A stretch of DNA of 64,000 nucleotides from Chloroflexi bacterium HGW-Chloroflexi-10. Lineage in GTDB: Bacteria > Chloroflexota > Anaerolineae > Anaerolineales > Anaerolineaceae. A program made the position numbers and the translations under genes. Every line of letters starts with the position of its first letter. Positions within the stretch are counted from its first letter, which is position 1. Below the pieces are notes generated by a model. The model saw only the letters and a program-made list of their open reading frames with translations. It was not told where the DNA came from and searched no databases. The DNA is taken from positions 62,001 to 126,000 of the forward strand of contig PHBZ01000005.1 in assembly GCA_002840755.1 (NCBI GenBank), given 5' to 3'. Shown here piece by piece: positions 1 through 64,000 of this stretch.

Positions 1-165
1 AACTGGCTTCGTAATCGTGAAAGTTGCCCAACACGGAGTGTGGAGGACCGACACCGGATGCTGAAGCGGATAAACGGATCAGAAACGGACGCGCGTTCAA
101 CATCAACGGATACTTTGTAGATTAGGGCTAAGGTCGGCAGGCAAAGCACTTGTTCCGCAGGCAGT

Positions 166-304
166 GCCTAACACTGCGTACAGCCGACAAGTGGAACGCT
201 TTGCGTGCGCGATTTTCAGGCATTTTCTAAATCTCTGTCATCAGAATCCAGCTCCAAAGCAGAATCCACGCCCTCCCACACGCATCTAACGCAGACCGTT
301 AGAC
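166..304. repeat. attC-like: Candidate attC-like integron recombination site
   Basis: The left end is GCCTAAC (166-172), fitting the attC core RYYYAAC. The right end is GTTAGAC (298-304), fitting GTTRRRY, and the two pair at 6 of 7 positions. Just inside, CTGCGT (174-179) pairs perfectly with ACGCAG (289-294), and GTGG (191-194) with CCAC (276-279). The left side also carries AGCCGAC at the spacing seen in classical attC sites. A length of 139 bp lies at the long end of the known range. No integrase is visible in the window, so this is a structural match only. Confidence 0.48.
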
Positions 305-478
305 CACCAGGCACACTTACCTTAATTCACATCCATAAACATCACTAATAACATAACCATCGACCGATACACGCCGCCCTCAACACTCTCGAGTTGTTTG
401 ACCTTAAGGTCCCCCCGCAGCACGGGCATCCCCCCTATTTCAAAGCGCCGTTGTGGTGATCCAGCTCAATTTTCCTTG

Positions 479-507
479 TTGACAAAATAGAACAATTATC
501 CTACAAT
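479..507 (+). promoter_or_regulatory. Orphan sigma70-type promoter
   Basis: TTGACA at 479-484 and TACAAT at 502-507 are separated by 17 bases, close to the ideal housekeeping promoter. It points right into about 440 bases with no convincing gene, toward the convergent end of the DUF554 gene. It could drive a small RNA or an integron cassette, or be a relic. Confidence 0.45.
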
Positions 508-556
508 CACTGTGTCAAAATATACAGCGGCAGCATTTGTCCACACCCATGGCCGC

Positions 557-709
557 ATTTGTTTTATTTGTTTGTCATTTGTTTCAAAAACAAATACCGC
601 ACTTTAACAACCACATACAGCTAAACGATCACCAGCGAACCCCATATATAGCGCTTTTTCAATTAATTAAAGTATTTGTTTCAAAATTTTTTTCTAATTG
701 AAAACAAAT
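557..709. repeat. Cluster of ATTTGTTT octamers, partly palindromic
   Basis: ATTTGTTT occurs at 557-564, 566-573, 577-584 and 674-681, and its complement AAACAAAT at 588-595 and 702-709. Copies 577-584 and 588-595 form an inverted repeat with a three-base centre. Copies 674-681 and 702-709 form a wider one. Such spacing suggests binding sites for a dimeric regulator, but no regulator is encoded nearby. Confidence 0.4.
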
Positions 710-832
710 ATTGCGATGGAAAGGGAATAGCATAGGGGTATCCCGGTAGAAAAACAGAAACACACTTAACGGCTCGCGAAGCAGGTTCAAGGGCAGGCGC
801 ACAAGGCTGATTGGCAGATTGATAGGCATGCT

Positions 833-952
833 ATTAAAGTACATCTCTCTGAAGGGATTCCGGGGAAAAAGAGAAACGCACTTCTGTAGTTTGCCAACCC
901 GGTAGACTTTTGCTTGTGAATGCGCTTCCCGGGCATTTAAGTGCATCTCTCT
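833..952. repeat. Direct repeat pair of 18 bases
   Basis: The 18 bases at 833-850 and at 935-952 differ at only two positions and share the segment CATCTCTCT. The repeats are 102 bases apart in gene-less DNA just downstream of the DUF554 gene. The cause is unknown; a small duplication of the gene end is one possibility. Confidence 0.4.
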
Positions 953-955
953 TTT

Positions 956-1669
956 TTAGTACAAGCCGAAATATTTAAACACCCACACCAACACCGGGAC
1001 GAGGAGAAAGGCGGGCAGGAAGCTGGCGACGCGGATTTTTTTGATTTCCAGGAGGCTGCTGAGGGCGATGGCGATGAGCATAAGCCCGCCGACGGCGCTG
1101 ATCTCCTGGAGGAGGACATCGGTCATCAGGAATTGGAGCTGTGAGGCGAGTAACGACAAACCGCCCTGGTAAATCAGGATGATCAGGCTGGAGAATAAGA
1201 CGCCAACACCCAGGCTGGAGGCGAAGGCGATGGAGGCAAAGCCATCCAGGATGGCTTTGATGGCGAGGGTGTTAAAGTCACCGGTGAGGCCGTCCTGAAT
1301 GGAACCGAGGACTGCCATGGGGCCGATGCAGAAGAGCAGGGAAGCGGTTAGAAAACCACGGATAAAGCGCGCGCTTTCGGTAGTCTGGCCGCGATTAAAT
1401 TTCTTTTCCAGCCAGATGCCGACAAGCGTGAGACCTTCCTCTATACGCCACCACTCGCCGAGGAGCACCCCGATGAGGAGGCTGCCCAAAACGACGAGAG
1501 AATTACCGGTCTGGAGAAATAAGCGCAGCCCATAGGCCATGGTGAAAAGACCGAGGGCCATCATAACGGTATGGCTGACCTTCTCGGATAGTTTATTGCC
1601 TAACAGTAGCCCGATAAACCCACCCACCAGGATGGTAACAACATTAATAAGCGTGCCCGTGACGTGCAT
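956..1669 (-). CDS. DUF554 family membrane protein (YqgA-like)
   Basis: A 237-residue, very hydrophobic protein with about six to seven membrane segments. Its N-terminus (GTLINVVTILVGGFIGLLLG) is typical of the DUF554/YqgA family. Glycine-rich helices and a central GPMAVLGSIQDGL segment are also characteristic. The function of the family is not established; transport is often guessed. It begins one base after the stop of the adenosyltransferase gene, so it is probably the last gene of the minus-strand secG operon. No clear intrinsic terminator follows it. Confidence 0.85.
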   Translation of the reverse strand: MHVTGTLINVVTILVGGFIGLLLGNKLSEKVSHTVMMALGLFTMAYGLRLFLQTGNSLVVLGSLLIGVLLGEWWRIEEGLTLVGIWLEKKFNRGQTTESARFIRGFLTASLLFCIGPMAVLGSIQDGLTGDFNTLAIKAILDGFASIAFASSLGVGVLFSSLIILIYQGGLSLLASQLQFLMTDVLLQEISAVGGLMLIAIALSSLLEIKKIRVASFLPAFLLVPVLVWVFKYFGLY

Positions 1670-2215
1670 TTATTTCACCAGAGTCTGACTGACATTCCCT
1701 TCAACCAAATTTTCAAAAATCTCCAGAACAAAAAACAATGAAGACAATCGATTTAAAAACTTTAATACTTCCGGATTGGTAAGTTCTTTTTGCTCGATGA
1801 GAGCGGAAATACGGCGCTCCGCGCGGCGAATGACCGTGCGGGCAAAGGCTAAGGCCGCGCCGCCCTGAGTATCCCCCGGAATGATGAATTCGCGGGGCAT
1901 GGAGACCAACCCGCTGTAGTGCTCGATGTGCTGTTCCAGCCATACGACGGCCGTATCATCGATCTGACGAAATTTTTCGGCTGTTTCGGCTGTAGAGGCC
2001 ACTTCACCCATGAGCAAATACAATTTGCGCTGGATCTCCTTGAGGAGTTCTTTCAAGTCGCCGGTGGGCACCTGGCTGCGCGCCATCCCGATGGCGGCGC
2101 TGACCTCATCCAGGGTGCCGATGGCTTCCATACGGTCCGCATGTTTGGGGACCCTCTGGCTGCCGAGGAGGCCGGTGGTGCCATCGTCGCCGCGTCGTGT
2201 GTAAAATTGCGCCAT
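1670..2215 (-). CDS. Cob(I)alamin adenosyltransferase, PduO/MMAB type
   Basis: The 181-residue protein transfers the adenosyl group of ATP to cob(I)alamin, making coenzyme B12. The N-terminus has the ATP-binding signature FYTRRGDDGTTGLL of PduO-type enzymes. Further on, PREFIIPGDT and ARTVIRRAERR match the conserved corrinoid and trimer-interface region, and LNRLSSLFF occurs near the C-terminus. Length fits the family. It lies between an unknown gene and DUF554 on the same strand. No cobalamin-dependent enzyme is visible nearby, so the partner must lie elsewhere. Confidence 0.93.
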   Translation of the reverse strand: MAQFYTRRGDDGTTGLLGSQRVPKHADRMEAIGTLDEVSAAIGMARSQVPTGDLKELLKEIQRKLYLLMGEVASTAETAEKFRQIDDTAVVWLEQHIEHYSGLVSMPREFIIPGDTQGGAALAFARTVIRRAERRISALIEQKELTNPEVLKFLNRLSSLFFVLEIFENLVEGNVSQTLVK

Positions 2216-2229
2216 AGATTCCCTCCCGC

Positions 2230-2808
2230 TTAAGCGATCTTTCCGTATAAAAACCAGAATTTTTCCTTCGGAAAAAGCGGTTCCAGCGTTTTCTCCAGAA
2301 CGAAATCCCCGGCGATGAAGTGATTCTTGAGGGCCTGATCCAACGGGATTAATGAAAAATAATCCGCGGCAACTTCATTCTGGGAGACTTCGTCCAACAA
2401 TAAGGTGACGATCACGCGAACAGACAATTGGCTTGAAAATTGCGCCGGGCTTATTTTTTCGGCGTGCTTGAGTTCCTGAATAGTCTGCTGCCACTGGCGG
2501 ATTCTGGAGGGGAGCTCTTTTTTGACTTTTTTCTGCCAGTTGGCCAGCCATAAGGTCTTCAATGACAGGAAGCGATTGAGATCATCGTAATATTGATCAG
2601 CGCCAGCTTCTCCACTTTTAATCAGCGCAGAAAGGATGGCGCCGGCCAATAAGAGGCGGCCAGCACTCAGACGCGGGAGGACCGTGCCTGCAGGGATGGT
2701 GGAGGATGAAAACTGGATGGGCCAATATATCTCATTGGAAAATAAAAACGGTTCCCAATCAGCGACAGCCGCCTGAACGACAGCCGATTCCACTTTCCAG
2801 TCTGTCAT
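2230..2808 (-). CDS. Protein of unknown function
   Basis: A 192-residue protein that I do not recognise. It appears soluble and largely helical, with a basic middle segment (residues about 90-115) and no signal peptide or membrane segment. Its start codon overlaps the stop of the upstream substrate-binding-protein gene by one base (TGATG), so the two are probably translationally coupled. Coupling to a lipid-anchored or membrane-anchored binding protein suggests a shared role, but the sequence gives no function. Confidence 0.7.
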   Translation of the reverse strand: MTDWKVESAVVQAAVADWEPFLFSNEIYWPIQFSSSTIPAGTVLPRLSAGRLLLAGAILSALIKSGEAGADQYYDDLNRFLSLKTLWLANWQKKVKKELPSRIRQWQQTIQELKHAEKISPAQFSSQLSVRVIVTLLLDEVSQNEVAADYFSLIPLDQALKNHFIAGDFVLEKTLEPLFPKEKFWFLYGKIA

Positions 2809-4547
2809 CAGCCGCCTTCTTCTTCAGCTGCGGCCGTTGTTGTACTCAGCGGCTCTTTTGCGGGGGTATTCAACAGGTACCAATTGGTCACCGTTGAAAA
2901 ACGATCACTGGTGTTAAACATTGGCCCCACCTGGACGCCCTGAACCTGCTCAGAAATCGTGAAGGTATACACCGGATAATAAAGGGGCAAGGCCGGAAGT
3001 TCTTCGGCAAATAACGCCTGGAAGTTTCTGTAAAGCAAGGCGCGTTCATTCAAATCAATCGTGATTCGGGCCTGCTCCAGATAATCTGAAACGACATCGT
3101 CATCCCACTGGCTGTAGTTCTGCCCGCCGGTGGCCTGAACCTGATCCCAAAATGGGTATGGGTCCGGGTCGGGTGTGGAGGCCAGGTTTAAATCAACCAG
3201 AACCGCCTGAAAACTGCGTGTATTGAGATGGTCGGAAATGAGTTCATTATACGGAACACCGCGGATTTCAACCGCCGCTCCCAATGCTTCCCAATCCTGC
3301 TGGATGAGCTCGGCCACCTGGCGGTGCTCTTCCGTATCCGGGTATAACAATTCGAAACGCAGCTCGACGCCCTCTTTGGCGCGCACACTGGTATTTTCAC
3401 CGGTTATCTCAAAACCGGTATTTTTGATCATTTCAACGGCTTTTTGCTGGTTGAAATCGGTCAATTGCAAGCCATCATAATACGCCCAGGTTCCCGGCAA
3501 GATGGGCCCGCTGGCTAAAATAGCCTGACCGTTGAAAACACGGTCGACAATGCGCTGGCGATTCAACCCAAGCAGAAACGCCTTGCGGATGATACTATCC
3601 TGGAAAAATTCAACCTGCTGATCTTTGAGGTTAAAAATAACCATGCTGAATTCGGGCTGGCGGGCTGTATATAAAGCCAGCTGCGGGTCTACCAATACCT
3701 GAGGCAGGACGGTTGTATCCACTTTGCTGATCCCCTGAACGAGACCATCTTTGAAGGCAGTCAGCCCTTCTTGCGGGGTTGCGTAATAACGGAACACCAA
3801 CTGCTCGATAAAGGGGATTTTCCCAAAATAATCCTGATTAGCGGAAAGGACTACCCCTTTAATATTGTTGTCTTCAATGACCAACCCGTCAAAACGGTAG
3901 GGGCCGCTGCCGACCGGCTGTAAATTGAATCCGGAATTGACTAACTCCTGAAAGGTAAGGTCTCCCAGCAAATGCGCCGGCAAAATCCCAAAGGAAAGAT
4001 AATCCAGAAAAGGAGCAAATGGTTCCGGCAGCAGGAACTGTAAGGTGGTCTCACTCAAACTCTGCACTTCAACATTGGCCCAGAATTGACGCAGGTCCTC
4101 CGGAACGACGCCTTCCCCTTCGCGGAGCATGTTGATGGTGAAGACGATATCCTCACTGATCACCGGCTGACCATCATGCCATTTGGCATCGCCGCGCAAG
4201 GTGAAGGTATAAATCGTACCGTCCTTGTTAACGCCCCAGGATTCTGCCAATTCCGTCTGAGGAATGCCGCGCTCCTCAAAAACAACCAGGCGGCTGAAAA
4301 TCAAACGATCGAGATCCTGATCCACCGGATTAAAGAAGTCCAAAACCGGATTTAAACGCTGGAACTTACCAATCAGCGCTTCCACATAGATACCGCCCTC
4401 TTCCGGTTCAGGGGCAAACACCGGTGTATTTTCAGGTTGTTCGCTTAATAATAAAACACCAACAACCAGACCGGTTAAAAATATGATGAGTAATTGCCAA
4501 CGCAGTTTTTTCATAGTTTTTTTAATAAAAGAAAATAGGGCGACCAT
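2808..4547 (-). CDS. ABC transporter substrate-binding protein, family 5 (peptide/nickel type)
   Basis: About 579 residues. The N-terminal hydrophobic segment (after KKLRWQ) looks like a signal anchor or signal peptide, followed by the SBP_bac_5 domain. Family hallmarks include YTFTLRGDAKWHDGQP and VGSGPYRF. Such proteins bind oligopeptides, nickel complexes or sugars outside the membrane. No permease or ATPase gene adjoins it. Start choice is uncertain: GTG 4550, ATG 4547 and ATG 4514 are in frame. None has a good ribosome site, and a terminator-like hairpin covers the first two, so ATG 4514 is a real alternative. Confidence 0.88.
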   Translation of the reverse strand: MVALFSFIKKTMKKLRWQLLIIFLTGLVVGVLLLSEQPENTPVFAPEPEEGGIYVEALIGKFQRLNPVLDFFNPVDQDLDRLIFSRLVVFEERGIPQTELAESWGVNKDGTIYTFTLRGDAKWHDGQPVISEDIVFTINMLREGEGVVPEDLRQFWANVEVQSLSETTLQFLLPEPFAPFLDYLSFGILPAHLLGDLTFQELVNSGFNLQPVGSGPYRFDGLVIEDNNIKGVVLSANQDYFGKIPFIEQLVFRYYATPQEGLTAFKDGLVQGISKVDTTVLPQVLVDPQLALYTARQPEFSMVIFNLKDQQVEFFQDSIIRKAFLLGLNRQRIVDRVFNGQAILASGPILPGTWAYYDGLQLTDFNQQKAVEMIKNTGFEITGENTSVRAKEGVELRFELLYPDTEEHRQVAELIQQDWEALGAAVEIRGVPYNELISDHLNTRSFQAVLVDLNLASTPDPDPYPFWDQVQATGGQNYSQWDDDVVSDYLEQARITIDLNERALLYRNFQALFAEELPALPLYYPVYTFTISEQVQGVQVGPMFNTSDRFSTVTNWYLLNTPAKEPLSTTTAAAEEEGG

Positions 4548-4568
4548 CACACTTTCATGAATCGCCCT
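4537..4568 (-). terminator. Terminator-like hairpin between secG and the binding-protein gene
   Basis: On the minus strand AGGGCGA (4568-4562) pairs with TCGCCCT (4543-4537), followed by the T-rich run ATTTTCTTTT. The 18-base loop is long. The hairpin covers two candidate start codons of the downstream gene. It may end secG transcripts or reduce read-through. Confidence 0.45.
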
Positions 4569-4613
4569 GGATGGTAATGTATTATTCTACCGTTTTATAG
4601 CAGATTGTCAAAT

Positions 4614-4838
4614 TTAGTTGCGAACAATCACCGCAGTCAGCGTGAGGATGAAGAACAAAACACTTAATCCTATGGTAATAAAGAATAAGGTTTTCTCTAT
4701 ACCACGCCGAGCAGTAAAGACTGAACCACTGTCGGAACCGGTTAAACCACCGAGACCAACACCTTTATTTTGCAGAATTACACTGACAATCAGTGCAATA
4801 GAAGTTATAATCAAAGCAATGTCTACGTAAGTGATCAC
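4614..4838 (-). CDS. secG: Preprotein translocase subunit SecG
   Basis: A 74-residue protein of the SecYEG channel with two membrane segments. The linker region NKGVGLGGLTG and the second helix match the SecG family. I chose the GTG at 4838 because TGGAGG lies eight bases upstream. A longer in-frame ATG at 4895 would start inside the promoter -10 box. It is transcribed from its own strong promoter, divergently from the PHP hydrolase gene. Confidence 0.92.
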   Translation of the reverse strand: MITYVDIALIITSIALIVSVILQNKGVGLGGLTGSDSGSVFTARRGIEKTLFFITIGLSVLFFILTLTAVIVRN

Positions 4839-4893
4839 GCTTGGCCTCCAAAAAAAGTTTACAGGGATCAAACCCCGCGAATAAACAGCCCAC

Positions 4894-4923
4894 ATTATAC
4901 CTTTGGATAGGGAATATCGTCAA
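4894..4923 (-). promoter_or_regulatory. secG promoter
   Basis: On the minus strand TTGACG (4923-4918) and TATAAT (4899-4894) are separated by 18 bases. The start site would fall about 50 bases before the secG GTG. The boxes overlap the possible TTG start (4903) of the divergent PHP gene, which favours the ATG at 4930 for that gene. Confidence 0.65.
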
Positions 4924-4929
4924 CCTGAC

Positions 4930-6000
4930 ATGGAAGAACTTGTTTTAAACCTTCACATCCACAGTACCTATTCGGATGGCACTGCCACCCACAAGCAAAT
5001 TGCCCAGGCTGGCTTGAACGCCGGTGTGGATGTTTTGTTCGTTACCGACCATAATGTGCTGGTGAGCGGCGTGGATGCCTATTACAACCGGGGCGATCAA
5101 AAATTGCTGATGCTGGCCGGGGAAGAAATCCATGATAAAACCCGCGAACCGCAAAAAAATCACCTGCTGGCGTTTGGGCATACGCGTGAGTTATGTACAT
5201 ACGCTGAAGAACCCCAGAATTTGATTAACCAGGTGCGCCAAAATGGTGGGCTTTCATTTCTGGCGCATCCTTTTGAAGACGCATTAGAGATGGCGAATGA
5301 AGTGGATATTTCCTGGGTGGATTGGGGCGTGCGGAATTTTAATGGTCTGGAAATCTGGAATCATCTGAGTGAACTTAAAACGGTGTCCTCCAACTGGTTC
5401 GAGCTTTTATTTTACATCTTTGTACCCCAGGCGATTGCGCATCACCCACCGCGCGCCACCTTACAAAAATGGGACGAGTTATTAATCCGGGGTGAAAAAA
5501 TGGTAGCGGTTGGCGGTTCTGATTCACATGCTTTAAAAATGCAAAAGGGACCCTTAAAACGGACTGTCTTTCCTTATGAGTTTCATTTCCGGTGTATCAA
5601 TAACCATTTGATTGTTCCAAACAGGTTAAGCGGCGACTTACTCACTGACCGGAAAATGATACTGGACGCATTACGCTGTGGTCACAGTTTTGTGGGTTAC
5701 GATCTGCCGGCCGCAACGCGCGGTTTCCGCTTTTATGCGCAGGGAAATGACAACCAGGCGGAGATGGGCGATGAAATCTTTTTGGAAAACAGCATTACCT
5801 TTCAGATCCGGCTTCCGGAGGCAGCCACCTGCCGCCTGATCTGTAATGGCGCCGTCCTTAAAACCTGGCAAGATCAGGAAATCTGCATGTATACCACCAA
5901 GGAAGCGGGCGTATACCGCGTTGAATGTGATATCGATTATCTTGGTAAAAAGCGCAGCTGGATCTTCAGCAATCCCATTTACGTCCGGCAAAAGAATTAA
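4930..6000 (+). CDS. PHP-domain metallohydrolase, CehA/McbA-like
   Basis: About 356 residues. The N-terminus NLHIHSTYSDGT gives the first metal-binding His-x-His and Asp of the PHP fold. FVTDHN, LAGEEI, FLAHPF and VGGSDSHAL supply the later metal ligands. The last ~85 residues look like a beta-sandwich domain, as in CehA/McbA-type esterases and phosphoesterases. The substrate is unknown. An upstream TTG at 4903 is in frame but lies inside the secG promoter, so ATG 4930 is preferred. It probably heads a short operon with the YbaK-like gene 14 bases downstream. Confidence 0.85.
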   Translation: MEELVLNLHIHSTYSDGTATHKQIAQAGLNAGVDVLFVTDHNVLVSGVDAYYNRGDQKLLMLAGEEIHDKTREPQKNHLLAFGHTRELCTYAEEPQNLINQVRQNGGLSFLAHPFEDALEMANEVDISWVDWGVRNFNGLEIWNHLSELKTVSSNWFELLFYIFVPQAIAHHPPRATLQKWDELLIRGEKMVAVGGSDSHALKMQKGPLKRTVFPYEFHFRCINNHLIVPNRLSGDLLTDRKMILDALRCGHSFVGYDLPAATRGFRFYAQGNDNQAEMGDEIFLENSITFQIRLPEAATCRLICNGAVLKTWQDQEICMYTTKEAGVYRVECDIDYLGKKRSWIFSNPIYVRQKN

Positions 6001-6014
6001 ATTTGGAGTGCAGC

Positions 6015-6497
6015 ATGGTGAGCAATAATGTAACCCGATTATTAACTGCCAAAAAGATAAAATTTACGGTCTTTGAATTACCGGCTGAAAAACTGGGAGC
6101 TCAAAAATCCGCAGAAATCATGCAGGTTCCGGTGGAGATGGTCTTTAAGACGATCGTCATTCAGCGCAACCGCCCGGGAAAAGCCGTGCTGGCTGTGGTA
6201 CCGGGCAACCGGTCGGCTGACCTGAAAGCAATTGCCGCAATCCTGAACGAAAAAAAGCTGAGCTTACCCACTGAAAAAGAGGCGGAACAGATCACCGGTC
6301 TGCAAGCCGGCGGGATCTCTCCGCTGGCGTTAATCCAAAAAGGGTTTCAAGTTCTCATAGATGAAAGCGCTCTGCAATTCCCTGAAATCCATATTTCGGG
6401 CGGACAGCGGGGTTTAAATATCCGATTGGGAGTAAAAGACGTTGTGCAACTGACAAACGCGCGTTTGGCGGCAATCAGCAGCACGGAAGAAGATTAA
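6015..6497 (+). CDS. ybaK: YbaK/EbsC-type aminoacyl-tRNA deacylase
   Basis: A 160-residue, single-domain YbaK protein of the family that removes Cys from mischarged tRNA(Pro). VFKTIVIQ contains the conserved catalytic lysine segment. VVPGNRSADLKAIA, AGGISPLALIQKG and ISGGQRGLNIRL match family blocks in order. ATG 6015 has GGAG six bases upstream; an in-frame TTG at 6003 lies inside that ribosome site. It follows the PHP gene closely. Exact tRNA specificity cannot be read from the sequence. Confidence 0.92.
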   Translation: MVSNNVTRLLTAKKIKFTVFELPAEKLGAQKSAEIMQVPVEMVFKTIVIQRNRPGKAVLAVVPGNRSADLKAIAAILNEKKLSLPTEKEAEQITGLQAGGISPLALIQKGFQVLIDESALQFPEIHISGGQRGLNIRLGVKDVVQLTNARLAAISSTEED

Positions 6498-6611
6498 GGG
6501 GTGAATTGGTGCGTTGTCTGGTTCGTGACTTCGCCTACAAAAAAATGGGAACGGGCGGATGATTCTGTTTTTATCATTGCATTGACCTCCATTCCATTTA
6601 TAATTGTAAGA

Positions 6612-7388
6612 ATGAAACATATTCTGGAAAACCTGGAAAACCGATTACAAAAATTAGTCGAAGCCAGTATCGGCTTTTTTCCATGGAACCAACCTCAAAA
6701 AACTGTCGCGATTCGGATCATTAACGAACTTCGCGCAAAAGTATCCTTTCTGGCAGAGTCCGGCCAGCCCATACCCAATGTGTTTATTACTCAGGTAAAC
6801 CCCGAGGTTTATCACGCGCTGATGTCTGAACCGGTATGGATTGAAGATATAAAAAAAGTTCTGTATGAAACCGCGTTTGAATCCGGGCTCTCTTTTGCCG
6901 GACCCATTCATTTTGAACTGGTCCCCGTGAATCAATACCGGGTGGATGAATTTAATTTACAATACAATTCAAACCTTCACGAAATCGAACGAACTTCCGT
7001 GATGAAGGTCACCCCGGTAAATGAAATAGAACAAGAAACGATCAAAAAACGGGCATTCCTGATTTTAAAGAATAATGAGATTTATAATCTGGAGCAAGGG
7101 ATTATCCAGATCGGCAGAAAGAGAGAAAATCACCTGATGATTGATTCTCCTCATATCAGCCGGGCGCACGCACAAATTCGCTTAATTGCTGACCAGTACA
7201 TGATCTTTGATCTTAACTCTACCGGCGGTACATACCTGAACGGCAACCGGATTACCCAGGCCCCATTGAGAGCCGGGGATGTGATTTCACTGGCTGGATA
7301 TGACCTGGTTTACGGCGAAGAAAACCAGATCGTCAGTCCGGATGAAGAACAAACAGCCAAGCTTCCAAAAATAGTAGACGGATTATGA
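6612..7388 (+). CDS. FHA-domain protein with DUF3662 N-terminal domain (FhaA-like)
   Basis: 258 residues. The first ~115 form a DUF3662 domain (LENRLQKLVEASIGFFPW), as in actinobacterial FhaA. A linker is followed by a C-terminal FHA domain from about residue 155. IQIGRKRENHLMI, SPHISRAHAQI and DLNSTGGTYLNGNRI carry the Arg, Ser-x-x-His and Asn residues that read phosphothreonine. The ATG at 6612 begins the recognisable domain. The 3-prime end overlaps the next gene by four bases. In relatives this protein links Ser/Thr kinase signalling to peptidoglycan synthesis, but no kinase or phosphatase gene is in this cluster. Confidence 0.92.
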   Translation: MKHILENLENRLQKLVEASIGFFPWNQPQKTVAIRIINELRAKVSFLAESGQPIPNVFITQVNPEVYHALMSEPVWIEDIKKVLYETAFESGLSFAGPIHFELVPVNQYRVDEFNLQYNSNLHEIERTSVMKVTPVNEIEQETIKKRAFLILKNNEIYNLEQGIIQIGRKRENHLMIDSPHISRAHAQIRLIADQYMIFDLNSTGGTYLNGNRITQAPLRAGDVISLAGYDLVYGEENQIVSPDEEQTAKLPKIVDGL

Positions 7389-7831
7389 CTGCGACCCTGA
7401 TTTTAATCTTAAGAATACTGCTGGCACTGAGCCTGTATATTTTCCTTGGCCTGATGTTTATCACGATCTGGCGTCAAATGCGCCTGCAAATGAAAATACT
7501 ATCACCCCAAATGAAAATGGGGCTGCTTCTCTATTTAGTCGACCAGCCAGACGAAGAGCCCACCGAAATAAAACAACCCGATGCATTAATTGGGCGGGAT
7601 CTCAACTGCAAAATCCACATCCGTGACGAAACAGTATCCGCGCAACACGCGCGCTTATATCTGGCTGACCAAAACTGGTGGATCAATGATCTGAATTCAA
7701 CCAATGGAACCTTCTTAAACGAAGAGCCGATTGACCGTCCATGTGTCATCGCTGATCAGGATATCATCCGCGTTGGACAGATTAAATTAAGGGTCCAAGT
7801 TAATCAACCCTCTTCAACCGATTCAAAATAA
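7385..7831 (+). CDS. Membrane-anchored FHA-domain protein (FhaB-like)
   Basis: 148 residues. One N-terminal membrane segment (about residues 5-27) is followed by a cytoplasmic FHA domain: LIGRDLNCKIHI, ETVSAQHARLY and DLNSTNGTFLNEEPI are the phosphothreonine-binding loops. Its start overlaps the stop of the preceding FHA gene. The order FhaA, FhaB, FtsW/RodA-type protein mirrors the actinobacterial growth and division locus, so it may tether phosphorylated partners to the cell-wall machinery. Confidence 0.9.
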   Translation: MTATLILILRILLALSLYIFLGLMFITIWRQMRLQMKILSPQMKMGLLLYLVDQPDEEPTEIKQPDALIGRDLNCKIHIRDETVSAQHARLYLADQNWWINDLNSTNGTFLNEEPIDRPCVIADQDIIRVGQIKLRVQVNQPSSTDSK

Positions 7832-7854
7832 TTACTACCTATCCGGAGAACCTT

Positions 7855-8718
7855 ATGCAAAACTTCCCTATTCTTGGAATCATTGGCGGTACAGGCGTTT
7901 ATCAATTTGACGCCATTTCCGATCTAACACAAACCGAAGTCAGCACACCCTTTGGTAAACCGAGTTCGCCGGTAATGACCGGCACGCTTGCCGGGAAAAA
8001 AGTAGCATTTCTCGCCAGGCACGGCCTGGGCCACAATTTATCACCTACAGAGGTGAACTACCGCGCCAATATTTTTGCCTTGAAATCCATGGGGATCAGG
8101 CATGTCATTTCCATTTCAGCTTGCGGGTCTCTGCGGCATGACTTCGCTCCGGGGGATATTGTCATTCCGGACCAACTGGTGGACTTCACCAAAAGCCGTA
8201 AAAATTCTTTTTTTGAAGGTGGACTGGTGGCCCACGTTGGAACTGCCGACCCTTTTTGTGCGCATTTATCCAGCCAACTTTTTGAAGCCGTCCAACCTAC
8301 CGGCGCGAATATCCACATGGGAGGGACTTTTGTTACCATTGAAGGGCCGCGATTTTCCACCAAAGCAGAATCAAATTTGTTCCGCTCCTGGGGAATGTCC
8401 ATCATCGGAATGACAGCTTCTCCTGAGGCCTTTCTGGCAAGGGAAGCTGAAATGTGTTACGCCGCCTTCGCCCATGTTACGGATTATGATGTGTGGCATC
8501 AAACCGAAGATCCGGTTACGGTTGAAATGATCATTAAAATTCTGCATCGCAATGCGGCAATCGCCCAATCCGCGATTGTTAATCTCGTCTCCGCCTTTGA
8601 ACCACAGCATTGTGAGTGTCAGGATGCGCTTAAAACGGCACTAACCACATCGCCAGAGGCAGTGGACCACAGCGCTAAACAAAAACTAGGCTTATTGGTC
8701 GAAAAATATCTCCCGTGA
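7855..8718 (+). CDS. mtnP: S-methyl-5'-thioadenosine phosphorylase
   Basis: 287 residues of the PNP/MTAP family. The enzyme cleaves methylthioadenosine to adenine and methylthioribose 1-phosphate in methionine salvage. LGIIGGTGVYQFD, FLARHGLGHNLSPTEVNYRAN and TFVTIEGPRFSTKAES are typical MTAP blocks. GMTASPEAFLAREAEMCYA carries the Asp-less, Ser/Thr-type base-recognition region expected for MTAP rather than PNP. It sits between the FHA genes and the FtsW fusion and shares a four-base GTGA overlap with the latter, so it is probably cotranscribed with cell-wall genes. Confidence 0.93.
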   Translation: MQNFPILGIIGGTGVYQFDAISDLTQTEVSTPFGKPSSPVMTGTLAGKKVAFLARHGLGHNLSPTEVNYRANIFALKSMGIRHVISISACGSLRHDFAPGDIVIPDQLVDFTKSRKNSFFEGGLVAHVGTADPFCAHLSSQLFEAVQPTGANIHMGGTFVTIEGPRFSTKAESNLFRSWGMSIIGMTASPEAFLAREAEMCYAAFAHVTDYDVWHQTEDPVTVEMIIKILHRNAAIAQSAIVNLVSAFEPQHCECQDALKTALTTSPEAVDHSAKQKLGLLVEKYLP

Positions 8719-11294
8719 ATCTTTATCGAACTCTTTCCAGCGGAGATCGTGATTTCCTGCAAGCCATGCTCTACCGGTGGGCTGGTGTTTTTCTCTTTCT
8801 TTACAGCCTGATCCTTACATTTGCACCGGCTGTTCGTTACCACAGCTGGAATGTTGATCTGCGCTGGCAGCATTGGGCCGGATTCATAGTTTGGTGTATT
8901 TCGGCTTTTTGTCTGAATTATCTGACCAAAAAAAAATACCCCAACCGGGATCCATACCTGCTGCCGATCATCAGCATATTAATGGGCCTGGGATTATTGA
9001 CAATTTTTCGTTTGAACGTCAGTTACGGCTGGCGACAAACCATTTGGTTTTCGTTGGCAACCTGCGCAGTGCTGATCACTATCTGGAAATCCGAATATCT
9101 GGTTCATATCCGCCGCTTTAAATATATCTGGCTCTTTTTGGGCCTGATCATCACTGGTCTCACATTTTTCTTCGGTATTTACCCGAATGGGACTGGCCCA
9201 AATCTATGGTTAGAATTTGGTGGTTTGTATATCCAGCCCTCCGAACCGCTGAAACTCTTATTTATTGTTTACCTGGCCGCTTTTTTGGCTGATCAATGGC
9301 CATCGCGCCACAATCTGATGTCCCTGATTGTTCCCACCATGGTCATGGGATCTGCTGCGCTGCTGGTATTATTTGCGCAAAGGGATCTCGGAACAGCATC
9401 CATATTTATTTTGTTATATGCTTTTTTTATTTTTCTGGTTACCGGAAAAAGACGCACTCTGGTGATTTTTGTGATCATTTTAGTGGCTGCCGGCTTTACC
9501 GGATATGAATTGTTTGATGTGATCCGCATCCGGATGGAAGCCTGGACAAACCCCTGGGTGGACCCCGCCGGACGCTCTTATCAGATCATCCAATCCATCC
9601 AGGCCATTGCCGCAGGAGGAATCCTGGGGAGTGGTCCGGGGTTGGGAAGTCCCGGATTGATCCCGGTTGCCATCTCGGATTTTATTTTTGCTGCAATTGT
9701 TGAAGAGCTCGGATTTGTTGGCGCTTTAGCTATATTTGCTTTATTCGCATTTCTGGCTTTTCGCGGCTTTCTGATCACGATTAAAGCGCGCAACCAATAC
9801 CACCAACTACTGGCCGCAGGAATCACCGCCTTTTTCAGTATTCAGTCTATTCTCATCCTGGGTGGGAACACACGCCTGCTTCCCTTAACCGGAGTAACAC
9901 TGCCGTTTATTTCGTATGGTGGTTCTTCATTACTCACCTGCTGCCTGGCAGCCGCTCTTCTATTATGGGTCAGTCAGTTTCAATCCACCCGTCCGATTGC
10001 CATGACCGCAACCCAACCATACTTTTTTACCTTAACCCTGATCATTCTTGCATTCGCGTCCCTCAGCCTGGTCACCGGGTGGTGGTCGATTATTCGTGCA
10101 GACAATCTACTCTCCAGAACGGATAATTTTCGAAGGGTGATTAACGATCGTTATGTTCTGCGGGGCGCAATTCTGGACCGCAACAATAATCCCATTGCCG
10201 TGACGGATGGGAGTGTAAGTGAATATACCCGGTTGCTGAACCAACCATCCTTATCGGCAACTGTGGGTTATCTTAACCCGCTGTATGGATTGGGTGGCCT
10301 AGAATCTTCAATGGATCCGTATTTGCGTGGTTTGCAGGGCTTACCATCTTCAACTGTATGGCTTAACCAATTGCTATACAATCAGCCTCCTCAGGGAAGA
10401 GACATACGTACCAGTATCGATCTCAATATTCAAAGCAAATTGGTCAGCTCTCTGGAAAACAATCAGGGCGCCGCGGTCATCTTAAATGCCCAAACCGGCG
10501 AAGTTTTGGCACTTTGGACTGCGCCAAGTTTCGATGCGAATCAATTGGTTGAAAACTGGGAAAGCTGGAAATCAGATCCCAGTGCGCCTCTGGTAAACCG
10601 TGTAACCCAGGGCCAATATACGGTTAATACGGCTTTGGCGCCTTTTCTGATAGCACAACAACAAGGCTATATTGCTTTCAACGAACATGTGACCGCACTC
10701 AATACTTGTCTTGAATTACAAAAAAGCATCAATTCACAACCAGCCTGCCAAACCCAATTGCAAAATCTGATTTACGCTTTTCCCGAGGAAGACATTCCAA
10801 ACCTAATTTCTCAATTCCATTGGGATGAAAGCCTGGCTTTCGCATTACCCAATGCACCGGCAGTTGTTGTACCCGCGACACCGGATGAAGAATATCTTGC
10901 TCAGACATTAAAGCTCTCACCGCTGCAAGTGGCCGTTTCTGCCGCAGCGTTTTCTCAGTCCGGGGTGGTGCCTGCCCCACGGATTGCCAATGCGGTCCAT
11001 ACACCCCACCTGGATTGGGTGGTATTTGCTAACGAAAATTCACAAACGATCATGACAACAACAGCGGCCGCCGCCACAGCCAATCTCTTTGCGCGAATGG
11101 ATTTACCGGCATGGGATCTTACCACCCAAACAAGCGGTCAGGAGCAGGATACCCAATGGTATCTTTCCGGTACCAATCCGGAGTGGCCGGGGACCCCCTT
11201 TATTCTGGTGATTGTGTTGGAAAATGGAGAACTCAATCCATTACAAATAATTGGAAGGTCAATAATGGACCAGCTCATGGGAGCCGTACCATAA
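8715..11294 (+). CDS. FtsW/RodA-type SEDS protein fused to a degenerate penicillin-binding domain
   Basis: 859 residues. Residues ~20-430 form a multi-span SEDS glycosyltransferase with LWLEFGGLYIQPSEPLKL, the loop SDFIFAAIVEELGF containing the conserved Asp, and LPFISYGGSSLL. After a further membrane segment (~435-455), residues ~470-859 resemble the periplasmic transpeptidase region of a class B PBP (GAILDRNNNPIA, AAVILNAQTGEVLALW). The catalytic motifs are missing. Where Ser-x-x-Lys is expected (~630) there is QGQYTVNTA, and near 801 the Lys-Thr-Gly motif is replaced by TQTSGQ. The polymerase half is probably active while the PBP half may be a structural activator. Confidence 0.88.
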   Translation: MNLYRTLSSGDRDFLQAMLYRWAGVFLFLYSLILTFAPAVRYHSWNVDLRWQHWAGFIVWCISAFCLNYLTKKKYPNRDPYLLPIISILMGLGLLTIFRLNVSYGWRQTIWFSLATCAVLITIWKSEYLVHIRRFKYIWLFLGLIITGLTFFFGIYPNGTGPNLWLEFGGLYIQPSEPLKLLFIVYLAAFLADQWPSRHNLMSLIVPTMVMGSAALLVLFAQRDLGTASIFILLYAFFIFLVTGKRRTLVIFVIILVAAGFTGYELFDVIRIRMEAWTNPWVDPAGRSYQIIQSIQAIAAGGILGSGPGLGSPGLIPVAISDFIFAAIVEELGFVGALAIFALFAFLAFRGFLITIKARNQYHQLLAAGITAFFSIQSILILGGNTRLLPLTGVTLPFISYGGSSLLTCCLAAALLLWVSQFQSTRPIAMTATQPYFFTLTLIILAFASLSLVTGWWSIIRADNLLSRTDNFRRVINDRYVLRGAILDRNNNPIAVTDGSVSEYTRLLNQPSLSATVGYLNPLYGLGGLESSMDPYLRGLQGLPSSTVWLNQLLYNQPPQGRDIRTSIDLNIQSKLVSSLENNQGAAVILNAQTGEVLALWTAPSFDANQLVENWESWKSDPSAPLVNRVTQGQYTVNTALAPFLIAQQQGYIAFNEHVTALNTCLELQKSINSQPACQTQLQNLIYAFPEEDIPNLISQFHWDESLAFALPNAPAVVVPATPDEEYLAQTLKLSPLQVAVSAAAFSQSGVVPAPRIANAVHTPHLDWVVFANENSQTIMTTTAAAATANLFARMDLPAWDLTTQTSGQEQDTQWYLSGTNPEWPGTPFILVIVLENGELNPLQIIGRSIMDQLMGAVP

Positions 11295-11298
11295 AAAA

Positions 11299-11322
11299 AG
11301 AGGCTGCCAGATGACAACCTCT
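11299..11322. terminator. Bidirectional terminator between the FtsW fusion and tyrS
   Basis: AGAGG (11299-11303) pairs with CCTCT (11318-11322), with further pairs inside. A-rich sequence lies before it and A/T-rich sequence after it, so it can serve both convergent genes. The stem has two mismatches. Confidence 0.5.
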
Positions 11323-11330
11323 CAAAAACT

Positions 11331-12617
11331 TTAATCCATCACTTTGATGAGCTGGTAATTCTTACGACCTTTACGCAGGACCATAAAACGACCTTCCAAA
11401 AGATCTTCACTGCTGAATTTCTTATCCAGATCATTAACCCGCTGATTGTTCAGGTTGATGCCACCCTCCTGCACAGACCGGCGCGCCTCACCTTTGGATT
11501 TTGCAATACCGCTTTCTACCAATAAATCCAAAATTCCAAATTCACTTGAGGTCAAGTGATCTTTACTCATTTGGATCGATGGCACATCGGCAAATATTTC
11601 TTCAATATCGGCTGCGCTCAAACCATCCATGCTGCCGCCAAACAAAACCTGGGTGGCTTGTTCCGCACTGGATAAGGCGGTCTCACCATGAACGATCAAG
11701 GTTATCTCCTGGGCCAGTTTTCGTTGTGCATCGCGCTGTTCAGGGCGTTCAGCTACAGCAAGAGCTAATTCGGCAATCTGATCCTGCGATAAAAATGTGA
11801 AGTATTTCAGATAATTCACCACATCACGGTCATCCGTATTTAACCAGAATTGGTAAAATTTATACGGGGAAGTTCTGTCCGGTTTTAACCAGATAGAACC
11901 GGATTCTGTCTTACCGAATTTTGTTCCATCCGATTTCGTGATCAATGGATAAACCATTCCGTATGCCGGTTTGCCGCGCACTTTGCGCACCAGTTCCGCG
12001 CCAGCCGTAATATTGCCCCATTGATCGCTGCCGCCGGTTTGCAGGAAGCAATTCTCATGTTCATGCAAATGTAAAAAATCATAGGATTGCATCAACATAT
12101 AGCTGAATTCCGTAAAAGAAATACCTTCTTCACGATCAATTCTGGATTTTACAGAGTCTTTCGACAGCATATAATTAATCGTAAAGTGCTTGCCAATATC
12201 ACGCAAAAAGTCGACAAGATTCAACTTTAACAACCAATCTGCATTATTCATTACCCGCGCCGGATTGGTTTTTACATTAAAATCCAGAAAATGCGACAAT
12301 TGCCCTTTGATCGACTCCAGATTGGCATTGACAACTTCCTGTGTCAGTAATATTCGCTCAGCGGATTTCCCGCTTGGATCGCCAATCATACTCGTGCCAC
12401 CGCCGGCTAATGCAATGGGATGGTGTCCAAAGCGCTGCAAACGCGCTAAAGCCAAAAGCGGAACCATATGGCCGACATGCAAACTGTCACCGGTGGCATC
12501 AAAACCATTATAGACAGTTACCTTCTCTTTAGCGAGCATAACATCGACACCTTCCATATAGTCGTAAACCATGCCCCGCCACTTCAGTTCATCAAATGCG
12601 TTGGTAATAGTTGTCAT
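11331..12617 (-). CDS. tyrS: Tyrosyl-tRNA synthetase
   Basis: 428 residues, class I synthetase. The N-terminal catalytic domain has the HIGH-type motif LHVGHMV, the tyrosine pocket GGSDQWGNI and the KMSKS-type loop KFGKTESGS. The C-terminal ~70 residues are an S4 RNA-binding domain ([16 protein letters not shown]). Length fits bacterial TyrS. The ATG has AGGTGG about ten bases upstream. It is convergent with the FtsW fusion. I see no T-box leader upstream. Confidence 0.97.
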
Positions 12618-12739
12618 AGTTTCGATTCCACCTTTCTTTTAGGATAAATTTGAGATACAGTCGCCTATTTTAACACAAAAACGAAAGCGGAACAAAAAGT
12701 GGAGAAATATCGAACAAAACCAGTAAAAACACAAAATAA

Positions 12740-12763
12740 GTGGGTGAATACTGATCCACCCAC
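12740..12763 (-). terminator. Terminator after the TIGR01777 gene
   Basis: On the minus strand GTGGGTG (12763-12757) pairs with CACCCAC (12746-12740), followed by TTATTTTG. It lies 24 bases downstream of the oxidoreductase stop codon and ahead of tyrS. Confidence 0.6.
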
Positions 12764-12786
12764 CTGTTTCAATCCACAAAAATTAC

Positions 12787-13695
12787 TTATTTGGTCAATA
12801 CGGAGCGTAAGGCGCCGGGTAATAAAGGATATTGAAATTCAAATTTGTGATCCAATAACCTTTTGGGTAAAACATTTTGGCCTTTCAGAACCAGAATACT
12901 TTGTTCCCCGAGCAAAAACCTTAAAGCAAATCCGGGAACCGGCAACCAATAGGGGCGCCTGGTAACCATAGCAATTGTTTTTCCAAATTCAGCATTGGTC
13001 ACCGGGTTGGGTGAGGTCAGGTTTATTACACCGTCAATGGATTCATCTTCCAGGATGGATTCAATAGCATGGACAACATCCTGCAAATGGATCCATGAAA
13101 CCCACTGCTGACCGGACCCCAGTTTTCCACCAATGTAATATTGAAACGGAAGATAGATTAATGGGAATGCGCCGCCATTTTTATCCAACACAACCCCGGT
13201 CCGAACAACCACCCGGCGGACGCCAAGCGCTTCCACATCCACGGTAGATCCCTCCCAGGCTTTGCCGATTTGGGCCAACCAATCCTGGCCCACTTGCGAA
13301 TCTTCATCAAATACTTTGTCCAAACTGGTTCCATAAATTCCAATTGCTGAGGATTGAATGAGAAGCCTGGGCGGCGTTTGAACAGATTTGAAAGCCGCAG
13401 TAAGAATTTTTCCGGATTTCATTCTGGATTCAAGGATCCTCTGCTTTTTTACTTTTGACCAACGCCCAGAACCTATATTTTCTCCAGCCAAATTGATCAC
13501 AGCATCGGCGGATTCCAAGATAGACACCCAATCCCCCAAAGTTTCGCCATCCCAATAGTGGACGTTCACTGTATTGGAGAATTTTGCGTGTTGGGGATTG
13601 CGGCTTAGAACAGTGACAAAGTGTTTCTTTTTATCTAAATGCTGAACCAATTGAGTGCCAATTAATCCTGTGGCGCCTGTTATCACAACCCTCAC
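12787..13695 (-). CDS. TIGR01777 family NAD(P)-dependent oxidoreductase
   Basis: 302 residues, extended short-chain dehydrogenase/epimerase fold. VVITGATGLIGTQLVQHL is the dinucleotide-binding motif; DAVINLAGENIG and SSAIGIYG match the TIGR01777 (YfcH/SulA-like) subfamily. A C-terminal domain follows (FGKTIAMVTRRPYWLPVPGF). The start is set at GTG 13695, where GGAGG lies five bases upstream and the family N-terminus begins; an in-frame ATG at 13824 would add 43 unrelated residues. The substrate is unknown. The gene diverges from the HNH endonuclease. Confidence 0.9.
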   Translation of the reverse strand: MRVVITGATGLIGTQLVQHLDKKKHFVTVLSRNPQHAKFSNTVNVHYWDGETLGDWVSILESADAVINLAGENIGSGRWSKVKKQRILESRMKSGKILTAAFKSVQTPPRLLIQSSAIGIYGTSLDKVFDEDSQVGQDWLAQIGKAWEGSTVDVEALGVRRVVVRTGVVLDKNGGAFPLIYLPFQYYIGGKLGSGQQWVSWIHLQDVVHAIESILEDESIDGVINLTSPNPVTNAEFGKTIAMVTRRPYWLPVPGFALRFLLGEQSILVLKGQNVLPKRLLDHKFEFQYPLLPGALRSVLTK

Positions 13696-13862
13696 ATTAT
13701 CCTCCAATTTATTACCAGGGTCGACTGCCAATCCTAGTGTTTTGAAACCATCACTTAAATATAGCCACATCAAACGGACTAAATCAAAACCATGTACAAA
13801 CCTTAAGTTATAAGAATTTATCAAAATATTAAAGTGGTGATTATATTGTTTTTTGGGGTGCG

Positions 13863-13871
13863 TGCTATAAT
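13863..13871 (+). promoter_or_regulatory. Extended -10 promoter element of the HNH gene
   Basis: TGCTATAAT is a perfect extended -10 element about 18 bases before the ATG at 13890. No good -35 box at standard spacing is visible, as expected for extended -10 promoters. The leader would be only about 12 bases. Confidence 0.5.
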
Positions 13872-13889
13872 TAATTGCAAGGTAACATC

Positions 13890-14393
13890 ATGGATACCAG
13901 TGTCCTTGTACTTAACGCAAATTTTGAACCCATTCATGTTTGTAACATCAAGCGAGCTTTAGGGTTGATTTTGGCCGATAAAGCTTCGATGATCACCAAT
14001 GGGCGCGGTACACTGTTCACCATTCGTGAAGCTTTTCCCATCCCATCGGTCATCCGATTGCAGCGCATGGTACATCGCCCGCGCAATTTTGTCAGTTTAT
14101 CCCGCAAAGAAATTTTTCGTCGGGATAATTACACCTGTCAATATTGTGGAAGAACCTCGGGGGTTTTAACTATCGACCATATTTATCCACGCCATTTGGG
14201 TGGTGAAACCAGTTGGAAAAATCTGGCAACAGCTTGTTCCGTTTGTAACCATCAAAAAGGCGGGCGAACACTATGGGAAGCCTCCATGAAACTTCTGCGT
14301 AACCCTCAACCGCCACCTCAATCCGCCATTTATATTTTCGGACGGCACTTAACCGAAAACCAGGAATGGCGACCTTTCCTTGAAGGGTGGTAA
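13890..14393 (+). CDS. HNH endonuclease family protein
   Basis: 167 residues. The N-terminal ~75 residues (VLVLNANFEPIHVCN, KRALGLILADKA) are the usual lead-in of this bacterial family. The HNH core follows: RRDNYTCQYCGRT, LTIDHIYPRHLGG and WKNLATACSVCNHQKGGRT, with two Cys-x-x-Cys zinc pairs and the catalytic His. The family is widespread in chromosomes and its cellular role is unsettled. ATG 13890 has AAGG seven bases upstream. It ends one base before the convergent MBL gene. Confidence 0.92.
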   Translation: MDTSVLVLNANFEPIHVCNIKRALGLILADKASMITNGRGTLFTIREAFPIPSVIRLQRMVHRPRNFVSLSRKEIFRRDNYTCQYCGRTSGVLTIDHIYPRHLGGETSWKNLATACSVCNHQKGGRTLWEASMKLLRNPQPPPQSAIYIFGRHLTENQEWRPFLEGW

Positions 14394-14394
14394 T

Positions 14395-15150
14395 CTAGGT
14401 CAGGTCGATATTGAGAAAGTCTGTGGCCACAACCACGGGACCAGCAAAGGTGGATTGGGACTGGTGGCGCAAAACTTCCGGATCAGATTCAGGTGGGTAG
14501 TGAGTCAGGTACAATAGTTTTGCGTTTGCTTGCGTGGCAATTTCTCCACATTGTTCCCTGGAGGTATGTCCAATTGACAAACCAGTTGCTTCATGCAGCA
14601 ATACATCGGCGTCTTTGGCCAGCTCTACCACCGCCTGACAAGGTTCGGTATCACTGGAATAGGAGAACACTTTACCATTATTCTTAAACAAAAAGCGTAA
14701 GCCAATTGTTGGCAGTAGATGTTTAACCGGTGAAGCCAGGATCAGGACATCCTGATCATCCAGCAATGGTGTCATCGCCTGCTCTTCAATCGCGATAAAT
14801 TGTACCGGAAAGAAATTCGGCCAGCGATCCCATTCATATAAATCCATCATCTTCTGAGCGCGTTCAATGGTATGGGCAACCCCTATAACCTTTAAGGAAT
14901 CATTGCGCCCCATTAACCACATATCCATTAGTAATAATGGAAAACCAGAAACATGATCGGGATGAAAATGTGTCAGGATGATTTCCTGAACCTGCGCCGG
15001 ATGGATGCCTGCCTTTTTTAAGCGCACAATCGGGTTGCCAACACAATCCACCAGAATGACCCTATCCCCAATCTGGACCAGTAAATGTGAATTTTCATGG
15101 TGTTCATCTGATACTGCACTGGCTGAACCAAGTATGACTACACGCTGCAT
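14395..15150 (-). CDS. MBL-fold metallohydrolase, RNase Z-like
   Basis: 251 residues with the metallo-beta-lactamase fold. LTHFHPDHVSG is the metal-binding His-x-His-x-Asp-His motif; SYSSDTEPC and LLHEATG supply further ligands, and LYLTHYPPES holds a late His. The overall pattern resembles RNase Z/ElaC-type and arylsulfatase-like members, but the RNase Z exosite arm is not evident, so tRNA processing is unproven. The ATG at 15150 has GGAGG six bases upstream; a longer frame to 15303 is unsupported. It lies 26 bases after the ABC permease stop and may be cotranscribed with it. Confidence 0.87.
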   Translation of the reverse strand: MQRVVILGSASAVSDEHHENSHLLVQIGDRVILVDCVGNPIVRLKKAGIHPAQVQEIILTHFHPDHVSGFPLLLMDMWLMGRNDSLKVIGVAHTIERAQKMMDLYEWDRWPNFFPVQFIAIEEQAMTPLLDDQDVLILASPVKHLLPTIGLRFLFKNNGKVFSYSSDTEPCQAVVELAKDADVLLHEATGLSIGHTSREQCGEIATQANAKLLYLTHYPPESDPEVLRHQSQSTFAGPVVVATDFLNIDLT

Positions 15151-15176
15151 GCAAAACCTCCATCCGTGGATTTTTT

Positions 15177-16601
15177 TTATTGAAAAAATAAAAGAAGCGC
15201 CAATCTTGGGGTGACCCAAACTTCGATCATTGCTCCGATAAATAACATGGGAATAACAACCCCTAGCATTATTTTTGCCCAATTGGCTATGGAACGGATC
15301 CATACTTCACCAATCGTTTGTTCATGGTTCGGTGTTGCCAGAATTACGCCTGCCTGTAAAACGGCCGCGGTGGCTAACATAGCCGCAGGAATCTCAATTA
15401 AGCCATGGGGCAGGATAAAACCAATTAAGTATACTCCCGCTTGCATGCCATTGGCGGATAAAAGGCTCATCAAATATCCGGTCACTCCCATCGTGGCTAA
15501 TAGCGGTAATGTGCCAAAAATCCCAAACGATAATAATCCTAACAAAAATCCGATTAATAAGGAGCGAATATTTTGCCAGAATATGGCAAAAACAGGCGCT
15601 ACAGAGCCCACAGGCCAAAGCTGGACAAGATTGGAGATACTTGCATTCATATCAGACAAACCGCTGGCTTCCAAAGAAAAGCGGAACTGATTGATCTGCA
15701 AAGAACCTAACCAAACGCCTCCAATAACCAGGAATAATGTTATCAAAAGCGACCATCGCAAATTCCTGATCGTGTGGGTAAAAACATGCCGGTACCATTC
15801 TTTGAGGGACTTCGCACCCCCTTTAAACTCGGCAACAAAGGTTCGCCATCCCCAGCGAATATTCAGGACATCAATTTCTCTGCCCAACAATTCTTCACGT
15901 TGAAAATGAGCTAACCCAACCCGCACCAACAATACCGCTAAAACTGCAAGTCCGAAAACCGCCCACCATAATGTTCCGTAATTTCCCCAGAACATCACCA
16001 CACTTTCACCCTGAATCAATAATGCCATCGGAATAACAATAAAACTGGCAAGCAAATTAGCGGCGCGCACAGAAGTTGCCTGGATCGAAACCACCACTGC
16101 CCCGCTGACCATAACCACCGCCTGGACGATAGTCAAAGCCACAATTTGCAGCATCATGTGAGGTTCAGGAAGAGGAACATCATTTAATAATAAACCAGTG
16201 CAATAAACAGTCATTCCTAAAAAACTGCCGACCAAAGGTGGTACCACTGAAGATAAAAGCTTCCCAACATACAATTGCCAATCAGCCAATGGTGTGTTTA
16301 ATAAGGGCTCTATACTGCCGCGTTCTTTTTCACCAACAAAACTTTCCAGGGCAATCACCATCGAAACAGATATTGGGAAAAAACCAACAATCATCATTAA
16401 GAATGGTACCAACCGCTCCCCAACAATCGTTGCGCCATACCTTTCAACGAAGGACAAAATTTGTGAAGCCGTAAAATTCATCAAGAATGGAAAGAAAATC
16501 GTTAATCCAAGAATAGGAAAAATGATCCGCCAATCTCTAAATTGGTCACGCACTTCCCGCTTTGCAATCACCCATGCAGGGAAAAATTTATTCTTCATCA
16601 T
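15177..16601 (-). CDS. ABC-2 type permease fused to a SpoIIM-like (DUF95) domain
   Basis: 474 residues in two parts. Residues 1-~235 form an ABC-2 permease of the NatB/CcmB kind, with the family segment FVGEKERGSIEPLLNTPL after the second helix. Residues ~275-474 resemble the stage II sporulation protein M/DUF95 membrane domain (FLLGLLSFGIFGTLPLL, GFILPHGLIEIPAAMLA). Its start overlaps the ATPase stop by four bases, so the two form one exporter. The SpoIIM part does not imply sporulation: non-sporulating bacteria carry DUF95 proteins too, often beside ABC and MoxR genes. The substrate is unknown. Confidence 0.85.
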   Translation of the reverse strand: MMKNKFFPAWVIAKREVRDQFRDWRIIFPILGLTIFFPFLMNFTASQILSFVERYGATIVGERLVPFLMMIVGFFPISVSMVIALESFVGEKERGSIEPLLNTPLADWQLYVGKLLSSVVPPLVGSFLGMTVYCTGLLLNDVPLPEPHMMLQIVALTIVQAVVMVSGAVVVSIQATSVRAANLLASFIVIPMALLIQGESVVMFWGNYGTLWWAVFGLAVLAVLLVRVGLAHFQREELLGREIDVLNIRWGWRTFVAEFKGGAKSLKEWYRHVFTHTIRNLRWSLLITLFLVIGGVWLGSLQINQFRFSLEASGLSDMNASISNLVQLWPVGSVAPVFAIFWQNIRSLLIGFLLGLLSFGIFGTLPLLATMGVTGYLMSLLSANGMQAGVYLIGFILPHGLIEIPAAMLATAAVLQAGVILATPNHEQTIGEVWIRSIANWAKIMLGVVIPMLFIGAMIEVWVTPRLALLLFFQ

Positions 16602-17524
16602 AAACCCCCATTTTCAACCAGGTTTACGGCTTCCAGATAAGCGTCTTCAAGCCGGCGCGGTATTTCATGAAACGTGAGCAAGTTTTTCTGGGTTGCCAGA
16701 TACTTTAAAAATTCCGGATTAGCATTCGCCGGATTTTCTATTTCAAATTTGATCGAATTCGCCTGGTAATCCAACGCGTGTATGCCTGCTGGCAGTTCAG
16801 GTTTCCAGGAATCCAGATCGTTCACGAAGACAGCTTCATACACCGGATTGCCCAACAATGTCCGTTTTACTTCTGCCAGCGATTCATTTAAAACAATTTT
16901 TCCACGCCGGATAATGGCTACCTGGTCGGCCAGTTCTTCCGCTTCACTTAGATTATGGGTACATAAAATAATCGTACGCTGATTATTACGCAATCCATGT
17001 ATGGCATTACGAACCATACGTGCGCTTTCCGGATCCATGGCCGAGGTAGGCTCATCCAATAAAAGTACAGGTGGGTCGTTAATCAAAGCTCTTACGAGCG
17101 CTAATTTCTGGCGCATCCCCTTGGAATATTCTCCCAAGCGTTGTTTACGATAGGAAATCATTCCGAACTGCTCTAATAAAGGCTCAAAACGCCGGATACT
17201 ATCTTTGGCTGAAAGCCCGTACAAGGCCCCAAAAAACTGCAGATATTCTTCAGCATTCATTCGACCATAAAGACCATGATGTTCTGTGAGAACACCTACA
17301 ACTTCTCGTACCTTTTTAGCATTTTTCACCACATCGTATCCGGCAACAAATGCATGTCCCGAACTGGGCCGCAAAATGGATGTTAGCATACGAACTGTTG
17401 TCGTTTTTCCTGCTCCATTCGGGCCTAACAAGACCAGAATTTCCCCATCAGGCACGTCTAGACTAACCTGATCTACTGCCAAAAATTGATCAAAATACTT
17501 TGTCAGTCTTTCCGTTCTAATCAT
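16598..17524 (-). CDS. ABC transporter ATP-binding protein, NatA-like
   Basis: 308 residues, one ATPase domain. Walker A is LLGPNGAGKTTTVRML, the signature is LGEYSKGMRQKLALVRAL and Walker B is PVLLLDEPTSAMDP, followed by the switch His in IILCTHNLSEAEEL. A C-terminal extension of ~85 residues is typical of exporters of the NatA/Drr type. It is coupled to the permease by an ATGA overlap. The substrate could be sodium, a drug or an extracellular polymer; the sequence does not decide. Confidence 0.93.
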   Translation of the reverse strand: MIRTERLTKYFDQFLAVDQVSLDVPDGEILVLLGPNGAGKTTTVRMLTSILRPSSGHAFVAGYDVVKNAKKVREVVGVLTEHHGLYGRMNAEEYLQFFGALYGLSAKDSIRRFEPLLEQFGMISYRKQRLGEYSKGMRQKLALVRALINDPPVLLLDEPTSAMDPESARMVRNAIHGLRNNQRTIILCTHNLSEAEELADQVAIIRRGKIVLNESLAEVKRTLLGNPVYEAVFVNDLDSWKPELPAGIHALDYQANSIKFEIENPANANPEFLKYLATQKNLLTFHEIPRRLEDAYLEAVNLVENGGL

Positions 17525-17551
17525 CAGTTCCCCTGCTTTCCTGCTGCTGAA

Positions 17552-18409
17552 TTATGAAGCTACTGAAGGCGGCTTTGAACCCGGCATTTCAGCCAACTCT
17601 GCTGCCTGTATTTTTTCTTTAAACACAGTATGCCTGACAACCAGACCGACAACAGAAAGGATCACAATGATGCCCATCAACGTTTGGTTAGCGTTTAACC
17701 CGCCCAGATTGGATGGATCCAAACGGATAAATTCCAATAAAAATCTGGCTGCCGGATACAATACCAAATAGAACAAGAAGATATCTCCGCGCAATAGCCA
17801 ATTTTTCAATTTTCGTCCCATAACCAACAAAACAATCATGATCAATAAATTCCACAGAGATTCATAAAGAAACATCGGGTGATAGTAGGCCTGATCAATA
17901 TATTCGGGTAAGCGTTTCGTTGGTGCAATAAAGATAGCCCAAGGTAAATCGGTGGGTGCACCGTACAGTTCCTGATTGACAAAATTTCCCCAACGACCCA
18001 CTGCTTGCGCTAAAGCCAGGCCGGGTGCAATTATATCTACCCACATGCCAAAACTCATTTTCTTTTTCCGCACATACAAAAACAAGGCTAATGCCCCACC
18101 CATTACACCGCCGGGAATTCCCAATCCGCCATTACGGACATTTAAAGCGTCTAAAGGATGGGTCAGATAATATTGTGTGGTGATACCCATTTCAACCATG
18201 GAAGCAGGTGGCGTGAGAATATGCCAGATGCGAGCGCCAACTATCCCAAGGATCAAAAGCCACGGCATCAAATCCCAAACCAATTCCGGGTCTAAACCAC
18301 GGCGTTTCGCTTCCTTGGTGGATAACCAGGCAGCCAAAACAGCGCCAAACATAATGATGACACCGTAAAAATGAATAAATAAAGGTCCAATATAAAAGCC
18401 TTCAATCAT
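17552..18409 (-). CDS. lgt: Prolipoprotein diacylglyceryl transferase
   Basis: 285 residues with about seven membrane segments. The enzyme transfers diacylglycerol from phosphatidylglycerol to the lipobox cysteine. The signature AVGRWGNFVNQELYG contains the essential Arg-x-Gly-Asn-Phe. The N-terminal GPLFIHFYGVIIMFG and the C-terminal LDPSNLGGLNANQ are also characteristic. Lipobox proteins in this window, such as those at 40022 and 49292, would be substrates; lspA at 28679 is the next step. It sits between the CDP-alcohol transferase and the ABC exporter. Confidence 0.96.
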   Translation of the reverse strand: MIEGFYIGPLFIHFYGVIIMFGAVLAAWLSTKEAKRRGLDPELVWDLMPWLLILGIVGARIWHILTPPASMVEMGITTQYYLTHPLDALNVRNGGLGIPGGVMGGALALFLYVRKKKMSFGMWVDIIAPGLALAQAVGRWGNFVNQELYGAPTDLPWAIFIAPTKRLPEYIDQAYYHPMFLYESLWNLLIMIVLLVMGRKLKNWLLRGDIFLFYLVLYPAARFLLEFIRLDPSNLGGLNANQTLMGIIVILSVVGLVVRHTVFKEKIQAAELAEMPGSKPPSVAS

Positions 18410-18421
18410 GTTCTTCTCCCT

Positions 18422-19066
18422 TTATTCTTCTTTATCTTTCAATCCGACCACATCCCGGGCAGCATATGCTTGTTTCCGGACAGACCAGATACGTTGCAAA
18501 GCTGTAAAATTCGTGGCAATCGCCAAAATCCACAATGCAATATCCGCCCGATTAAAGATCAAACACGGAATCAGAATCAAATAACGTTCAACCCGTGTCA
18601 TCAATCCAATTTTTGCCTCATACTGTAAAGACTCTGCACGTGCTCGTGTATAAGAAACCAGAATGGACCCAGCGGCAGCCAGATAAGCCAGCACGGATAA
18701 AACAGGCGCATCCTGTTGTACATAATGGATTAATAAGCCACCAAAAACAAACAATTCTGCGTAACGGTCCGTAACCGAATCCACAAAACCACCAAAACGA
18801 GTCGGTTCATTTCTTAGCCGCGCCATTGTGCCGTCTAACGCATCAATCGGCGCCATAATTACCAATAAAAGACCACCCCAGGTAATTTGACCTCGGGCCA
18901 ATAAGAAAGCAGCCACTACTGTACCGATTAAACCAAATACAGTAACCATATTGGGTTTTAGACCAAGACGATTTAAGAATGCCCCGATCGGATCTAATAA
19001 CCCTTTAAAGCGAACGCGCAAGAAATCTGTAAAACTCATTGTCTTTTTTTCTGCCGTTCTATTCAA
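18422..19066 (-). CDS. CDP-alcohol phosphatidyltransferase (PgsA/PIP synthase-like)
   Basis: 214 residues, about six membrane segments. The catalytic motif DGTMARLRNEPTRFGGFVD continues to SVTD and fits Asp-Gly-x2-Ala-Arg-x8-Gly-x3-Asp-x3-Asp. The enzyme joins a CDP-diacylglycerol lipid to an alcohol; glycerol 3-phosphate or inositol phosphate are the usual acceptors and the choice cannot be read here. Start: TTG 19066 has GAGG eight bases upstream; ATG 19039 is a weaker in-frame alternative. Placed between lgt and ftsK. Confidence 0.88.
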   Translation of the reverse strand: MNRTAEKKTMSFTDFLRVRFKGLLDPIGAFLNRLGLKPNMVTVFGLIGTVVAAFLLARGQITWGGLLLVIMAPIDALDGTMARLRNEPTRFGGFVDSVTDRYAELFVFGGLLIHYVQQDAPVLSVLAYLAAAGSILVSYTRARAESLQYEAKIGLMTRVERYLILIPCLIFNRADIALWILAIATNFTALQRIWSVRKQAYAARDVVGLKDKEE

Positions 19067-19157
19067 TATGCTATCCTCAATAGAATTTATTTTTGTGCCT
19101 ATGCTATCCTACCCCCTCAAAACTGTCAAGCCAAACGCAATAGACTGTAGAAAGAAT

Positions 19158-21383
19158 TTATTCTTCGTCTGTATCATTGTAATTTCCGGGTGTATCCATA
19201 TCTTCCCAATTATCGCTGGAATCAATCAATACTTCACGGTCTCTTCCGCCACCCTGGCTCGGTCCCACTACCCCCATTTCTTCTAATTGATCCAAAAGCC
19301 GGGCTGCCCGAGGGAATCCAATTCGCAGACGCCGTTGTAACAAGGATGCCGATGCCCGGCGGGACGTCTTTACTAACTCAATTGCTTGTTTGACCAGATC
19401 ATCGCCACCATCTTCTTGCATTACTTTCATCATATCTTCCCAGGGCGCAGCTTCTTTGGGCTGATCGGATTCTGCGTTTTGCCAGAATTGAATTATTGCA
19501 TCAATTTCCGGATCAGAGACCATCACACCCTGGGATCGCTGAGGTGCGCCAACATCCGGAGCCAAAAAGAGCATGTCGCCTTTACCCATTAATGTTTCAG
19601 CACCATTCATGTCCAGAATAACACGTGAATCGATCGATGATGCAACCGTAAAAGCAATCCTGGCAGGAAAATTAGCCTTAATCAAACCAGTAACCACATC
19701 CGTACTGGGACGTTGGGTAGCGACAATTAGATGAATGCCCACAGCGCGCGCCATTTGCGCCAATCGAACCAGGCCGTGTTCGGTTTGGTCCGGCGCAGAC
19801 ATCATCAAATCCGCCAACTCATCCACCAAAACCACGATACGAGGTAACGTTGCCTGATTTTTGCGTGTCATCTTTAAATTGTACGCTTCCAAATCACGGG
19901 CTTTGGCTTCTTCCAATAACCGATAACGCTGATCCATCTCTGCAATTGCCCAATGCAAGACACCAATCATTCGATCAATGGAGGTTTCCACTTTTCCCAA
20001 AAGGTGTGGAACCCCATTAAACCGCACCAATTCCACCATTTTCGGGTCTAGCATCGCTATGCGCAATTCGCGTGGAGAATTATTCATTAATAAACAGGCT
20101 GTAACAGCACTCACACAAACAGATTTACCCGAACCGGTTGTTCCAGCTATTAATATATGCGGCATGCGAATCAGGTCTGCAACCACAGCTTGACCCGACA
20201 CATCCTGTCCCAATGCCAATGCCAAAGGGGAGTTCAATCGTTGAAAAGACTCTGATTCTAAAATAGGCCGCAACCTGACTAGTTTACTTTCTGGGTTGGG
20301 CACTTCTATTCCCACATAAGACTGACCCGGAACCGGCGCTTCAATTCTGAGTCTCTCTGCAGATAAAGCTAAGGCCAGGTCACGCGCCAGAGATGAAATC
20401 TGAGAAACACGCACTTTATGCTTTGATAATACGCCATCCGGACCTTCGCGTTCCACGAAGCCGGGTTCCAAAGCAAATTGAGTCACTGTTGGTCCCACCC
20501 GATATCCAGCCACTTTTGCAGGAATTCCGAATTCTTCCAGTGTCTGTTCAATTTGGGTGCCCATTTGGATAACCTGGGCTTCATCCATAACTACAACCTG
20601 CTCTTTGGCCAGAATGTCGAATGGCGGCAATGCCTGATCACGATGTATCACAATAGCCGGGGTCATCACCGCTTGTGGTTGCATGCGGGTAGTTTTTACC
20701 GGTCTGGCAGCCTTTTCCTTAACGGCAGAAACCTGCACCGGTTCGGAAACAGGCAAGAGTGGTTCAGATATTTGTTCCCCCGAAGTACGTAATATAAAAT
20801 CACGGCTCCATTGGTCCAGCCAACGGATGACGCTGTGAAATAAGCCAAATCCTGCAGCCCAAAAGAAAATGACAGCACTGATACTGAGAAAGGCAACCAC
20901 TGGCTGAGGGAAAACGCGCAATAACAAGCTTGCCAGTCCCCAACCAATCACACCACCATCCAGCCCGGCATCTGCGCGCTGCAAGACCACACCGCCGTGT
21001 ATTGCCAGATAAATAATTAATGCAAAGAATCCAATTTCCAATAATAAAACCCGGTATAAGGAAAACCCTTTTCTACCCAGTACGCGCCTTCTAAAAATCC
21101 AGAATGCTACTGCACCCAAAACAAAAACGATTGAATAACTTCCCCACCCCAACCAATGTCTAATAAAATTTTTCCAGCCTGAAATTAATGAACCGGTAGT
21201 CCATTCCAAAAGACCAAACAAAGTCAATAATGCCAACATAAGAAAAAAAACGGCCAACACATCCCAACCATAACGAAACAGGAAAGGCTGGAATTTAGAC
21301 CACCAATCCTGGCCAGACGCTGGCTGTGGAGTATCCTGAGAGGTTTGATTTTTTTTGCTTTTGGCTTGACTCTTACTACTCAT
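19158..21383 (-). CDS. ftsK: DNA translocase FtsK/SpoIIIE
   Basis: 741 residues. The first ~200 have four membrane segments, then a short linker leads into the alpha/beta motor. Walker A is AGTTGSGKSVCV and Walker B IVVLVDELADLMM, with RRPSTDVVTG-like motor residues following. The C-terminal ~65 residues are the gamma winged helix (SLLQRRLRIGFPRAARLLDQ) that reads KOPS-type sites. It clears chromosome ends at the division septum. ATG 21383 overlaps the stop of the upstream S1-domain gene by eight bases; a longer start is unlikely. Confidence 0.95.
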   Translation of the reverse strand: MSSKSQAKSKKNQTSQDTPQPASGQDWWSKFQPFLFRYGWDVLAVFFLMLALLTLFGLLEWTTGSLISGWKNFIRHWLGWGSYSIVFVLGAVAFWIFRRRVLGRKGFSLYRVLLLEIGFFALIIYLAIHGGVVLQRADAGLDGGVIGWGLASLLLRVFPQPVVAFLSISAVIFFWAAGFGLFHSVIRWLDQWSRDFILRTSGEQISEPLLPVSEPVQVSAVKEKAARPVKTTRMQPQAVMTPAIVIHRDQALPPFDILAKEQVVVMDEAQVIQMGTQIEQTLEEFGIPAKVAGYRVGPTVTQFALEPGFVEREGPDGVLSKHKVRVSQISSLARDLALALSAERLRIEAPVPGQSYVGIEVPNPESKLVRLRPILESESFQRLNSPLALALGQDVSGQAVVADLIRMPHILIAGTTGSGKSVCVSAVTACLLMNNSPRELRIAMLDPKMVELVRFNGVPHLLGKVETSIDRMIGVLHWAIAEMDQRYRLLEEAKARDLEAYNLKMTRKNQATLPRIVVLVDELADLMMSAPDQTEHGLVRLAQMARAVGIHLIVATQRPSTDVVTGLIKANFPARIAFTVASSIDSRVILDMNGAETLMGKGDMLFLAPDVGAPQRSQGVMVSDPEIDAIIQFWQNAESDQPKEAAPWEDMMKVMQEDGGDDLVKQAIELVKTSRRASASLLQRRLRIGFPRAARLLDQLEEMGVVGPSQGGGRDREVLIDSSDNWEDMDTPGNYNDTDEE

Positions 21384-22320
21384 CCAATAAACCCAAACCC
21401 AGTCTGCGGCGTTCAATATCAATATGTAATATTTTGACGGTGATCGCCGAACCGGTTGAGAAGTATTTGTTTAAGTCCTTTTGGATACTGCCTGACGGAA
21501 TCGACGATACGTGAATCAATCCTTCAATGCCTTCACCCAATCGAGCAAACACACCAAAGCGCGTAATCGCAGTAACCTGGGCATCCACTATATCCCCAAT
21601 CTGGTAGTTTTCTGCAAGGGTCTCCCAGGGATTGCGGTACAAACGTTTAAGGCTTAAAGCAATGCGAGCATTTTCCTCGCTTACCTGTAATACCAGGACC
21701 TTCACCGGTTGGCTAACAGCCAGGACCTCACCAGGATGCTGCACTCTTCCCCAGGAAAGTTCCGAAACATGGATCAATCCTTCCACACCACCCAAATCTA
21801 CAAATACACCAAAATCGGTTACATTGGTTACCGTTCCTGTAATGATTGAACCAGTCTTAAGGGTATTGAACAATTCTTTGCGGCAGCCTTCACCGGCCAG
21901 GGCAGCCCGTTCAGACAGAACAATACGTTCCGCGGTTGCCTCACATTCAATCACTTTTAACCGTACGCTTTTGCCTACATAACTGGCTAATAAGGATCTT
22001 CTGTCTTCATCGGATAGGACATTGGGTGTTTCAATCAAATGAGATACCGGTACAAATCCCTGGATATCTTCTCCCTGAACCAGCAATCCTCCACGGTTAA
22101 ATCCATAGACGAAAAGCTCAACAATTTCATCACGATCATAGTACTCTTGAACTTTTTCCCAATCGACCAGCAGAGACCCACCTGGGGAAATGGATTTCGT
22201 ATCCGATTCACCAAAGTCTGGTTGTAATGCTTCCTCATCCGCTAATACGGATGCCCACCACCCTTCATCGAGTTGAGGAATATCTGGTTCTGAATTGGCC
22301 TTTGTTTGGTACGGTAACAT
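21376..22320 (-). CDS. S1 RNA-binding domain protein (ribosomal protein S1-like)
   Basis: 314 residues with three S1 repeats, at about residues 60-130, 148-220 and 232-308. TGTVTNVTDFGVFVDLGGVEGLIHVSELSW is split here only in description; it begins the second repeat and is textbook S1. The first repeat is divergent. The N-terminal ~55 residues are acidic. Bacterial S1 usually has four to six repeats, so this is a short form that could bind mRNA at the ribosome or act in RNA decay. RBS GAGGAGGG precedes the ATG. The gene overlaps ftsK. Confidence 0.87.
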   Translation of the reverse strand: MLPYQTKANSEPDIPQLDEGWWASVLADEEALQPDFGESDTKSISPGGSLLVDWEKVQEYYDRDEIVELFVYGFNRGGLLVQGEDIQGFVPVSHLIETPNVLSDEDRRSLLASYVGKSVRLKVIECEATAERIVLSERAALAGEGCRKELFNTLKTGSIITGTVTNVTDFGVFVDLGGVEGLIHVSELSWGRVQHPGEVLAVSQPVKVLVLQVSEENARIALSLKRLYRNPWETLAENYQIGDIVDAQVTAITRFGVFARLGEGIEGLIHVSSIPSGSIQKDLNKYFSTGSAITVKILHIDIERRRLGLGLLDE

Positions 22321-22381
22321 CTACCCTCCTCTAAGACATCTTCCTGAATAACTGGGAAAAAGACCGGGTACTTTATTCATA

Positions 22382-24313
22382 CTATTTTTGTATTGGAAGC
22401 GTTGAAGATGCATGTGCATGGGTTTCATGTTCCATTTCCATCACAGCTTCTGCAACAGCTTCAATAGCTACCCTTTGTTTTCTATATAAATCTGCTTCCG
22501 ACATCGATAATCTAAGCGCGATTTCCCGCACCTTTCTACCTTCTAAAAACTTCATCTCTAGAATATTATACAGTATCCATTCGGCTGTAAACCTTCTTTC
22601 GCCCTCTGGTTTTACAACTTCAATCGCTTCACGCAAAATAGAACGTAAAGCATTAGCCCGGTTACCCTCATGGCGGATAGTTGCTGCCTGAACAACCTGT
22701 AAATCCATCAGGGGATTCTCCGTAAATTTCGGGCCGCCCCAATAATGTGTCAGCGCGTCTTTAACCCAAATAGAAAGGTCTGGTTTCTCAAACAGTTCAT
22801 CTTCTCTTAAAACCCCTTCAGAGTCATAACGTCCCCGCGCTCGCAATCGTTGAATATAATCTACCCGGGTAGTCAACAACTCCATTGATTTAAATATTTC
22901 TATTTGAAGTTGACGGTCATTTAATGCCATTGCAGCTCTTTCGGCCAAAATCGCTAAGGATTTTTTCTGTTCCACATCGAAATCCCCCATTTTATCAACC
23001 ACATTCACGCCCATAATCCCTAAAATTTGCCGGGGTTGCTCAGGCTTTGAATCACGTCCAAATAGTGGAATAAGCAAATCATCTCCCCGTTTCAACAAAT
23101 CTGGCAAGTCCCCGTTTTGGGTAATAATTTTTTCCAGTTCTACTGAGACTTCCTGATCATTAAAACTGGATTTTCCGCTGGTGATGACAAGTTCTAACCC
23201 CTCATCGCTTAAAGCTGCCAGATAGGCTCCACTTGCCTGTAATCTATCCATCACGGTAGCCAGTATCATTTCCAAAAATTCCAACAAATCATTCCGGGTT
23301 AACAAACGATCTTCCAGAGTTTTAAGCATTTCCAAATCTTGCTGATCGTTCCCGTAAAACAACCATTTTTCACCAAATGGGGCAAATAATGTAATTGCAT
23401 ATTCACAAATAATGACAGTAACCACCATAAAAATTGGTACAAAGGATTGCAAATCCCAACCAAAGACCAACCCGGTACGCCGTACCATGGTGGTTACCGC
23501 AAGTGTAAGACTGGCTGTCACCGGGCCACGCAGAAGCCATTTTAACAAACGGGTTTTTACAACCCTATCAGACCAGGATACCCCAAAAAAGGCAACTGCA
23601 TAAGCCATTAATATCAATAAAAAGCCAACCAACCCATTACTGACCATGGCAATTGTCCAAAAAGCCAGAGGGAAATTCCCGGCAATTGTAGATCCAAATA
23701 ATAAAAATGGAAAAGAACCCAACGCGGGTGCCAGGGCACCAATAACCAGATACCCCATTCTACGCCGGCTGGCTGGGGTCACTGTTCGAATATAAGATCG
23801 GGCAAAATTGATCCATGCCAGCAACATAATGATGGAATAATACACAGTAAATAATTCGGTTAAAATTGTGCGCTGTAAATGCGGAGCCGGTTGTGCGGCC
23901 ATATCCAATGGGCCAACCAACAAATTTCCCGGGATCAGAATAAGCAGTAAAAGCGAAAAAGCGTATACCATACGCACAGCCCAACGGCGCTTCCAACGGC
24001 TGGGTCTTCCGGTCGTTTCCAGTAAGGCATCTGAAAAATGCAAATATGTTGGCGGCAAAAGCACAACACCCAACCACTCAATGCGGAGCCAGATCTCAAT
24101 ATCCTGTGGCAAGGAGGCTACCCCACCCAGCGCCTCTGCTGTAAATACTATGATAACGCAAATCAGAATGGAGGCAAACGAACGCGCCACTCTGTCTCGC
24201 AAATTAAACGTCATAGCATACAGAAACAGAGAAAAAGCAGTGATTGCAATACCTGCAGTTAAAATATCACTGATGGTTCGAATGAGATCAATTAACCCTT
24301 GAAGCCAATTCAT
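22382..24313 (-). CDS. Membrane sensor with GAF domain and putative HTH output
   Basis: 643 residues. Residues ~10-330 hold about nine to ten membrane segments, resembling the 7TM-type N-terminal region of sensor kinases. A GAF domain follows (~345-495). No histidine-kinase, GGDEF or phosphatase motif comes after it. Instead the last ~140 residues include TAEWILYNILEMKFLEGRKV and REIALRLSMSEADLYRKQRV, which read as a helix-turn-helix, like the DNA-binding end of a sigma-region-4 or recruiter-type regulator. It may be a membrane-bound one-component regulator. Ligand and targets are unknown. Confidence 0.72.
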   Translation of the reverse strand: MNWLQGLIDLIRTISDILTAGIAITAFSLFLYAMTFNLRDRVARSFASILICVIIVFTAEALGGVASLPQDIEIWLRIEWLGVVLLPPTYLHFSDALLETTGRPSRWKRRWAVRMVYAFSLLLLILIPGNLLVGPLDMAAQPAPHLQRTILTELFTVYYSIIMLLAWINFARSYIRTVTPASRRRMGYLVIGALAPALGSFPFLLFGSTIAGNFPLAFWTIAMVSNGLVGFLLILMAYAVAFFGVSWSDRVVKTRLLKWLLRGPVTASLTLAVTTMVRRTGLVFGWDLQSFVPIFMVVTVIICEYAITLFAPFGEKWLFYGNDQQDLEMLKTLEDRLLTRNDLLEFLEMILATVMDRLQASGAYLAALSDEGLELVITSGKSSFNDQEVSVELEKIITQNGDLPDLLKRGDDLLIPLFGRDSKPEQPRQILGIMGVNVVDKMGDFDVEQKKSLAILAERAAMALNDRQLQIEIFKSMELLTTRVDYIQRLRARGRYDSEGVLREDELFEKPDLSIWVKDALTHYWGGPKFTENPLMDLQVVQAATIRHEGNRANALRSILREAIEVVKPEGERRFTAEWILYNILEMKFLEGRKVREIALRLSMSEADLYRKQRVAIEAVAEAVMEMEHETHAHASSTLPIQK

Positions 24314-24338
24314 GCCAATGTCCTGTTATAAAGCAAGC

Positions 24339-24878
24339 TTATTTCAGATATCGTGAAAAGAAAAGAGCTATATCTTTGTTGGGGTAATATGAATCATTAT
24401 AGCCCGAAAACTCATACCCCAACTTCAGCGCCAATTTAATGCCCGGAAAATTCTTGGAGGGCATTTCCATGGTAATGCGCCTATGGCCGCGTTGAACAGC
24501 CCAATTTTGGGCAGCCATTACCATTACAGTGGCTATACCTTGTCTGCGTATCTTATGATCAACCACAATATCGCGCAGAATCGCAGTCTGAACTTCGTAA
24601 TTTTCAATCAAGCGCACATAGCCAACCGGTACACCTTCATGGAGTGCGGTTAAAAGCCCAGGCGCCAGTTGCCAATCGTCCGCCATCGATTCTGCCAGAC
24701 GCGGATAAGGTACTTGCACTGATCTGGGCAGCCGGATCTCTCGAAATTTAACCTGAACCTGACCATCGTCCAATAGACGGTCCATTTGCCAGACATAATT
24801 GGTTTTGCAGGTATGATCCAAGTGGATTAATTCAACAATGTCTGTCGAAATAACCGGACGAATTTCAATTTGCGGCAT
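24339..24878 (-). CDS. GNAT family N-acetyltransferase
   Basis: 179 residues. The acetyl-CoA-binding motif A is VVDHKIRRQGIATVMVMAA, ending in a helix, and KLALKLGYEFSGY is motif B. Substrate unknown; the family acetylates amines on proteins, antibiotics or small molecules. ATG 24878 has GGAG seven bases upstream and overlaps the end of the upstream membrane-protein gene by 14 bases, which indicates translational coupling. Confidence 0.88.
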   Translation of the reverse strand: MPQIEIRPVISTDIVELIHLDHTCKTNYVWQMDRLLDDGQVQVKFREIRLPRSVQVPYPRLAESMADDWQLAPGLLTALHEGVPVGYVRLIENYEVQTAILRDIVVDHKIRRQGIATVMVMAAQNWAVQRGHRRITMEMPSKNFPGIKLALKLGYEFSGYNDSYYPNKDIALFFSRYLK

Positions 24879-25566
24879 CTTCACTCTCCATAAAAACTCT
24901 AATCGGAACAATACAAGCCGGATATTCAACATTCTGATTATCCAGGACGACCAATCGCAACAAATAATCACCAGGGATCAGTTGGGTGGTATTCCATAGC
25001 CCAATTTCTTCATTTTCTTTTGGTTGATTGCCTCCTGCAATTGTTTTCCAAATTGAATTCCCTGGTTCCGTATACTCGTATTTGTAAAAACCAAAATTGG
25101 GAATATTCACTGTAGCAATCAGAGTAACTACGCCTCGTAATTCATTTCCAGCCTGGGGATCAATCCATTCCAATTGTCCGGGCACACATCCATCAGCAGC
25201 AGGGGTCTGGGTAACTTCAACGGTTAATAAAACCTGCGCTGCGTCTTGTGTAGGTGGTAATGTGGCCGTTGCTGTTGCCAAAACATCCATCGTGGGCGTA
25301 GCTAAACTGGCAGTATTCAGCAGCATACTACCGGCATAAGTGACAAGAAAAAAAACCGAAAAAGCGGAAAGAAAAATTAAAATCAAAGGCAACAAATGAG
25401 ATATGAATTTTCTTTTCGCAATTTCCCTTTCCCATCCAAAAGCCGATTCACGCCATTCAGCAATCGCCTTGAATAAACGATTAATGAACCAAAAAGCACA
25501 GACACCCAGGCCTGCATAAATCGCAATCTCATTTTGGATTAAAAAGTTAATTACATCTTGGGTCAT
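24865..25566 (-). CDS. Membrane protein of unknown function with extracellular domain
   Basis: 233 residues. Two membrane segments (~15-35 and ~58-82) flank a short basic loop. A Thr/Pro-rich linker (~90-120) leads to an extracytoplasmic domain with two cysteines (in DGCVPGQLEW and YPACIVPIRV) and a beta-sandwich look (LRGVVTLIATVNIPNFGFYK). I do not recognise a named family. This anchor-linker-sandwich plan is common in Chloroflexota surface proteins. It is followed, with overlap, by the GNAT gene. Confidence 0.7.
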   Translation of the reverse strand: MTQDVINFLIQNEIAIYAGLGVCAFWFINRLFKAIAEWRESAFGWEREIAKRKFISHLLPLILIFLSAFSVFFLVTYAGSMLLNTASLATPTMDVLATATATLPPTQDAAQVLLTVEVTQTPAADGCVPGQLEWIDPQAGNELRGVVTLIATVNIPNFGFYKYEYTEPGNSIWKTIAGGNQPKENEEIGLWNTTQLIPGDYLLRLVVLDNQNVEYPACIVPIRVFMESEDAAN

Positions 25567-25575
25567 TTTGAATAA

Positions 25576-26412
25576 TTACAATGCAGCAAGAAAGCCTCGA
25601 ATGATGGTCGTTAATTTTGGTACAAGTATGCGTCCAGCTTCCAACACTTCTTCATGTGTTGTACTGGTAGAACCATCCAGATTTGCTTTGTTGCTGATTC
25701 CGGATATTCCCAACACACGTGTGCCAGCATGGCGGGCGATGATCACCTCCGGAACAGTGGACATACCCACGGCATCCGCACCAATCGCCTGCAAAAACCG
25801 CAAATCAGCAGGGGACTCAAAAGAAGGCCCGGATAGCGCAACATAAACACCAGCGAAGGTTTTTATGTTATTTTTCCCTGCCACACCCTGCGCTATTGCA
25901 AGTAATTCGCGGTCGTAAGCCTGACTCATATCGGGAAACCGCGGTCCCAATTCATCCAGGTTTGCTCCGCGCAGCGGGTTATTTCCGATCATTCCGATCA
26001 TGGCAATGTGGTCCGAAAGGAACATAACATCACCCGGAACATAATCGGGATTGATCGCCCCAGCGGCATTCGTAACAATCAAAATATCCACGCCTAATCG
26101 CTGCATTACCCGCACCGGAAGAGTTGTTTCAGCCATGCTGTAACCCTCATAATAATGCGCGCGGCCCTGCATAACCAATACGTCTTTTCCTTCCAGTTTG
26201 CCAATCACCAAGCGACCGGCATGCCCATGGACAGTCGAAACCGGCCAGTAGGGCAGTTCAGTGTAGGCAATTGAATCGGCGTCTTCAACAGCGTTGGCCA
26301 GATCACCTAATCCGGAACCAAGAATTAACCCGATTTTAGGTTGATGTTTCGTTTTAGACCGAACAACTTGCGCCACCTCATCAATTTCAGAGAGTGTAAA
26401 ATATTCTTTCAT
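25576..26412 (-). CDS. punA: Purine-nucleoside phosphorylase, trimeric type
   Basis: 278 residues. The enzyme cleaves inosine and guanosine to base and ribose 1-phosphate. GLILGSGLGDLA is the phosphate-binding N-terminal motif, VSTVHGHAGRLVIG and VMQGRAHYYEGYSM are active-site blocks, and AVGMSTVPEVI with SNKANLDG contains the Glu/Asn base-recognition region of trimeric PNPs. RBS GGAGG lies just before the ATG. A terminator-like hairpin in its leader (26453-26494) suggests attenuation. Confidence 0.95.
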   Translation of the reverse strand: MKEYFTLSEIDEVAQVVRSKTKHQPKIGLILGSGLGDLANAVEDADSIAYTELPYWPVSTVHGHAGRLVIGKLEGKDVLVMQGRAHYYEGYSMAETTLPVRVMQRLGVDILIVTNAAGAINPDYVPGDVMFLSDHIAMIGMIGNNPLRGANLDELGPRFPDMSQAYDRELLAIAQGVAGKNNIKTFAGVYVALSGPSFESPADLRFLQAIGADAVGMSTVPEVIIARHAGTRVLGISGISNKANLDGSTSTTHEEVLEAGRILVPKLTTIIRGFLAAL

Positions 26413-26702
26413 ATTGACCTCCGAAAATAGTTATTAATAAGATATGGTTGATAAAAAATTCCCGGCATACCCCATTTGAGTAAACCCCCGGGAAAATGAT
26501 CCAATGCAGCCATTATTTGTTAATTGTACTCTCCCACTTCAAATTATAACAAAAATGATTAGGAAACATGAAAACAGGAGGTAGGAAAAATTGAGGACCG
26601 AAGATCAGGAAGCAGATATTTGGGGATAAGGAAAGTGTTTTGTGAAAAAAGAATAAGGGAATTTATACCTTTTTGGAAGGGTACCAGTGTGACTATTCAG
26701 GA
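26413..26702 (-). promoter_or_regulatory. Leader region of punA with internal terminator-like hairpin
   Basis: This 290-base gap between ltaE and punA has no gene. On the minus strand TTCCCGG (26494-26488) pairs with CCGGGAA (26465-26459), followed by six T residues (26458-26453): an intrinsic terminator pattern inside the punA leader. Further upstream a TATAAT (about 26551-26546) could be the -10 box. It may be an attenuator for punA, or may simply end ltaE transcripts. I do not recognise a known riboswitch class. Confidence 0.45.
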
Positions 26703-27746
26703 CTAGACAACTTCCGAACTTAACACTTTCTCAAACATATGAATAGCCTCGTCCACATCCTGATCGGTAATCCAATAATGTGTTACCAGGCGAAAACCAT
26801 ATAAACCTGAACCACCAACCAATACACGATTAGCCTTCAACTCTGCTTGAATTTGATGCAAGGGTTTCTCTATCACTGCATCGAGCTCAATAAATATCAT
26901 ATTGGTATGTGGAGAACCCGGCCGCAGCGTGATTCCGGGAATCGTAGCCAGCCCATTAGCTAACTTTAAAGCGCGAGCATGGTCCTCCGCCAACCGATCG
27001 ACCATATTTTCAAGTGCATATATACCAGCTGCAGCCAGTATACCGGCCTGACGCATTCCACCACCCAATTGTTTGCGAATCCGGCGAGCTTCCTTAATTA
27101 ATTCCGCGCTTCCACACAGCACCGAACCCACCGGCGCGCACAAGCCTTTGCTCAAACAAAACGTGACCGAATCGGCTTCTTTCACCAACGTTTCCGGTGT
27201 TACTCCCAGTTTCACAGCCGCGTTAAAAATCCGCGCACCGTCCACATGCAGTTTCAGGTTATGTTCTCTGGCTATATTTCCGACGGCTTCCATATACTCC
27301 GGCGATATAACCACACCGCCGCAGCGATTCTGCGTATTTTCCAACACAATCAAACGCGTATCCGGAAAATGCACATCCTTTCCGCGGATTGCAGATCGGA
27401 TATCATCCAGTTTCAGTGTTCCATCCGACTGATTTGGAACCGTATGGGGCATCACACCACCCAAGGCGGACATTCCCGCGACCTCGTACACATACGTGTG
27501 CGCCTGGTCACCCATAATCACCTCATCCCCGCGCCGGCAGTGCGTCAGGATCGCCGCCAGGTTGCCCATCGTCCCCGAAGGCACAAACAATGCTGCTTCT
27601 TTGCCCAGCTGATAAGCCGCTAATTCCTGCAAAAGGTTTACTGTCGAATCTTCCTCATACACATCATCTCCAACCACAGCATTCGCCATGGCTGCGCGCA
27701 TTTCTTCAGTTGGCTGGGTTACAGTATCAGAACGCAGGTCAATCAT
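26703..27746 (-). CDS. ltaE: Low-specificity L-threonine aldolase
   Basis: 347 residues, PLP fold type I. It cleaves L-threonine (and allo-threonine) to glycine and acetaldehyde. [20 protein letters not shown] is the classic N-terminus; [30 protein letters not shown] and [16 protein letters not shown], with the PLP-binding Lys in SKGL, follow in order. Length fits. It lies 12 bases after the rluD stop codon and is probably cotranscribed with lspA and rluD. Confidence 0.95.
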
Positions 27747-27758
27747 TTTTTCACCTCA

Positions 27759-28682
27759 TTAATTGGGTAATCTTAGGATATTCAGCACTTGCTGCATATC
27801 CTCAGGAATGGGTGCTTCAAAAATTCTGGTCTCGGTTTCTCCAGGTAAAAACAATTCAATGCGGTAGGCGTGCAGCATTTGGCGCGGCGCTTCCAGAGAG
27901 TGTTTACGATGACCATAAAGTGTATCCCCCAGGATCGGGCATTCCAGAAATGCCAGATGCAAGCGGATTTGATGTGTACGACCGGTGTGCGGGTAGGCCT
28001 CGATGAGCGCGTGTTTATGAAATCGTTCCACAACCTTATATTCCGTCATGGATTGACGCCCACGCTGAAGCGGCACAATGGACATTTTCTTGCGGTGAGA
28101 AGGGTCGCGCCCAATGGGAGCCTCGATACGCCCCGTTGGAGTTGGCGGAAAGCCGTCTATAATCGCCAGGTAGGTCTTATGAATGGTACGTTTACGGAAT
28201 TGCTCAGTTAAGAAGCGGTGTGTTCTGTCATTCTTTGCCAGCAGAATTAACCCTGAGGTATCTTTATCCAAACGGTGCACAATCCCGGGACGGCGTTCGC
28301 CGCCAATTCCTTCCATTTCCGGGGAATGCGCCAATGCAGCGTGCACTAGCGTTCCACTGTCGTGCCCGGCAGCCGGGTGAACCACCATTCCGGCTGGTTT
28401 ATTGACAATCATCATATCTTCATTTTCAAAGATGATCGATAAAGGGATCATCTCCGGGATTAAATTTGTTTCCACAGTCGCCGGAATCTCAATGGTGATC
28501 ACATCCCCTTTTTGCAGAACCATACCACCCTTAGCGGCAACCTCTTCCTTAATTTTTACCAGTCCATCCTTGATGAATGTCTGTAAACGTGAGCGCGAGA
28601 AGTCCGGGAATTGCAAAACCAAGAATTTATCCAGGCGAATATCCTCATCCTCATTAAAATCATACCGAAAGATTTGATTCAT
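27759..28682 (-). CDS. rluD: Pseudouridine synthase, RluD subfamily
   Basis: 307 residues. The N-terminal S4 domain ([20 protein letters not shown]) is followed by the catalytic domain with the signature [15 protein letters not shown], which contains the nucleophilic Asp. [17 protein letters not shown] is the conserved C-terminal block. RluD makes pseudouridines in 23S rRNA helix 69, but specificity among RluA/C/D members is assigned only by domain layout. Its start overlaps the lspA stop by four bases. Confidence 0.93.
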
Positions 28683-29245
28683 TGTTCATAATCCTCTGAA
28701 ATGTTCATAGAACCGGTTGAAGTGGATCGCATTTCCTCTTCAGGGGAAGGGGAATTTGCATTATTCTTCTTCTCATTTCTTTCCTGGATCCACACACCCA
28801 GAATAAGGATGAACGTACCAACGACAACACTTGAATCGGCTACATTAAACACAGCAAAATTACCCACCGAGATAAAATCGGTGACATGCCCTATGGTTAA
28901 TCGGTCGATCAGGTTGCCAACAGCGCCACTTAATTGAAATCCCATCGCCAAACGCAGTGACCAATCTGATTCTGGGACACGCGGGTATATGTAAATGATG
29001 ACCAGGGAAACAATTATAATCAGGACAGCAAATAAATTACCCAATCCCTGGAACATTCCAAAGGCAACCCCAGTATTCGGCACGTGAACAATGCGCGCGT
29101 ATGGCATCAGCCAATCCCACGGCGCCCAGGAATCTGTCCACATCTGCAAGTTACTTCGGACCAGCCACTTGGTATATTGGTCCAACGCTATGATCAATCC
29201 GGAAAAGAGCGCTAAAATAAGATAGGCTCGGATGTATTTTTTCAA
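28679..29245 (-). CDS. lspA: Lipoprotein signal peptidase
   Basis: 188 residues, four membrane segments. It removes the signal peptide of lipoproteins after Lgt action. HVPNTGVAFGMF, GAVGNLIDRL and FAVFNVADSSVVVG contain the conserved Asn and the two catalytic Asp residues. The start is TTG 29245, which has GGAGG eight bases upstream; the frame is open back to 29407 but the extra part does not look like LspA. A hydrophilic tail of ~30 acidic and Ser-rich residues follows the last helix. Confidence 0.93.
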   Translation of the reverse strand: MKKYIRAYLILALFSGLIIALDQYTKWLVRSNLQMWTDSWAPWDWLMPYARIVHVPNTGVAFGMFQGLGNLFAVLIIIVSLVIIYIYPRVPESDWSLRLAMGFQLSGAVGNLIDRLTIGHVTDFISVGNFAVFNVADSSVVVGTFILILGVWIQERNEKKNNANSPSPEEEMRSTSTGSMNISEDYEQ

Positions 29246-29523
29246 TTGTAAAACCTCCGCATGATAATTAGCTAAAATTGTACCGTATTTTCCCAATCCG
29301 GGCTGAACTTGTCCAAAGGATGAAAGTTTTACTGGGTAAAGCTTTTGAACTGTTACAATTTGTGCTACCACTTCGCGATGAAACGTAATAAATGAAATGG
29401 CAAACATCGCGGAGAATACTTTCGCGGGAAGCTGGCATAAAAAAGTTATTTTAGGTTTTGTGGTTTTTTATTTCCTTGTCCCACCTCATTAAAGCGATTC
29501 TTTCTATAACAATGGTCTGTATT

Positions 29524-30438
29524 CTATTTGCTTTCGAGTTTGCGATTGATCTCTACGAGATAGTCCAATTGGTGCGTAATAAAGGTCAATTCACCGCATT
29601 TAATTTGTTCATGGCGCGTGCTCAGCCAATTCATCAGGGTTTCCTGGCTGAGATCACCTACCGGTAACACACTCTGAGCAAAAAATTGCAGGATGAAGTG
29701 CAAAAAATAAGCCTCATCCAGTGCATATTGATTTTGCTGTGGAAATACCACCCAATCCGAAGCGCCCATTGCGCAAATTTTTGCACCGCTATGTTGAAAC
29801 GCCGTATACAATTTCCTTCCGGAAAAACGCCCGGCACTGTTTGCATTGTTCACCATGCGTTCATCCATGCTGCGATGATACAACTCCAGGATAAATTGGT
29901 CTTCTGCCAGTTCCGGAATAAATATAGTTTCGCCATCAAAATTTATACTGGCATATAACCAACCGTTCGCAACAACTTTCCGGTATATTTCCGGTAAAAC
30001 AGTATCCGGATTTACCAGATCAAAAAACGCATTCGCCACCACCCCATCCAGACTGTGATCCTCAATCGTGTCCAAGTCGTACACATCACCAATCAGAAAA
30101 CAAACTCGCACGTGGCATCCGGATTTGGAAAGTATGAGGAGATCATCCTCTTGCTGAACCAGGTATGCGTTCTGACGAGCATAGTCGCTAATCCACCAAT
30201 AGGCAGATTCTATATTTTCTACCGAAACATCCATCAACGTATAATCCACCCGCAAATCCGGAATCCTCTCCAGCCAACGCACCAACATGGTGCCAATCCC
30301 AGCCCCGATTTCCAGTACCACATTGTTTTCTTTTTTTTGCAGTTGTTCTATCATCTGTTGAAAAACTGTTGGATTAAGGGCACGGTCATCCACACTTTTT
30401 TTGGCAGCGAGGTAATGTCCAAAATCAGAAAGTTTCAA
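29524..30438 (-). CDS. Class I SAM-dependent methyltransferase
   Basis: 304 residues. VVLEIGAGIGTMLVRW is the SAM-binding motif I, YTLMDVS is the acidic motif II position, and DGVVANAFFDLVNPD plus VVANGWLYASINF follow the methyltransferase fold. The last ~110 residues are a separate C-terminal region of unknown role. It is the last gene of the nine-gene RibA/PTPS cluster, four bases after the glycosyltransferase stop. Its acceptor might be the pathway product, by position only. Confidence 0.85.
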   Translation of the reverse strand: MKLSDFGHYLAAKKSVDDRALNPTVFQQMIEQLQKKENNVVLEIGAGIGTMLVRWLERIPDLRVDYTLMDVSVENIESAYWWISDYARQNAYLVQQEDDLLILSKSGCHVRVCFLIGDVYDLDTIEDHSLDGVVANAFFDLVNPDTVLPEIYRKVVANGWLYASINFDGETIFIPELAEDQFILELYHRSMDERMVNNANSAGRFSGRKLYTAFQHSGAKICAMGASDWVVFPQQNQYALDEAYFLHFILQFFAQSVLPVGDLSQETLMNWLSTRHEQIKCGELTFITHQLDYLVEINRKLESK

Positions 30439-30441
30439 AGT

Positions 30442-31533
30442 TTATTTTCCTTTTTCATTCACCCTTGATAATAAATAATTACGAATAGCCTCCCCAGTAT
30501 TTTCCCAGGTAGGAAATTTACGAAACTTTTGCATTGCAGCGATTCCCATCCCCGCCAGCTGGCTGCGATCTTCGATAATACAACGCAATCTTTCCGCAAG
30601 CACCGGCACATCTTCCACCGGCACCAAATAGCCATCCTGCCCCGAAAAAATAATTTCACGGGCGCCGCCGGCTGTAGTCGCAATAGGGACTACTCCAAAA
30701 CCCATCGCTTCCAGGTATACAATTCCAAAACCTTCGTAGGTTGATGGCACTACCAACGAATGGCTTTCCATAAATTTTTCCTTCAGCTGCTCAGCAGGTA
30801 GTTTTCCAAAAAACTCCACTTTTTTTTCCAGATTTTTCGCCTCGACCAAACGATGGATTTGCTGAATATAATCGGGGTCTACATCCATTTTCCCTATAAT
30901 GGATAATTGCCAATCCAGATCAGGAATTAAACCCAGGCTTTCTATCAATGTATGCAATCCCTTCCTGGGAATAATATTACCAACGAATAACAATTTAAAT
31001 GGGCCGGATGCATGAGCCCGTTGGACTATTGTGTGCGGTGAAATGGTTGCTTCAAAACGATTACCGGAGGGATACGCCACCACCCCGGAGACTTTTTCTC
31101 CACGCAGGGCTTCGACAGCATGGCGGGTCGCCTCGCTGTTAAAAATAAATCCATCAATCGACTGAAGGTACGCTTTTTCCACCTGCCTGTAGATCCATTT
31201 CAAACTTTTTGGGTGTTTTTCGCTGGTTCTGAGATGGTGAACAATAGAAATAACCGGATAGCTGGTTCGCTCTACCAATCGTTGGTTCATCCAGGCAAAA
31301 GAAGGATGGTTTAATTCATCCTGAACCAGCACATCAACATCCAGATTATAAAAACGGTCAACTGTGGATTGCGTAAAATTGTGGCTTAGATGGAAAAAAT
31401 AATTTTGCCAGGGTAAAGTAATCACCTGCACCTGGTCTCCACAGGATTGCATATATTCCACCAACATACGGTCGTACAGATATCCACCGGATAATGTTTC
31501 CAAGCTTCCGTAAATAGCCAGGCCTACCCGCAC
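30442..31533 (-). CDS. Glycosyltransferase family 4 protein
   Basis: 363 residues, GT-B fold. The donor domain has KLLFVGNIIPRKGLHTLIES and VVPSTYEGFGIVYLEAMGFG with the Glu-x7-Glu motif of GT4 retaining enzymes, then ATTAGGAREIIFSG. The N-terminus IYGSLETLSGGYLYDRML is the acceptor side. No membrane segment is seen. It lies between the PTPS-like and methyltransferase genes with two- and three-base gaps, so it probably glycosylates the product of this operon. Donor sugar unknown. Confidence 0.9.
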   Translation of the reverse strand: MRVGLAIYGSLETLSGGYLYDRMLVEYMQSCGDQVQVITLPWQNYFFHLSHNFTQSTVDRFYNLDVDVLVQDELNHPSFAWMNQRLVERTSYPVISIVHHLRTSEKHPKSLKWIYRQVEKAYLQSIDGFIFNSEATRHAVEALRGEKVSGVVAYPSGNRFEATISPHTIVQRAHASGPFKLLFVGNIIPRKGLHTLIESLGLIPDLDWQLSIIGKMDVDPDYIQQIHRLVEAKNLEKKVEFFGKLPAEQLKEKFMESHSLVVPSTYEGFGIVYLEAMGFGVVPIATTAGGAREIIFSGQDGYLVPVEDVPVLAERLRCIIEDRSQLAGMGIAAMQKFRKFPTWENTGEAIRNYLLSRVNEKGK

Positions 31534-31535
31534 GG

Positions 31536-31913
31536 CTACAGTTCCCTTTCCATTGCGGCATAAGCATCATTGGTTTCCCATAATACGATGCGCAGCCTTG
31601 AAATATTGTCAAAATTCAACTGTACCGCCACCTGCTGGTAAATTTCGCCTACAAAACGTTCCAATGATGGATTGATTGCTTCAAATTCAGGCAAGTCATT
31701 CAGCAATTGATTCTCATATTTTTCCATGAGCTTTTTTAATACATCTTCGACTACGGTGATATCCACCAGATACCCGTGTTGATCCAGGGTATTTCCAAAC
31801 AAATGAATTTCCAGGCGGTAGGGATGCGCATGCGGAAAATTTTCTTTTCCCCAATCCCCACCAATCAGAAAATGACGAGCAATAAAATCTCGCTGCACAT
31901 TAATTTCATACAT
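31536..31913 (-). CDS. 6-pyruvoyltetrahydropterin synthase-like protein (PTPS/QueD family, Glu variant)
   Basis: 125 residues, T-fold. ARHFLIGG supplies the first zinc His (14), and ENFPHAHPYRLEI the other two (His28, His30). Where PTPS and QueD have Cys-x3-His-Gly-His, this protein has Glu24-x3-His28-Ala-His30. That Glu-for-Cys change marks the PTPS-III type known from apicomplexans and some bacteria, which makes 6-hydroxymethyldihydropterin. DQHGYLVDI and LERFVGEIYQQV are further family blocks. ATG 31913 follows a GGAGG and overlaps the upstream dehydrogenase gene by eight bases. It is not a clear QueD, since no queuosine genes are near. Confidence 0.87.
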   Translation of the reverse strand: MYEINVQRDFIARHFLIGGDWGKENFPHAHPYRLEIHLFGNTLDQHGYLVDITVVEDVLKKLMEKYENQLLNDLPEFEAINPSLERFVGEIYQQVAVQLNFDNISRLRIVLWETNDAYAAMEREL

Positions 31914-32964
31914 GGTTACTTTTTCCTCCAACCTGATAATCAAAAACAATCTGCAAAGTATCCTGCGGGTCTTGATCCAGCAGGCGATAAGCTTTTTCGG
32001 CATCATCCGGTTTAAATCGTTGTGTAATCCATTTTGCCGGCCGGATTCTCTCAATTTGCTGCCAGACGATGGTCTGCAGTCTTTTTTTGTCCCACCGTGC
32101 CATCAGTTTAGGAGAAATATGGCTGACCTGACTGCTAATCAGTTGAATCCGCTGCCGGTGAAAGCGCGTTCCTAAATCCAGGGTTACCACCTTATTCCCA
32201 TACCAGGAACCCACAACGACTCTACCGGCATATCCGGCCATATCGATTGATTGCTGCAATGCAGCGGGCGACCCCGAACATTCAACCACGGCATCCACCC
32301 CATAAGCGCTGCCTAATTGCACTCTTTCCTGTGCAATCCTGGATAAAAATTCATTTGGCGGTAACAACTTATCCAATAGGAGCACACTGGCAAAATTTCT
32401 TCTTTGCTCTGCTGGTTCCAATGCAATCAATCGCCCAAGCGGGAACTGCGCCAATAATGCGGCGGTCAACAGGCCGACAACACCTAAACCCTGTACAACC
32501 ACTTCTTCGCCGATGAGCGGTTGAAGATCCTGTACAAGATTGATAGCTGTTTCCATATTTGGGAAAAAAACCGCGTCTTCATCTGATATTTCGTTGGGAA
32601 TGGGAATGAGCTGAGCCACATCACACCACAATACGGATTGGTGAGCGGCAAACACGAATACCCTTCGCCCAACCCATTCTGCCAGGAATGGTGAAACAGA
32701 GGCTTCCACAATGCCCACCAACGCATACCCATAAGCAAGTGGATAGTTCGCTGTTTGGGCCAAAGTGGTTATGTTTTCATCCAGCGGTACGCCAGGCGGA
32801 AACTGCCCGCGGTATACCAATAGCTCTGTGCCCGGGCTGATCCCACTAAGCAGAACTCGCACCCTCACCTGGTTTGCTTGTGGATGCGGCAATTCCTCTG
32901 TTATGGTTTCCACCTGATAGGGTGCCTGAAAAATGATTCTTTGCTGCCTAAGGTTGCTGTTCAT
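31906..32964 (-). CDS. MDR-superfamily dehydrogenase, BchC-like, lacking the usual zinc ligands
   Basis: 352 residues of the medium-chain dehydrogenase fold. The nucleotide motif is VVVQGLGVVGLLTAALLA, with E in ALEP at the ribose-binding position favouring NAD. Where alcohol dehydrogenases have Gly-Ile-Cys-Gly-Thr-Asp, this has SGISPGTELLVYRG, so the catalytic-zinc Cys is absent; the structural-zinc cysteines are absent as well. It is therefore probably a zinc-free reductase, as in the BchC-like branch. ATG 32964 overlaps the upstream reductase gene. The substrate may be a pyrimidine, pterin or sugar intermediate, by context only. Confidence 0.85.
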   Translation of the reverse strand: MNSNLRQQRIIFQAPYQVETITEELPHPQANQVRVRVLLSGISPGTELLVYRGQFPPGVPLDENITTLAQTANYPLAYGYALVGIVEASVSPFLAEWVGRRVFVFAAHQSVLWCDVAQLIPIPNEISDEDAVFFPNMETAINLVQDLQPLIGEEVVVQGLGVVGLLTAALLAQFPLGRLIALEPAEQRRNFASVLLLDKLLPPNEFLSRIAQERVQLGSAYGVDAVVECSGSPAALQQSIDMAGYAGRVVVGSWYGNKVVTLDLGTRFHRQRIQLISSQVSHISPKLMARWDKKRLQTIVWQQIERIRPAKWITQRFKPDDAEKAYRLLDQDPQDTLQIVFDYQVGGKSNHV

Positions 32965-33655
32965 TCTTCCCCACAATGACAATATCCTCACCGATCAACT
33001 CAACCTGTGGGTCATTCAATCTTACCGCTTTGGCGAGTCGTTCGTTAACCACCCGGTAGCCACCCATCCACCGGGGTGCTACCGTAATCACCGCCAGATC
33101 CCATAAACCACTGGTTAAAAAAGATTGCAATACCTCCCCACCGCCCTCCACCATCAGGTTGGTCAAACCCACCTCTTCCAATTTTTCCAATACTTCACCC
33201 AGATCCAAACGACCCTGCCTGGCATCAAGTGGAATGACTGTAAAACCGGCTCGCTTATACAATTCCAGTCGCTGAGGATCTACCTTGCTGTCGCAAAACA
33301 ACAACGGATGGCGCGTATCCGTCAGCAGTCTGGCATCCACAGGCGTCCGCAATTGTGAATCGAGAATCACCGGCCTGGGATTACCTCCCGCAGCATAGCG
33401 CACGTTTAATTGCGGGTTATCTGCCAGCAGCGTGCCAACTCCCACCATAATTCCCGCATGCATAGCACGTAGCTGGTGCGTCAGCTGCAACGATTGCGGT
33501 CCACTGATATCCGAAGATTGACCTCGCTCAACTGTAATCGCCCCATCCAGACTCTGAGCGTATGCCAGGGTTACCAGTGGGCGCCGCATATCGCCTGCTG
33601 CAAGAATATTCAGTTGATCTTTAATCCAGGCCGAGATGTTTGCTGCCATGTCCAT
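32948..33655 (-). CDS. RibD C-terminal (DHFR-like) reductase, stand-alone
   Basis: 235 residues of the RibD C-terminal/dihydrofolate-reductase-like fold, without the N-terminal deaminase of bifunctional RibD. RPLVTLAYAQSLDGAI, LRAMHAGIMVGVGTLLADNP, RPVILDSQLRTP and LMVEGGGEVLQSFL are diagnostic. Such proteins reduce the ribosyl chain of diaminopyrimidine phosphates with NADPH. It overlaps ribA by 35 bases and may act straight on the RibA product, as in archaeal and fungal riboflavin synthesis. ATG 33649 is an alternative start. Confidence 0.92.
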   Translation of the reverse strand: MDMAANISAWIKDQLNILAAGDMRRPLVTLAYAQSLDGAITVERGQSSDISGPQSLQLTHQLRAMHAGIMVGVGTLLADNPQLNVRYAAGGNPRPVILDSQLRTPVDARLLTDTRHPLLFCDSKVDPQRLELYKRAGFTVIPLDARQGRLDLGEVLEKLEEVGLTNLMVEGGGEVLQSFLTSGLWDLAVITVAPRWMGGYRVVNERLAKAVRLNDPQVELIGEDIVIVGKNEQQP

Positions 33656-34283
33656 TCTTTCGGGGTACCGGTTGCAGACCATCAAGATTTAAAAAATGGT
33701 TCATCCGCACCGCTTTGGTGAACAAATAGGTGGCATTATTTGCCAATATCTGCGCGGTAGCTGGGACCCGCGTATTGATTTGTACATTATATTTTTGTAA
33801 CTGGCTGATTTTTTCGGGGTTATTCGTAATTAAGCGAATGGAGCCTACTCCAAGGTCTTGCAGCATGGCAGCTGCAACTCCATAATCACGTTCATCGGCC
33901 AAATGGCCTAACACAAGATTGGCATCCACCGTATCCAGACCCTGATCCTGCAGATTATAAGCACGTAATTTTTCAAGCAGGCCAATCCCGCGCCCTTCCT
34001 GGCGCAAGTACAGAACTATGCCCTGACCTTCCGCTTCGATCAGGCGCATCGCGTTTTGAAGCTGTTCACCACAATCGCAACGCTGCGAACCTAAAATATC
34101 TCCGGTAAAACATTCGGAATGGACGCGCACCAGAACATTTTCTTCCTGATCCACAATTCCTTTTACCAGAGCGAGATGCTCTTTCTGATCCCGGTTACTG
34201 GTGTATAAAACCAATTGAAAGTCCCCAAACTGAGAAGGCAGCCGGGTTACGACCCTTCTTTCTACAACTATATTCGTTTTCAT
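33621..34283 (-). CDS. ribA: GTP cyclohydrolase II
   Basis: 220 residues. It converts GTP to 2,5-diamino-6-ribosylamino-4(3H)-pyrimidinone 5'-phosphate, formate and pyrophosphate. The zinc site is SECFTGDILGSQRCDCGEQL; LYLRQEGRGIGL holds the catalytic Arg and LITNNPEKI binds the substrate. No RibB domain is attached. ATG 34283 has GAGG seven bases upstream. Together with the next gene it could feed either riboflavin or the putative pathway encoded by this operon. Confidence 0.95.
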   Translation of the reverse strand: MKTNIVVERRVVTRLPSQFGDFQLVLYTSNRDQKEHLALVKGIVDQEENVLVRVHSECFTGDILGSQRCDCGEQLQNAMRLIEAEGQGIVLYLRQEGRGIGLLEKLRAYNLQDQGLDTVDANLVLGHLADERDYGVAAAMLQDLGVGSIRLITNNPEKISQLQKYNVQINTRVPATAQILANNATYLFTKAVRMNHFLNLDGLQPVPRKNGHGSKHLGLD

Positions 34284-34291
34284 AATTTTCC

Positions 34292-34636
34292 TCATACTTG
34301 TTTCTTTGGCGCTTCCAAAAAAAGGAAAACTACCAATGCAATTTCAACCAGCTTATCGATATATCCAATCGGCGTATAAGGCTGGCCAAGAAAGACCCAT
34401 AACACAATGGTTAAACTGGTGAAACCGATAAACAGCCATCGAATCCAGTGTTTATATACCGCCAAAAAAGAGAACGGCGCTAACCACAAGGCTAACAAAC
34501 CCAGATACCCCAGAGCGTTCAAGGTAAATAGGATATCGATTTTTCCTAACAACACATTCAGATAAAAATGGATACCTGCCGTGATCAATGTAAGCACAAT
34601 GATGAAAATTCTACGAATTGGATTTTTACCATTCAA
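34292..34636 (-). CDS. Small integral membrane protein of unknown function
   Basis: 114 residues with four predicted membrane segments (about 10-28, 38-56, 62-80, 92-110) and a basic C-terminus. I do not recognise the family. Its start overlaps the stop of the flippase-like gene by four bases and it precedes ribA by eight bases, so it belongs to the operon. It could be a membrane partner of the flippase-like protein. Confidence 0.65.
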   Translation of the reverse strand: MNGKNPIRRIFIIVLTLITAGIHFYLNVLLGKIDILFTLNALGYLGLLALWLAPFSFLAVYKHWIRWLFIGFTSLTIVLWVFLGQPYTPIGYIDKLVEIALVVFLFLEAPKKQV

Positions 34637-35649
34637 GATTTCACCTCCACAATTGAATCTTTTTTATTTAATAGCCACAATCCAAACCCTAAACCAATAC
34701 AACCAAAAATGACATCCCGCAATCGAATGATAACTGCCGCCCCGATACCAAAGGCCGGGTTAACCTGCAAAAGCTGCATAGCCGCCACCTGAGCAGCTTC
34801 CAACGCACCCAAACCGCCTGGAAGTGGCGTAAGGAATGCCAGACGTGCAGCGATAACAGCCACCCAAACACCGGTTAAAGGCAACTCTAACCCTAAAAAC
34901 TGAAGCAGCACAGCATATTCCAGAATCATCAGGCCCCAGGTAGCCGCAGCCACAACGAGAACTTTTAAAAAATCCTGCGGTCGGGTTTGAACATATTCAC
35001 CAATCCTGGCTTCCGATTGATGCACCACTCTCGCCCAACCCGTTACGCGCTGCGACTTGCTCCGATACCCAATCCATTCCAGCAAAGCAGAGAAAGGGAG
35101 TTTTTTGAAATATAAACTAAACAGATGGGCTGCCGGCAGGCTGACTAACAGCACAACCCACCAAAACTGAAAGACGGCAGCCCTGTCTTCCATAATTCCA
35201 GCTGCCAACAGCCAGAAGAAGCCGATTACCAATACGCTCAGATTTACCAATAAGTCTATTATCCGGTCCAGATATACCGAAGAAAGCGCCATCTCTGTCG
35301 GTAATCCGTGTTTCTGTTTCAATAGAACTACCTGCGCCGGTTCACCGCCAAACTGCGGGCCAGGTGTAAAGTAACTGATGCCAAAACTTACCAGACGATA
35401 AGCCAGTAGAGAATAAAAGCCAATCTTTGCCCCCATTGAAACGAGCAATATCTGCCAACGAACCGTAAAAAGAGAAAAAATAGCAATGTTTATGAATAAG
35501 AGAATAGCAATCTCTCCCGCATGCAATGCCAGAAAAATCGCAGTCAGATCAGCCCAGGAAAACTGACGGAAAGACCATCCCATCAGCAACATCACCGGCA
35601 AAAGCAGCAATAAACCAAGCCACCAATTCTGCTTAATCCTGTCGCGCAA
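34633..35649 (-). CDS. Lysylphosphatidylglycerol synthase transmembrane / UPF0104-type membrane protein
   Basis: 338 residues, about eight membrane segments. FGISYFTPGPQFGGEPAQVV and LPGGLGALEAAQVAAM are the hallmarks of the LPG_synthase_TM (DUF2156-less AglD/UPF0104) family, which includes flippase-like proteins of lipid-linked sugars. There is no soluble lysyltransferase domain. It overlaps the CDP-alcohol transferase gene by 17 bases. Together they suggest that the operon product is attached to or moved with a membrane lipid. Confidence 0.85.
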   Translation of the reverse strand: MRDRIKQNWWLGLLLLLPVMLLMGWSFRQFSWADLTAIFLALHAGEIAILLFINIAIFSLFTVRWQILLVSMGAKIGFYSLLAYRLVSFGISYFTPGPQFGGEPAQVVLLKQKHGLPTEMALSSVYLDRIIDLLVNLSVLVIGFFWLLAAGIMEDRAAVFQFWWVVLLVSLPAAHLFSLYFKKLPFSALLEWIGYRSKSQRVTGWARVVHQSEARIGEYVQTRPQDFLKVLVVAAATWGLMILEYAVLLQFLGLELPLTGVWVAVIAARLAFLTPLPGGLGALEAAQVAAMQLLQVNPAFGIGAAVIIRLRDVIFGCIGLGFGLWLLNKKDSIVEVKS

Positions 35650-36769
35650 GTTTCACCTCACCCAGCCGGTGGTAGACGATCCAATCTTCCGGTCGCCACA
35701 ACGAAAAACGCCCGGTGCCGTTGACAAAGATCAAAATACCAAATACCAACACCAGCCAACCCCATACATCCATCGAAGCTGCTCGCAACCAGAACCCGGC
35801 AGTTAACATTAAACCAAACGCTGCCAACCTGCCGGCCAGTCCGAATATGCACAGCGCACTTAAAACCATCACCAACCATGCAGGGACAGGAATTATCGGC
35901 TGGAGATACAGCAGCATTCCGACCAATCCAAGCAACCCCAACCGCCAAATCCATGCCAGCCAGGCGAAGATTGGCTTCCGCAAATCAAAGTTAACCCGCT
36001 TGCCACTTACTGCCAGGTAATCCAGCATAAATGAAAACAGAAAAGGCGCCATCAGGAGATAACTGGCGATATGGGTTGCCGGTGGGGTAAACACCGGGAA
36101 CAACAGCGCCGCCAACAGCCCCATTTGCAAGCCAGCGAGCCCACGCCGCAGCGGGTTGGGCGGTAAATCAAAAACCGGCAATCCCTGTCGTTCACGGACA
36201 CGAATGCCCCACAAATACAGATAACGCGCCATGCCTACCACGACAAACAGCAGCGGCGCCTGCCCATTCAAAACCACCAGCAGACTGGCCGTCAGAATCC
36301 CCAAGCCGTCCAGCTCAATATCCAGCAATTCACCCATACGGGTCATCGAATGCGTCAAACGCGCTACTGCTCCATCCGCGTAGTCCAGCAATGCCGCAGC
36401 CAGGTACAATAGCGCCGGAACCCAGGCACTGATGCCCTTCAGGTCACTCAGAAATAAAAAACCGGCCAAAAAAGCCACCAGTGCGCCTCGGCCAATCGTC
36501 ATCCAGTTCGCCGCCCCCAGCCCGTCGTTCACCTTAACCTGCCCGTCTGCACGATTCTCTGGCAGAAACCGCAACAACATTCTCGCCTGCCACACCAGGA
36601 GCGCCCCGCTGATCAAAGCGCCTACCAGCCCGGGTAAAACCGCCTGTGTTTGTTGCAGCCAAACCAAAAAAAATAGCCACACAGACCCCACCAACATCTG
36701 CCATCCCCAAAACCGCCGGATTAAACCGACCGAAAAAACAGATAGAGTGGGTATGCGTTTAGCAGACAT
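35633..36769 (-). CDS. CDP-alcohol phosphatidyltransferase family membrane protein
   Basis: 378 residues, about nine to ten membrane segments. DYADGAVARLTHSMTRMGEL continues to LDIELD and fits the full catalytic pattern Asp-Gly-x2-Ala-Arg-x8-Gly-x3-Asp-x3-Asp. It is longer than ordinary PgsA-type enzymes owing to extra C-terminal helices. It is the first gene of the nine-gene cluster and overlaps the next one. The acceptor alcohol is unknown. No clear promoter or strong ribosome site is seen before the ATG. Confidence 0.87.
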   Translation of the reverse strand: MSAKRIPTLSVFSVGLIRRFWGWQMLVGSVWLFFLVWLQQTQAVLPGLVGALISGALLVWQARMLLRFLPENRADGQVKVNDGLGAANWMTIGRGALVAFLAGFLFLSDLKGISAWVPALLYLAAALLDYADGAVARLTHSMTRMGELLDIELDGLGILTASLLVVLNGQAPLLFVVVGMARYLYLWGIRVRERQGLPVFDLPPNPLRRGLAGLQMGLLAALLFPVFTPPATHIASYLLMAPFLFSFMLDYLAVSGKRVNFDLRKPIFAWLAWIWRLGLLGLVGMLLYLQPIIPVPAWLVMVLSALCIFGLAGRLAAFGLMLTAGFWLRAASMDVWGWLVLVFGILIFVNGTGRFSLWRPEDWIVYHRLGEVKLARQD

Positions 36770-36891
36770 ACCAGAATTGTAAACACCCCCAGCACAAATT
36801 CGTACGATTTGCAGAAGGTTTGTAGCATATTTTATCTTATTTATCTATATTTTCCGGATGTTTAATTCCTGGAACCCACTTTTATTAACTC

Positions 36892-36904
36892 TTGTTTCAA
36901 ACAA
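36892..36904. promoter_or_regulatory. Palindrome TTGTTTCAAACAA, possible operator
   Basis: Perfect 13-bp palindrome about 120 bases upstream of the operon starting at 36769. It resembles half-sites of ROK/XylR-type operators and the ATTTGTTT palindromes near the window start. No regulator gene is adjacent. Confidence 0.35.
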
Positions 36905-37101
36905 AATTCCATCCACCATCCCCTTTGCTCAAATTGGTGAGGTTAGTTATTTTTACAACCGCTCTTCAGTCCCCACATGATTCTTCGCCACACTTTTTAT
37001 TTCTCCGCATAATGACAACTACTTGAATTTGTGTGACGTTTATTTAAATCTTCTCTGAGTTCACCACGAACATGGAATTACTTTCGTGATCACAAAAACC
37101 G

Positions 37102-37133
37102 AAATCCGGATTCCAACCCAAGAATCCGGATTT
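37102..37133 (-). terminator. Terminator of the xylose transporter operon
   Basis: Read on the minus strand, AAATCCGGATT (37133-37123) and AATCCGGATTT (37112-37102) form a perfect 11-bp stem with a ten-base loop, followed after CGG by five T residues. It lies 35 bases past the xylH stop codon. Each arm is itself palindromic (AATCCGGATT), 20 bases apart. Confidence 0.55.
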
Positions 37134-37168
37134 CTAAACCCAAAACCAATTTCGGAGGAACCCTTTTT

Positions 37169-38344
37169 TTAAACCTTGTTTTTCTTGAAATAAACATCAA
37201 TATAGACAGCCAGCACCAAAACGGCACCTTTCAGCAGATATTGCCAGGCTGCCTCCACATTCAAAATCTGTAAACCATTGGTCAGACTCGTCATAATCAG
37301 AGAACCGATCAATGCGCCAAAAATTGTACCGGACCCCCCCAGCGGAGAACACCCGCCCAGAATAGCGGCCGCGATCGCGTCCAGTTCATATCCTTCACCA
37401 GCGGCAATCGTACCGTATCCGACATAAGATGCCAGCATAACACCAGCTACACCGGAGAGGAAACCCATTACCATAAAAACCGAAAAGATATTCTTTTTAA
37501 CACTGATACCGGATAAACGAGCAGCTTCCCGGTTACCGCCAATGGCATAAGCATAACGTCCAAAACGGGTATTGTTCGCTACATAAGTCATAACCATTGC
37601 TGCAACGGCCAATAACATCACCGGTACCTGGATACCCCTGTATTGATTCACAACCGCAACATAAGCAATGATTAATGCCGAGAAGAATACTGTTGTCAGC
37701 AGGTCGATGGTTAAATTCGGCAGCTCAAAACCATAGGCCTGTTTCTTTTTACGGCTTTGAAACATATTCAGAAACAGGAACGCTACAACCAATGCCGCGA
37801 TAACCCATCCGACAAAATCCGAAAGATACCCTTGTGCGATGACGGAAAAGACCGGTTGGTTGGCAGGAATGGTCTTTCCCTGGGTAACCAAAAGAATACC
37901 GCCACGCATGACAAACAAACCACCCAGCGTTACGATGAAAGCCGGAATATTAAGGAAAGCAATAATATACCCTTCTAGACATCCGTAAAGGATCCCAATC
38001 AGCAGACCGATACTGACAGACAAAACAGTAGCCAGCAGAGGTTGGTTGGGCAGGATGGTGTACCAAACTTCAGCCTGAAGATAAGCCACAACGACTGATA
38101 TAAATCCGGCTGCTTTACCTACGGAAAGGTCAATACCCCCGGTAACAATCACCAGCACCATACCGATTGCCAGAAAGGATGTAACTGTCATTTGCCGGAA
38201 CAGGTTGGAAACATTTTGCGCACTAAGATAAGAACCATTGGTTAATAAGGCGAATAAAATCCATATACCAATCATTGCCAAAATGATGGTATATGTCTGG
38301 ATATTACTACGGAAACGTTTGATAATTTCGGACCACAAATTCAT
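37169..38344 (-). CDS. xylH: Sugar ABC transporter permease, XylH-like
   Basis: 391 residues, about ten membrane segments, BPD_transp_2 (RbsC/XylH) family. GMVLVIVTGGIDLSVGKAAG is the conserved permease block, and YAIGGNREAARLSGI plus AAAILGGCSPLGGSGTIFGA are the later ones. The length of ~390 with an extended middle loop (QSRKKKQAYGFE) fits the xylose/multiple-sugar branch rather than RbsC (~320). It is the third gene of the operon after xylF and xylG. RBS GGAG precedes the ATG. Confidence 0.92.
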   Translation of the reverse strand: MNLWSEIIKRFRSNIQTYTIILAMIGIWILFALLTNGSYLSAQNVSNLFRQMTVTSFLAIGMVLVIVTGGIDLSVGKAAGFISVVVAYLQAEVWYTILPNQPLLATVLSVSIGLLIGILYGCLEGYIIAFLNIPAFIVTLGGLFVMRGGILLVTQGKTIPANQPVFSVIAQGYLSDFVGWVIAALVVAFLFLNMFQSRKKKQAYGFELPNLTIDLLTTVFFSALIIAYVAVVNQYRGIQVPVMLLAVAAMVMTYVANNTRFGRYAYAIGGNREAARLSGISVKKNIFSVFMVMGFLSGVAGVMLASYVGYGTIAAGEGYELDAIAAAILGGCSPLGGSGTIFGALIGSLIMTSLTNGLQILNVEAAWQYLLKGAVLVLAVYIDVYFKKNKV

Positions 38345-38385
38345 TGTGCAGTTCTCCTTGTTGGTGGAATATTCTATCGATCAGA

Positions 38386-39912
38386 TCAAGCAATACCGGT
38401 GGCCAGAGCCATTACATTTTCCTGGCTGGCATCTTTAATATCCAGAATTCCTTTCGAGCAGCCCTGGCACATCACCAGAATCCGGTCACTCATCCCAAAA
38501 ACTTCTTCAAGGTCACTGGATATCATGATGATGGAAACTCCTTTTTCGGTCAGTTCATTCATCAATTTATAAATTTCATATTTTGCGCCAACATCCACAC
38601 CGCGTGTGGGGTCATCCATGATCAATATTTTTGGATTGGACATCAGCCATTTCCCAATAACGACCTTTTGTTGGTTTCCACCGGAAAGTGAATCCACCGT
38701 AACCTGCAAATTTGGTGCCTTAATCGCCAACTCAACAGACTGTTTATTGGCTGCTTTAATTTCTGCATTTCCATCAATATGCATAAATGAAGAAAACTGT
38801 TCCAGATTTGGCAGGGATAAATTCTTAAGGATCGAGAGGATTGAGACCAATCCCATTCCTTTTCGATCTTCCGGAACCAGGCTGATACCGTTGCGAATGG
38901 CATCAATCGAATTATTAATGGCGATTTCTTTGCCTTCCAGTATTATTTTTCCCTCGGTTACTTTGCCCAGCTCACCGAAAATTGTCATAGCAAGTTCTGT
39001 CCGTCCGGAACCCATCAAGCCGGCAATCCCCAGAATTTCACCACGGCGCAAATTCAAATCCACCCCTTTTAGAACCATGCGGCTGGCTTCATTGGGATCC
39101 CTGGCCTGTAAATTTTCCACTTCAAAGAAAATCTCTCCGGGTTTCCGGTGTCCTTCCGGAAAACGTTCTTTCATTTCACGGCCAACCATATATCGGACCA
39201 GTTTTTCCATTGTGTAATTTTCAGTTGGCTGGCTGGTAACAACCTCTCCATCCCGAAGAACAGTCACTGTGTCAGTATTGCCAAAGAACTCTTTTAATTT
39301 ATGTGTAATATAAATGCAGGTGACGCCATTTTCTTTCAGTGTCTTTAAGATTTCCATTAATTTTTCAATTTCAGATTCATTCAATGCGCTGGTAGGTTCA
39401 TCCAGAATCAAGATTTGTGCTTTTTCCGAAAGGGCTTTGGCAATTTCTACCATCTGCATTTTGCCAACCCCAAGTGTTTTGACTATTGCATGCGGGTCCA
39501 CATCCAGGCGATATTGTTTCAAAGTAGTTTGTGTTTCGGAATAGAGCTTATTCCAATTAATAGAACCATTTTCAACCGGTTCATTGCCTAAATGTACATT
39601 TTCCCCAACAGACATATCGGGTACCAGTGTCAATTCCTGGTAAACGATCGCAATGCCCTCATCACGAGCCTGACGAATAGATCCGCCTTCCAGCTTCAAA
39701 ACATTGCCATTATAGATAATTTCGCCCTCATAACTTCCGTAAGGGTATACCCCTGAAAGTATTTTCATGAGTGTCGATTTACCGGCCCCGTTTTCTCCAC
39801 ACAAACCGTGAATTTCTCCTCGTTTAATGATCAGGCTGGCATCTTTAAGGGCTGTGATCCCCGGGAATCGTTTCGTCACATGGCGGATTTCAAGGATATT
39901 ATCATTATTCAT
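38386..39912 (-). CDS. xylG: Sugar ABC transporter ATP-binding protein, XylG-like
   Basis: 508 residues with two ATPase domains. The first has Walker A LCGENGAGKSTLMK, signature LGVGKMQMVEIAKAL and Walker B ILILDEPTSAL. The second has GIAGLMGSGRTELAM, LSGGNQQKVVIGKWL and ILIMDDPTRGVDVG. This tandem layout is typical of RbsA/XylG/MglA. It energises sugar import with XylF and XylH. The ATG has GGAG ten bases upstream. It is separated from xylF by a 109-base spacer with a strong hairpin. Confidence 0.95.
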   Translation of the reverse strand: MNNDNILEIRHVTKRFPGITALKDASLIIKRGEIHGLCGENGAGKSTLMKILSGVYPYGSYEGEIIYNGNVLKLEGGSIRQARDEGIAIVYQELTLVPDMSVGENVHLGNEPVENGSINWNKLYSETQTTLKQYRLDVDPHAIVKTLGVGKMQMVEIAKALSEKAQILILDEPTSALNESEIEKLMEILKTLKENGVTCIYITHKLKEFFGNTDTVTVLRDGEVVTSQPTENYTMEKLVRYMVGREMKERFPEGHRKPGEIFFEVENLQARDPNEASRMVLKGVDLNLRRGEILGIAGLMGSGRTELAMTIFGELGKVTEGKIILEGKEIAINNSIDAIRNGISLVPEDRKGMGLVSILSILKNLSLPNLEQFSSFMHIDGNAEIKAANKQSVELAIKAPNLQVTVDSLSGGNQQKVVIGKWLMSNPKILIMDDPTRGVDVGAKYEIYKLMNELTEKGVSIIMISSDLEEVFGMSDRILVMCQGCSKGILDIKDASQENVMALATGIA

Positions 39913-39962
39913 ATGCGAGCTTCTCCGTAGGTAGTGGAATGACCGTTTTTTTACTGGACATG

Positions 39963-39992
39963 CCAGCCCCCGTCTTTTCAGACGGAGGCTGG
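39963..39992 (-). promoter_or_regulatory. Intercistronic hairpin between xylF and xylG
   Basis: CCAGCCCCCGTC (39963-39974) and GACGGAGGCTGG (39981-39992) form a 12-pair stem with one mismatch and a six-base loop. No T-run follows on the minus strand, so it is probably not a full terminator. It may protect the xylF message and raise binding-protein output, as in other binding-protein operons. Confidence 0.55.
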
Positions 39993-40021
39993 GTATTCAA
40001 GAATAAGAATGTTTTAAGGAT

Positions 40022-41161
40022 TTATGGTTTAGGAGGAAGCTGATCGGCAGGAATGTCACGATAAACATCATCATAGGTCTGGAATTCACTCTTAACAACC
40101 AGGTCAAAGACATTGTCTTTATTGACTTGTTGGACTTCCAGGAACAAACATTTAACACTACCCTGCAGAGCATCGTTTAAAGTCAGCTCAGCCAGAGTGT
40201 AATCTGTTAATTCCAGGGTGCCGGCGCCCTTAATCAGTTCATCAGCCAGTTGCACAGCCAGAGGACCTAAATTGCGAATATCCTTGAGAATGGAGACAGT
40301 TAACTCACCCTTAACAATACTGTTGCAGCCATCAGCGGTTGCATCCTGTCCGGAGATTGGTGCAACACCTGCTAAACCCTGGGCTTTCATAGCCTGCAAA
40401 GCACCTAGCGCTGTACCATCATTCGATGCAACAACACCATCGATATCATTGCCAGCGGCAGTAAGGATGTTTTCCATAAGTTTTAAAGCATTGGCAGCAT
40501 CCCAGTTCTCAACCCATTGGTCTGCTACAATTTCAATTTTTCCGGCTTCCACGTAAGGATCCACAATAAGATCCTGACCCTGGCGGAAAAGGATAGCATT
40601 ATTATCGGTTGGGCTGCCACCCAATTTGACGATACGAGCCGGGCCATTGGCAGCTACATCCCAGTTATCCATATCAAGAGCTGTCATAACACCTAATGCC
40701 TGCTGACGTCCAACCTCAACATTATTGAAGGAAAGATAGGCAGCAATTTTCGAGGTCTTGATCAAGCGGTCATAAGCAACAACGATCACACCGGCATCCG
40801 CGGCTTTATCAACCGATGTTACGATAGCATCGCCATCTTCAGCAACAACAATGAGGGCTTTCACACCCTGGGAAACCATATTGTCAATCTGATCATTTTG
40901 CAGTTTTACATCATGGTTGGCTTCCTGGCTTAATACTTCATAGCCCTTTTCTTCCAGCAAACCGCGCATCAAGACTTCTTCATTCTTCCAGCGTTCGGTA
41001 GCGTAATCGGAAAATGAAAGCCCAACCTTAATTTTTTCGGTTTGGGCAGGCGGGTTATTATCACCGGACGCTGCAGGGGTGGCTTTCGTTCCGCAACCGA
41101 CCAGCATGCTGGCTATAGTCAAAACAACAAAAACTAATAAAATCGTGCGTTTACTTTTCAT
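40022..41161 (-). CDS. xylF: Xylose-type ABC transporter substrate-binding lipoprotein
   Basis: 379 residues, periplasmic-binding-protein family 1. The signal peptide ends in the lipobox LVGC (Cys23), so it is lipid-anchored. The mature protein follows XylF closely: GLSFSDYATERWKNEE, VVAYDRLIKTSKIAAYLSFN, GGSPTDNNAILFRQGQ, ADQWVENWDAANALK and VASNDGTALGALQAM, with XylF-type Asp, Arg and Asn sugar ligands. Xylose is the best guess, but related pentoses or glucose are possible. RBS GAGGAG precedes the ATG. It is expressed from the operator-controlled promoter at 41671-41720. Confidence 0.93.
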   Translation of the reverse strand: MKSKRTILLVFVVLTIASMLVGCGTKATPAASGDNNPPAQTEKIKVGLSFSDYATERWKNEEVLMRGLLEEKGYEVLSQEANHDVKLQNDQIDNMVSQGVKALIVVAEDGDAIVTSVDKAADAGVIVVAYDRLIKTSKIAAYLSFNNVEVGRQQALGVMTALDMDNWDVAANGPARIVKLGGSPTDNNAILFRQGQDLIVDPYVEAGKIEIVADQWVENWDAANALKLMENILTAAGNDIDGVVASNDGTALGALQAMKAQGLAGVAPISGQDATADGCNSIVKGELTVSILKDIRNLGPLAVQLADELIKGAGTLELTDYTLAELTLNDALQGSVKCLFLEVQQVNKDNVFDLVVKSEFQTYDDVYRDIPADQLPPKP

Positions 41162-41670
41162 GATATTTCTCCTCTGAATATTTTGAAAATATACTTACTT
41201 TCTTGCCAAATATTTTTCTTTTATGCCCGCTCTCTCCTCCTTTCAACAACCAAAAAGTGTTATGTCCTTCTTCTCCGAAATACCCGGATATTCTGTATGG
41301 ATTAGTACAAAAAGAAATAAATACATTGTTCTGGAAAATAGGTAAATAAATAGATTGCTCACCCTTCCACCGTTTTTTAAACTCTGGGTAAACATAAATA
41401 GACCAGCAGTTTTTTAACTGTTGTTTTAAAATTGACTAAGCTCGGACTCTGGCTACTTTCATCTCCTTTTTGAAAAAAGGCAAACCAGTTTACTGATTAG
41501 AATTAATGCGATACCGTATTTTTCCCTGATTAGTAATTTACAGAAAATCCTTTAAAAGAAATCCTCTACCAGATTGTTTTTGGGGAAAGGTTTGAGTTGC
41601 AAGCTTTGGCGAAAATATTGTTCACATTAATATTGATAAACAGCAAGCAAACGATCCCTCCATGGAATTT
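41162..41670 (-). other. Long xylF leader without genes
   Basis: About 510 bases lie between the predicted start site near 41685 and xylF. No gene is visible. There are AT-rich hairpins, for example around the CAGTT/AACTG pair near 41410-41430. A weaker promoter-like pair, TTGAAA (41246-41241) and TAAAAG (41223-41218) with 17-base spacing on the minus strand, could give a short leader instead. Confidence 0.4.
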
Positions 41671-41690
41671 GTTTGTGTTATCAACAAACT
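41671..41690 (-). promoter_or_regulatory. XylR/ROK-type operator upstream of xylFGH
   Basis: GTTTGT (41671-41676) and ACAAAC (41684-41689) form an inverted repeat around GTTATCA. The flank reads CAACAAACTAAT, the same right arm as the Bacillus XylR operator. It lies immediately downstream of the -10 box, where a bound repressor would block transcription. The repressor gene is not in the window. Confidence 0.6.
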
Positions 41691-41691
41691 A

Positions 41692-41720
41692 ATTATAGGA
41701 ATTTTCTAATCAATCGTCAA
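41692..41720 (-). promoter_or_regulatory. xylFGH promoter
   Basis: On the minus strand TTGACG (41720-41715) and TATAAT (41697-41692) are separated by exactly 17 bases. The operator at 41671-41690 follows directly. Transcription would start near 41685, giving a leader of about 520 bases. Confidence 0.65.
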
Positions 41721-41795
41721 TAGCCAATTTGGGCCAGATTTTCATAACTGTTTTCCTATCAACCAACTCCCCCACTTTCCACCGCTCCCGTTATC

Positions 41796-41832
41796 AAAAA
41801 CACCCCGGATGTTTTCCACCCGGGGTGTTTTT
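41796..41832. terminator. Terminator after ileS
   Basis: AAAAACACCCCGG (41796-41808) pairs perfectly with CCGGGGTGTTTTT (41820-41832), loop 11 bases. It lies 12 bases past the ileS stop codon and has T-runs on both strands, so it works in both directions. Confidence 0.85.
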
Positions 41833-41843
41833 CTACTTCTCAA

Positions 41844-44800
41844 TCAGAGTGTAAGCCGTTCAACCCCCAGCACAACCGATTCACCATCAAAATCACTGCT
41901 CACCTGGGGCATATCCACAGGCGGCAGAGCATCGCGCAATTCCAGCGCCAGCGTCTCATTCTTGATGTACTCTGCAAATGCACTCACCGCGCCGGTCAGC
42001 TTGGGTGTAGCTTGGAACAACACACGGATACGGTCAGCGATATCAAAATCAGCTGTCTTACGCAGATCCTGCACCCGGCGCACAAATTCACGTGCCAGAC
42101 CTTCCATCTCCAACTCAGGGGTCAATTCAGTCACCAGAGCCGCCAGGTAAGCGCCCTCGGCAGCCACAGCATAACCTTCTTTTGCGGTAGCACGTACTTC
42201 CACGTCTTCCGGCAATATCGAAACTGTCTCACCCTCTACCGTTATCATAACCGGCAGATTGTCCAGAAACGCCCTCGCGGCACTTTCTGAATCCAACGCC
42301 AGTATCGCGGAACGTATGGCGGGGAACCTTGGCCCATATTTTTGCCCCAATTGCTTGGGCAACGGTTTAACCTCATACGCTACTGCTTCGGCAGCAGCAT
42401 CCAAAACGCGTACGTGTTTAACATTCAATTCATCTTCAAGGATATCGGCATATTTTTCGACAATCGGACGATCATCCACATTGCCAACCGAGAAAGCAGC
42501 TACACTCAGTGGCTGACGCACCTTACGATTAGCCTTATTTCGCGCGGCATGCCCAACCGAAGCCAGTTTCATTACCAGGCTCATCTCCTGGTTAAGGGTT
42601 TCATCAATAGCTTCTGCGTCAAACTCCGGCCAGCTTTCCAGATGGACGGAAACAGGAGCCTGTGGATTAAAACTGCGGACCAGGTTCTGATGGAGGGTTT
42701 CGGCCATAAACGGCATGGTAGGCGCCAATAACTTACTGAGGGTCACCAATGCTTCGTAGAGAGTGGCATACGCTGCATATTTATCACCATCCGATTCGCT
42801 CTTCCAGAAGCGGCGGCGTGAGCGGCGCAGGAACCAGTTTGAAAGCTGATCCACAAACGTCTCAATCGGTCGGGTAGCACCTAATACATCATACGTTTCC
42901 AGTGCTTGCGAAACATCCCGCACCAGGGTATGCAGGGCACTGCGCACCCATCGATCCAGCGCGCTGTATTCCGGTTTTACCTGCGGGTCCGGTTTCCAAC
43001 CATCCAGATTGGCATATGTCACAAAGAAAGAATAGGTATTCCACAACGTCAGAGTAAAATTGCGCAATATTTCAGATACCAGATCACTGGAGAAGCGCCG
43101 TTCCTGTCCGGGCGGGCTGGCGGTGTAAAGATACCAGCGCATCGCATCGGCTCCATTTTTATTGATCACATCCCAAGGGCTGACTACATTTCCTTTGGAT
43201 TTGGACATCTTCTGACCATCACCATCCAGAATCAACCCGAGGCAAATCACATTCTTAAAAGCCACGCTATCATTCAGCAGAGTGCTGACGGCATGCAGCG
43301 AATAGAACCAGCCGCGTGTCTGATCGACAGCCTCGCAGATATAGTCTGCCGGGAACTGCTGCTTAAATTGCTCATGATTTTCAAAGGGGTAATGCCATTG
43401 AGCTACCGGCATCGAACCTGAGTCAAACCACACATCAATCAGCTCAGGTACACGGTGCATTTCGCCGCCACACTTCTGACAGGCAAAAGTGACATTGTCT
43501 ACATGCGGGCGGTGTAAATCCAACCCGGCTTGCTCTTTACCGGTCAACTGAGATAACTCGGCTACTGAACCAACACAATGCTTGTGTTTACATTCCTGGC
43601 ATTGCCAGACAGGCAGCGGCGTACCCCAATAACGTTCACGTCCCAAAGCCCAGTCCACATTATTGGATAACCAGTTACCAAAGCGCCCACTTTTAATGTG
43701 CCCGGGATACCAATTAATGGTTTCATTCAAAGCTACCAGGCGGTCTTTGAATGCGCTGGTACGGATATACCAGGTTGGACGGGCATAATACAGCAATGGG
43801 GTTGAACAACGCCAACAGAACGGGTATGTATGGATAATCTTACCGGTACGGAACAATAGCCCGCGTTCCTGCAAATTGGCTTCGATCTGCGGATCGGCAT
43901 CCTTCACAAACACACCTGCCCATGGGGTTATCTCATCCTTGAAACCGCCATCGGGTTTTACCGTTTGCAGAACAGGTAAATCATTTTCATGGGCTACAAC
44001 CATATCGTCTGCGCCAAATGCCGGAGCAATATGCACCAAACCGGATCCATCGTCAGTGGAAACAAAATCTCCGAGGATGACGCGATGCGCCGGTTTTTCC
44101 AGCGGCATAAAGCTGAACAAGGGTTCGTAGGTGATGCCAACCAGTTGAGCGCCTTTAAAGCGTTCCAGCAATGTTACCGGCTCTTCACCAAACACTTTCT
44201 CCACCAATGCTTCAGCCAGGATCAGTTTTTCGGTATGATCATCATGCAGCACCCGCTCTACTTTTACATAATCCACATCCGCGCCGGCAGCTACCGCCAC
44301 ATTGGCAGGAAGTGTCCAGGGTGTCGTCGTCCACACCAGCAGTGCTGTTTCGGGATCGCTCTTCAAACGCATGCGCACAAACACCGATGGATCTTCAGCA
44401 TCATCATAGCCCTGGGCCACCTCGTGGTCCGACAATGGTGTACCACAGCGTGGGCAATAAGGTACCACTTTAAAACCCTGGTATAGCAAATCTTTTTCCC
44501 AGAAGTTTTTCAAAATCCACCAGATCGACTCGACAAACGTATTGTCATAGGTAATATAGGCAGTTTTCAGATCCACCCAATAGCCAATGCGATCCGTCAA
44601 TTTTTCCCATTCCTGAATATAGGTAAAGGCAGACTCTTTACACAGTGCATTGAATTTTGCAATGCCATAATTTTCAATATCCTGTTTGTTGTGAAAACCT
44701 AATTGTTTTTCAACCTCAATCTCCACCGGCAACCCATGCGTATCCCATCCACCACGACGGGAAACATAATAACCACGCATGGTTTTATAACGCGGAAAAA

Positions 44801-44999
44801 TATCCTTGAAAGCTCGCGCCAATACATGGTGAACACCTGGACGGCCATTGGCGGTTGGCGGACCTTCATAAAATACGTATTCCGGTCCTCCACGGCGTTC
44901 CTGGAGAGTTTTTTGAAAAATATCTTCATCTTTCCAGAATTGTAAAATTTCTTCCTCACTCTGGTTGACATTCAATTTCGGCGTTACAGGTTTGAACAT
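41844..44999 (-). CDS. ileS: Isoleucyl-tRNA synthetase, IleRS2-like with GxHH signature
   Basis: 1051 residues, class I. After PPTANGRP the HIGH signature position reads Gly55-Val-His-His58 instead of His-x-Gly-His. The KMSKS loop is [15 protein letters not shown]. The editing domain ([20 protein letters not shown]) and a long C-terminal region are present. [24 protein letters not shown] matches the eukaryote-like IleRS2 branch. GxHH forms of IleRS2 are known to confer very high mupirocin resistance. ATG 44999 has GGAGG six bases upstream. Expression is under a T-box leader. Confidence 0.96.
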   Translation of the reverse strand: [1051 protein letters not shown]

Positions 45000-45014
45000 T
45001 CTGCCTCCTGGTTT

Positions 45015-45300
45015 TAAATAAAAAATCCCGTCCACAATTCAGGGACGGGAAGGATTCCCGCGGTACCACCCTGCTTCTCACCAAGAAAAGCGAGCACTTA
45101 ATCGGATGCATCGTCGTGTCAACGAGAGATCCGCGCCTTGCTAACGATTGGCGAAACCGTCTCACTTACTGACAGTGATGCACTGCGTTCAGATTGAAAC
45201 TCCGGAAGGATTTTCCACATTTTGATCTGACCCGGCTTACACCATTTCCAGGCTCGCTGACAGTCTCAAAACTGCGTACTCGTTTCCATCACAGCTTTTT
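45015..45300 (-). ncRNA. T-box leader (isoleucine) of ileS
   Basis: The T-box sequence AGGGTGGTACCGCGGG lies at 45072-45057 on the minus strand. It is followed by a terminator: CCCGTCC (45049-45043) pairs with GGACGGG (45033-45027), then six T residues. Upstream, Stem I elements (GATGGAAACGAGTA near 45290-45275) are present, and the specifier is probably ATC (Ile) at 45226-45224. Uncharged tRNA(Ile) pairing with the UGGN of the T-box would favour antitermination and ileS expression. Confidence 0.92.
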
Positions 45301-45313
45301 TGAATTGAACAGA

Positions 45314-45342
45314 ATCATACCAGAATAGGAGAAAAAAATCAA
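45314..45342 (-). promoter_or_regulatory. ileS promoter
   Basis: On the minus strand TTGATT (45342-45337) and TATGAT (45319-45314) are 17 bases apart. The start site near 45307 lies just before the T-box Stem I. The -35 box is inside the loop and arm of the inverted repeat at 45323-45362. Confidence 0.6.
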
Positions 45343-45362
45343 TTCGCTTTTTTCTCCTATTC
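45323..45362. repeat. Perfect 15-bp inverted repeat overlapping the ileS promoter
   Basis: GAATAGGAGAAAAAA (45323-45337) pairs perfectly with TTTTTTCTCCTATTC (45348-45362) around a ten-base loop. It lies 83 bases after the stop of the upstream gene and can act as its terminator, though the T-run is inside the stem. It overlaps the ileS promoter, so it may also bind a regulator. Confidence 0.7.
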
Positions 45363-45444
45363 TTTGATTTCATTTCTTAATTCCGTTTTTTTGAATGTGT
45401 GTTCCGCGTTTTGTGCTCAACACGGTGCATTTCTTTATTCTTAC

Positions 45445-46143
45445 TTACAGCGGATGTTTCAGAAAAAATTCATGCGGTACAACTAAACGGGCAAGTTCCA
45501 CTTTTACTTTTACTAATTCGCGTTCATTAGCCCGTTCAAAAATTTTATGCAATTCGGTTAACTTACGAATCTGCTCGCCGGAAGGTTCGGTGGTAAACAG
45601 AGCCATGGTGGTGGAAAAATACCCTGGCATAAAGGTTAGCCACTGACCATCGCTAATCTCTGTTGAACGCATTCCTGCCCCAAACGTCTCTTTCGTGACT
45701 GCTTGATAGGCATGCAATATGGGCAAAAACATAGCCGGATCCAATCCAAAACGACCTAAAGTTCGTAATGGCATCCCGGAGATATTACTGTATATTGAAA
45801 AACCCAATAATTGAGCCTTCAGACGGCGACGGATTATTACAGATTTTCCCTCATTGATTACATCGCGCCAGTGGGCAGAATCCGGATTCTGCGAAATATA
45901 TTTCTCAAGGCGGGTGGTTTCAGCCTGGTAAAATGCGTATAACTCCTGAAATTGCTTGCGATTAATGCCTCCCTTTGCAAACCTGCTGGCCAATGAATCC
46001 ATTTTCGTTTCCAGCTTTTGCAGATATTCTTCAGCATCACGCTGGTTATTTACGACAGGAGGCGGTTCTTTGAGTAATACTGCCGCCTGAGGATCTTTCT
46101 TTTTGAAAGAGAAAAACAATACCAATTGATCTATGAATGACAT
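45445..46143 (-). CDS. Protein of unknown function
   Basis: 232 residues, unrecognised. The first ~30 residues hold a short hydrophobic stretch and a Lys-rich run (FFSFKKKDPQ). Residues ~35-85 are likely a coiled coil. The rest looks globular (LRTLGRFGLDPAMFLPILHA, TFMPGYFSTTMALFTTEPSG) and ends in a charged helix. No signal peptide or known motif. It stands alone between the deoA-type terminator and the ileS promoter. Possibly a lineage-specific cytoplasmic protein. Confidence 0.7.
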   Translation of the reverse strand: MSFIDQLVLFFSFKKKDPQAAVLLKEPPPVVNNQRDAEEYLQKLETKMDSLASRFAKGGINRKQFQELYAFYQAETTRLEKYISQNPDSAHWRDVINEGKSVIIRRRLKAQLLGFSIYSNISGMPLRTLGRFGLDPAMFLPILHAYQAVTKETFGAGMRSTEISDGQWLTFMPGYFSTTMALFTTEPSGEQIRKLTELHKIFERANERELVKVKVELARLVVPHEFFLKHPL

Positions 46144-46209
46144 AGGTTCTTTCGCCGAAAAATAAGATTCAGAATTTTTTTTTGGATGAATTGACTAAGT
46201 ATAACAAAA

Positions 46210-46240
46210 AAACGCTTCAACTCAATCGCTTGAAGCGTTT
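46210..46240 (-). terminator. Terminator after the pyrimidine phosphorylase gene
   Basis: AAACGCTTCAA (46210-46220) pairs perfectly with TTGAAGCGTTT (46230-46240), loop nine bases. On the minus strand the stem is followed by a T-run. It lies 24 bases after the stop codon. Confidence 0.85.
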
Positions 46241-46263
46241 AATTTTCGTAAAAAACGAATACC

Positions 46264-47568
46264 CTATTCTACAATTTCATAAAAGAGTGGTAATGGTTCG
46301 CAAAACTCGTCTTGAATAATATGCGCCTGTTTAATCCTGCGTTTTGCCACTAATAATTTATCCATGGCATTGGCATGCACCGTAAATAAAGGTTCACCGG
46401 CAACAACAAATTCTCCGACTTTATGATGAATAAGTACACCTACAGAATAATCTATGGGATCACCTTTTTTTATACGTCCTGCACCCAGGTCTACGGAAGT
46501 TTCACCAATTTCACGGGCATTGACTTCCTTAAGGTATCCGGAAGTAGTTGCAACAACTGTTTCAATAAATGGGGCTTTTGGCAGTAAATCAGGGTTATCA
46601 ATCGTACGCACATCACCACCCTGTGCGATCACCAACTTACGGAATGTTTCCCAGGCTTTACCATTCTTCAATACTGTTTCCACCATCTCACGGCCTTGTG
46701 CCAGATTTTTAGCGCCTTTTCCTAAAACAACCAGATAGGCGGCAGCGGCCAGACAATGTTCTACAAAATCTCCGGGGCCACCACCGTGCAGTGTATCGAT
46801 CGCTTCCAGCAACTCAAGTGAATTGCCAACAGCGTTACCCAACGGCTGATTCATATCGGACAACATACAAACGGCTTTCCGGCCACTCAATGCAGCAATT
46901 GAAACCATCAAACGTGCCAACTGACGGGCTTCTTCAAGTGTGGTCATAAACGCACCCACGCCAACTTTTACATCCAAAACCATGGCCTGTGCGCCCCCAG
47001 CAATTTTTTTACTCATGATTGATGAGGCAATTAAAGGCATGGAAGGAACAGTGCCCGTGACATCGCGTAAAGCATACATTTTGCCATCTGCCGGGGCAAG
47101 ATCTGTGCTTTGACCGCTCAACACAATTCCTATTTCTTTCAACTGGCGAATGAATTCGGCACGGCTTAAATCCACCCGGTAGCCCGGTATGGATTCCATC
47201 TTATCCAGAGTACCGCCGCTGAATCCCAACCCCCGTCCGGACATCTTACCAAACGGCAAACCACAGGCAGCTACTAAAGGCTCCACAACCAGAGTGGTTT
47301 TATCTCCCACACCTCCGGTCGAATGCTTATCCAGGCAAACTTCTACAACCTGAGAAAGGTCCATGGTCTCACCTGAATAAGCCATGGCGATAGTCAAATC
47401 GGTTGTTTCCCGGTCCGACATTCCGTTGAGTAACACTGCCATTGCCCAGGCAGAAGCCTGGTAATCCGGTATTACGCCTTTGACAAATCCCTGAACAAAG
47501 AATTCGATTTCTTCTTTACTCAGTTCTTTGTGTTCGCGTTTTTTGATTATGATATCGACTGCTTTCAT
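46264..47568 (-). CDS. pdp: Pyrimidine-nucleoside phosphorylase
   Basis: 434 residues, thymidine/pyrimidine phosphorylase family. It splits uridine and thymidine to base and (deoxy)ribose 1-phosphate. DKHSTGGVGDKTTLVVEPLV is the phosphate-binding signature; KMSGRGLGFSGGTLDKMESI is the base-binding region, and a C-terminal PYNP domain (VLIHHKVGEFVVAGEPLF) is present. The length fits Gram-positive Pdp. Start ATG 47568 has GGAG eight bases upstream. It is flanked by terminators on both sides, so it is probably transcribed alone. Confidence 0.95.
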   Translation of the reverse strand: MKAVDIIIKKREHKELSKEEIEFFVQGFVKGVIPDYQASAWAMAVLLNGMSDRETTDLTIAMAYSGETMDLSQVVEVCLDKHSTGGVGDKTTLVVEPLVAACGLPFGKMSGRGLGFSGGTLDKMESIPGYRVDLSRAEFIRQLKEIGIVLSGQSTDLAPADGKMYALRDVTGTVPSMPLIASSIMSKKIAGGAQAMVLDVKVGVGAFMTTLEEARQLARLMVSIAALSGRKAVCMLSDMNQPLGNAVGNSLELLEAIDTLHGGGPGDFVEHCLAAAAYLVVLGKGAKNLAQGREMVETVLKNGKAWETFRKLVIAQGGDVRTIDNPDLLPKAPFIETVVATTSGYLKEVNAREIGETSVDLGAGRIKKGDPIDYSVGVLIHHKVGEFVVAGEPLFTVHANAMDKLLVAKRRIKQAHIIQDEFCEPLPLFYEIVE

Positions 47569-47605
47569 CCCATTCACTCCCAATGCGTCCCCCAAAGCGA
47601 AAAGA

Positions 47606-47640
47606 AACAGGGATATCAAGCAGATGCTGATATCCCTGTT
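47606..47640 (-). terminator. Terminator after jag
   Basis: AACAGGGATATCA (47606-47618) pairs perfectly with TGATATCCCTGTT (47628-47640). On the minus strand TTTCTTTT follows. It lies eight bases beyond the jag stop codon and closes the rpmH-to-jag operon. Confidence 0.85.
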
Positions 47641-47647
47641 CGTGCTT

Positions 47648-48469
47648 TTACTTCTGTTTTTTTAGATAAATTGTAACTTTGCGGTTCGGTTCTTCGCCAG
47701 CACTTTCGGTGGCAACCATTTCATGATCTCGCAATTCCAAATGAATGACACGGCGTTCATTGGCTGGCATAGGTTCCAAATTCTGCCGTCGTCCGGTATG
47801 AATAACCTGTTCAGCCATGCGCCGCGCCAAAACACGCAATTGGCGCTCACGTCGTTCTCGGTAACCCTGAACATCAATCATCAAAGGCACCCACTCACCA
47901 TATTCTTTGGCTACAATCAGGCTGCTGATATATTGAATGGCGTTCAACGTCTCGCTTCGGCGGCCGATCAGGATACTTAAATCCCGACCCTGAATCTCAA
48001 CTGTCACCATGTGCTGGTCATGCTCATCCACCGGAGCTAAAAATTTTGCATCCACCTGGGCTTGAATATGCATTTTTTCCAGTAATTCACTGACCACCTT
48101 CTTAGCGATCTGTAAAACTTTATCCTGTTCAAGTGCATTCGGTGTATCTTTGGTAACAACCACTTTTTCAGGAGCAACTGCTGCTGGTTTGGACGCAACA
48201 GTTTTTTCAGGCTTAGCTGCAGCAGGTTTAGCAGCAACCGGTTTCTCTGTTACAGTGGTTTTTGCCGGTTTGGGGGTAGGTTCAACATTTTTTATAGATA
48301 ACCGAACCCGTGCATGGCGGCTTCCTAGACCGAATAAGCCTTTGCTGCCAGCGTCCAAAATTTCCACATCCAACATTTCTTTTGGAAGTCCTAATTGCTG
48401 GGCACCTTGTTCAATCGCTTCTTCTACTGATACTGCAATAAATTCCTGAGTGATCTTTTCCTGAGCCAT
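47648..48469 (-). CDS. jag: RNA-binding protein Jag (KhpB/EloR)
   Basis: 273 residues. The N-terminal Jag_N domain (~1-55: VSVEEAIEQGAQQLGLPKEM, LFGLGSRHARVRL) is followed by an Ala/Lys/Pro-rich linker (~60-110), then a KH domain with GxxG as LIGRRSETLNAIQYI and a C-terminal R3H domain (NERRVIHLELRDH). It binds RNA and influences cell elongation in Gram-positive bacteria, often with KhpA. It is the last gene after yidC, in the usual order. Confidence 0.95.
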   Translation of the reverse strand: MAQEKITQEFIAVSVEEAIEQGAQQLGLPKEMLDVEILDAGSKGLFGLGSRHARVRLSIKNVEPTPKPAKTTVTEKPVAAKPAAAKPEKTVASKPAAVAPEKVVVTKDTPNALEQDKVLQIAKKVVSELLEKMHIQAQVDAKFLAPVDEHDQHMVTVEIQGRDLSILIGRRSETLNAIQYISSLIVAKEYGEWVPLMIDVQGYRERRERQLRVLARRMAEQVIHTGRRQNLEPMPANERRVIHLELRDHEMVATESAGEEPNRKVTIYLKKQK

Positions 48470-48487
48470 TTTTCTCTCTCCAGAATT

Positions 48488-49276
48488 CTATTTCTTCTTT
48501 TTTAATTCCGGCTGTTTTCTACCCGGTATTACATTACTCCAGTTGACCTTGCCCAGCATAGCGTATTGCAATATACCTGCCAGGTTCGATACCAGGAAGT
48601 ACAATGAAAGGCCGGAAGCCAGGGTTAAAGCCAGATAGCCCATAAAGAAGGGCATATACAGGCTCATCATGTTGTTCATCATCGCCGTCTGATCCTTAGG
48701 ATTTGCGGAAGGTGTCTGGATCAACTTGGATTGTACATAAGTTGAAATCACCACCAAAATTGCCAAAATCGGTATAGGAAAGGGCAGGAAGGGTACATTT
48801 AATAGATCCGGTCGTCCAAGATCCATCCACAAAAAAGTGTTATTCAATGGAATCAACGTGGACACATTGAGTATTTGTGGATACACATGACGGGCCAGAT
48901 TAAGCACCTCCACCGGTGTAGAGGCCAACGCGGCGATCACGCTTTGATACAGCGCAATAATAATTGGAAACTGGATCAGTGTAGGTAAACAAGATGCAAA
49001 GGGGCTGATCCCTTTTTCCTTGTAATACTTCATCTGTTCTTGAGCCAGTTTTTCTTTTTCATTCTTATATTTTTCTTGAATTTTCTTCCAATCTTCATCC
49101 TGCTGCATTTCCTGCATACCCTGTGCGCCTTTAATCTGTTTCACCATCAAAGGATGGGTCACCAGGCGGATCAGGATCGTAAAGAGAATAATGGCAATAC
49201 CAAAGTTCTTGCCTAAATATTCATAAATGACTAACAGGACGTTGATGAAAGGTGTAATGATTATGGCATCCCACAT
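48488..49276 (-). CDS. yidC: Membrane protein insertase YidC/Oxa1
   Basis: 262 residues of the short, Gram-positive-like type. There is no large periplasmic domain and no lipobox. AIILFTILIRLVTHPLMVKQ is the first core helix with the hydrophilic-groove Arg; FASCLPTLIQFPIIIALYQS and GYLALTLASGLSLYFLVSNL are later helices. It inserts membrane proteins alone or with SecYEG. The C-terminus is basic and can bind ribosomes. It sits between the propeller lipoprotein and jag. Confidence 0.95.
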   Translation of the reverse strand: MWDAIIITPFINVLLVIYEYLGKNFGIAIILFTILIRLVTHPLMVKQIKGAQGMQEMQQDEDWKKIQEKYKNEKEKLAQEQMKYYKEKGISPFASCLPTLIQFPIIIALYQSVIAALASTPVEVLNLARHVYPQILNVSTLIPLNNTFLWMDLGRPDLLNVPFLPFPIPILAILVVISTYVQSKLIQTPSANPKDQTAMMNNMMSLYMPFFMGYLALTLASGLSLYFLVSNLAGILQYAMLGKVNWSNVIPGRKQPELKKKK

Positions 49277-49291
49277 CTTATTTACCTGCCT

Positions 49292-50350
49292 TTATTTGCT
49301 CGGTTTGTATGACCATACTTCGTTCCCATCAAATGTATAGGACTTCAGTAAGTTTTCGCCTTGAACAATACCCAATACCAGCATACTGTCGACGAGTACC
49401 GGTCCGGTATACAATTTTCCATCAGTGCTGCGAGTCCAGAGTAGTTCGCCATTAAAATCCAGGCCAACCAATTTTCCATTCTCACCGGCAAAGACAACGC
49501 CATCTGGCATGATAGCTGCCGCACCTGAGACCATTTCTCCCAGGTTGTAATTCCATTTTTCTTTACCATCTTCTGCAGAAACTGCCGAGACTTTTCCTTC
49601 GTGGTCACCATAATAAACAATACCGTCTTTAATCACCGGTTGGGACCATAAATTCTGGGAAGTAGGATTGCGCCACACGACACTACCATTTGTTTTATTC
49701 ACTGCCACAACTTCATTTGCCAGCGTAGCGACAAATAACGTACCATTTTCCATACTTGGGCTGTATACAATAGCACCGCCCAGGTCGGTCTCCCAAATCA
49801 TTTCACCAGTTTTTAGGTTAAGTGCATATAGAAAATGATCCATGGATGCCAGATAAACGGTTTCGCCATCAACGACCGGAGCGGACCAGAGCGCCTGCTT
49901 GGCCTTGAATGTCCAAACCAGATTACCGCTGAAATCAAGGGCATACAGATTGTAATCTGCGTTGGGAGCAAGAATTAGATCTCCTCCAACAGCAGCAGCG
50001 CCAATGTATCGATTGGCAGCACCGGTAAATTCCCAGTTCAGAACACCACTGGCTGGGTTTATGCTATAAAAAGTGTTCACATAATCACCGACCAATATCT
50101 GATTATCGGTTACCAGCGGCCGGGCAAAAAATGTTTTGGCACCTTCGGCTTTGCTTGGGAATCGCCAATTCTCCGTACCATCTTTTACGCGCAATGAATA
50201 TACATAACTGGCATGGGAGACATAGGAGTTTTCTCCATCTCCGTTGATACCAGGCCAACTACTGGCCTGCAAAGCTCCTCCCGTACAGGAAGAGAGTACA
50301 AACGCCAGCATCAGGAATAGTGAAATTACTAAAATTCTTTTCGTCTTCAT
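49292..50350 (-). CDS. PQQ-like beta-propeller lipoprotein (BamB-like)
   Basis: 352 residues. The signal peptide ends in the lipobox LSSC (Cys22). The rest consists of about seven to eight repeated beta-propeller blades with the recurrent pattern of a Trp/Ala-rich strand (DGTENWRFPS, SGVLNWEFTG, TGEMIWETDL, NGSVVWRNPT, DGKEKWNYNL, NGELLWTRST). No catalytic residues are apparent. It may act as a scaffold outside the membrane. Its insertion between yidD and yidC suggests a role in membrane-protein insertion or folding, by analogy to BamB, but this is inference. Confidence 0.88.
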   Translation of the reverse strand: MKTKRILVISLFLMLAFVLSSCTGGALQASSWPGINGDGENSYVSHASYVYSLRVKDGTENWRFPSKAEGAKTFFARPLVTDNQILVGDYVNTFYSINPASGVLNWEFTGAANRYIGAAAVGGDLILAPNADYNLYALDFSGNLVWTFKAKQALWSAPVVDGETVYLASMDHFLYALNLKTGEMIWETDLGGAIVYSPSMENGTLFVATLANEVVAVNKTNGSVVWRNPTSQNLWSQPVIKDGIVYYGDHEGKVSAVSAEDGKEKWNYNLGEMVSGAAAIMPDGVVFAGENGKLVGLDFNGELLWTRSTDGKLYTGPVLVDSMLVLGIVQGENLLKSYTFDGNEVWSYKPSK

Positions 50351-50394
50351 TGATCCCGTCTTAGTTTATTAAATACAAAAAGGGAACCTGTTTT

Positions 50395-50688
50395 TTAAGG
50401 GACAGGATCGTATCCACCAGGGTTAAAAGGGTTACAACGCAATACCCGCCAAACCGCCATAAAAAAACCCTTAAAGGCACCATGCCTGTAGATTGCCTGG
50501 TAACCATAATGCGAACAACTCGGGTAAAAACGGCATGTATTGGGCGGTAAAGTAGGCGAAATGATCTTTTGGTACATTCGAATGAACAGCAACAAAATCC
50601 AACGCGGTATATTACCCAGTGTTAAGGGTAATGTTTTCAGTGAGGGCTCATTGGGATACTCGTGCAGATGGTCCATCTTGCAGTACAC
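50395..50688 (-). CDS. yidD: Membrane protein insertion efficiency factor YidD
   Basis: 97 residues. [35 protein letters not shown] and [18 protein letters not shown] are the whole conserved core, including the three family cysteines. It helps YidC-dependent insertion. The start may be GTG 50688 or ATG 50676; both overlap the end of rnpA. Located between rnpA and the propeller gene. Confidence 0.93.
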
Positions 50689-51028
50689 TTTCTTCCCGAT
50701 ATAATCCCGCGCGTTTCAGCATTTGGATTTCGGTCTTAATCAATTCTTCGTAACTTGCTGTGACAATTGACTTTCTAGCCAGAAACACCAAATCCCAACC
50801 AGGTTGAATATGATTAATCATAGCGCTCAAACTGGCTCGCATCCGGCGTTTCACACGATTTCGTGTTACAGCATTTCCTACTACCTTACCCACAGAAATC
50901 CCGATCCGAATTGTATTTTCAGGGTTCTGGTCAACGATTAAGATTAAAAGCGGGTGTGCAAAGGATTTTCCTTGCTGCCGCACCCGCTGAAAATCAATCG
51001 TTCGGGTTAAACGAAACTTGCGTTTCAC
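50648..51028 (-). CDS. rnpA: Ribonuclease P protein component
   Basis: 126 residues, starting at GTG. The RNR signature is [35 protein letters not shown] and [12 protein letters not shown] are further blocks. It assists the RNase P RNA in 5-prime tRNA maturation. It lies 63 bases after rpmH and overlaps yidD by 41 bases, an unusually large but common overlap in this cluster. Confidence 0.95.
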
Positions 51029-51091
51029 TCATTAACCTGTCCGCAGATACGTTCCATGACAGGTTCCCAACAAACCAAGAAACTGCCGGTG

Positions 51092-51259
51092 TTACCAGCT
51101 GATTTTCTTGACATGTGGGTGCTTCACGGCTAAAGATAATCGTCCGCGAAGACGGCGGCGTTTGAGAACACTCAGACCACCTTTGGTAGCCAGGCGTGCC
51201 CGAAAGCCATGCACACGAATGCGATGTTTTTTCTTCGGTTGGTATGTCCTCTTGGGCAT
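51092..51259 (-). CDS. rpmH: 50S ribosomal protein L34
   Basis: 55 residues: it begins [20 protein letters not shown], followed by [19 protein letters not shown] and a C-terminal HPHVKKISW. The pattern matches L34, with a slightly longer C-terminus than the ~45 residues of Escherichia coli. RBS-like AAAGGAAA precedes the ATG. It heads the rpmH-rnpA-yidD-(propeller)-yidC-jag operon under its own promoter. The usual neighbour dnaA is absent. Confidence 0.96.
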
Positions 51260-51314
51260 AACAGTTTCCTTTCAAATAAAATTTTCTTGTTTCCGGATAA
51301 ACCGACAAGCGGTT

Positions 51315-51343
51315 ATTATAACGCAACGAAGCATTGTGGTCAA
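51315..51343 (-). promoter_or_regulatory. rpmH promoter
   Basis: On the minus strand TTGACC (51343-51338) and TATAAT (51320-51315) are 17 bases apart. The leader to the rpmH ATG would be about 50 bases. Confidence 0.7.
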
Positions 51344-51481
51344 ACCCGGTTTTCTTAGATCCTGGTCCTATACAGCGGTATCGTTGAGAGAATACTCTAC
51401 GTTATAATCCAATCAGATACCTGAATTGTACCAGACCTTTTTCATCGAACTGGTATCGCATTTCGAAATTTGGAGGTTAGC

Positions 51482-52444
51482 ATGACACTCACTCCCCATA
51501 TTCACACCAAAGTTGCCATAGTTGGTATTGGAAATGTCGGTGCCACCTTGGCATACGGATTAATGCTTTCGGGTCTCTCTACCGAGATTGTTTTAATTGA
51601 CAACAATTACAAAAAAGCCGAAGGTGAAGCGATGGATCTGACACATGCCGTGCCTTTAGCTACATCTACTTCCACGCGAATCTGGGCCGGCACCTATGAA
51701 GACACCAAAGATGCAGCCATTACGGTGGTTACAGCCGGGGCTGCTCAGAGACCGGGTGAAACCCGGTTGGACCTGGCGCAACGCAATGCCGATATTTTTA
51801 AATCTATCATCCCTGAAATTGTCAAATACAATCCGAATGGATTAATCCTGATTGCCACCAATCCGGTGGATGTGCTTACCTATGCTGCTATTAAGATCTC
51901 TGGCTTTCCGGCAAACCGGGTTTTTGGATCCGGTACCATCCTGGACACAGCCCGTTTCCGCTACCTGCTCAGCAAACGCTTCGATGTGGACCCGCGCAGC
52001 GTGCATGCTTACATTATTGGCGAACACGGCGACAGCGAAGTGCCTGTCTGGTCTCTGGCCAATATTGCCGGAATGCACTTGAATGATTATTGTGAAGTCA
52101 ATCAAATGGGTTGTACCCCGGATGACCTGGATGATATTTTCCAGCAAACCCGTGATGCCGCATATCATATCATTGAACGCAAAGGGGCCACTTATTACGC
52201 TATCGGTGTGGGATTAGTGCGCATTCTGGAAGCTATTTTGCGCGATCAAAGTACGGTTCTATCGATCTCAAGCCTGATGAATAATTACTACGGTTTGAAT
52301 GATGTCTGTTTTTCCTTACCCACCGTAATCGATCGCGGAGGTGTGGAACGGGTAGTCCACTTGAAACTTGATCAGGATGAACAAACAGGTTTAATCAATT
52401 CGGCTAATGTATTACAGGACACCATCCGGAAGTTAAAACTCTAA
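51482..52444 (+). CDS. ldh: L-lactate dehydrogenase
   Basis: 320 residues. The NAD-binding motif is VAIVGIGNVGATLAYGLM with the Asp of LIDNN. QRPGETRLDLAQRN holds the Gln-Arg substrate loop that favours lactate over malate, and IIGEHGDSEVPVWS the catalytic His. It reduces pyruvate to L-lactate, consistent with a fermentative organism. ATG 51482 has GGAGG five bases upstream; an in-frame TTG at 51470 is inside that site. Divergent from rpmH, convergent with the GH13 gene. Confidence 0.93.
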   Translation: MTLTPHIHTKVAIVGIGNVGATLAYGLMLSGLSTEIVLIDNNYKKAEGEAMDLTHAVPLATSTSTRIWAGTYEDTKDAAITVVTAGAAQRPGETRLDLAQRNADIFKSIIPEIVKYNPNGLILIATNPVDVLTYAAIKISGFPANRVFGSGTILDTARFRYLLSKRFDVDPRSVHAYIIGEHGDSEVPVWSLANIAGMHLNDYCEVNQMGCTPDDLDDIFQQTRDAAYHIIERKGATYYAIGVGLVRILEAILRDQSTVLSISSLMNNYYGLNDVCFSLPTVIDRGGVERVVHLKLDQDEQTGLINSANVLQDTIRKLKL

Positions 52445-52477
52445 CTGCCACGCAGCAGAACCATCCATGCAGAAAAA

Positions 52478-54184
52478 TTAGTTTTTCTCTTCCACAATCA
52501 ATACTTCAAACGGCAGTAATCGCATCCTTCGGGTGAAAATTATGCCTGAGGTGCGATGATGGTTTGAGTACACTATTTTTCTTTCAGATAGATTTGGCGG
52601 AAGCATAAATCCTTGAGTCGTAGATCCAAAATGGAGAATGACCAATAAAGTTTGTTGATCGGTAAAACGTCGGAAGGCCAGAATATTCCCACGGACAGCC
52701 ACCAGATTGTATTCACCACTATGCAGTGCAGGTAAAGAACGCCGCAAAACAAGAAATTCACGATAAAAATTCAACAGAGAAGCCGGATCAGCCATCTGTT
52801 CGGCTACATTGACTTCGCGTTCATAACTCGGATTTACCGGGAGCCAGGTTTGTACTTCGGCCGGTGAAAAACCTCCATTGGGTTCATTTGACCATTGCAG
52901 CGGGGTTCTATTCTTGTCTCGCCCTTCTTTAATCGCAATTTTTAATGCATCTGTTTGGCTGATACCCGGAAAACGACTGGCCAAACCATAAACAAAAAGT
53001 GAAAATGAATCGCGAAGCTGCTCTTTTGTAAAGTCTGAAAAATCGGTCATACCGATTTCTTCGCCATTGTACAACACCGGAGTGCCTCTCAATGTCAACA
53101 TTAATGCCAGGTTTAGCTTATTGATTTCAACATCGTGCTGACCATCGCCATAACGGGTTCGAATACGTGGACTATCATGATTTCCCAGGGTATTACAAGG
53201 CCATGCACCTTCCGGCAAAATGGTTAGACGTTTTTTCTGGTTGCGGGCTACCCAAGACGGTGTGAGACGTGTAGCGCGCATCAGCGGAAAATTGAAAACA
53301 GTATGCAATTCATCCTGTCGGTTACCATAAAAGCGTATATCGTCTGTTTCGCCGATTAATACGGTGTGCTGATAAGTATCAACCAATCTGCGCAGTTCTT
53401 TCATCAGATCGTGTACTTCGGGCAAATCAACCTGGTGACGGAACATGGATTGCCAGGCATGCACAACTTTTCGCTGTTCAATGGGAGTTTGTGCAAGATG
53501 TTGTAAGCGAAATAGGCTATCCTGCGTTTCACGTGAACGCTGATTGGGTAATCCAGGCGTTTCAAAAATAGTCCCAACCGCATCCAGTCGGAAACCATCA
53601 ACACCTTTATCCAGCCAGAAACGTACTGCTCCAAACATAGCTGCTTTGACCTCAGGATTGCGCCAGTTCAAATCAGGCTGCTCTTTAAAGAAGAAGTGGT
53701 AATAATACTGGTTGGTCAGCGGGTCCAATTCCCAGGCTGGCCCGCCAAATGTCGAATACCAGTTGTTGGGTGGGTTACCCTTGCCATCTCCCGGATGCCA
53801 GATGTACCAATCTCTTTTTGGATTTTCCAAATTGCTGCGGGATTCATGAAACCAATTGTGCTCATTTGACGTATGGTTAAGTACCATATCCAAAACTACT
53901 TTTATTCCACGGAGATGTGCAGCATGCAAGAAACGATCAAACAATTCAAGGCTGCCATATTCAGGCGCAACAGCACAATAATCAGAAACATCGTAACCGC
54001 AATCAACATTCGGTGATGGGTAATGCGGTGAGAGCCACAAGGCATCTACCCCCAGCCATTTCAGGTAATCCAGCTTTGCCAGCATACCTTCAAAATCACC
54101 GATTCCATCACCATTACCATCGGCAAAACTACGTGGATAAATCTGATAAAAAACGGCCTTCTGCCACCACAAAGATTGTTGCAT
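52478..54184 (-). CDS. GH13 alpha-glucosidase (oligo-1,6-glucosidase/trehalose-type)
   Basis: 568 residues. WWQKAVFYQIYPRSFADGNG is the N-terminus of the oligo-1,6-glucosidase branch. GFRLDAVG has the nucleophile Asp, VLIGETDD the acid/base Glu, and NHDSPRIRTRYG the transition-state Asp region. An all-beta C-terminal domain follows. It releases glucose from small alpha-glucans; sucrose or trehalose activity cannot be excluded. No signal peptide, so it is cytoplasmic. ATG 54184 has GAGG eight bases upstream; a longer frame to 54223 is unsupported. Confidence 0.93.
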   Translation of the reverse strand: MQQSLWWQKAVFYQIYPRSFADGNGDGIGDFEGMLAKLDYLKWLGVDALWLSPHYPSPNVDCGYDVSDYCAVAPEYGSLELFDRFLHAAHLRGIKVVLDMVLNHTSNEHNWFHESRSNLENPKRDWYIWHPGDGKGNPPNNWYSTFGGPAWELDPLTNQYYYHFFFKEQPDLNWRNPEVKAAMFGAVRFWLDKGVDGFRLDAVGTIFETPGLPNQRSRETQDSLFRLQHLAQTPIEQRKVVHAWQSMFRHQVDLPEVHDLMKELRRLVDTYQHTVLIGETDDIRFYGNRQDELHTVFNFPLMRATRLTPSWVARNQKKRLTILPEGAWPCNTLGNHDSPRIRTRYGDGQHDVEINKLNLALMLTLRGTPVLYNGEEIGMTDFSDFTKEQLRDSFSLFVYGLASRFPGISQTDALKIAIKEGRDKNRTPLQWSNEPNGGFSPAEVQTWLPVNPSYEREVNVAEQMADPASLLNFYREFLVLRRSLPALHSGEYNLVAVRGNILAFRRFTDQQTLLVILHFGSTTQGFMLPPNLSERKIVYSNHHRTSGIIFTRRMRLLPFEVLIVEEKN

Positions 54185-54355
54185 GGTTATACCTCGTATC
54201 ATAAAGTTAAGGAATATTAACACAAATAAGTGGAGAAGCTGATAGATTTAGTATTCAAATCCGGTAAAAACAAGTATCCTGATTACGTATTTTCCTGATA
54301 TCAAATTTCTTATTATTATCTCCACTCCCCACCCATTATTAAATTAGGAGTCCAA

Positions 54356-55300
54356 ATGAGCATTCTGAAAACAGAAAACCTGGCAAAAAAATTCGGTGAA
54401 CTCATCGCCGTCAAAGGTGTCAGTTTTGAAATCAATGAAGGTGAGATATTCAGCCTTTTAGGGCCTAACGGCGCCGGCAAAACCACGACCATCTCGATGC
54501 TTTCCACACTGATCAGACCCTCAGCCGGAAATGCCTGGATCGGTGGCTATTCTGTTATCGAAGCGGCTTTAGCTGTACGCAAAATTATTGGCGTTGTACC
54601 ACAGGAAATTGCGCTCTACGACACCCTGTCTGCCCGAGAAAACCTACTATTCTGGGGACGTATGTACGGGCTGAGTGGCAAAAACCTGCGTTCCCGCTGC
54701 GACCAGGTGCTGGAACAGGTCACCCTGACCGATCGGGCGAAAGACCGTGTTGAAACTTTTTCTGGCGGCATGAAACGGCGTATCAATATAGCTGTAGGCC
54801 TCTTACACAAACCCCGGATCATCTTTATGGATGAACCTACAGTTGGCATTGATCCCCAATCACGGCGTAATATTCTGGAAGCAGTCAAGGAACTCAACCA
54901 ACAGGGTCTGACGGTGCTCTACACGACTCACTATATGGAAGAAGCCCAGGAGCTCTCCAACCGCGTCGGAATTATCGACCATGGTGAAATGATTGCTGCC
55001 GGTACTCAGAAGGAACTGACTCAAATGGTCGGTGAAAACGATACGCTTATCTTGAAATTAGGCGAAGAGGAAGAAAAGCAAGAAATTTTTGTTAATTGCC
55101 TTAAACAGATCGATGGCGTTTTACAGGCTTCATCCACCGATCACCAGGTGGTGGTAATGGCTCGTGAGGCAGAAGAAGTACTCGCGCCCGTGGTCAGCGC
55201 CGCTAACGAATTGGGCATCCGTATTCGTTCAGTGGATATTCGCGAGCCCAACCTGGAAGCTGTCTTTCTCCATCTAACCGGCCGCGCATTGCGCGATTAA
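54356..55300 (+). CDS. ABC transporter ATP-binding protein, DrrA-like
   Basis: 314 residues. Walker A is LLGPNGAGKTTTISML, signature FSGGMKRRINIAVGL, Walker B IIFMDEPTVGIDP and switch His in LYTTHYMEEAQEL. The C-terminal ~90 residues are the DrrA-type extension. It works with the two permeases that follow, within one operon. AGGAG lies five bases before the ATG. The exported substrate is unknown; drugs, lipids or polysaccharides are typical. Confidence 0.93.
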   Translation: MSILKTENLAKKFGELIAVKGVSFEINEGEIFSLLGPNGAGKTTTISMLSTLIRPSAGNAWIGGYSVIEAALAVRKIIGVVPQEIALYDTLSARENLLFWGRMYGLSGKNLRSRCDQVLEQVTLTDRAKDRVETFSGGMKRRINIAVGLLHKPRIIFMDEPTVGIDPQSRRNILEAVKELNQQGLTVLYTTHYMEEAQELSNRVGIIDHGEMIAAGTQKELTQMVGENDTLILKLGEEEEKQEIFVNCLKQIDGVLQASSTDHQVVVMAREAEEVLAPVVSAANELGIRIRSVDIREPNLEAVFLHLTGRALRD

Positions 55301-55312
55301 GAGCAGTTGAAT

Positions 55313-56584
55313 ATGAAACGATTATTTGTTATTGCTTTGAAAGATTTACAAATAAATTTCCGGGATGTCAGTGGGTTAATCATTATGCTGGTGGCGCCCT
55401 TTGCTCTGATCCTGGTGATCGGAGCCGCTTTTGGTGGATTCAGCGGTGATGACGGCAGTAGCCCTATCGCAGAGATACCGGTGATCATTGTTAACCTGGA
55501 TGAAGGCCAATACAGCGCTTACCTGGTAGAAGCCTTCCAATCTGCGGAATTGGCCGACCTGTTGGAACCGCAAATCCTCGATTCTGTGGAAGCAGCTCGC
55601 ATCCTGGTGGATAATGATAAAGCTGCGGCAGTGGTGGTGGTTCCGGCTAATTTCTCTGAAGCAATTGTCCCCAGCAGCATACTGGAAGGAAATTTCAATA
55701 GCCCTGTGAGCGGAGAAAGAGCCGTCGTTGAGGTCTACCAGAATCCCAGCAGACCTGTCTCCAGTTCCATCATTCGCAGTATCGTTGATATTATTCTGGC
55801 GAATTTCTCTTCTGCGCGCATCTCGGCTCAGCTCTCCCTCGAAGCCCTGGTGCGCAGCGGGCGTGTTACTCCCGAACAATTAAATGCCCTGGCGCCCGAA
55901 TTAGGCCAAAAGGCCGCTCAAAATGTTGTGGACTCGGAAATTGTCCAACTCCAAACGCAGACCATAACCCCCACCGGAGAGAGTGAGGGGTTCGACTGGC
56001 TGGTCTACTCAGTACCCAGTATGGCGATTTTGTATTTGATGTTTACGATGACCTCCGCCGGACGTTCCATTCTTTCTGAACGTGACCGAGGCACCCTGCC
56101 ACGAATGTTGGTCATGCCTGCTTCAGCTTCTGTCATACTGGGCGGTAAGATGTTGGGGGCTTTTATCACCGGTATTCTGCAAATGACCATCCTACTAACC
56201 GCTGGTACACTACTCTATCAGATTTCATGGGGAAGTCTGTGGGGACTTATTTTATTAACAATAGCCGTTGTTGCCGCTGCTACAGGGTGGGCTATGCTGA
56301 TTGCCTCTTTCTCGAAAACTCCCGGGCAGGCTTCGGCGGTTGGAACGGCGATTACTCTAATCTTTGCAGCATCGGCAGGCAATTTTCTACCACGCGGTGC
56401 CCTGCCGCAGTGGTTGCAAACCGCCAGCCTCATCTCTCCCAATGGTTGGGGACTGGATGGATACACCAACCTGGCTGCCGGCAGCTCAATTACCGTCATA
56501 TTACCTGCTGTTGGTGCCCTCTTCATGATGGCCGCTATCTTATTCTTCATCGCCAGCCGGCTGTTTCGCCGCCAATATAATTAG
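55313..56584 (+). CDS. ABC-2 type permease
   Basis: 423 residues. An N-terminal membrane segment (after KRLFVIALKDLQINFRD) is followed by a large extracytoplasmic domain (~45-220) and then about five membrane segments with ILSERDRGTLPRMLVMP, the conserved ABC-2 cytoplasmic motif. The layout is that of YhgE/YhfK-like or ABC2_membrane_3 permeases. ATG 55313 is preferred to the in-frame TTG 55307. It lies 12 bases after the ATPase and pairs with the next permease. Confidence 0.9.
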   Translation: MKRLFVIALKDLQINFRDVSGLIIMLVAPFALILVIGAAFGGFSGDDGSSPIAEIPVIIVNLDEGQYSAYLVEAFQSAELADLLEPQILDSVEAARILVDNDKAAAVVVVPANFSEAIVPSSILEGNFNSPVSGERAVVEVYQNPSRPVSSSIIRSIVDIILANFSSARISAQLSLEALVRSGRVTPEQLNALAPELGQKAAQNVVDSEIVQLQTQTITPTGESEGFDWLVYSVPSMAILYLMFTMTSAGRSILSERDRGTLPRMLVMPASASVILGGKMLGAFITGILQMTILLTAGTLLYQISWGSLWGLILLTIAVVAAATGWAMLIASFSKTPGQASAVGTAITLIFAASAGNFLPRGALPQWLQTASLISPNGWGLDGYTNLAAGSSITVILPAVGALFMMAAILFFIASRLFRRQYN

Positions 56585-56593
56585 GAGAGCCAC

Positions 56594-57805
56594 ATGAAAC
56601 GCATCTTCAATATTGCCTGGACCGATATCAAAATAGAATTTTCTGAAAAATCAACCCTGGTGTTTTTCTTAATTCTCCCTTTGATATTCACAACCATCAT
56701 TGGAATTGGACTGAAAAACACTTTCAGTGATGACGCGGACGCAGACCCACGACTGGCTTTACCTGTGGTTAACCTGGATGGCGGCACTTATGCAAATGAA
56801 CTATTGGCTTTTATGCAAAGTTCCGATAATACACGCCCGGTCGAATTCGACCTGGCTAGCGCTGAAAACCAATTCGCTGGGGGGGACATTTCTGCCTACC
56901 TGGTGATCCCCTCAGGGTTCTCTGAACAAGCCCAAAATACGCAAGGCGCCACACTGGTTTTTTTTCAGGCACCCGGCAGCACCAACGCCATCGGCTTACA
57001 ACAGGACATTCTGGCTTCAACACGCAAACTGAATGCACTGATCAGCATCACCAGTCAAAGTATCGCATCAGCAGAAGAGATTCAGCCCTTCAACTCAGAC
57101 GCTGATCGTACATCCTATCAAACCATCGTGCTGGAAAACGCCCGAGAAGCGCTCAACAACCCGCAGATATACGCCAAAAGTACCAGCGCTGCCACAGCGC
57201 AGACCAAAATTCCTAACGGTTTTGAGCAGTCTTCACCCGGACAGTTGGTCACCTGGGTTTTAACCACGCTGCTGGGTGGTGCTGAAGTTTTCGTCAATGA
57301 ACGTCTGGGCGGCACCTTACGCAGGTTGGTTATCACGCCAACGCGCAAAGCCGTTATTCTGGCCGGAAAATGCCTGGGTAGGCTTACGCTCGGATTGGTG
57401 CAGATGACTCTGTTAGTTGGTTTTGGAGCACTGGTATTGGGTGTGAACTGGGGTCAGGACCCCTGGGCTTTGCTGATCATGCTGGTTGCGTTCGGGTTAG
57501 CCGGCACTGCATTAGGCGTAATGTTAGGCGCATTCGCCCGAACTCGTTCACAGGCTTCCGGATTGTCTATCCTCTTTTCTATGCTGCTAGCGGCTCTGGG
57601 TGGCGCCTGGTGGCCACTGGAAATCACTCCACAGGGTTACCAGACTGCAGTAAGTCTCTTACCCTCCACCTGGGCTATGCGTGGTTTTAATGATGTGATT
57701 GTCCGTGGTCAGAACGTTAGCGCTATATTGCCGGAAGCTGGTATTCTTTTGGGATTTGCAGTGATTTTTTTCGTTGTGGGTATCTGGAAATTGAAATTCG
57801 AATAA
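56594..57805 (+). CDS. ABC-2 type permease, second subunit
   Basis: 403 residues with the same plan as the preceding gene: N-terminal helix (~17-38), extracytoplasmic domain (~40-205), then a bundle with VFVNERLGGTLRRLVITPTR as the ABC-2 motif. The two permeases probably arose by duplication and form a heterodimer. AGGAG lies six bases before the ATG. It ends the operon, convergent with mtaB; no clear terminator hairpin is seen in the 115-base gap. Confidence 0.9.
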   Translation: MKRIFNIAWTDIKIEFSEKSTLVFFLILPLIFTTIIGIGLKNTFSDDADADPRLALPVVNLDGGTYANELLAFMQSSDNTRPVEFDLASAENQFAGGDISAYLVIPSGFSEQAQNTQGATLVFFQAPGSTNAIGLQQDILASTRKLNALISITSQSIASAEEIQPFNSDADRTSYQTIVLENAREALNNPQIYAKSTSAATAQTKIPNGFEQSSPGQLVTWVLTTLLGGAEVFVNERLGGTLRRLVITPTRKAVILAGKCLGRLTLGLVQMTLLVGFGALVLGVNWGQDPWALLIMLVAFGLAGTALGVMLGAFARTRSQASGLSILFSMLLAALGGAWWPLEITPQGYQTAVSLLPSTWAMRGFNDVIVRGQNVSAILPEAGILLGFAVIFFVVGIWKLKFE

Positions 57806-57920
57806 GATATACCGGATTCACACTTATCCAAATACCCATCCTGTAAAAAACGGTCTGAGATGCTCCCCTTCACAGAAAAGTTTTTGCTATATAAGAACTT
57901 TCCAGTATACCTTCATTAGA

Positions 57921-59198
57921 TTACTGCAACACCATTCCGGTCAAACCGTCTTCACTGAAACCGGTCAATCGGATTGTTTGAATTTCGTTCCAGGCATTGC
58001 GAACCGTATTAGCCGTCACTTTAAGATAATTACCGGTCAGACCTTTCATTTGCCAGGTCCCGTCTGCGTTCTTTTGAGCGCCTTCCCACAAAACATCCAC
58101 ATGCTCCCCCAATAAAGGCTTTTGATATGTATAGGCTGCTTCAGCAAACAAAGCCCGTAACACCGCAGAACGACGCTTCTTGATCGGTCCTGGTACCTGT
58201 TCACTATATTTCGCTGCCGGTGTTCCCGGGCGCGGAGAAAAAGAAAAAACATGCCCTCCGGCAAAGCCAAGTGATCGCGCGTATTCCAGGCTTTCCTCAA
58301 ATTCGGTGTCACTTTCGCCGGGAAAACCAACAATCATATCGGTGGTGATCGCAATCTGCGGAACAACCGCCCGTGCTTCTTCAACAATCAGTCGATATGC
58401 CTGAGGAGTGGTTTTTCTGGCCATGCGTTTGAGAATATCTGCCGAACCGGATTGCAGCGGTAGGTGCAAGTGGCCACACAAACGCGGATCCTGCCATAGG
58501 TTAAAAAAGTTATCATCCAAATCCCAAGGTTCTAAGGAAGAAAGCCGTAATCGTGACACGGGTGTATTTTCCAAAATGGCCCGAATCAGGTCGCTTAACC
58601 GCAATGAAGCCGATAAATCCCGTCCCCAGGAACCCAAATGTACCCCGGAAAGGACGACTTCTTGAACACCACCGGCCAGAGCGCCGCGCACATCCTGCAA
58701 AACAGCATCCAATGCTCGGCTGACACCTTTACCACGTGCCACTTTGGTGACACAAAAGGTACAGAAATTATCACATCCATCCTGAACTTTGAGGAAGGCC
58801 CGTGTACGGTAATGTTCGCCCGGCAATACTTCGCGGGCCAGAGGTTCTACATCAAAAACTTCAGGTTTTATCTGCAGAGTATCCGCAACCAGGGAGTCTT
58901 TATGATCGTTCATAACCACACTCTCCACGCCTGGAAGTTGGAGAGCTGCTTGTGGTTCAAGGGTAGCCCAACAGCCGGTAACCACAATTTTTGCCTGTTG
59001 GTTGCGTGCCGCCTGGCGAACTTTCTGACGTGAGTCAGAAGCGGCAGCACTGGTCACCGCACAAGTATTGACCACAACAAGATCGGCCTGAGCGGATTCT
59101 GGGACAATTACATGCCCGGCCCGACGAAATTGGGCAGCCATGATTTCTATTTCGCTTTGGTTCAAGCGGCATCCAATTGTATCAAGATATATTTTCAT
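57921..59198 (-). CDS. mtaB: tRNA ct6A/t6A methylthiotransferase MtaB
   Basis: 425 residues. It converts t6A37 to ms2t6A37 in tRNAs. The N-terminal UPF0004 domain has cysteines in LDTIGCRLNQSE, VNTCAVTS and VTGCWATL. The radical SAM cluster motif is VQDGCDNFCTFCVTK. A C-terminal TRAM-like domain follows. The N-terminal TIGCRLNQSE separates MtaB from MiaB and RimO. It is followed on the same strand, at lower coordinates, only by the convergent exporter operon. Confidence 0.93.
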   Translation of the reverse strand: MKIYLDTIGCRLNQSEIEIMAAQFRRAGHVIVPESAQADLVVVNTCAVTSAAASDSRQKVRQAARNQQAKIVVTGCWATLEPQAALQLPGVESVVMNDHKDSLVADTLQIKPEVFDVEPLAREVLPGEHYRTRAFLKVQDGCDNFCTFCVTKVARGKGVSRALDAVLQDVRGALAGGVQEVVLSGVHLGSWGRDLSASLRLSDLIRAILENTPVSRLRLSSLEPWDLDDNFFNLWQDPRLCGHLHLPLQSGSADILKRMARKTTPQAYRLIVEEARAVVPQIAITTDMIVGFPGESDTEFEESLEYARSLGFAGGHVFSFSPRPGTPAAKYSEQVPGPIKKRRSAVLRALFAEAAYTYQKPLLGEHVDVLWEGAQKNADGTWQMKGLTGNYLKVTANTVRNAWNEIQTIRLTGFSEDGLTGMVLQ

Positions 59199-59217
59199 CT
59201 CACCAATAAAAGAAACC

Positions 59218-59877
59218 TTAAGGCTGGCTCACCAGCAAATTATCAAACATTACATCCACGTCAGCTTCATCATACGCCCCGGCCATCAAACCAACGTCAC
59301 CTGTGGCAAAACTGTCATCCACCACCGAGAGGAGAGAGCTACCATTTACCATCAAGCTGAGCTGGTTTCCTTGGCACAATGCACTCATTTTATTTAGCGC
59401 TTCACCCTGGTAGATAGCTTCGGCATATTCCATGCTGTCATTATTTAAAAGGGTGTACCTGCCATCCAACACCCGTAGAATACCTGCATAACCATCGCTA
59501 CTGATCAAAAAAGCATAGAAATTTTCCTCATCCACCATCCGGCAAATGACTCCAAAGGCATTATTGTTCGGACCACTGATCTTGATTGCATCTACATCCA
59601 CGCGTACATCACCAAAATTGTAACCCGGATGGGAAAGGAAATCAAAATTCGCCTCGCCTACAAAAAAGCGAAAACCCTCTATCTGATAACCAGCCATTGA
59701 GCCATTCTGGTTCCAGGTTGTCCAGCCATTCTCATCGCTTGAAAAATCTTCGCTGAATAGAATCGCGCCGCTATTGGCACTGATTGGTGGTTGAGTGCCA
59801 AACTTAGCAATTGCCGAACATCCACTGATCCACACAGCGAAAAGCAGGATTATCAGAGTAAGCCGAATTTTTTGCAT
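59218..59877 (-). CDS. Lipoprotein with concanavalin-like (LamG/DUF1080-type) domain
   Basis: 219 residues. The signal peptide ends in the lipobox WISGC (Cys20). The mature protein reads as a jelly-roll fold: LFSEDFSSDENGWTTWNQNG, VRVDVDAIKISGPNNNAFGV, ENFYAFLISSDGYAGI, and MAGAYDEADVDVMFDNLLV. Such domains bind glycans or are structural. No catalytic residues can be assigned. ATG 59877 has AAGG six bases upstream. It lies 19 bases before mtaB on the same strand. Confidence 0.8.
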   Translation of the reverse strand: MQKIRLTLIILLFAVWISGCSAIAKFGTQPPISANSGAILFSEDFSSDENGWTTWNQNGSMAGYQIEGFRFFVGEANFDFLSHPGYNFGDVRVDVDAIKISGPNNNAFGVICRMVDEENFYAFLISSDGYAGILRVLDGRYTLLNNDSMEYAEAIYQGEALNKMSALCQGNQLSLMVNGSSLLSVVDDSFATGDVGLMAGAYDEADVDVMFDNLLVSQP

Positions 59878-59970
59878 ACTACCTTTTCCTTTTTTCTCTA
59901 TACCGTAAGATTTTAGCATAATCCACAAAAAATCAGACAGAATTCAGAAGAATTGATTCCGCCTGATGGT

Positions 59971-61389
59971 TTATTGGAATCCTGCGATAAGTTTTTGCGC
60001 AAAGACTCGAATTTCCTCATTTTGTGCAAGGTCAATGCACTTATGCAGATAGGCATTTGCTTCCTTGAATTGATTATTTTGCAGGTACATCTGCCCCAGA
60101 TGCAAATGTACCAATGCAGAGTATGGTTGTTTTTCCAATGATTGCAGAAGAAAGCGTTCGGCGCTGGTAAAATCTTCTAACGCCAATAAGACTACCCCCA
60201 TTACATCCAATGCTTCACCACTGGAATCGGACAGCAAAATCGCTCTCCGCGCCGCTCCCAGCCCGATGTCTTCTAGACCCACCTTATATTCAGCACTGAA
60301 AAGTGCCAGGTTCATCCAATATAGGGCGTCATCCGGTGCTAAAGTGGTAGCTGATTGAAAAGCCTCAAACGCCGCATTTATCTCACCCATTTGCACATAG
60401 GTTTCAGCCATCTCTTGCTGCCAGAATGGCTCATACGGATCTTCTTCAGCCAGGCCTTGCCAAATTTTCAAACTTTGCAGTGGGTCACGCTGATTACGCC
60501 AATAGGTTGCCAGCATTGCGCGGGAGACTTTTGAATCTGGATCCAATTGATATGCTTTTTCTAAAGCCGCATATCCATCATTACCAACAAATCCCTGCGC
60601 ATTCCCCAGAAAGGCCCACCCTTCAGCATATTCGGGATCAATTCGCGTGGCCATCGTAAACGCAATTAACGCATATTCCCATTCTCCCTGTTGAGCCAAT
60701 GCCTGCCCGGTCAAAACCAGGCGGTATGTTACATTTGTCTCAGAACCGATAACCGGTAGTATTTCATTGAACGCACGGATGGCGGTTACCCGACGTGGTT
60801 CTTTTTTTAAGGCACTCAAGAGTGTTTCGCCGGCATTTTTCGGATCAAAAATCAATTCATATAATCCCAATTGGTATAAAATGTCACCATCTTCACCATG
60901 CAGAGCCTGCCAGGCCAGTAAAGTCTGATAAGTGCCATTCCAATCTTCACGTATATGTAGTTGGGCAGCCGTTTCCGCCAACAATTGCACGGAGGCTTCA
61001 GGTTCATTGCGTATCTCATTCCATATTGCCAAAGCTGGTTCGGCTTTTCCATTTTCCCATAAAGCCTGGGCATACAGCAGCCTGTCTTCCAATGATAATT
61101 CTGAATTTTCCGCCAGATCATCGAAAGTTTCCAGTGCTGCCAGGGTCTGCCCACTTTCCAGCAGCGAATATGCCAGGCTGCGACGTAAATCCACTCGCCA
61201 CGGCTGGTAACTCAATAATTCTATGTGAGTTTCCACTCGGGTAATCTGATCTACTTCAACGTTCGAAGGTTGAATCTTTTGCCATAACTGTATGACGGAC
61301 AATGGTTGAGGGCTGATCGATAATGCCATCGATAAAAAGATGGGAAACATGACCAGACCGGGAACCAAAATTTCAGATTTTATCTTCAT
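59971..61389 (-). CDS. Membrane-anchored TPR-repeat protein
   Basis: 472 residues. An N-terminal hydrophobic segment (~8-28) anchors or exports it. The rest consists of about ten to eleven TPR-like helix pairs; the clearest are AEGWAFLGNAQGFVGNDGYA and SALVHLHLGQMYLQNNQFKE. It probably binds partners in a protein complex outside the membrane. ATG 61389 overlaps the stop of the upstream methyltransferase by 17 bases, so translation is coupled, although no good ribosome site is seen. Confidence 0.83.
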   Translation of the reverse strand: MKIKSEILVPGLVMFPIFLSMALSISPQPLSVIQLWQKIQPSNVEVDQITRVETHIELLSYQPWRVDLRRSLAYSLLESGQTLAALETFDDLAENSELSLEDRLLYAQALWENGKAEPALAIWNEIRNEPEASVQLLAETAAQLHIREDWNGTYQTLLAWQALHGEDGDILYQLGLYELIFDPKNAGETLLSALKKEPRRVTAIRAFNEILPVIGSETNVTYRLVLTGQALAQQGEWEYALIAFTMATRIDPEYAEGWAFLGNAQGFVGNDGYAALEKAYQLDPDSKVSRAMLATYWRNQRDPLQSLKIWQGLAEEDPYEPFWQQEMAETYVQMGEINAAFEAFQSATTLAPDDALYWMNLALFSAEYKVGLEDIGLGAARRAILLSDSSGEALDVMGVVLLALEDFTSAERFLLQSLEKQPYSALVHLHLGQMYLQNNQFKEANAYLHKCIDLAQNEEIRVFAQKLIAGFQ

Positions 61390-62188
61390 GTAGTATCGGT
61401 TTTTTGGCAACAAATAAACCACTATGTTTTTGGATAAAGAAGTTACCATCCCGTTCAATGTGCTCGTGGATCTTCTGATGCAGTGCAGTAATCTGTACTT
61501 CTTGAAGATACATTCCATTCATTGAACAAATATAATCCATCACCGGTTCTGCTTCCGTTACCCTCAGTGAATCTTCATAGATTATGGTAGAAACCTGATC
61601 AAAGCTGTCATTTAAATAAGATGGTCCATTTTCAAGGCTGAAAATAGAGGATAACTTGTTAAATCTAGGCAGTTCAGGCCCTACCGGGAAAATCAATTCA
61701 TCCAATTCATGCATGTGCATTTCGCCATTGGTTGCAGCAAATAATGTCCCATCATGTTTCAGTATCCGCGCCATTTCAGCCAGCGCCATTGGGATATTCG
61801 GTATATGATAAATCATGTGATTGGCAATTACCATATCAAAGCTCTGGCTTGGAAAAGGTAAAATCTGAGCATTTCCATTATAGAAGGTAAAGCGTTCATC
61901 TATGTTTTGCCGTGCTGTTCTTAACATGCCAAAGGAATAATCAGAGAGATGGATGCATATATTCTTTGGAACATATTCCAGGTTGGTTTTCCACAAACTG
62001 GCTGGTCCGCACCCCAATTCAAGCACTCGCATTCCCGATTCCAGACCTAATTTTTGAAATACCCAAAACTGCCAGTCGATTGGATTGGTACTGAATCGCT
62101 GATGAAGTTGTATACGCGCATTCAGGTTGTTGGGTGTTTTGTATTGTATATCTCGGAGATATTTTGGATCATTTCGATAATACTTCAA
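61373..62188 (-). CDS. Class I SAM-dependent methyltransferase
   Basis: 271 residues. MRVLELGCGPASLWK is the SAM motif I, ICIHLSDYSFGML the motif II Asp, and FDMVIANHMIYHIPN with ARILKHDGTLFAATNG the Methyltransf_11 core. The acceptor is unknown. It is preceded by the YdcF-like gene (13 bases) and overlaps the TPR gene. Confidence 0.87.
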   Translation of the reverse strand: MKYYRNDPKYLRDIQYKTPNNLNARIQLHQRFSTNPIDWQFWVFQKLGLESGMRVLELGCGPASLWKTNLEYVPKNICIHLSDYSFGMLRTARQNIDERFTFYNGNAQILPFPSQSFDMVIANHMIYHIPNIPMALAEMARILKHDGTLFAATNGEMHMHELDELIFPVGPELPRFNKLSSIFSLENGPSYLNDSFDQVSTIIYEDSLRVTEAEPVMDYICSMNGMYLQEVQITALHQKIHEHIERDGNFFIQKHSGLFVAKKPILHEDKI

Positions 62189-62201
62189 TTGTCTGCCTCC
62201 A

Positions 62202-62840
62202 TTAGTTCCGGTTTAGATAATAATAGACCAAACCACCATACTCTGCTATTGTCGTTTGCCGTCCCTCATCCGAAAGAAACCAGTTCCAGGGCTGGTACCA
62301 ACCATCCTCTACAGCAAGAACCCGCACAGAAACCTCGCTATCTTTGAATATGTCTTCAAAAATCACTTTAGTGCGGCGGGTATGATATGAACTTGTAATC
62401 ACCATAATCGATTTTATATCACGTTTTTTACACAAAAGCAGTACTGCATTTGCCTCGTCCACCGTAGAAGCGGCTTCACCATCTGTTAAAAGCATGGCAT
62501 CTTGCGGTACTCCCTCGTCAATGGCTATGCGCATCAATTTTTGGCTATACGTTTTGTTCTCACCAATTTCTTCCGAATCTGTTACCGTGAACACCATATA
62601 ACGCCCATAATTTTGTTTATACCAAGACACGGCTTCTAACACGCGCTCGCCTTCTTCGCCGCTCAAAATAACCAGCGCATCTGTCGGAATGGCGTTATCA
62701 CCCTGAATCAGAAATCCACCAATCAAGGGTAGGCTGAGCACCGCACACAGCCCTATAATTATCAATAGAATCGGCAGCCAACAACACCCGGATCGTTTTG
62801 ACCTGGGCCTGCTAGAAATTTCTTCAATTTCAGAGTTCAT
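62202..62840 (-). CDS. YdcF/ElyC/SanA family (DUF218) membrane protein
   Basis: 212 residues. An N-terminal membrane segment (~20-45) precedes a DUF218 domain: DALVILSGEEGERVLEAVSW, YGRYMVFTVTD, AASTVDEANAVLLLCKK and VITSSYHTRRTKVIFEDIF. Members bind S-adenosylmethionine or act in envelope (undecaprenyl carrier) metabolism; the role here is unknown. The domain probably lies outside the membrane. It starts four bases after the PatB-type gene ends. Confidence 0.85.
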   Translation of the reverse strand: MNSEIEEISSRPRSKRSGCCWLPILLIIIGLCAVLSLPLIGGFLIQGDNAIPTDALVILSGEEGERVLEAVSWYKQNYGRYMVFTVTDSEEIGENKTYSQKLMRIAIDEGVPQDAMLLTDGEAASTVDEANAVLLLCKKRDIKSIMVITSSYHTRRTKVIFEDIFKDSEVSVRVLAVEDGWYQPWNWFLSDEGRQTTIAEYGGLVYYYLNRN

Positions 62841-62844
62841 AATC

Positions 62845-63993
62845 TCACCTTTGTTTGAGCGCTGAAGCCATGCGTTCCAGCGCTTCCTTTAATAAAACAC
62901 GGGAGCAGCCTATATTCATGCGAACAAAACCCTCTCCTCCACTGCCGAATACCTTACCATCATTTAAGGCAACCCGCGCTTCTTTGAGGAAAAACTTATA
63001 TGGATCTTTATCCAGGGAGCGGCAATCCAGCCAGGCCAGATATGTGCCCTCCATACGGGTCATTCGAATCCCAGGTAAATTTTGGTTAACAAACTCCTGT
63101 AAAAAGTCGCGATTATCCTTTAAATAAACCAGCACCTGATCCAGCCATTCCTGTCCATCCCTATAAGCAGCCAGGGCTGCCGTATAACCAAGAATATTGA
63201 CATGACCAACCAGGCCGAGGTGCGCTGCTTCCAGTTTTTTACGTAATTCAGGGTTCTGCACTACGGCAAAAGAACAACCTAAACCGGCAATATTGTATGT
63301 TTTACTGGGTGCCATCAGGGTAATTGTATTTTGAGCAATTTCATCATTCAGACTGGCTAATGGAATATGCTGATAACCAGGATAAATCAGGTCACAATGG
63401 ATCTCATCTGAACAGACTGGAATTCCTTTATACAGGCATATTTGAGCTAACCCAATTAATTCCTTACGGGTAAAGACCCGGCCCACCGGGTTGTGCGGAT
63501 TGCAAAACAGAAACATGGCCGTATCCGGTTGAATGGCATCCTCAAATGCCTGCAAGTCAATGCCATATTCCAGAGTTCCATTCACCGCCAAAGGAGCTTC
63601 CTGGCGAACGGCTCCGGCATTTTGTGGTGCAGTTAAAAAAGGCGGGTATACCGGGGTTTGCATTAACACACCTGACCCAGGTTGGGTTAATGCATGCACA
63701 ACCGTATTAAACGCCGTCACAACCCCCGGTAGAAAGACAATATCGTCTTCAAGCACTTTCCAGTTATACAGACGCAGCAAACGTTCATGGACCACTCGTT
63801 TCAATTCCGGATCCGTTTCAGGGTAACCAAAGATGCCGTGATTAATACGTGCATTTAAACTATCCAGAACAGGTTGTGGTGAACGAAAATCCATATCCGC
63901 TACCCACATAGGCAGCACATCTGCATCATAAGCCCGCCATTTAACACTATCGGTCTCGCGGCGGGGAATTACTTCGTCAAAATCATAGATCAT
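62845..63993 (-). CDS. patB: PatB/MalY-type C-S lyase (PLP-dependent)
   Basis: 382 residues, PLP fold type I, aminotransferase-like. FDEVIPRRETDSVKW and VLPMWVADMDFRSP are the diagnostic N-terminus of the MalY/PatB branch (cystathionine beta-lyase activity). The PLP Lys lies in MAPSKTYNIAGLGCSF, and FCNPHNPVGRVF binds the cofactor. It cleaves C-S bonds, for example of cystathionine. The start is at 63993 near the window edge, so no upstream context is seen. Confidence 0.93.
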   Translation of the reverse strand: MIYDFDEVIPRRETDSVKWRAYDADVLPMWVADMDFRSPQPVLDSLNARINHGIFGYPETDPELKRVVHERLLRLYNWKVLEDDIVFLPGVVTAFNTVVHALTQPGSGVLMQTPVYPPFLTAPQNAGAVRQEAPLAVNGTLEYGIDLQAFEDAIQPDTAMFLFCNPHNPVGRVFTRKELIGLAQICLYKGIPVCSDEIHCDLIYPGYQHIPLASLNDEIAQNTITLMAPSKTYNIAGLGCSFAVVQNPELRKKLEAAHLGLVGHVNILGYTAALAAYRDGQEWLDQVLVYLKDNRDFLQEFVNQNLPGIRMTRMEGTYLAWLDCRSLDKDPYKFFLKEARVALNDGKVFGSGGEGFVRMNIGCSRVLLKEALERMASALKQR

Positions 63994-64000
63994 CGTTTAC

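Follow-up and report, generated by a model that had tools for sequence, protein, structure and literature searches.

The nine genes described here most plausibly form a dedicated operon that has no more than its opening chemistry in common with the riboflavin pathway and that, leaving aside any link to lipid, would build a glycosylated and methylated core (probability roughly 0.55). Related clusters, found in other bacteria and in halophilic archaea, suggest that the compound is derived from GTP and possibly membrane-linked.

Organization and gene content of the operon

Within the window (the whole 64,000-nt stretch of DNA that was analysed), nine genes occupy positions 29524-36769 of the minus strand (Table 1), with neighbouring ORFs overlapping or at most 3 nt apart. 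The ORF coordinates and Pfam matches thus bear out the tight nine-gene set with named domains described in the initial annotation. A 399-nt gap with a terminator-like hairpin inside it parts the operon from the ABC-transporter genes upstream, and the distance from the operon to lspA is 116 nt. Because the consensus scan yielded 13 terminator-like sites against 9.5 expected, the hairpin is weak on its own; the scan for promoter-like sites (8 observed, 12.4 expected) was uninformative. An FMN riboswitch before the operon was discarded, the one window match at the Rfam gathering threshold being a T-box elsewhere.

Table 1 Genes of the operon and the hairpin upstream of it
Feature	Coordinates	Strand	Evidence
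CDP-alcohol phosphatidyltransferase family protein, 378 aa	35633..36769	-	PF01066 CDP-OH_P_transf 1.4e-15
LPG_synthase_TM / flippase-like membrane protein, 338 aa	34633..35649	-	PF03706 8.9e-36; TIGR00374 above cut-off
Small membrane protein, 114 aa	34292..34636	-	sole match DUF7475, weak, 2.5e-4, below cut-off
RibA, GTP cyclohydrolase II, 224 aa	33621..34295	-	PF00925 GTP_cyclohydro2 1.2e-70; TIGR00505 above cut-off
RibD_C reductase without deaminase domain, 245-aa longest ORF	32948..33685	-	PF01872 1.9e-42
MDR dehydrogenase	31906..32991	-	PF00107 ADH_zinc_N 1.9e-9
PTPS-like T-fold protein, 125 aa	31536..31913	-	PF01242 3.3e-24
GT4 glycosyltransferase, 363 aa	30442..31533	-	PF00534 Glycos_transf_1 1.1e-33
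Class I SAM-dependent methyltransferase, 304 aa	29524..30438	-	PF08241 Methyltransf_11 2.1e-6
Terminator-like hairpin, 14 pairs, between upstream ABC permease gene and operon	37101..37134	-	consensus scan

The coordinates of RibD_C and of the MDR dehydrogenase are those of the longest ORF. The former may begin at a start codon further downstream, and 32964 is the likely start of the latter. For the PTPS-like protein, the longest ORF starts at 32054. The MDR dehydrogenase matches the BchC and Tdh models weakly, under the cut-off, and reads SGISPGTE, without a GHE motif.

Conservation of the gene order

Gene order was compared over the best 80 of 471 relatives, which were selected by PTPS, so that the PTPS count (80/80) is trivial. 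Among these loci, GT4 accompanies PTPS in 78 and the MDR dehydrogenase is present in 68, which makes MDR-PTPS-GT4 the steadiest core, followed by the methyltransferase (39/80), RibD_C (29/80), RibA (28/80), the flippase-like protein (24/80), the small membrane protein (23/80) and the CDP-alcohol transferase (9/80). Compared with the steadier core, the first two enzymes, RibA and RibD_C, could be optional, copies outside the cluster having been looked for in some of the genomes only. As a control, 46 other ORFs of the window recur in 0-8 of the same 80 loci, against 24-80 for operon ORFs of at least 150 aa; the exception is the CDP-alcohol transferase, whose nine loci, set beside the control maximum of eight, are not counted here as evidence of linkage. 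The conserved order was also seen in 16 neighbourhoods compared. Conservation, which had been proposed as a check on the initial annotation, thus extends across families of the order and outside the phylum, and cultured strains have the operon too, as the records of Bellilinea caldifistulae, Thermanaerothrix daxensis and Methylomonas show. The source genome belongs to the same family as Bellilinea (Anaerolineaceae, Chloroflexota).

Related clusters lie on plasmids of Streptomyces, rhizobia, methanotrophs and haloarchaea. Their content varies: GTP cyclohydrolase III occupies the RibA slot in two Haloarcula, two Streptomyces plasmids carry PTPS alone, and a gene annotated as cytochrome b is found in 4 of the 19 annotated plasmid regions, the one tested being a cytochrome b561. 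As for viral PTPS copies, three stretches fitted a pattern and none was confirmed.

Riboflavin genes in the source genome and its relatives

The operon RibA is the only RibA found in the source genome (G000). It scores 259.4 with the GTP cyclohydrolase II model TIGR00505 (cut-off 205.85) and has the zinc-binding cysteines of the three-Cys motif (HSECFTGDILGSQRCDCG). The reductase consists of RibD_C only, scoring 102.8 with the bifunctional RibD model TIGR00326 (cut-off 156.35); its best solved match is 6p8c (5.3e-29), and the solved proteins nearest to it in sequence are reductases that act on the undeaminated pyrimidine. A search confined to RibH (PF00885) and riboflavin synthase (PF00677), which matched 14/14 and 11/14 positive controls, respectively, gave no match in the source genome. 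Given the single RibA and the absence of these two enzymes, the check for a full riboflavin set elsewhere that had been suggested with the initial annotation came back empty, and the source bacterium seems unable to make vitamin B2.

Across 30 genomes, RibH and riboflavin synthase occur in three, the source genome not among them, and 27 lack both, so that riboflavin synthesis has often been lost among them. RibA is present in all 17 carriers of the operon's PTPS versus 1 of 13 chosen non-carriers, and RibD_C, counted at ≥130 bits, splits identically (17/17 and 1/13). One genome (G049) has RibA and RibD_C with PTPS absent; another (G058) makes riboflavin, its PTPS standing without other operon genes and its RibA being in two pieces with a stop. 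In the tree, the cluster RibAs form a single clade (40 rows, support 96/96). Five plasmid clusters from beyond Chloroflexota have RibAs that do not join that clade, one of them adjoining riboflavin RibBAs, so that a common origin of the whole pathway does not follow.

The PTPS-like protein

The model of the PTPS-like protein has a pLDDT of 90.6, and its best match by both profile and fold is 3d7j, SCO6650 of Streptomyces coelicolor, which bears the PDB title 'Uncharacterized protein'; QueD structures are also among the best fold matches. According to an excerpt of PMC5041015, QueD / PTPS-I proteins share the motif CxxxHGH with a catalytic Cys. At this place the window protein reads ENFPHAH, with a Glu for the Cys that is invariant in 17 rows, and its QueD model score is 47.9 against a cut-off of 89.25. 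As the residues that we take to be catalytic in QueD are missing, the ordinary remodelling of dihydropterin side chains proposed in the initial annotation is not expected. The PTPS-III motif ExxHGH, given in the same excerpt (PMC5041015), does not fit either: the Glu stands four, not three, residues ahead of the first His, and HAH takes the place of HGH.

The neighbours that mark PTPS-IV, RibA and RibD_C, adjoin the protein both in the window and in the 28 and 29 of 80 loci noted above, and the PTPS-IV regions examined also contain a dehydrogenase, GT4, methyltransferase and CDP-alcohol transferase. Membership of PTPS-IV by signature is nevertheless ruled out, since FGPAQ (as quoted in an excerpt of PMC5445326) is replaced by WGKEN at the aligned place and the protein falls in a separate tree group. 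It carries GGDWGxEN and a second His. In the alignment and tree, residues of the protein vary among the three groups, so that one common reaction cannot be assumed.

Proposed pathway and alternative functions

From these genes we infer a pathway whose reactions, step order and product are predicted as follows. RibA would open GTP to 2,5-diamino-6-ribosylamino-4(3H)-pyrimidinone 5'-phosphate, and the deaminase-less RibD_C would turn the ribosyl group of this intermediate into ribityl, a reduction also found in fungi and archaea. Oxidation or cyclisation of the chain by the MDR dehydrogenase and the PTPS-like protein may follow, yielding a 2-amino pyrimidine or pterin that bears a polyol side chain. 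GT4 would glycosylate this compound and the methyltransferase would methylate it. A phospholipid anchor might be attached by the CDP-alcohol transferase, which is joined elsewhere by a PlsC-type acyltransferase, and the anchored product might be flipped by the LPG_synthase_TM protein. A dedicated product made from GTP, neither riboflavin nor F420, is very likely; its core is probably ribityl or diaminopyrimidine, and glycosylation together with methylation is likewise probable. The pyrimidine- or pterin-derived, glycosylated, methylated and possibly lipid-linked product of the initial annotation is thus supported by the conserved order and the lack of a full riboflavin set, its modifications being predicted from the gene content.

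That the product is lipid-anchored seems to us slightly short of an even chance. The alternative, that RibA, RibD_C, MDR, PTPS, GT4 and methyltransferase yield a pterin or pyrimidine which is glycosylated and methylated but stays soluble, while the membrane genes serve otherwise, would suit the MDR-PTPS-GT4 core, the rarity of the CDP-alcohol transferase among the 80 loci and the Halobellus and Halomicrococcus stretches, within which no lipid gene lies. We consider it rather unlikely, because 41 of the best 80 of 471 loci have a CDP-alcohol transferase, a flippase or a PlsC-type gene, or more than one of these, and 10 of 19 plasmid regions, which come from archaea, actinobacteria and proteobacteria, include an annotated CDP-alcohol transferase. 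A more ambitious version of the lipid-anchored product is similarly doubtful: an FMN-like membrane cofactor, namely a phospholipid with a glycosylated, methylated ribityl-pterin or diaminopyrimidine head, which Bacteria and haloarchaea would make by a common pathway that uses GTP cyclohydrolases II and III interchangeably. The cytochrome b genes of the plasmid regions would fit a membrane electron carrier.

Three further functions are far less probable. RibA and RibD_C might be left over from riboflavin synthesis, or kept for salvage, and have nothing to do with the genes around them, as the frequent loss of RibH and riboflavin synthase could suggest; yet the three-Cys motif is kept in 39/39 cluster RibA rows, the gene order is conserved, and three Methylomonas genomes have the operon plus a separate RibA adjoining RibH. 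This reading was set aside: RibA and RibD_C are not a stray riboflavin set here, and in these groups neither alone should be taken as riboflavin synthesis. The operon could also supply dihydropterin for folate without GTP cyclohydrolase I, a role RibA has reportedly been proposed to play in Chlamydia. The source genome and G002 indeed lack both FolE and FolE2, but so do four genomes of the same genus that do not have the operon, 12 of the 17 carriers possess FolE, and GT4, methyltransferase and lipid genes would be left unexplained; this very unlikely bypass was set aside, least firmly for the source genome. As to coenzyme F420, ribityl-pyrimidine is one of its precursors and haloarchaea make it. 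An excerpt of PMC5041015 assigns PTPS-IV to F420 supply, from unpublished work. Supply of F420 is nonetheless highly improbable and was set aside, as CofH (TIGR03551) has no match at 1e-3 in the source genome and is strong only in G039 among the 30 genomes, and the window protein has no PTPS-IV signature. With no riboflavin end-enzymes or CofH in the source genome for RibA to feed, the product should be the operon's own. Anaerolineales offer a clean test case for it, and a lipid-anchored pterin or flavin analogue would represent a new cofactor class in two domains of life.

Comparison with known systems

In the open-licence literature, neither the cluster as a whole nor its product was found described, and subscription work may exist. 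The initial annotation had called the operon a candidate undescribed one; it is not wholly so, since a RibA/RibD_C/PTPS-IV neighbourhood (COG0720, cluster 62) was published in 2017, as seen in an excerpt of PMC5445326. PTPS-IV and SCO6650 resemble the window protein in profile, fold and PF00925 and PF01872 neighbours, whereas the latter differs in GGDWGxEN, the second His, the lack of FGPAQ and its own tree group. With QueD / PTPS-I of queuosine synthesis it shares the T-fold but has Glu at the Cys position. In the archaeal riboflavin branch, ArfA is a GTP cyclohydrolase III, ArfB a creatininase-family deformylase and ArfC a reductase. GTP opening and reduction of an undeaminated pyrimidine are common to both, and GTP cyclohydrolase III and creatininase-family genes lie in or near the haloarchaeal clusters; the source genome differs in that no RibH or riboflavin synthase was found and in its extra GT4, methyltransferase and lipid genes. 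Pterin glycosides, which include limipterin and cyanopterin, have GTP cyclohydrolase I and dihydroneopterin triphosphate as their starting point. They likewise combine a pterin with a glycosyltransferase, whereas the operon has RibA or GTP cyclohydrolase III, together with lipid genes.

Organization of the operon

The nine minus-strand genes described in the initial annotation are all present, in the order and tight packing reported, as seen in both the ORFs and their domain matches. In the direction of transcription, they encode a CDP-alcohol phosphatidyltransferase, an LPG_synthase_TM flippase-like protein, a small membrane protein, GTP cyclohydrolase II (RibA), a RibD_C reductase, an MDR dehydrogenase, a PTPS-like protein, a GT4 glycosyltransferase, and a class I methyltransferase. 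Consecutive ORFs overlap or are separated by at most 3 nt; a 399-nt gap containing a terminator-like hairpin lies on the 5′ side, and 116 nt separate the 3′ end from lspA. The window belongs to contig 69 of the assembly (6.57 Mb, 99.61% complete, 6.67% contaminated).

Features located in the window, including two loci outside the operon
Feature	Coordinates	Strand	Description
Operon	29524-36769	-	Nine genes
T-box leader	45038-45301	-	RF00230, 101.7 bits; directly 5′ of the tRNA synthetase ORF
tRNA synthetase ORF	41844-45035		Class I
859-aa ORF	8715-11294	+	FtsW/RodA-type domain, then penicillin-binding transpeptidase domain

Conservation of gene order

Of 61 genomes, 18 contained a PTPS match: besides the host, 16 genomes encode a protein of 45-55% identity, and the match in G042 is only weak. 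The 16 other neighbourhoods, in some of which the contig ends inside the operon, include GT4 (15), MDR (13), RibD_C (10), and RibA (9). G042 and G041 encode a different COG0720 protein (L019 and L020, 29-31% identity), with no operon genes found near it in the stretches fetched.

A scan of GTDB species genomes recovered 471 PTPS relatives. In the best 80 of these loci, chosen by PTPS match and thus all containing PTPS by construction, GT4 is found in 78, MDR in 68, and the methyltransferase in 39, whereas the 46 other window ORFs of at least 150 aa, used as a control, each occur in 0-8 of these loci. Conservation of the gene order extends to other families of the order and outside the phylum. 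RibD_C occurs in 29 and RibA in 28, both together in 28, with L083 alone carrying RibD_C without RibA. At least one lipid-type gene is present in 41 loci; individual membrane or lipid-type counts are 28 (PlsC-type acyltransferase), 24 (flippase), 23 (small membrane protein), and 9 (CDP-alcohol transferase). Detection of membrane proteins by tblastn is poor. Some loci (L026, L029, related) have additional genes separating MDR from PTPS: a ComB-type phosphatase (PF04029; 16 loci), which might remove the ribityl phosphate, and a Na/H exchanger (PF00999; 10 loci). It should be noted that the rows are related, MAG contigs are broken, and the 16 neighbourhoods and the 80 loci share members (the RibA rows of L021 and L052 are identical) and are therefore not independent. 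More broadly, 151 of 400 Chloroflexota genomes match the PTPS profile at 1e-3; among the matches listed, 30 places score above 150 bits, followed by one at 86.9.

Relation to riboflavin, F420, and folate synthesis

A complete riboflavin set elsewhere in the genome would have offered a conventional context for RibA and RibD_C. None was found: the operon RibA is the sole PF00925 match in the host genome, which has no match to lumazine synthase (PF00885) or riboflavin synthase (PF00677), profiles that matched in 14/14 and 11/14 named control genomes, respectively. We extended the search to 30 genomes, comprising 17 carriers of window-type PTPS, the host included, and 13 chosen from the 44 other genomes, G042 with its weak second-type match being left out. 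RibA is present in 17/17 carriers (split in two pieces with a stop in G058) versus 1/13 non-carriers (G049), and RibD_C at 130 bits or more likewise in 17/17 versus 1/13, with 89.8 the highest score among the remaining non-carriers. For RibA, the Fisher value of 1.5e-7 is only a guide, because the genomes are related and RibA lies within the PTPS neighbourhood in 9 of the 16 other carriers. More telling are the seven carriers in which RibA is elsewhere in the assembly (G008, G041, G045, G047, G050, G058, and G060). G008 and G041 have it grouped with RibD_C and MDR next to the end of a contig; in G045, RibD_C and MDR are side by side on another contig; and the riboflavin-making G050 has a PTPS operon with RibD_C and without RibA.

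Both riboflavin enzymes were matched in G045, G050, and G058; the other 27 of the 30 genomes, the host among them, have neither, so riboflavin auxotrophy seems common in Anaerolineales. In G049, G047, and G060 (L042, L044, and L046), which lack RibH, a second RibA adjoins a divergent RibD_C, and a MoaA- or MobA-like ORF, named by eye from its translation, lies some kilobases away.

F420 supply was considered and rejected as the role of the operon: CofH has no match at 1e-3 in the host, and of the 8 genomes among the 30 with a match at that threshold, only G039 has strong ones (335 and 287 bits, both below the cut-off of 374). Folate supply is probably not the role either, though less firmly so for the host itself. 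GTP cyclohydrolase I occurs in 12/17 carriers versus 7/13 non-carriers; neither FolE nor FolE2 was found in the host or in the four searched (of six) same-genus genomes devoid of the operon, so that FolE loss does not track with it.

Phylogeny of RibA and the Methylomonas operons

The best 80 of the 471 loci include three Methylomonas genomes, one Methylococcaceae MAG, and one Geobacteraceae MAG. Each Methylomonas genome (L079, L093, L095) carries a Chloroflexota-type operon, with its own riboflavin genes elsewhere, and three RibAs, of which the operon holds one, a second is less than 1 kb from RibH, and the third is elsewhere. Four Anaerolineales genomes reached via named loci, including Bellilinea and Thermanaerothrix, have one RibA and no RibH. 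In a 52-row tree, the window and cluster RibAs, including those of Methylomonas, form one clade of 40 (96/96). The Methylomonas RibAs are nested among those of Chloroflexota, which is most simply explained if Methylomonas acquired the operon by transfer. Outside the clade are two riboflavin RibBAs, five off-cluster RibAs, and five plasmid RibAs, the Streptomyces one joining the riboflavin RibBAs by a long branch; hence, there may have been more than one recruitment of RibA.

Proposed pathway

Collectively, the operon very likely encodes a dedicated pathway, with a pyrimidine- or pterin-derived core likely and the odds of a lipid anchor about even. The RibA three-Cys motif is present in 39/39 cluster rows (36 distinct); a strict match is absent from the five plasmid rows, four of which have a CDCG variant. 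Among solved structures, the deaminase-less RibD_C protein is matched best by 6p8c, which carries the name of a reductase for the undeaminated pyrimidine. MDR lacks the GHE motif in 95/95 rows, carries SxISxGTE in 72/95, and resembles BchC only below cut-off. The T-fold protein would probably bind the 2-amino pyrimidine or pterin and assist its cyclisation or isomerisation. Gene families are the basis for proposing the sugar, methyl, and lipid steps.

Comparison with plasmid clusters and PTPS-IV

Plasmid records numbered 11 in the search for the window PTPS and 21 in that for SCO6650, the Streptomyces coelicolor PTPS-IV protein (20 of the latter listed; Palleronia common to both). Twenty regions were read, of which 19 are annotated (all but Arthrobacter). 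In 17 of the 19, the first gene preceding PTPS on its strand is a dehydrogenase, with one opposite-strand gene intervening in Natronorubrum; a glycosyltransferase directly follows PTPS in 12 and lies within the stretch in three more. Other genes include CDP-alcohol phosphatidyltransferase (10), RibD (8), RibA (5), cytochrome b (4), flippase-like or LPG synthase TM protein (4), GTP cyclohydrolase IIa (GCH III; 2), and creatininase (2). In two Streptomyces plasmids PTPS has no cluster. The cytochrome b gene adjoins RibD in PTPS-IV clusters L141, L143, L147, and L148; the one tested is a cytochrome b561.

Haloarcula pelagica and H. halophila encode, in order, CDP-alcohol transferase, GTP cyclohydrolase IIa (276.5 bits to PF05165 in the one tested), dehydrogenase, PTPS, and methyltransferase. 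GTP is opened by either of two unrelated enzymes, GCH II and GCH III, the latter giving a formyl intermediate processed by a creatininase-family deformylase; creatininase-family genes occur in the regions of H. sinaiiensis and Streptomyces fungicidicus. That two unrelated families fill one position is the strongest indication that the pathway begins by opening GTP.

The AlphaFold2 model of the PTPS-like protein is a T-fold (mean pLDDT 90.6; residues 19-21 below 50), and SCO6650 (3d7j) is its top match by both fold (E 4.6e-11, TM 0.84) and profile (E 1.2e-14). A Glu, invariant in 17/17 aligned rows, occupies the position of the QueD Cys, a residue reportedly changed to Ala in 4ntk; other residues stand in place of the QueD Asp-His pair, and His14, His30, and the C-terminal Trp-Glu are invariant in the same alignment. 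The signature GGDWGxENxx[HN]xH is present in 94/96 rows. The Glu and HSH are retained in haloarchaeal rows. PMC5445326 places PF00925 (labelled FolE2 there) and PF01872 beside PTPS-IV, and PMC5041015 assigns PTPS-IV to F420 synthesis, as an unpublished result, leaving the role of PTPS-V unclear. In contrast to the window-type signature, PTPS-IV rows are marked by HGA and by FGPAQ, which reads FGSAQ in one of them; judged by signature, the window protein is thus a neighbour of PTPS-IV rather than a member.
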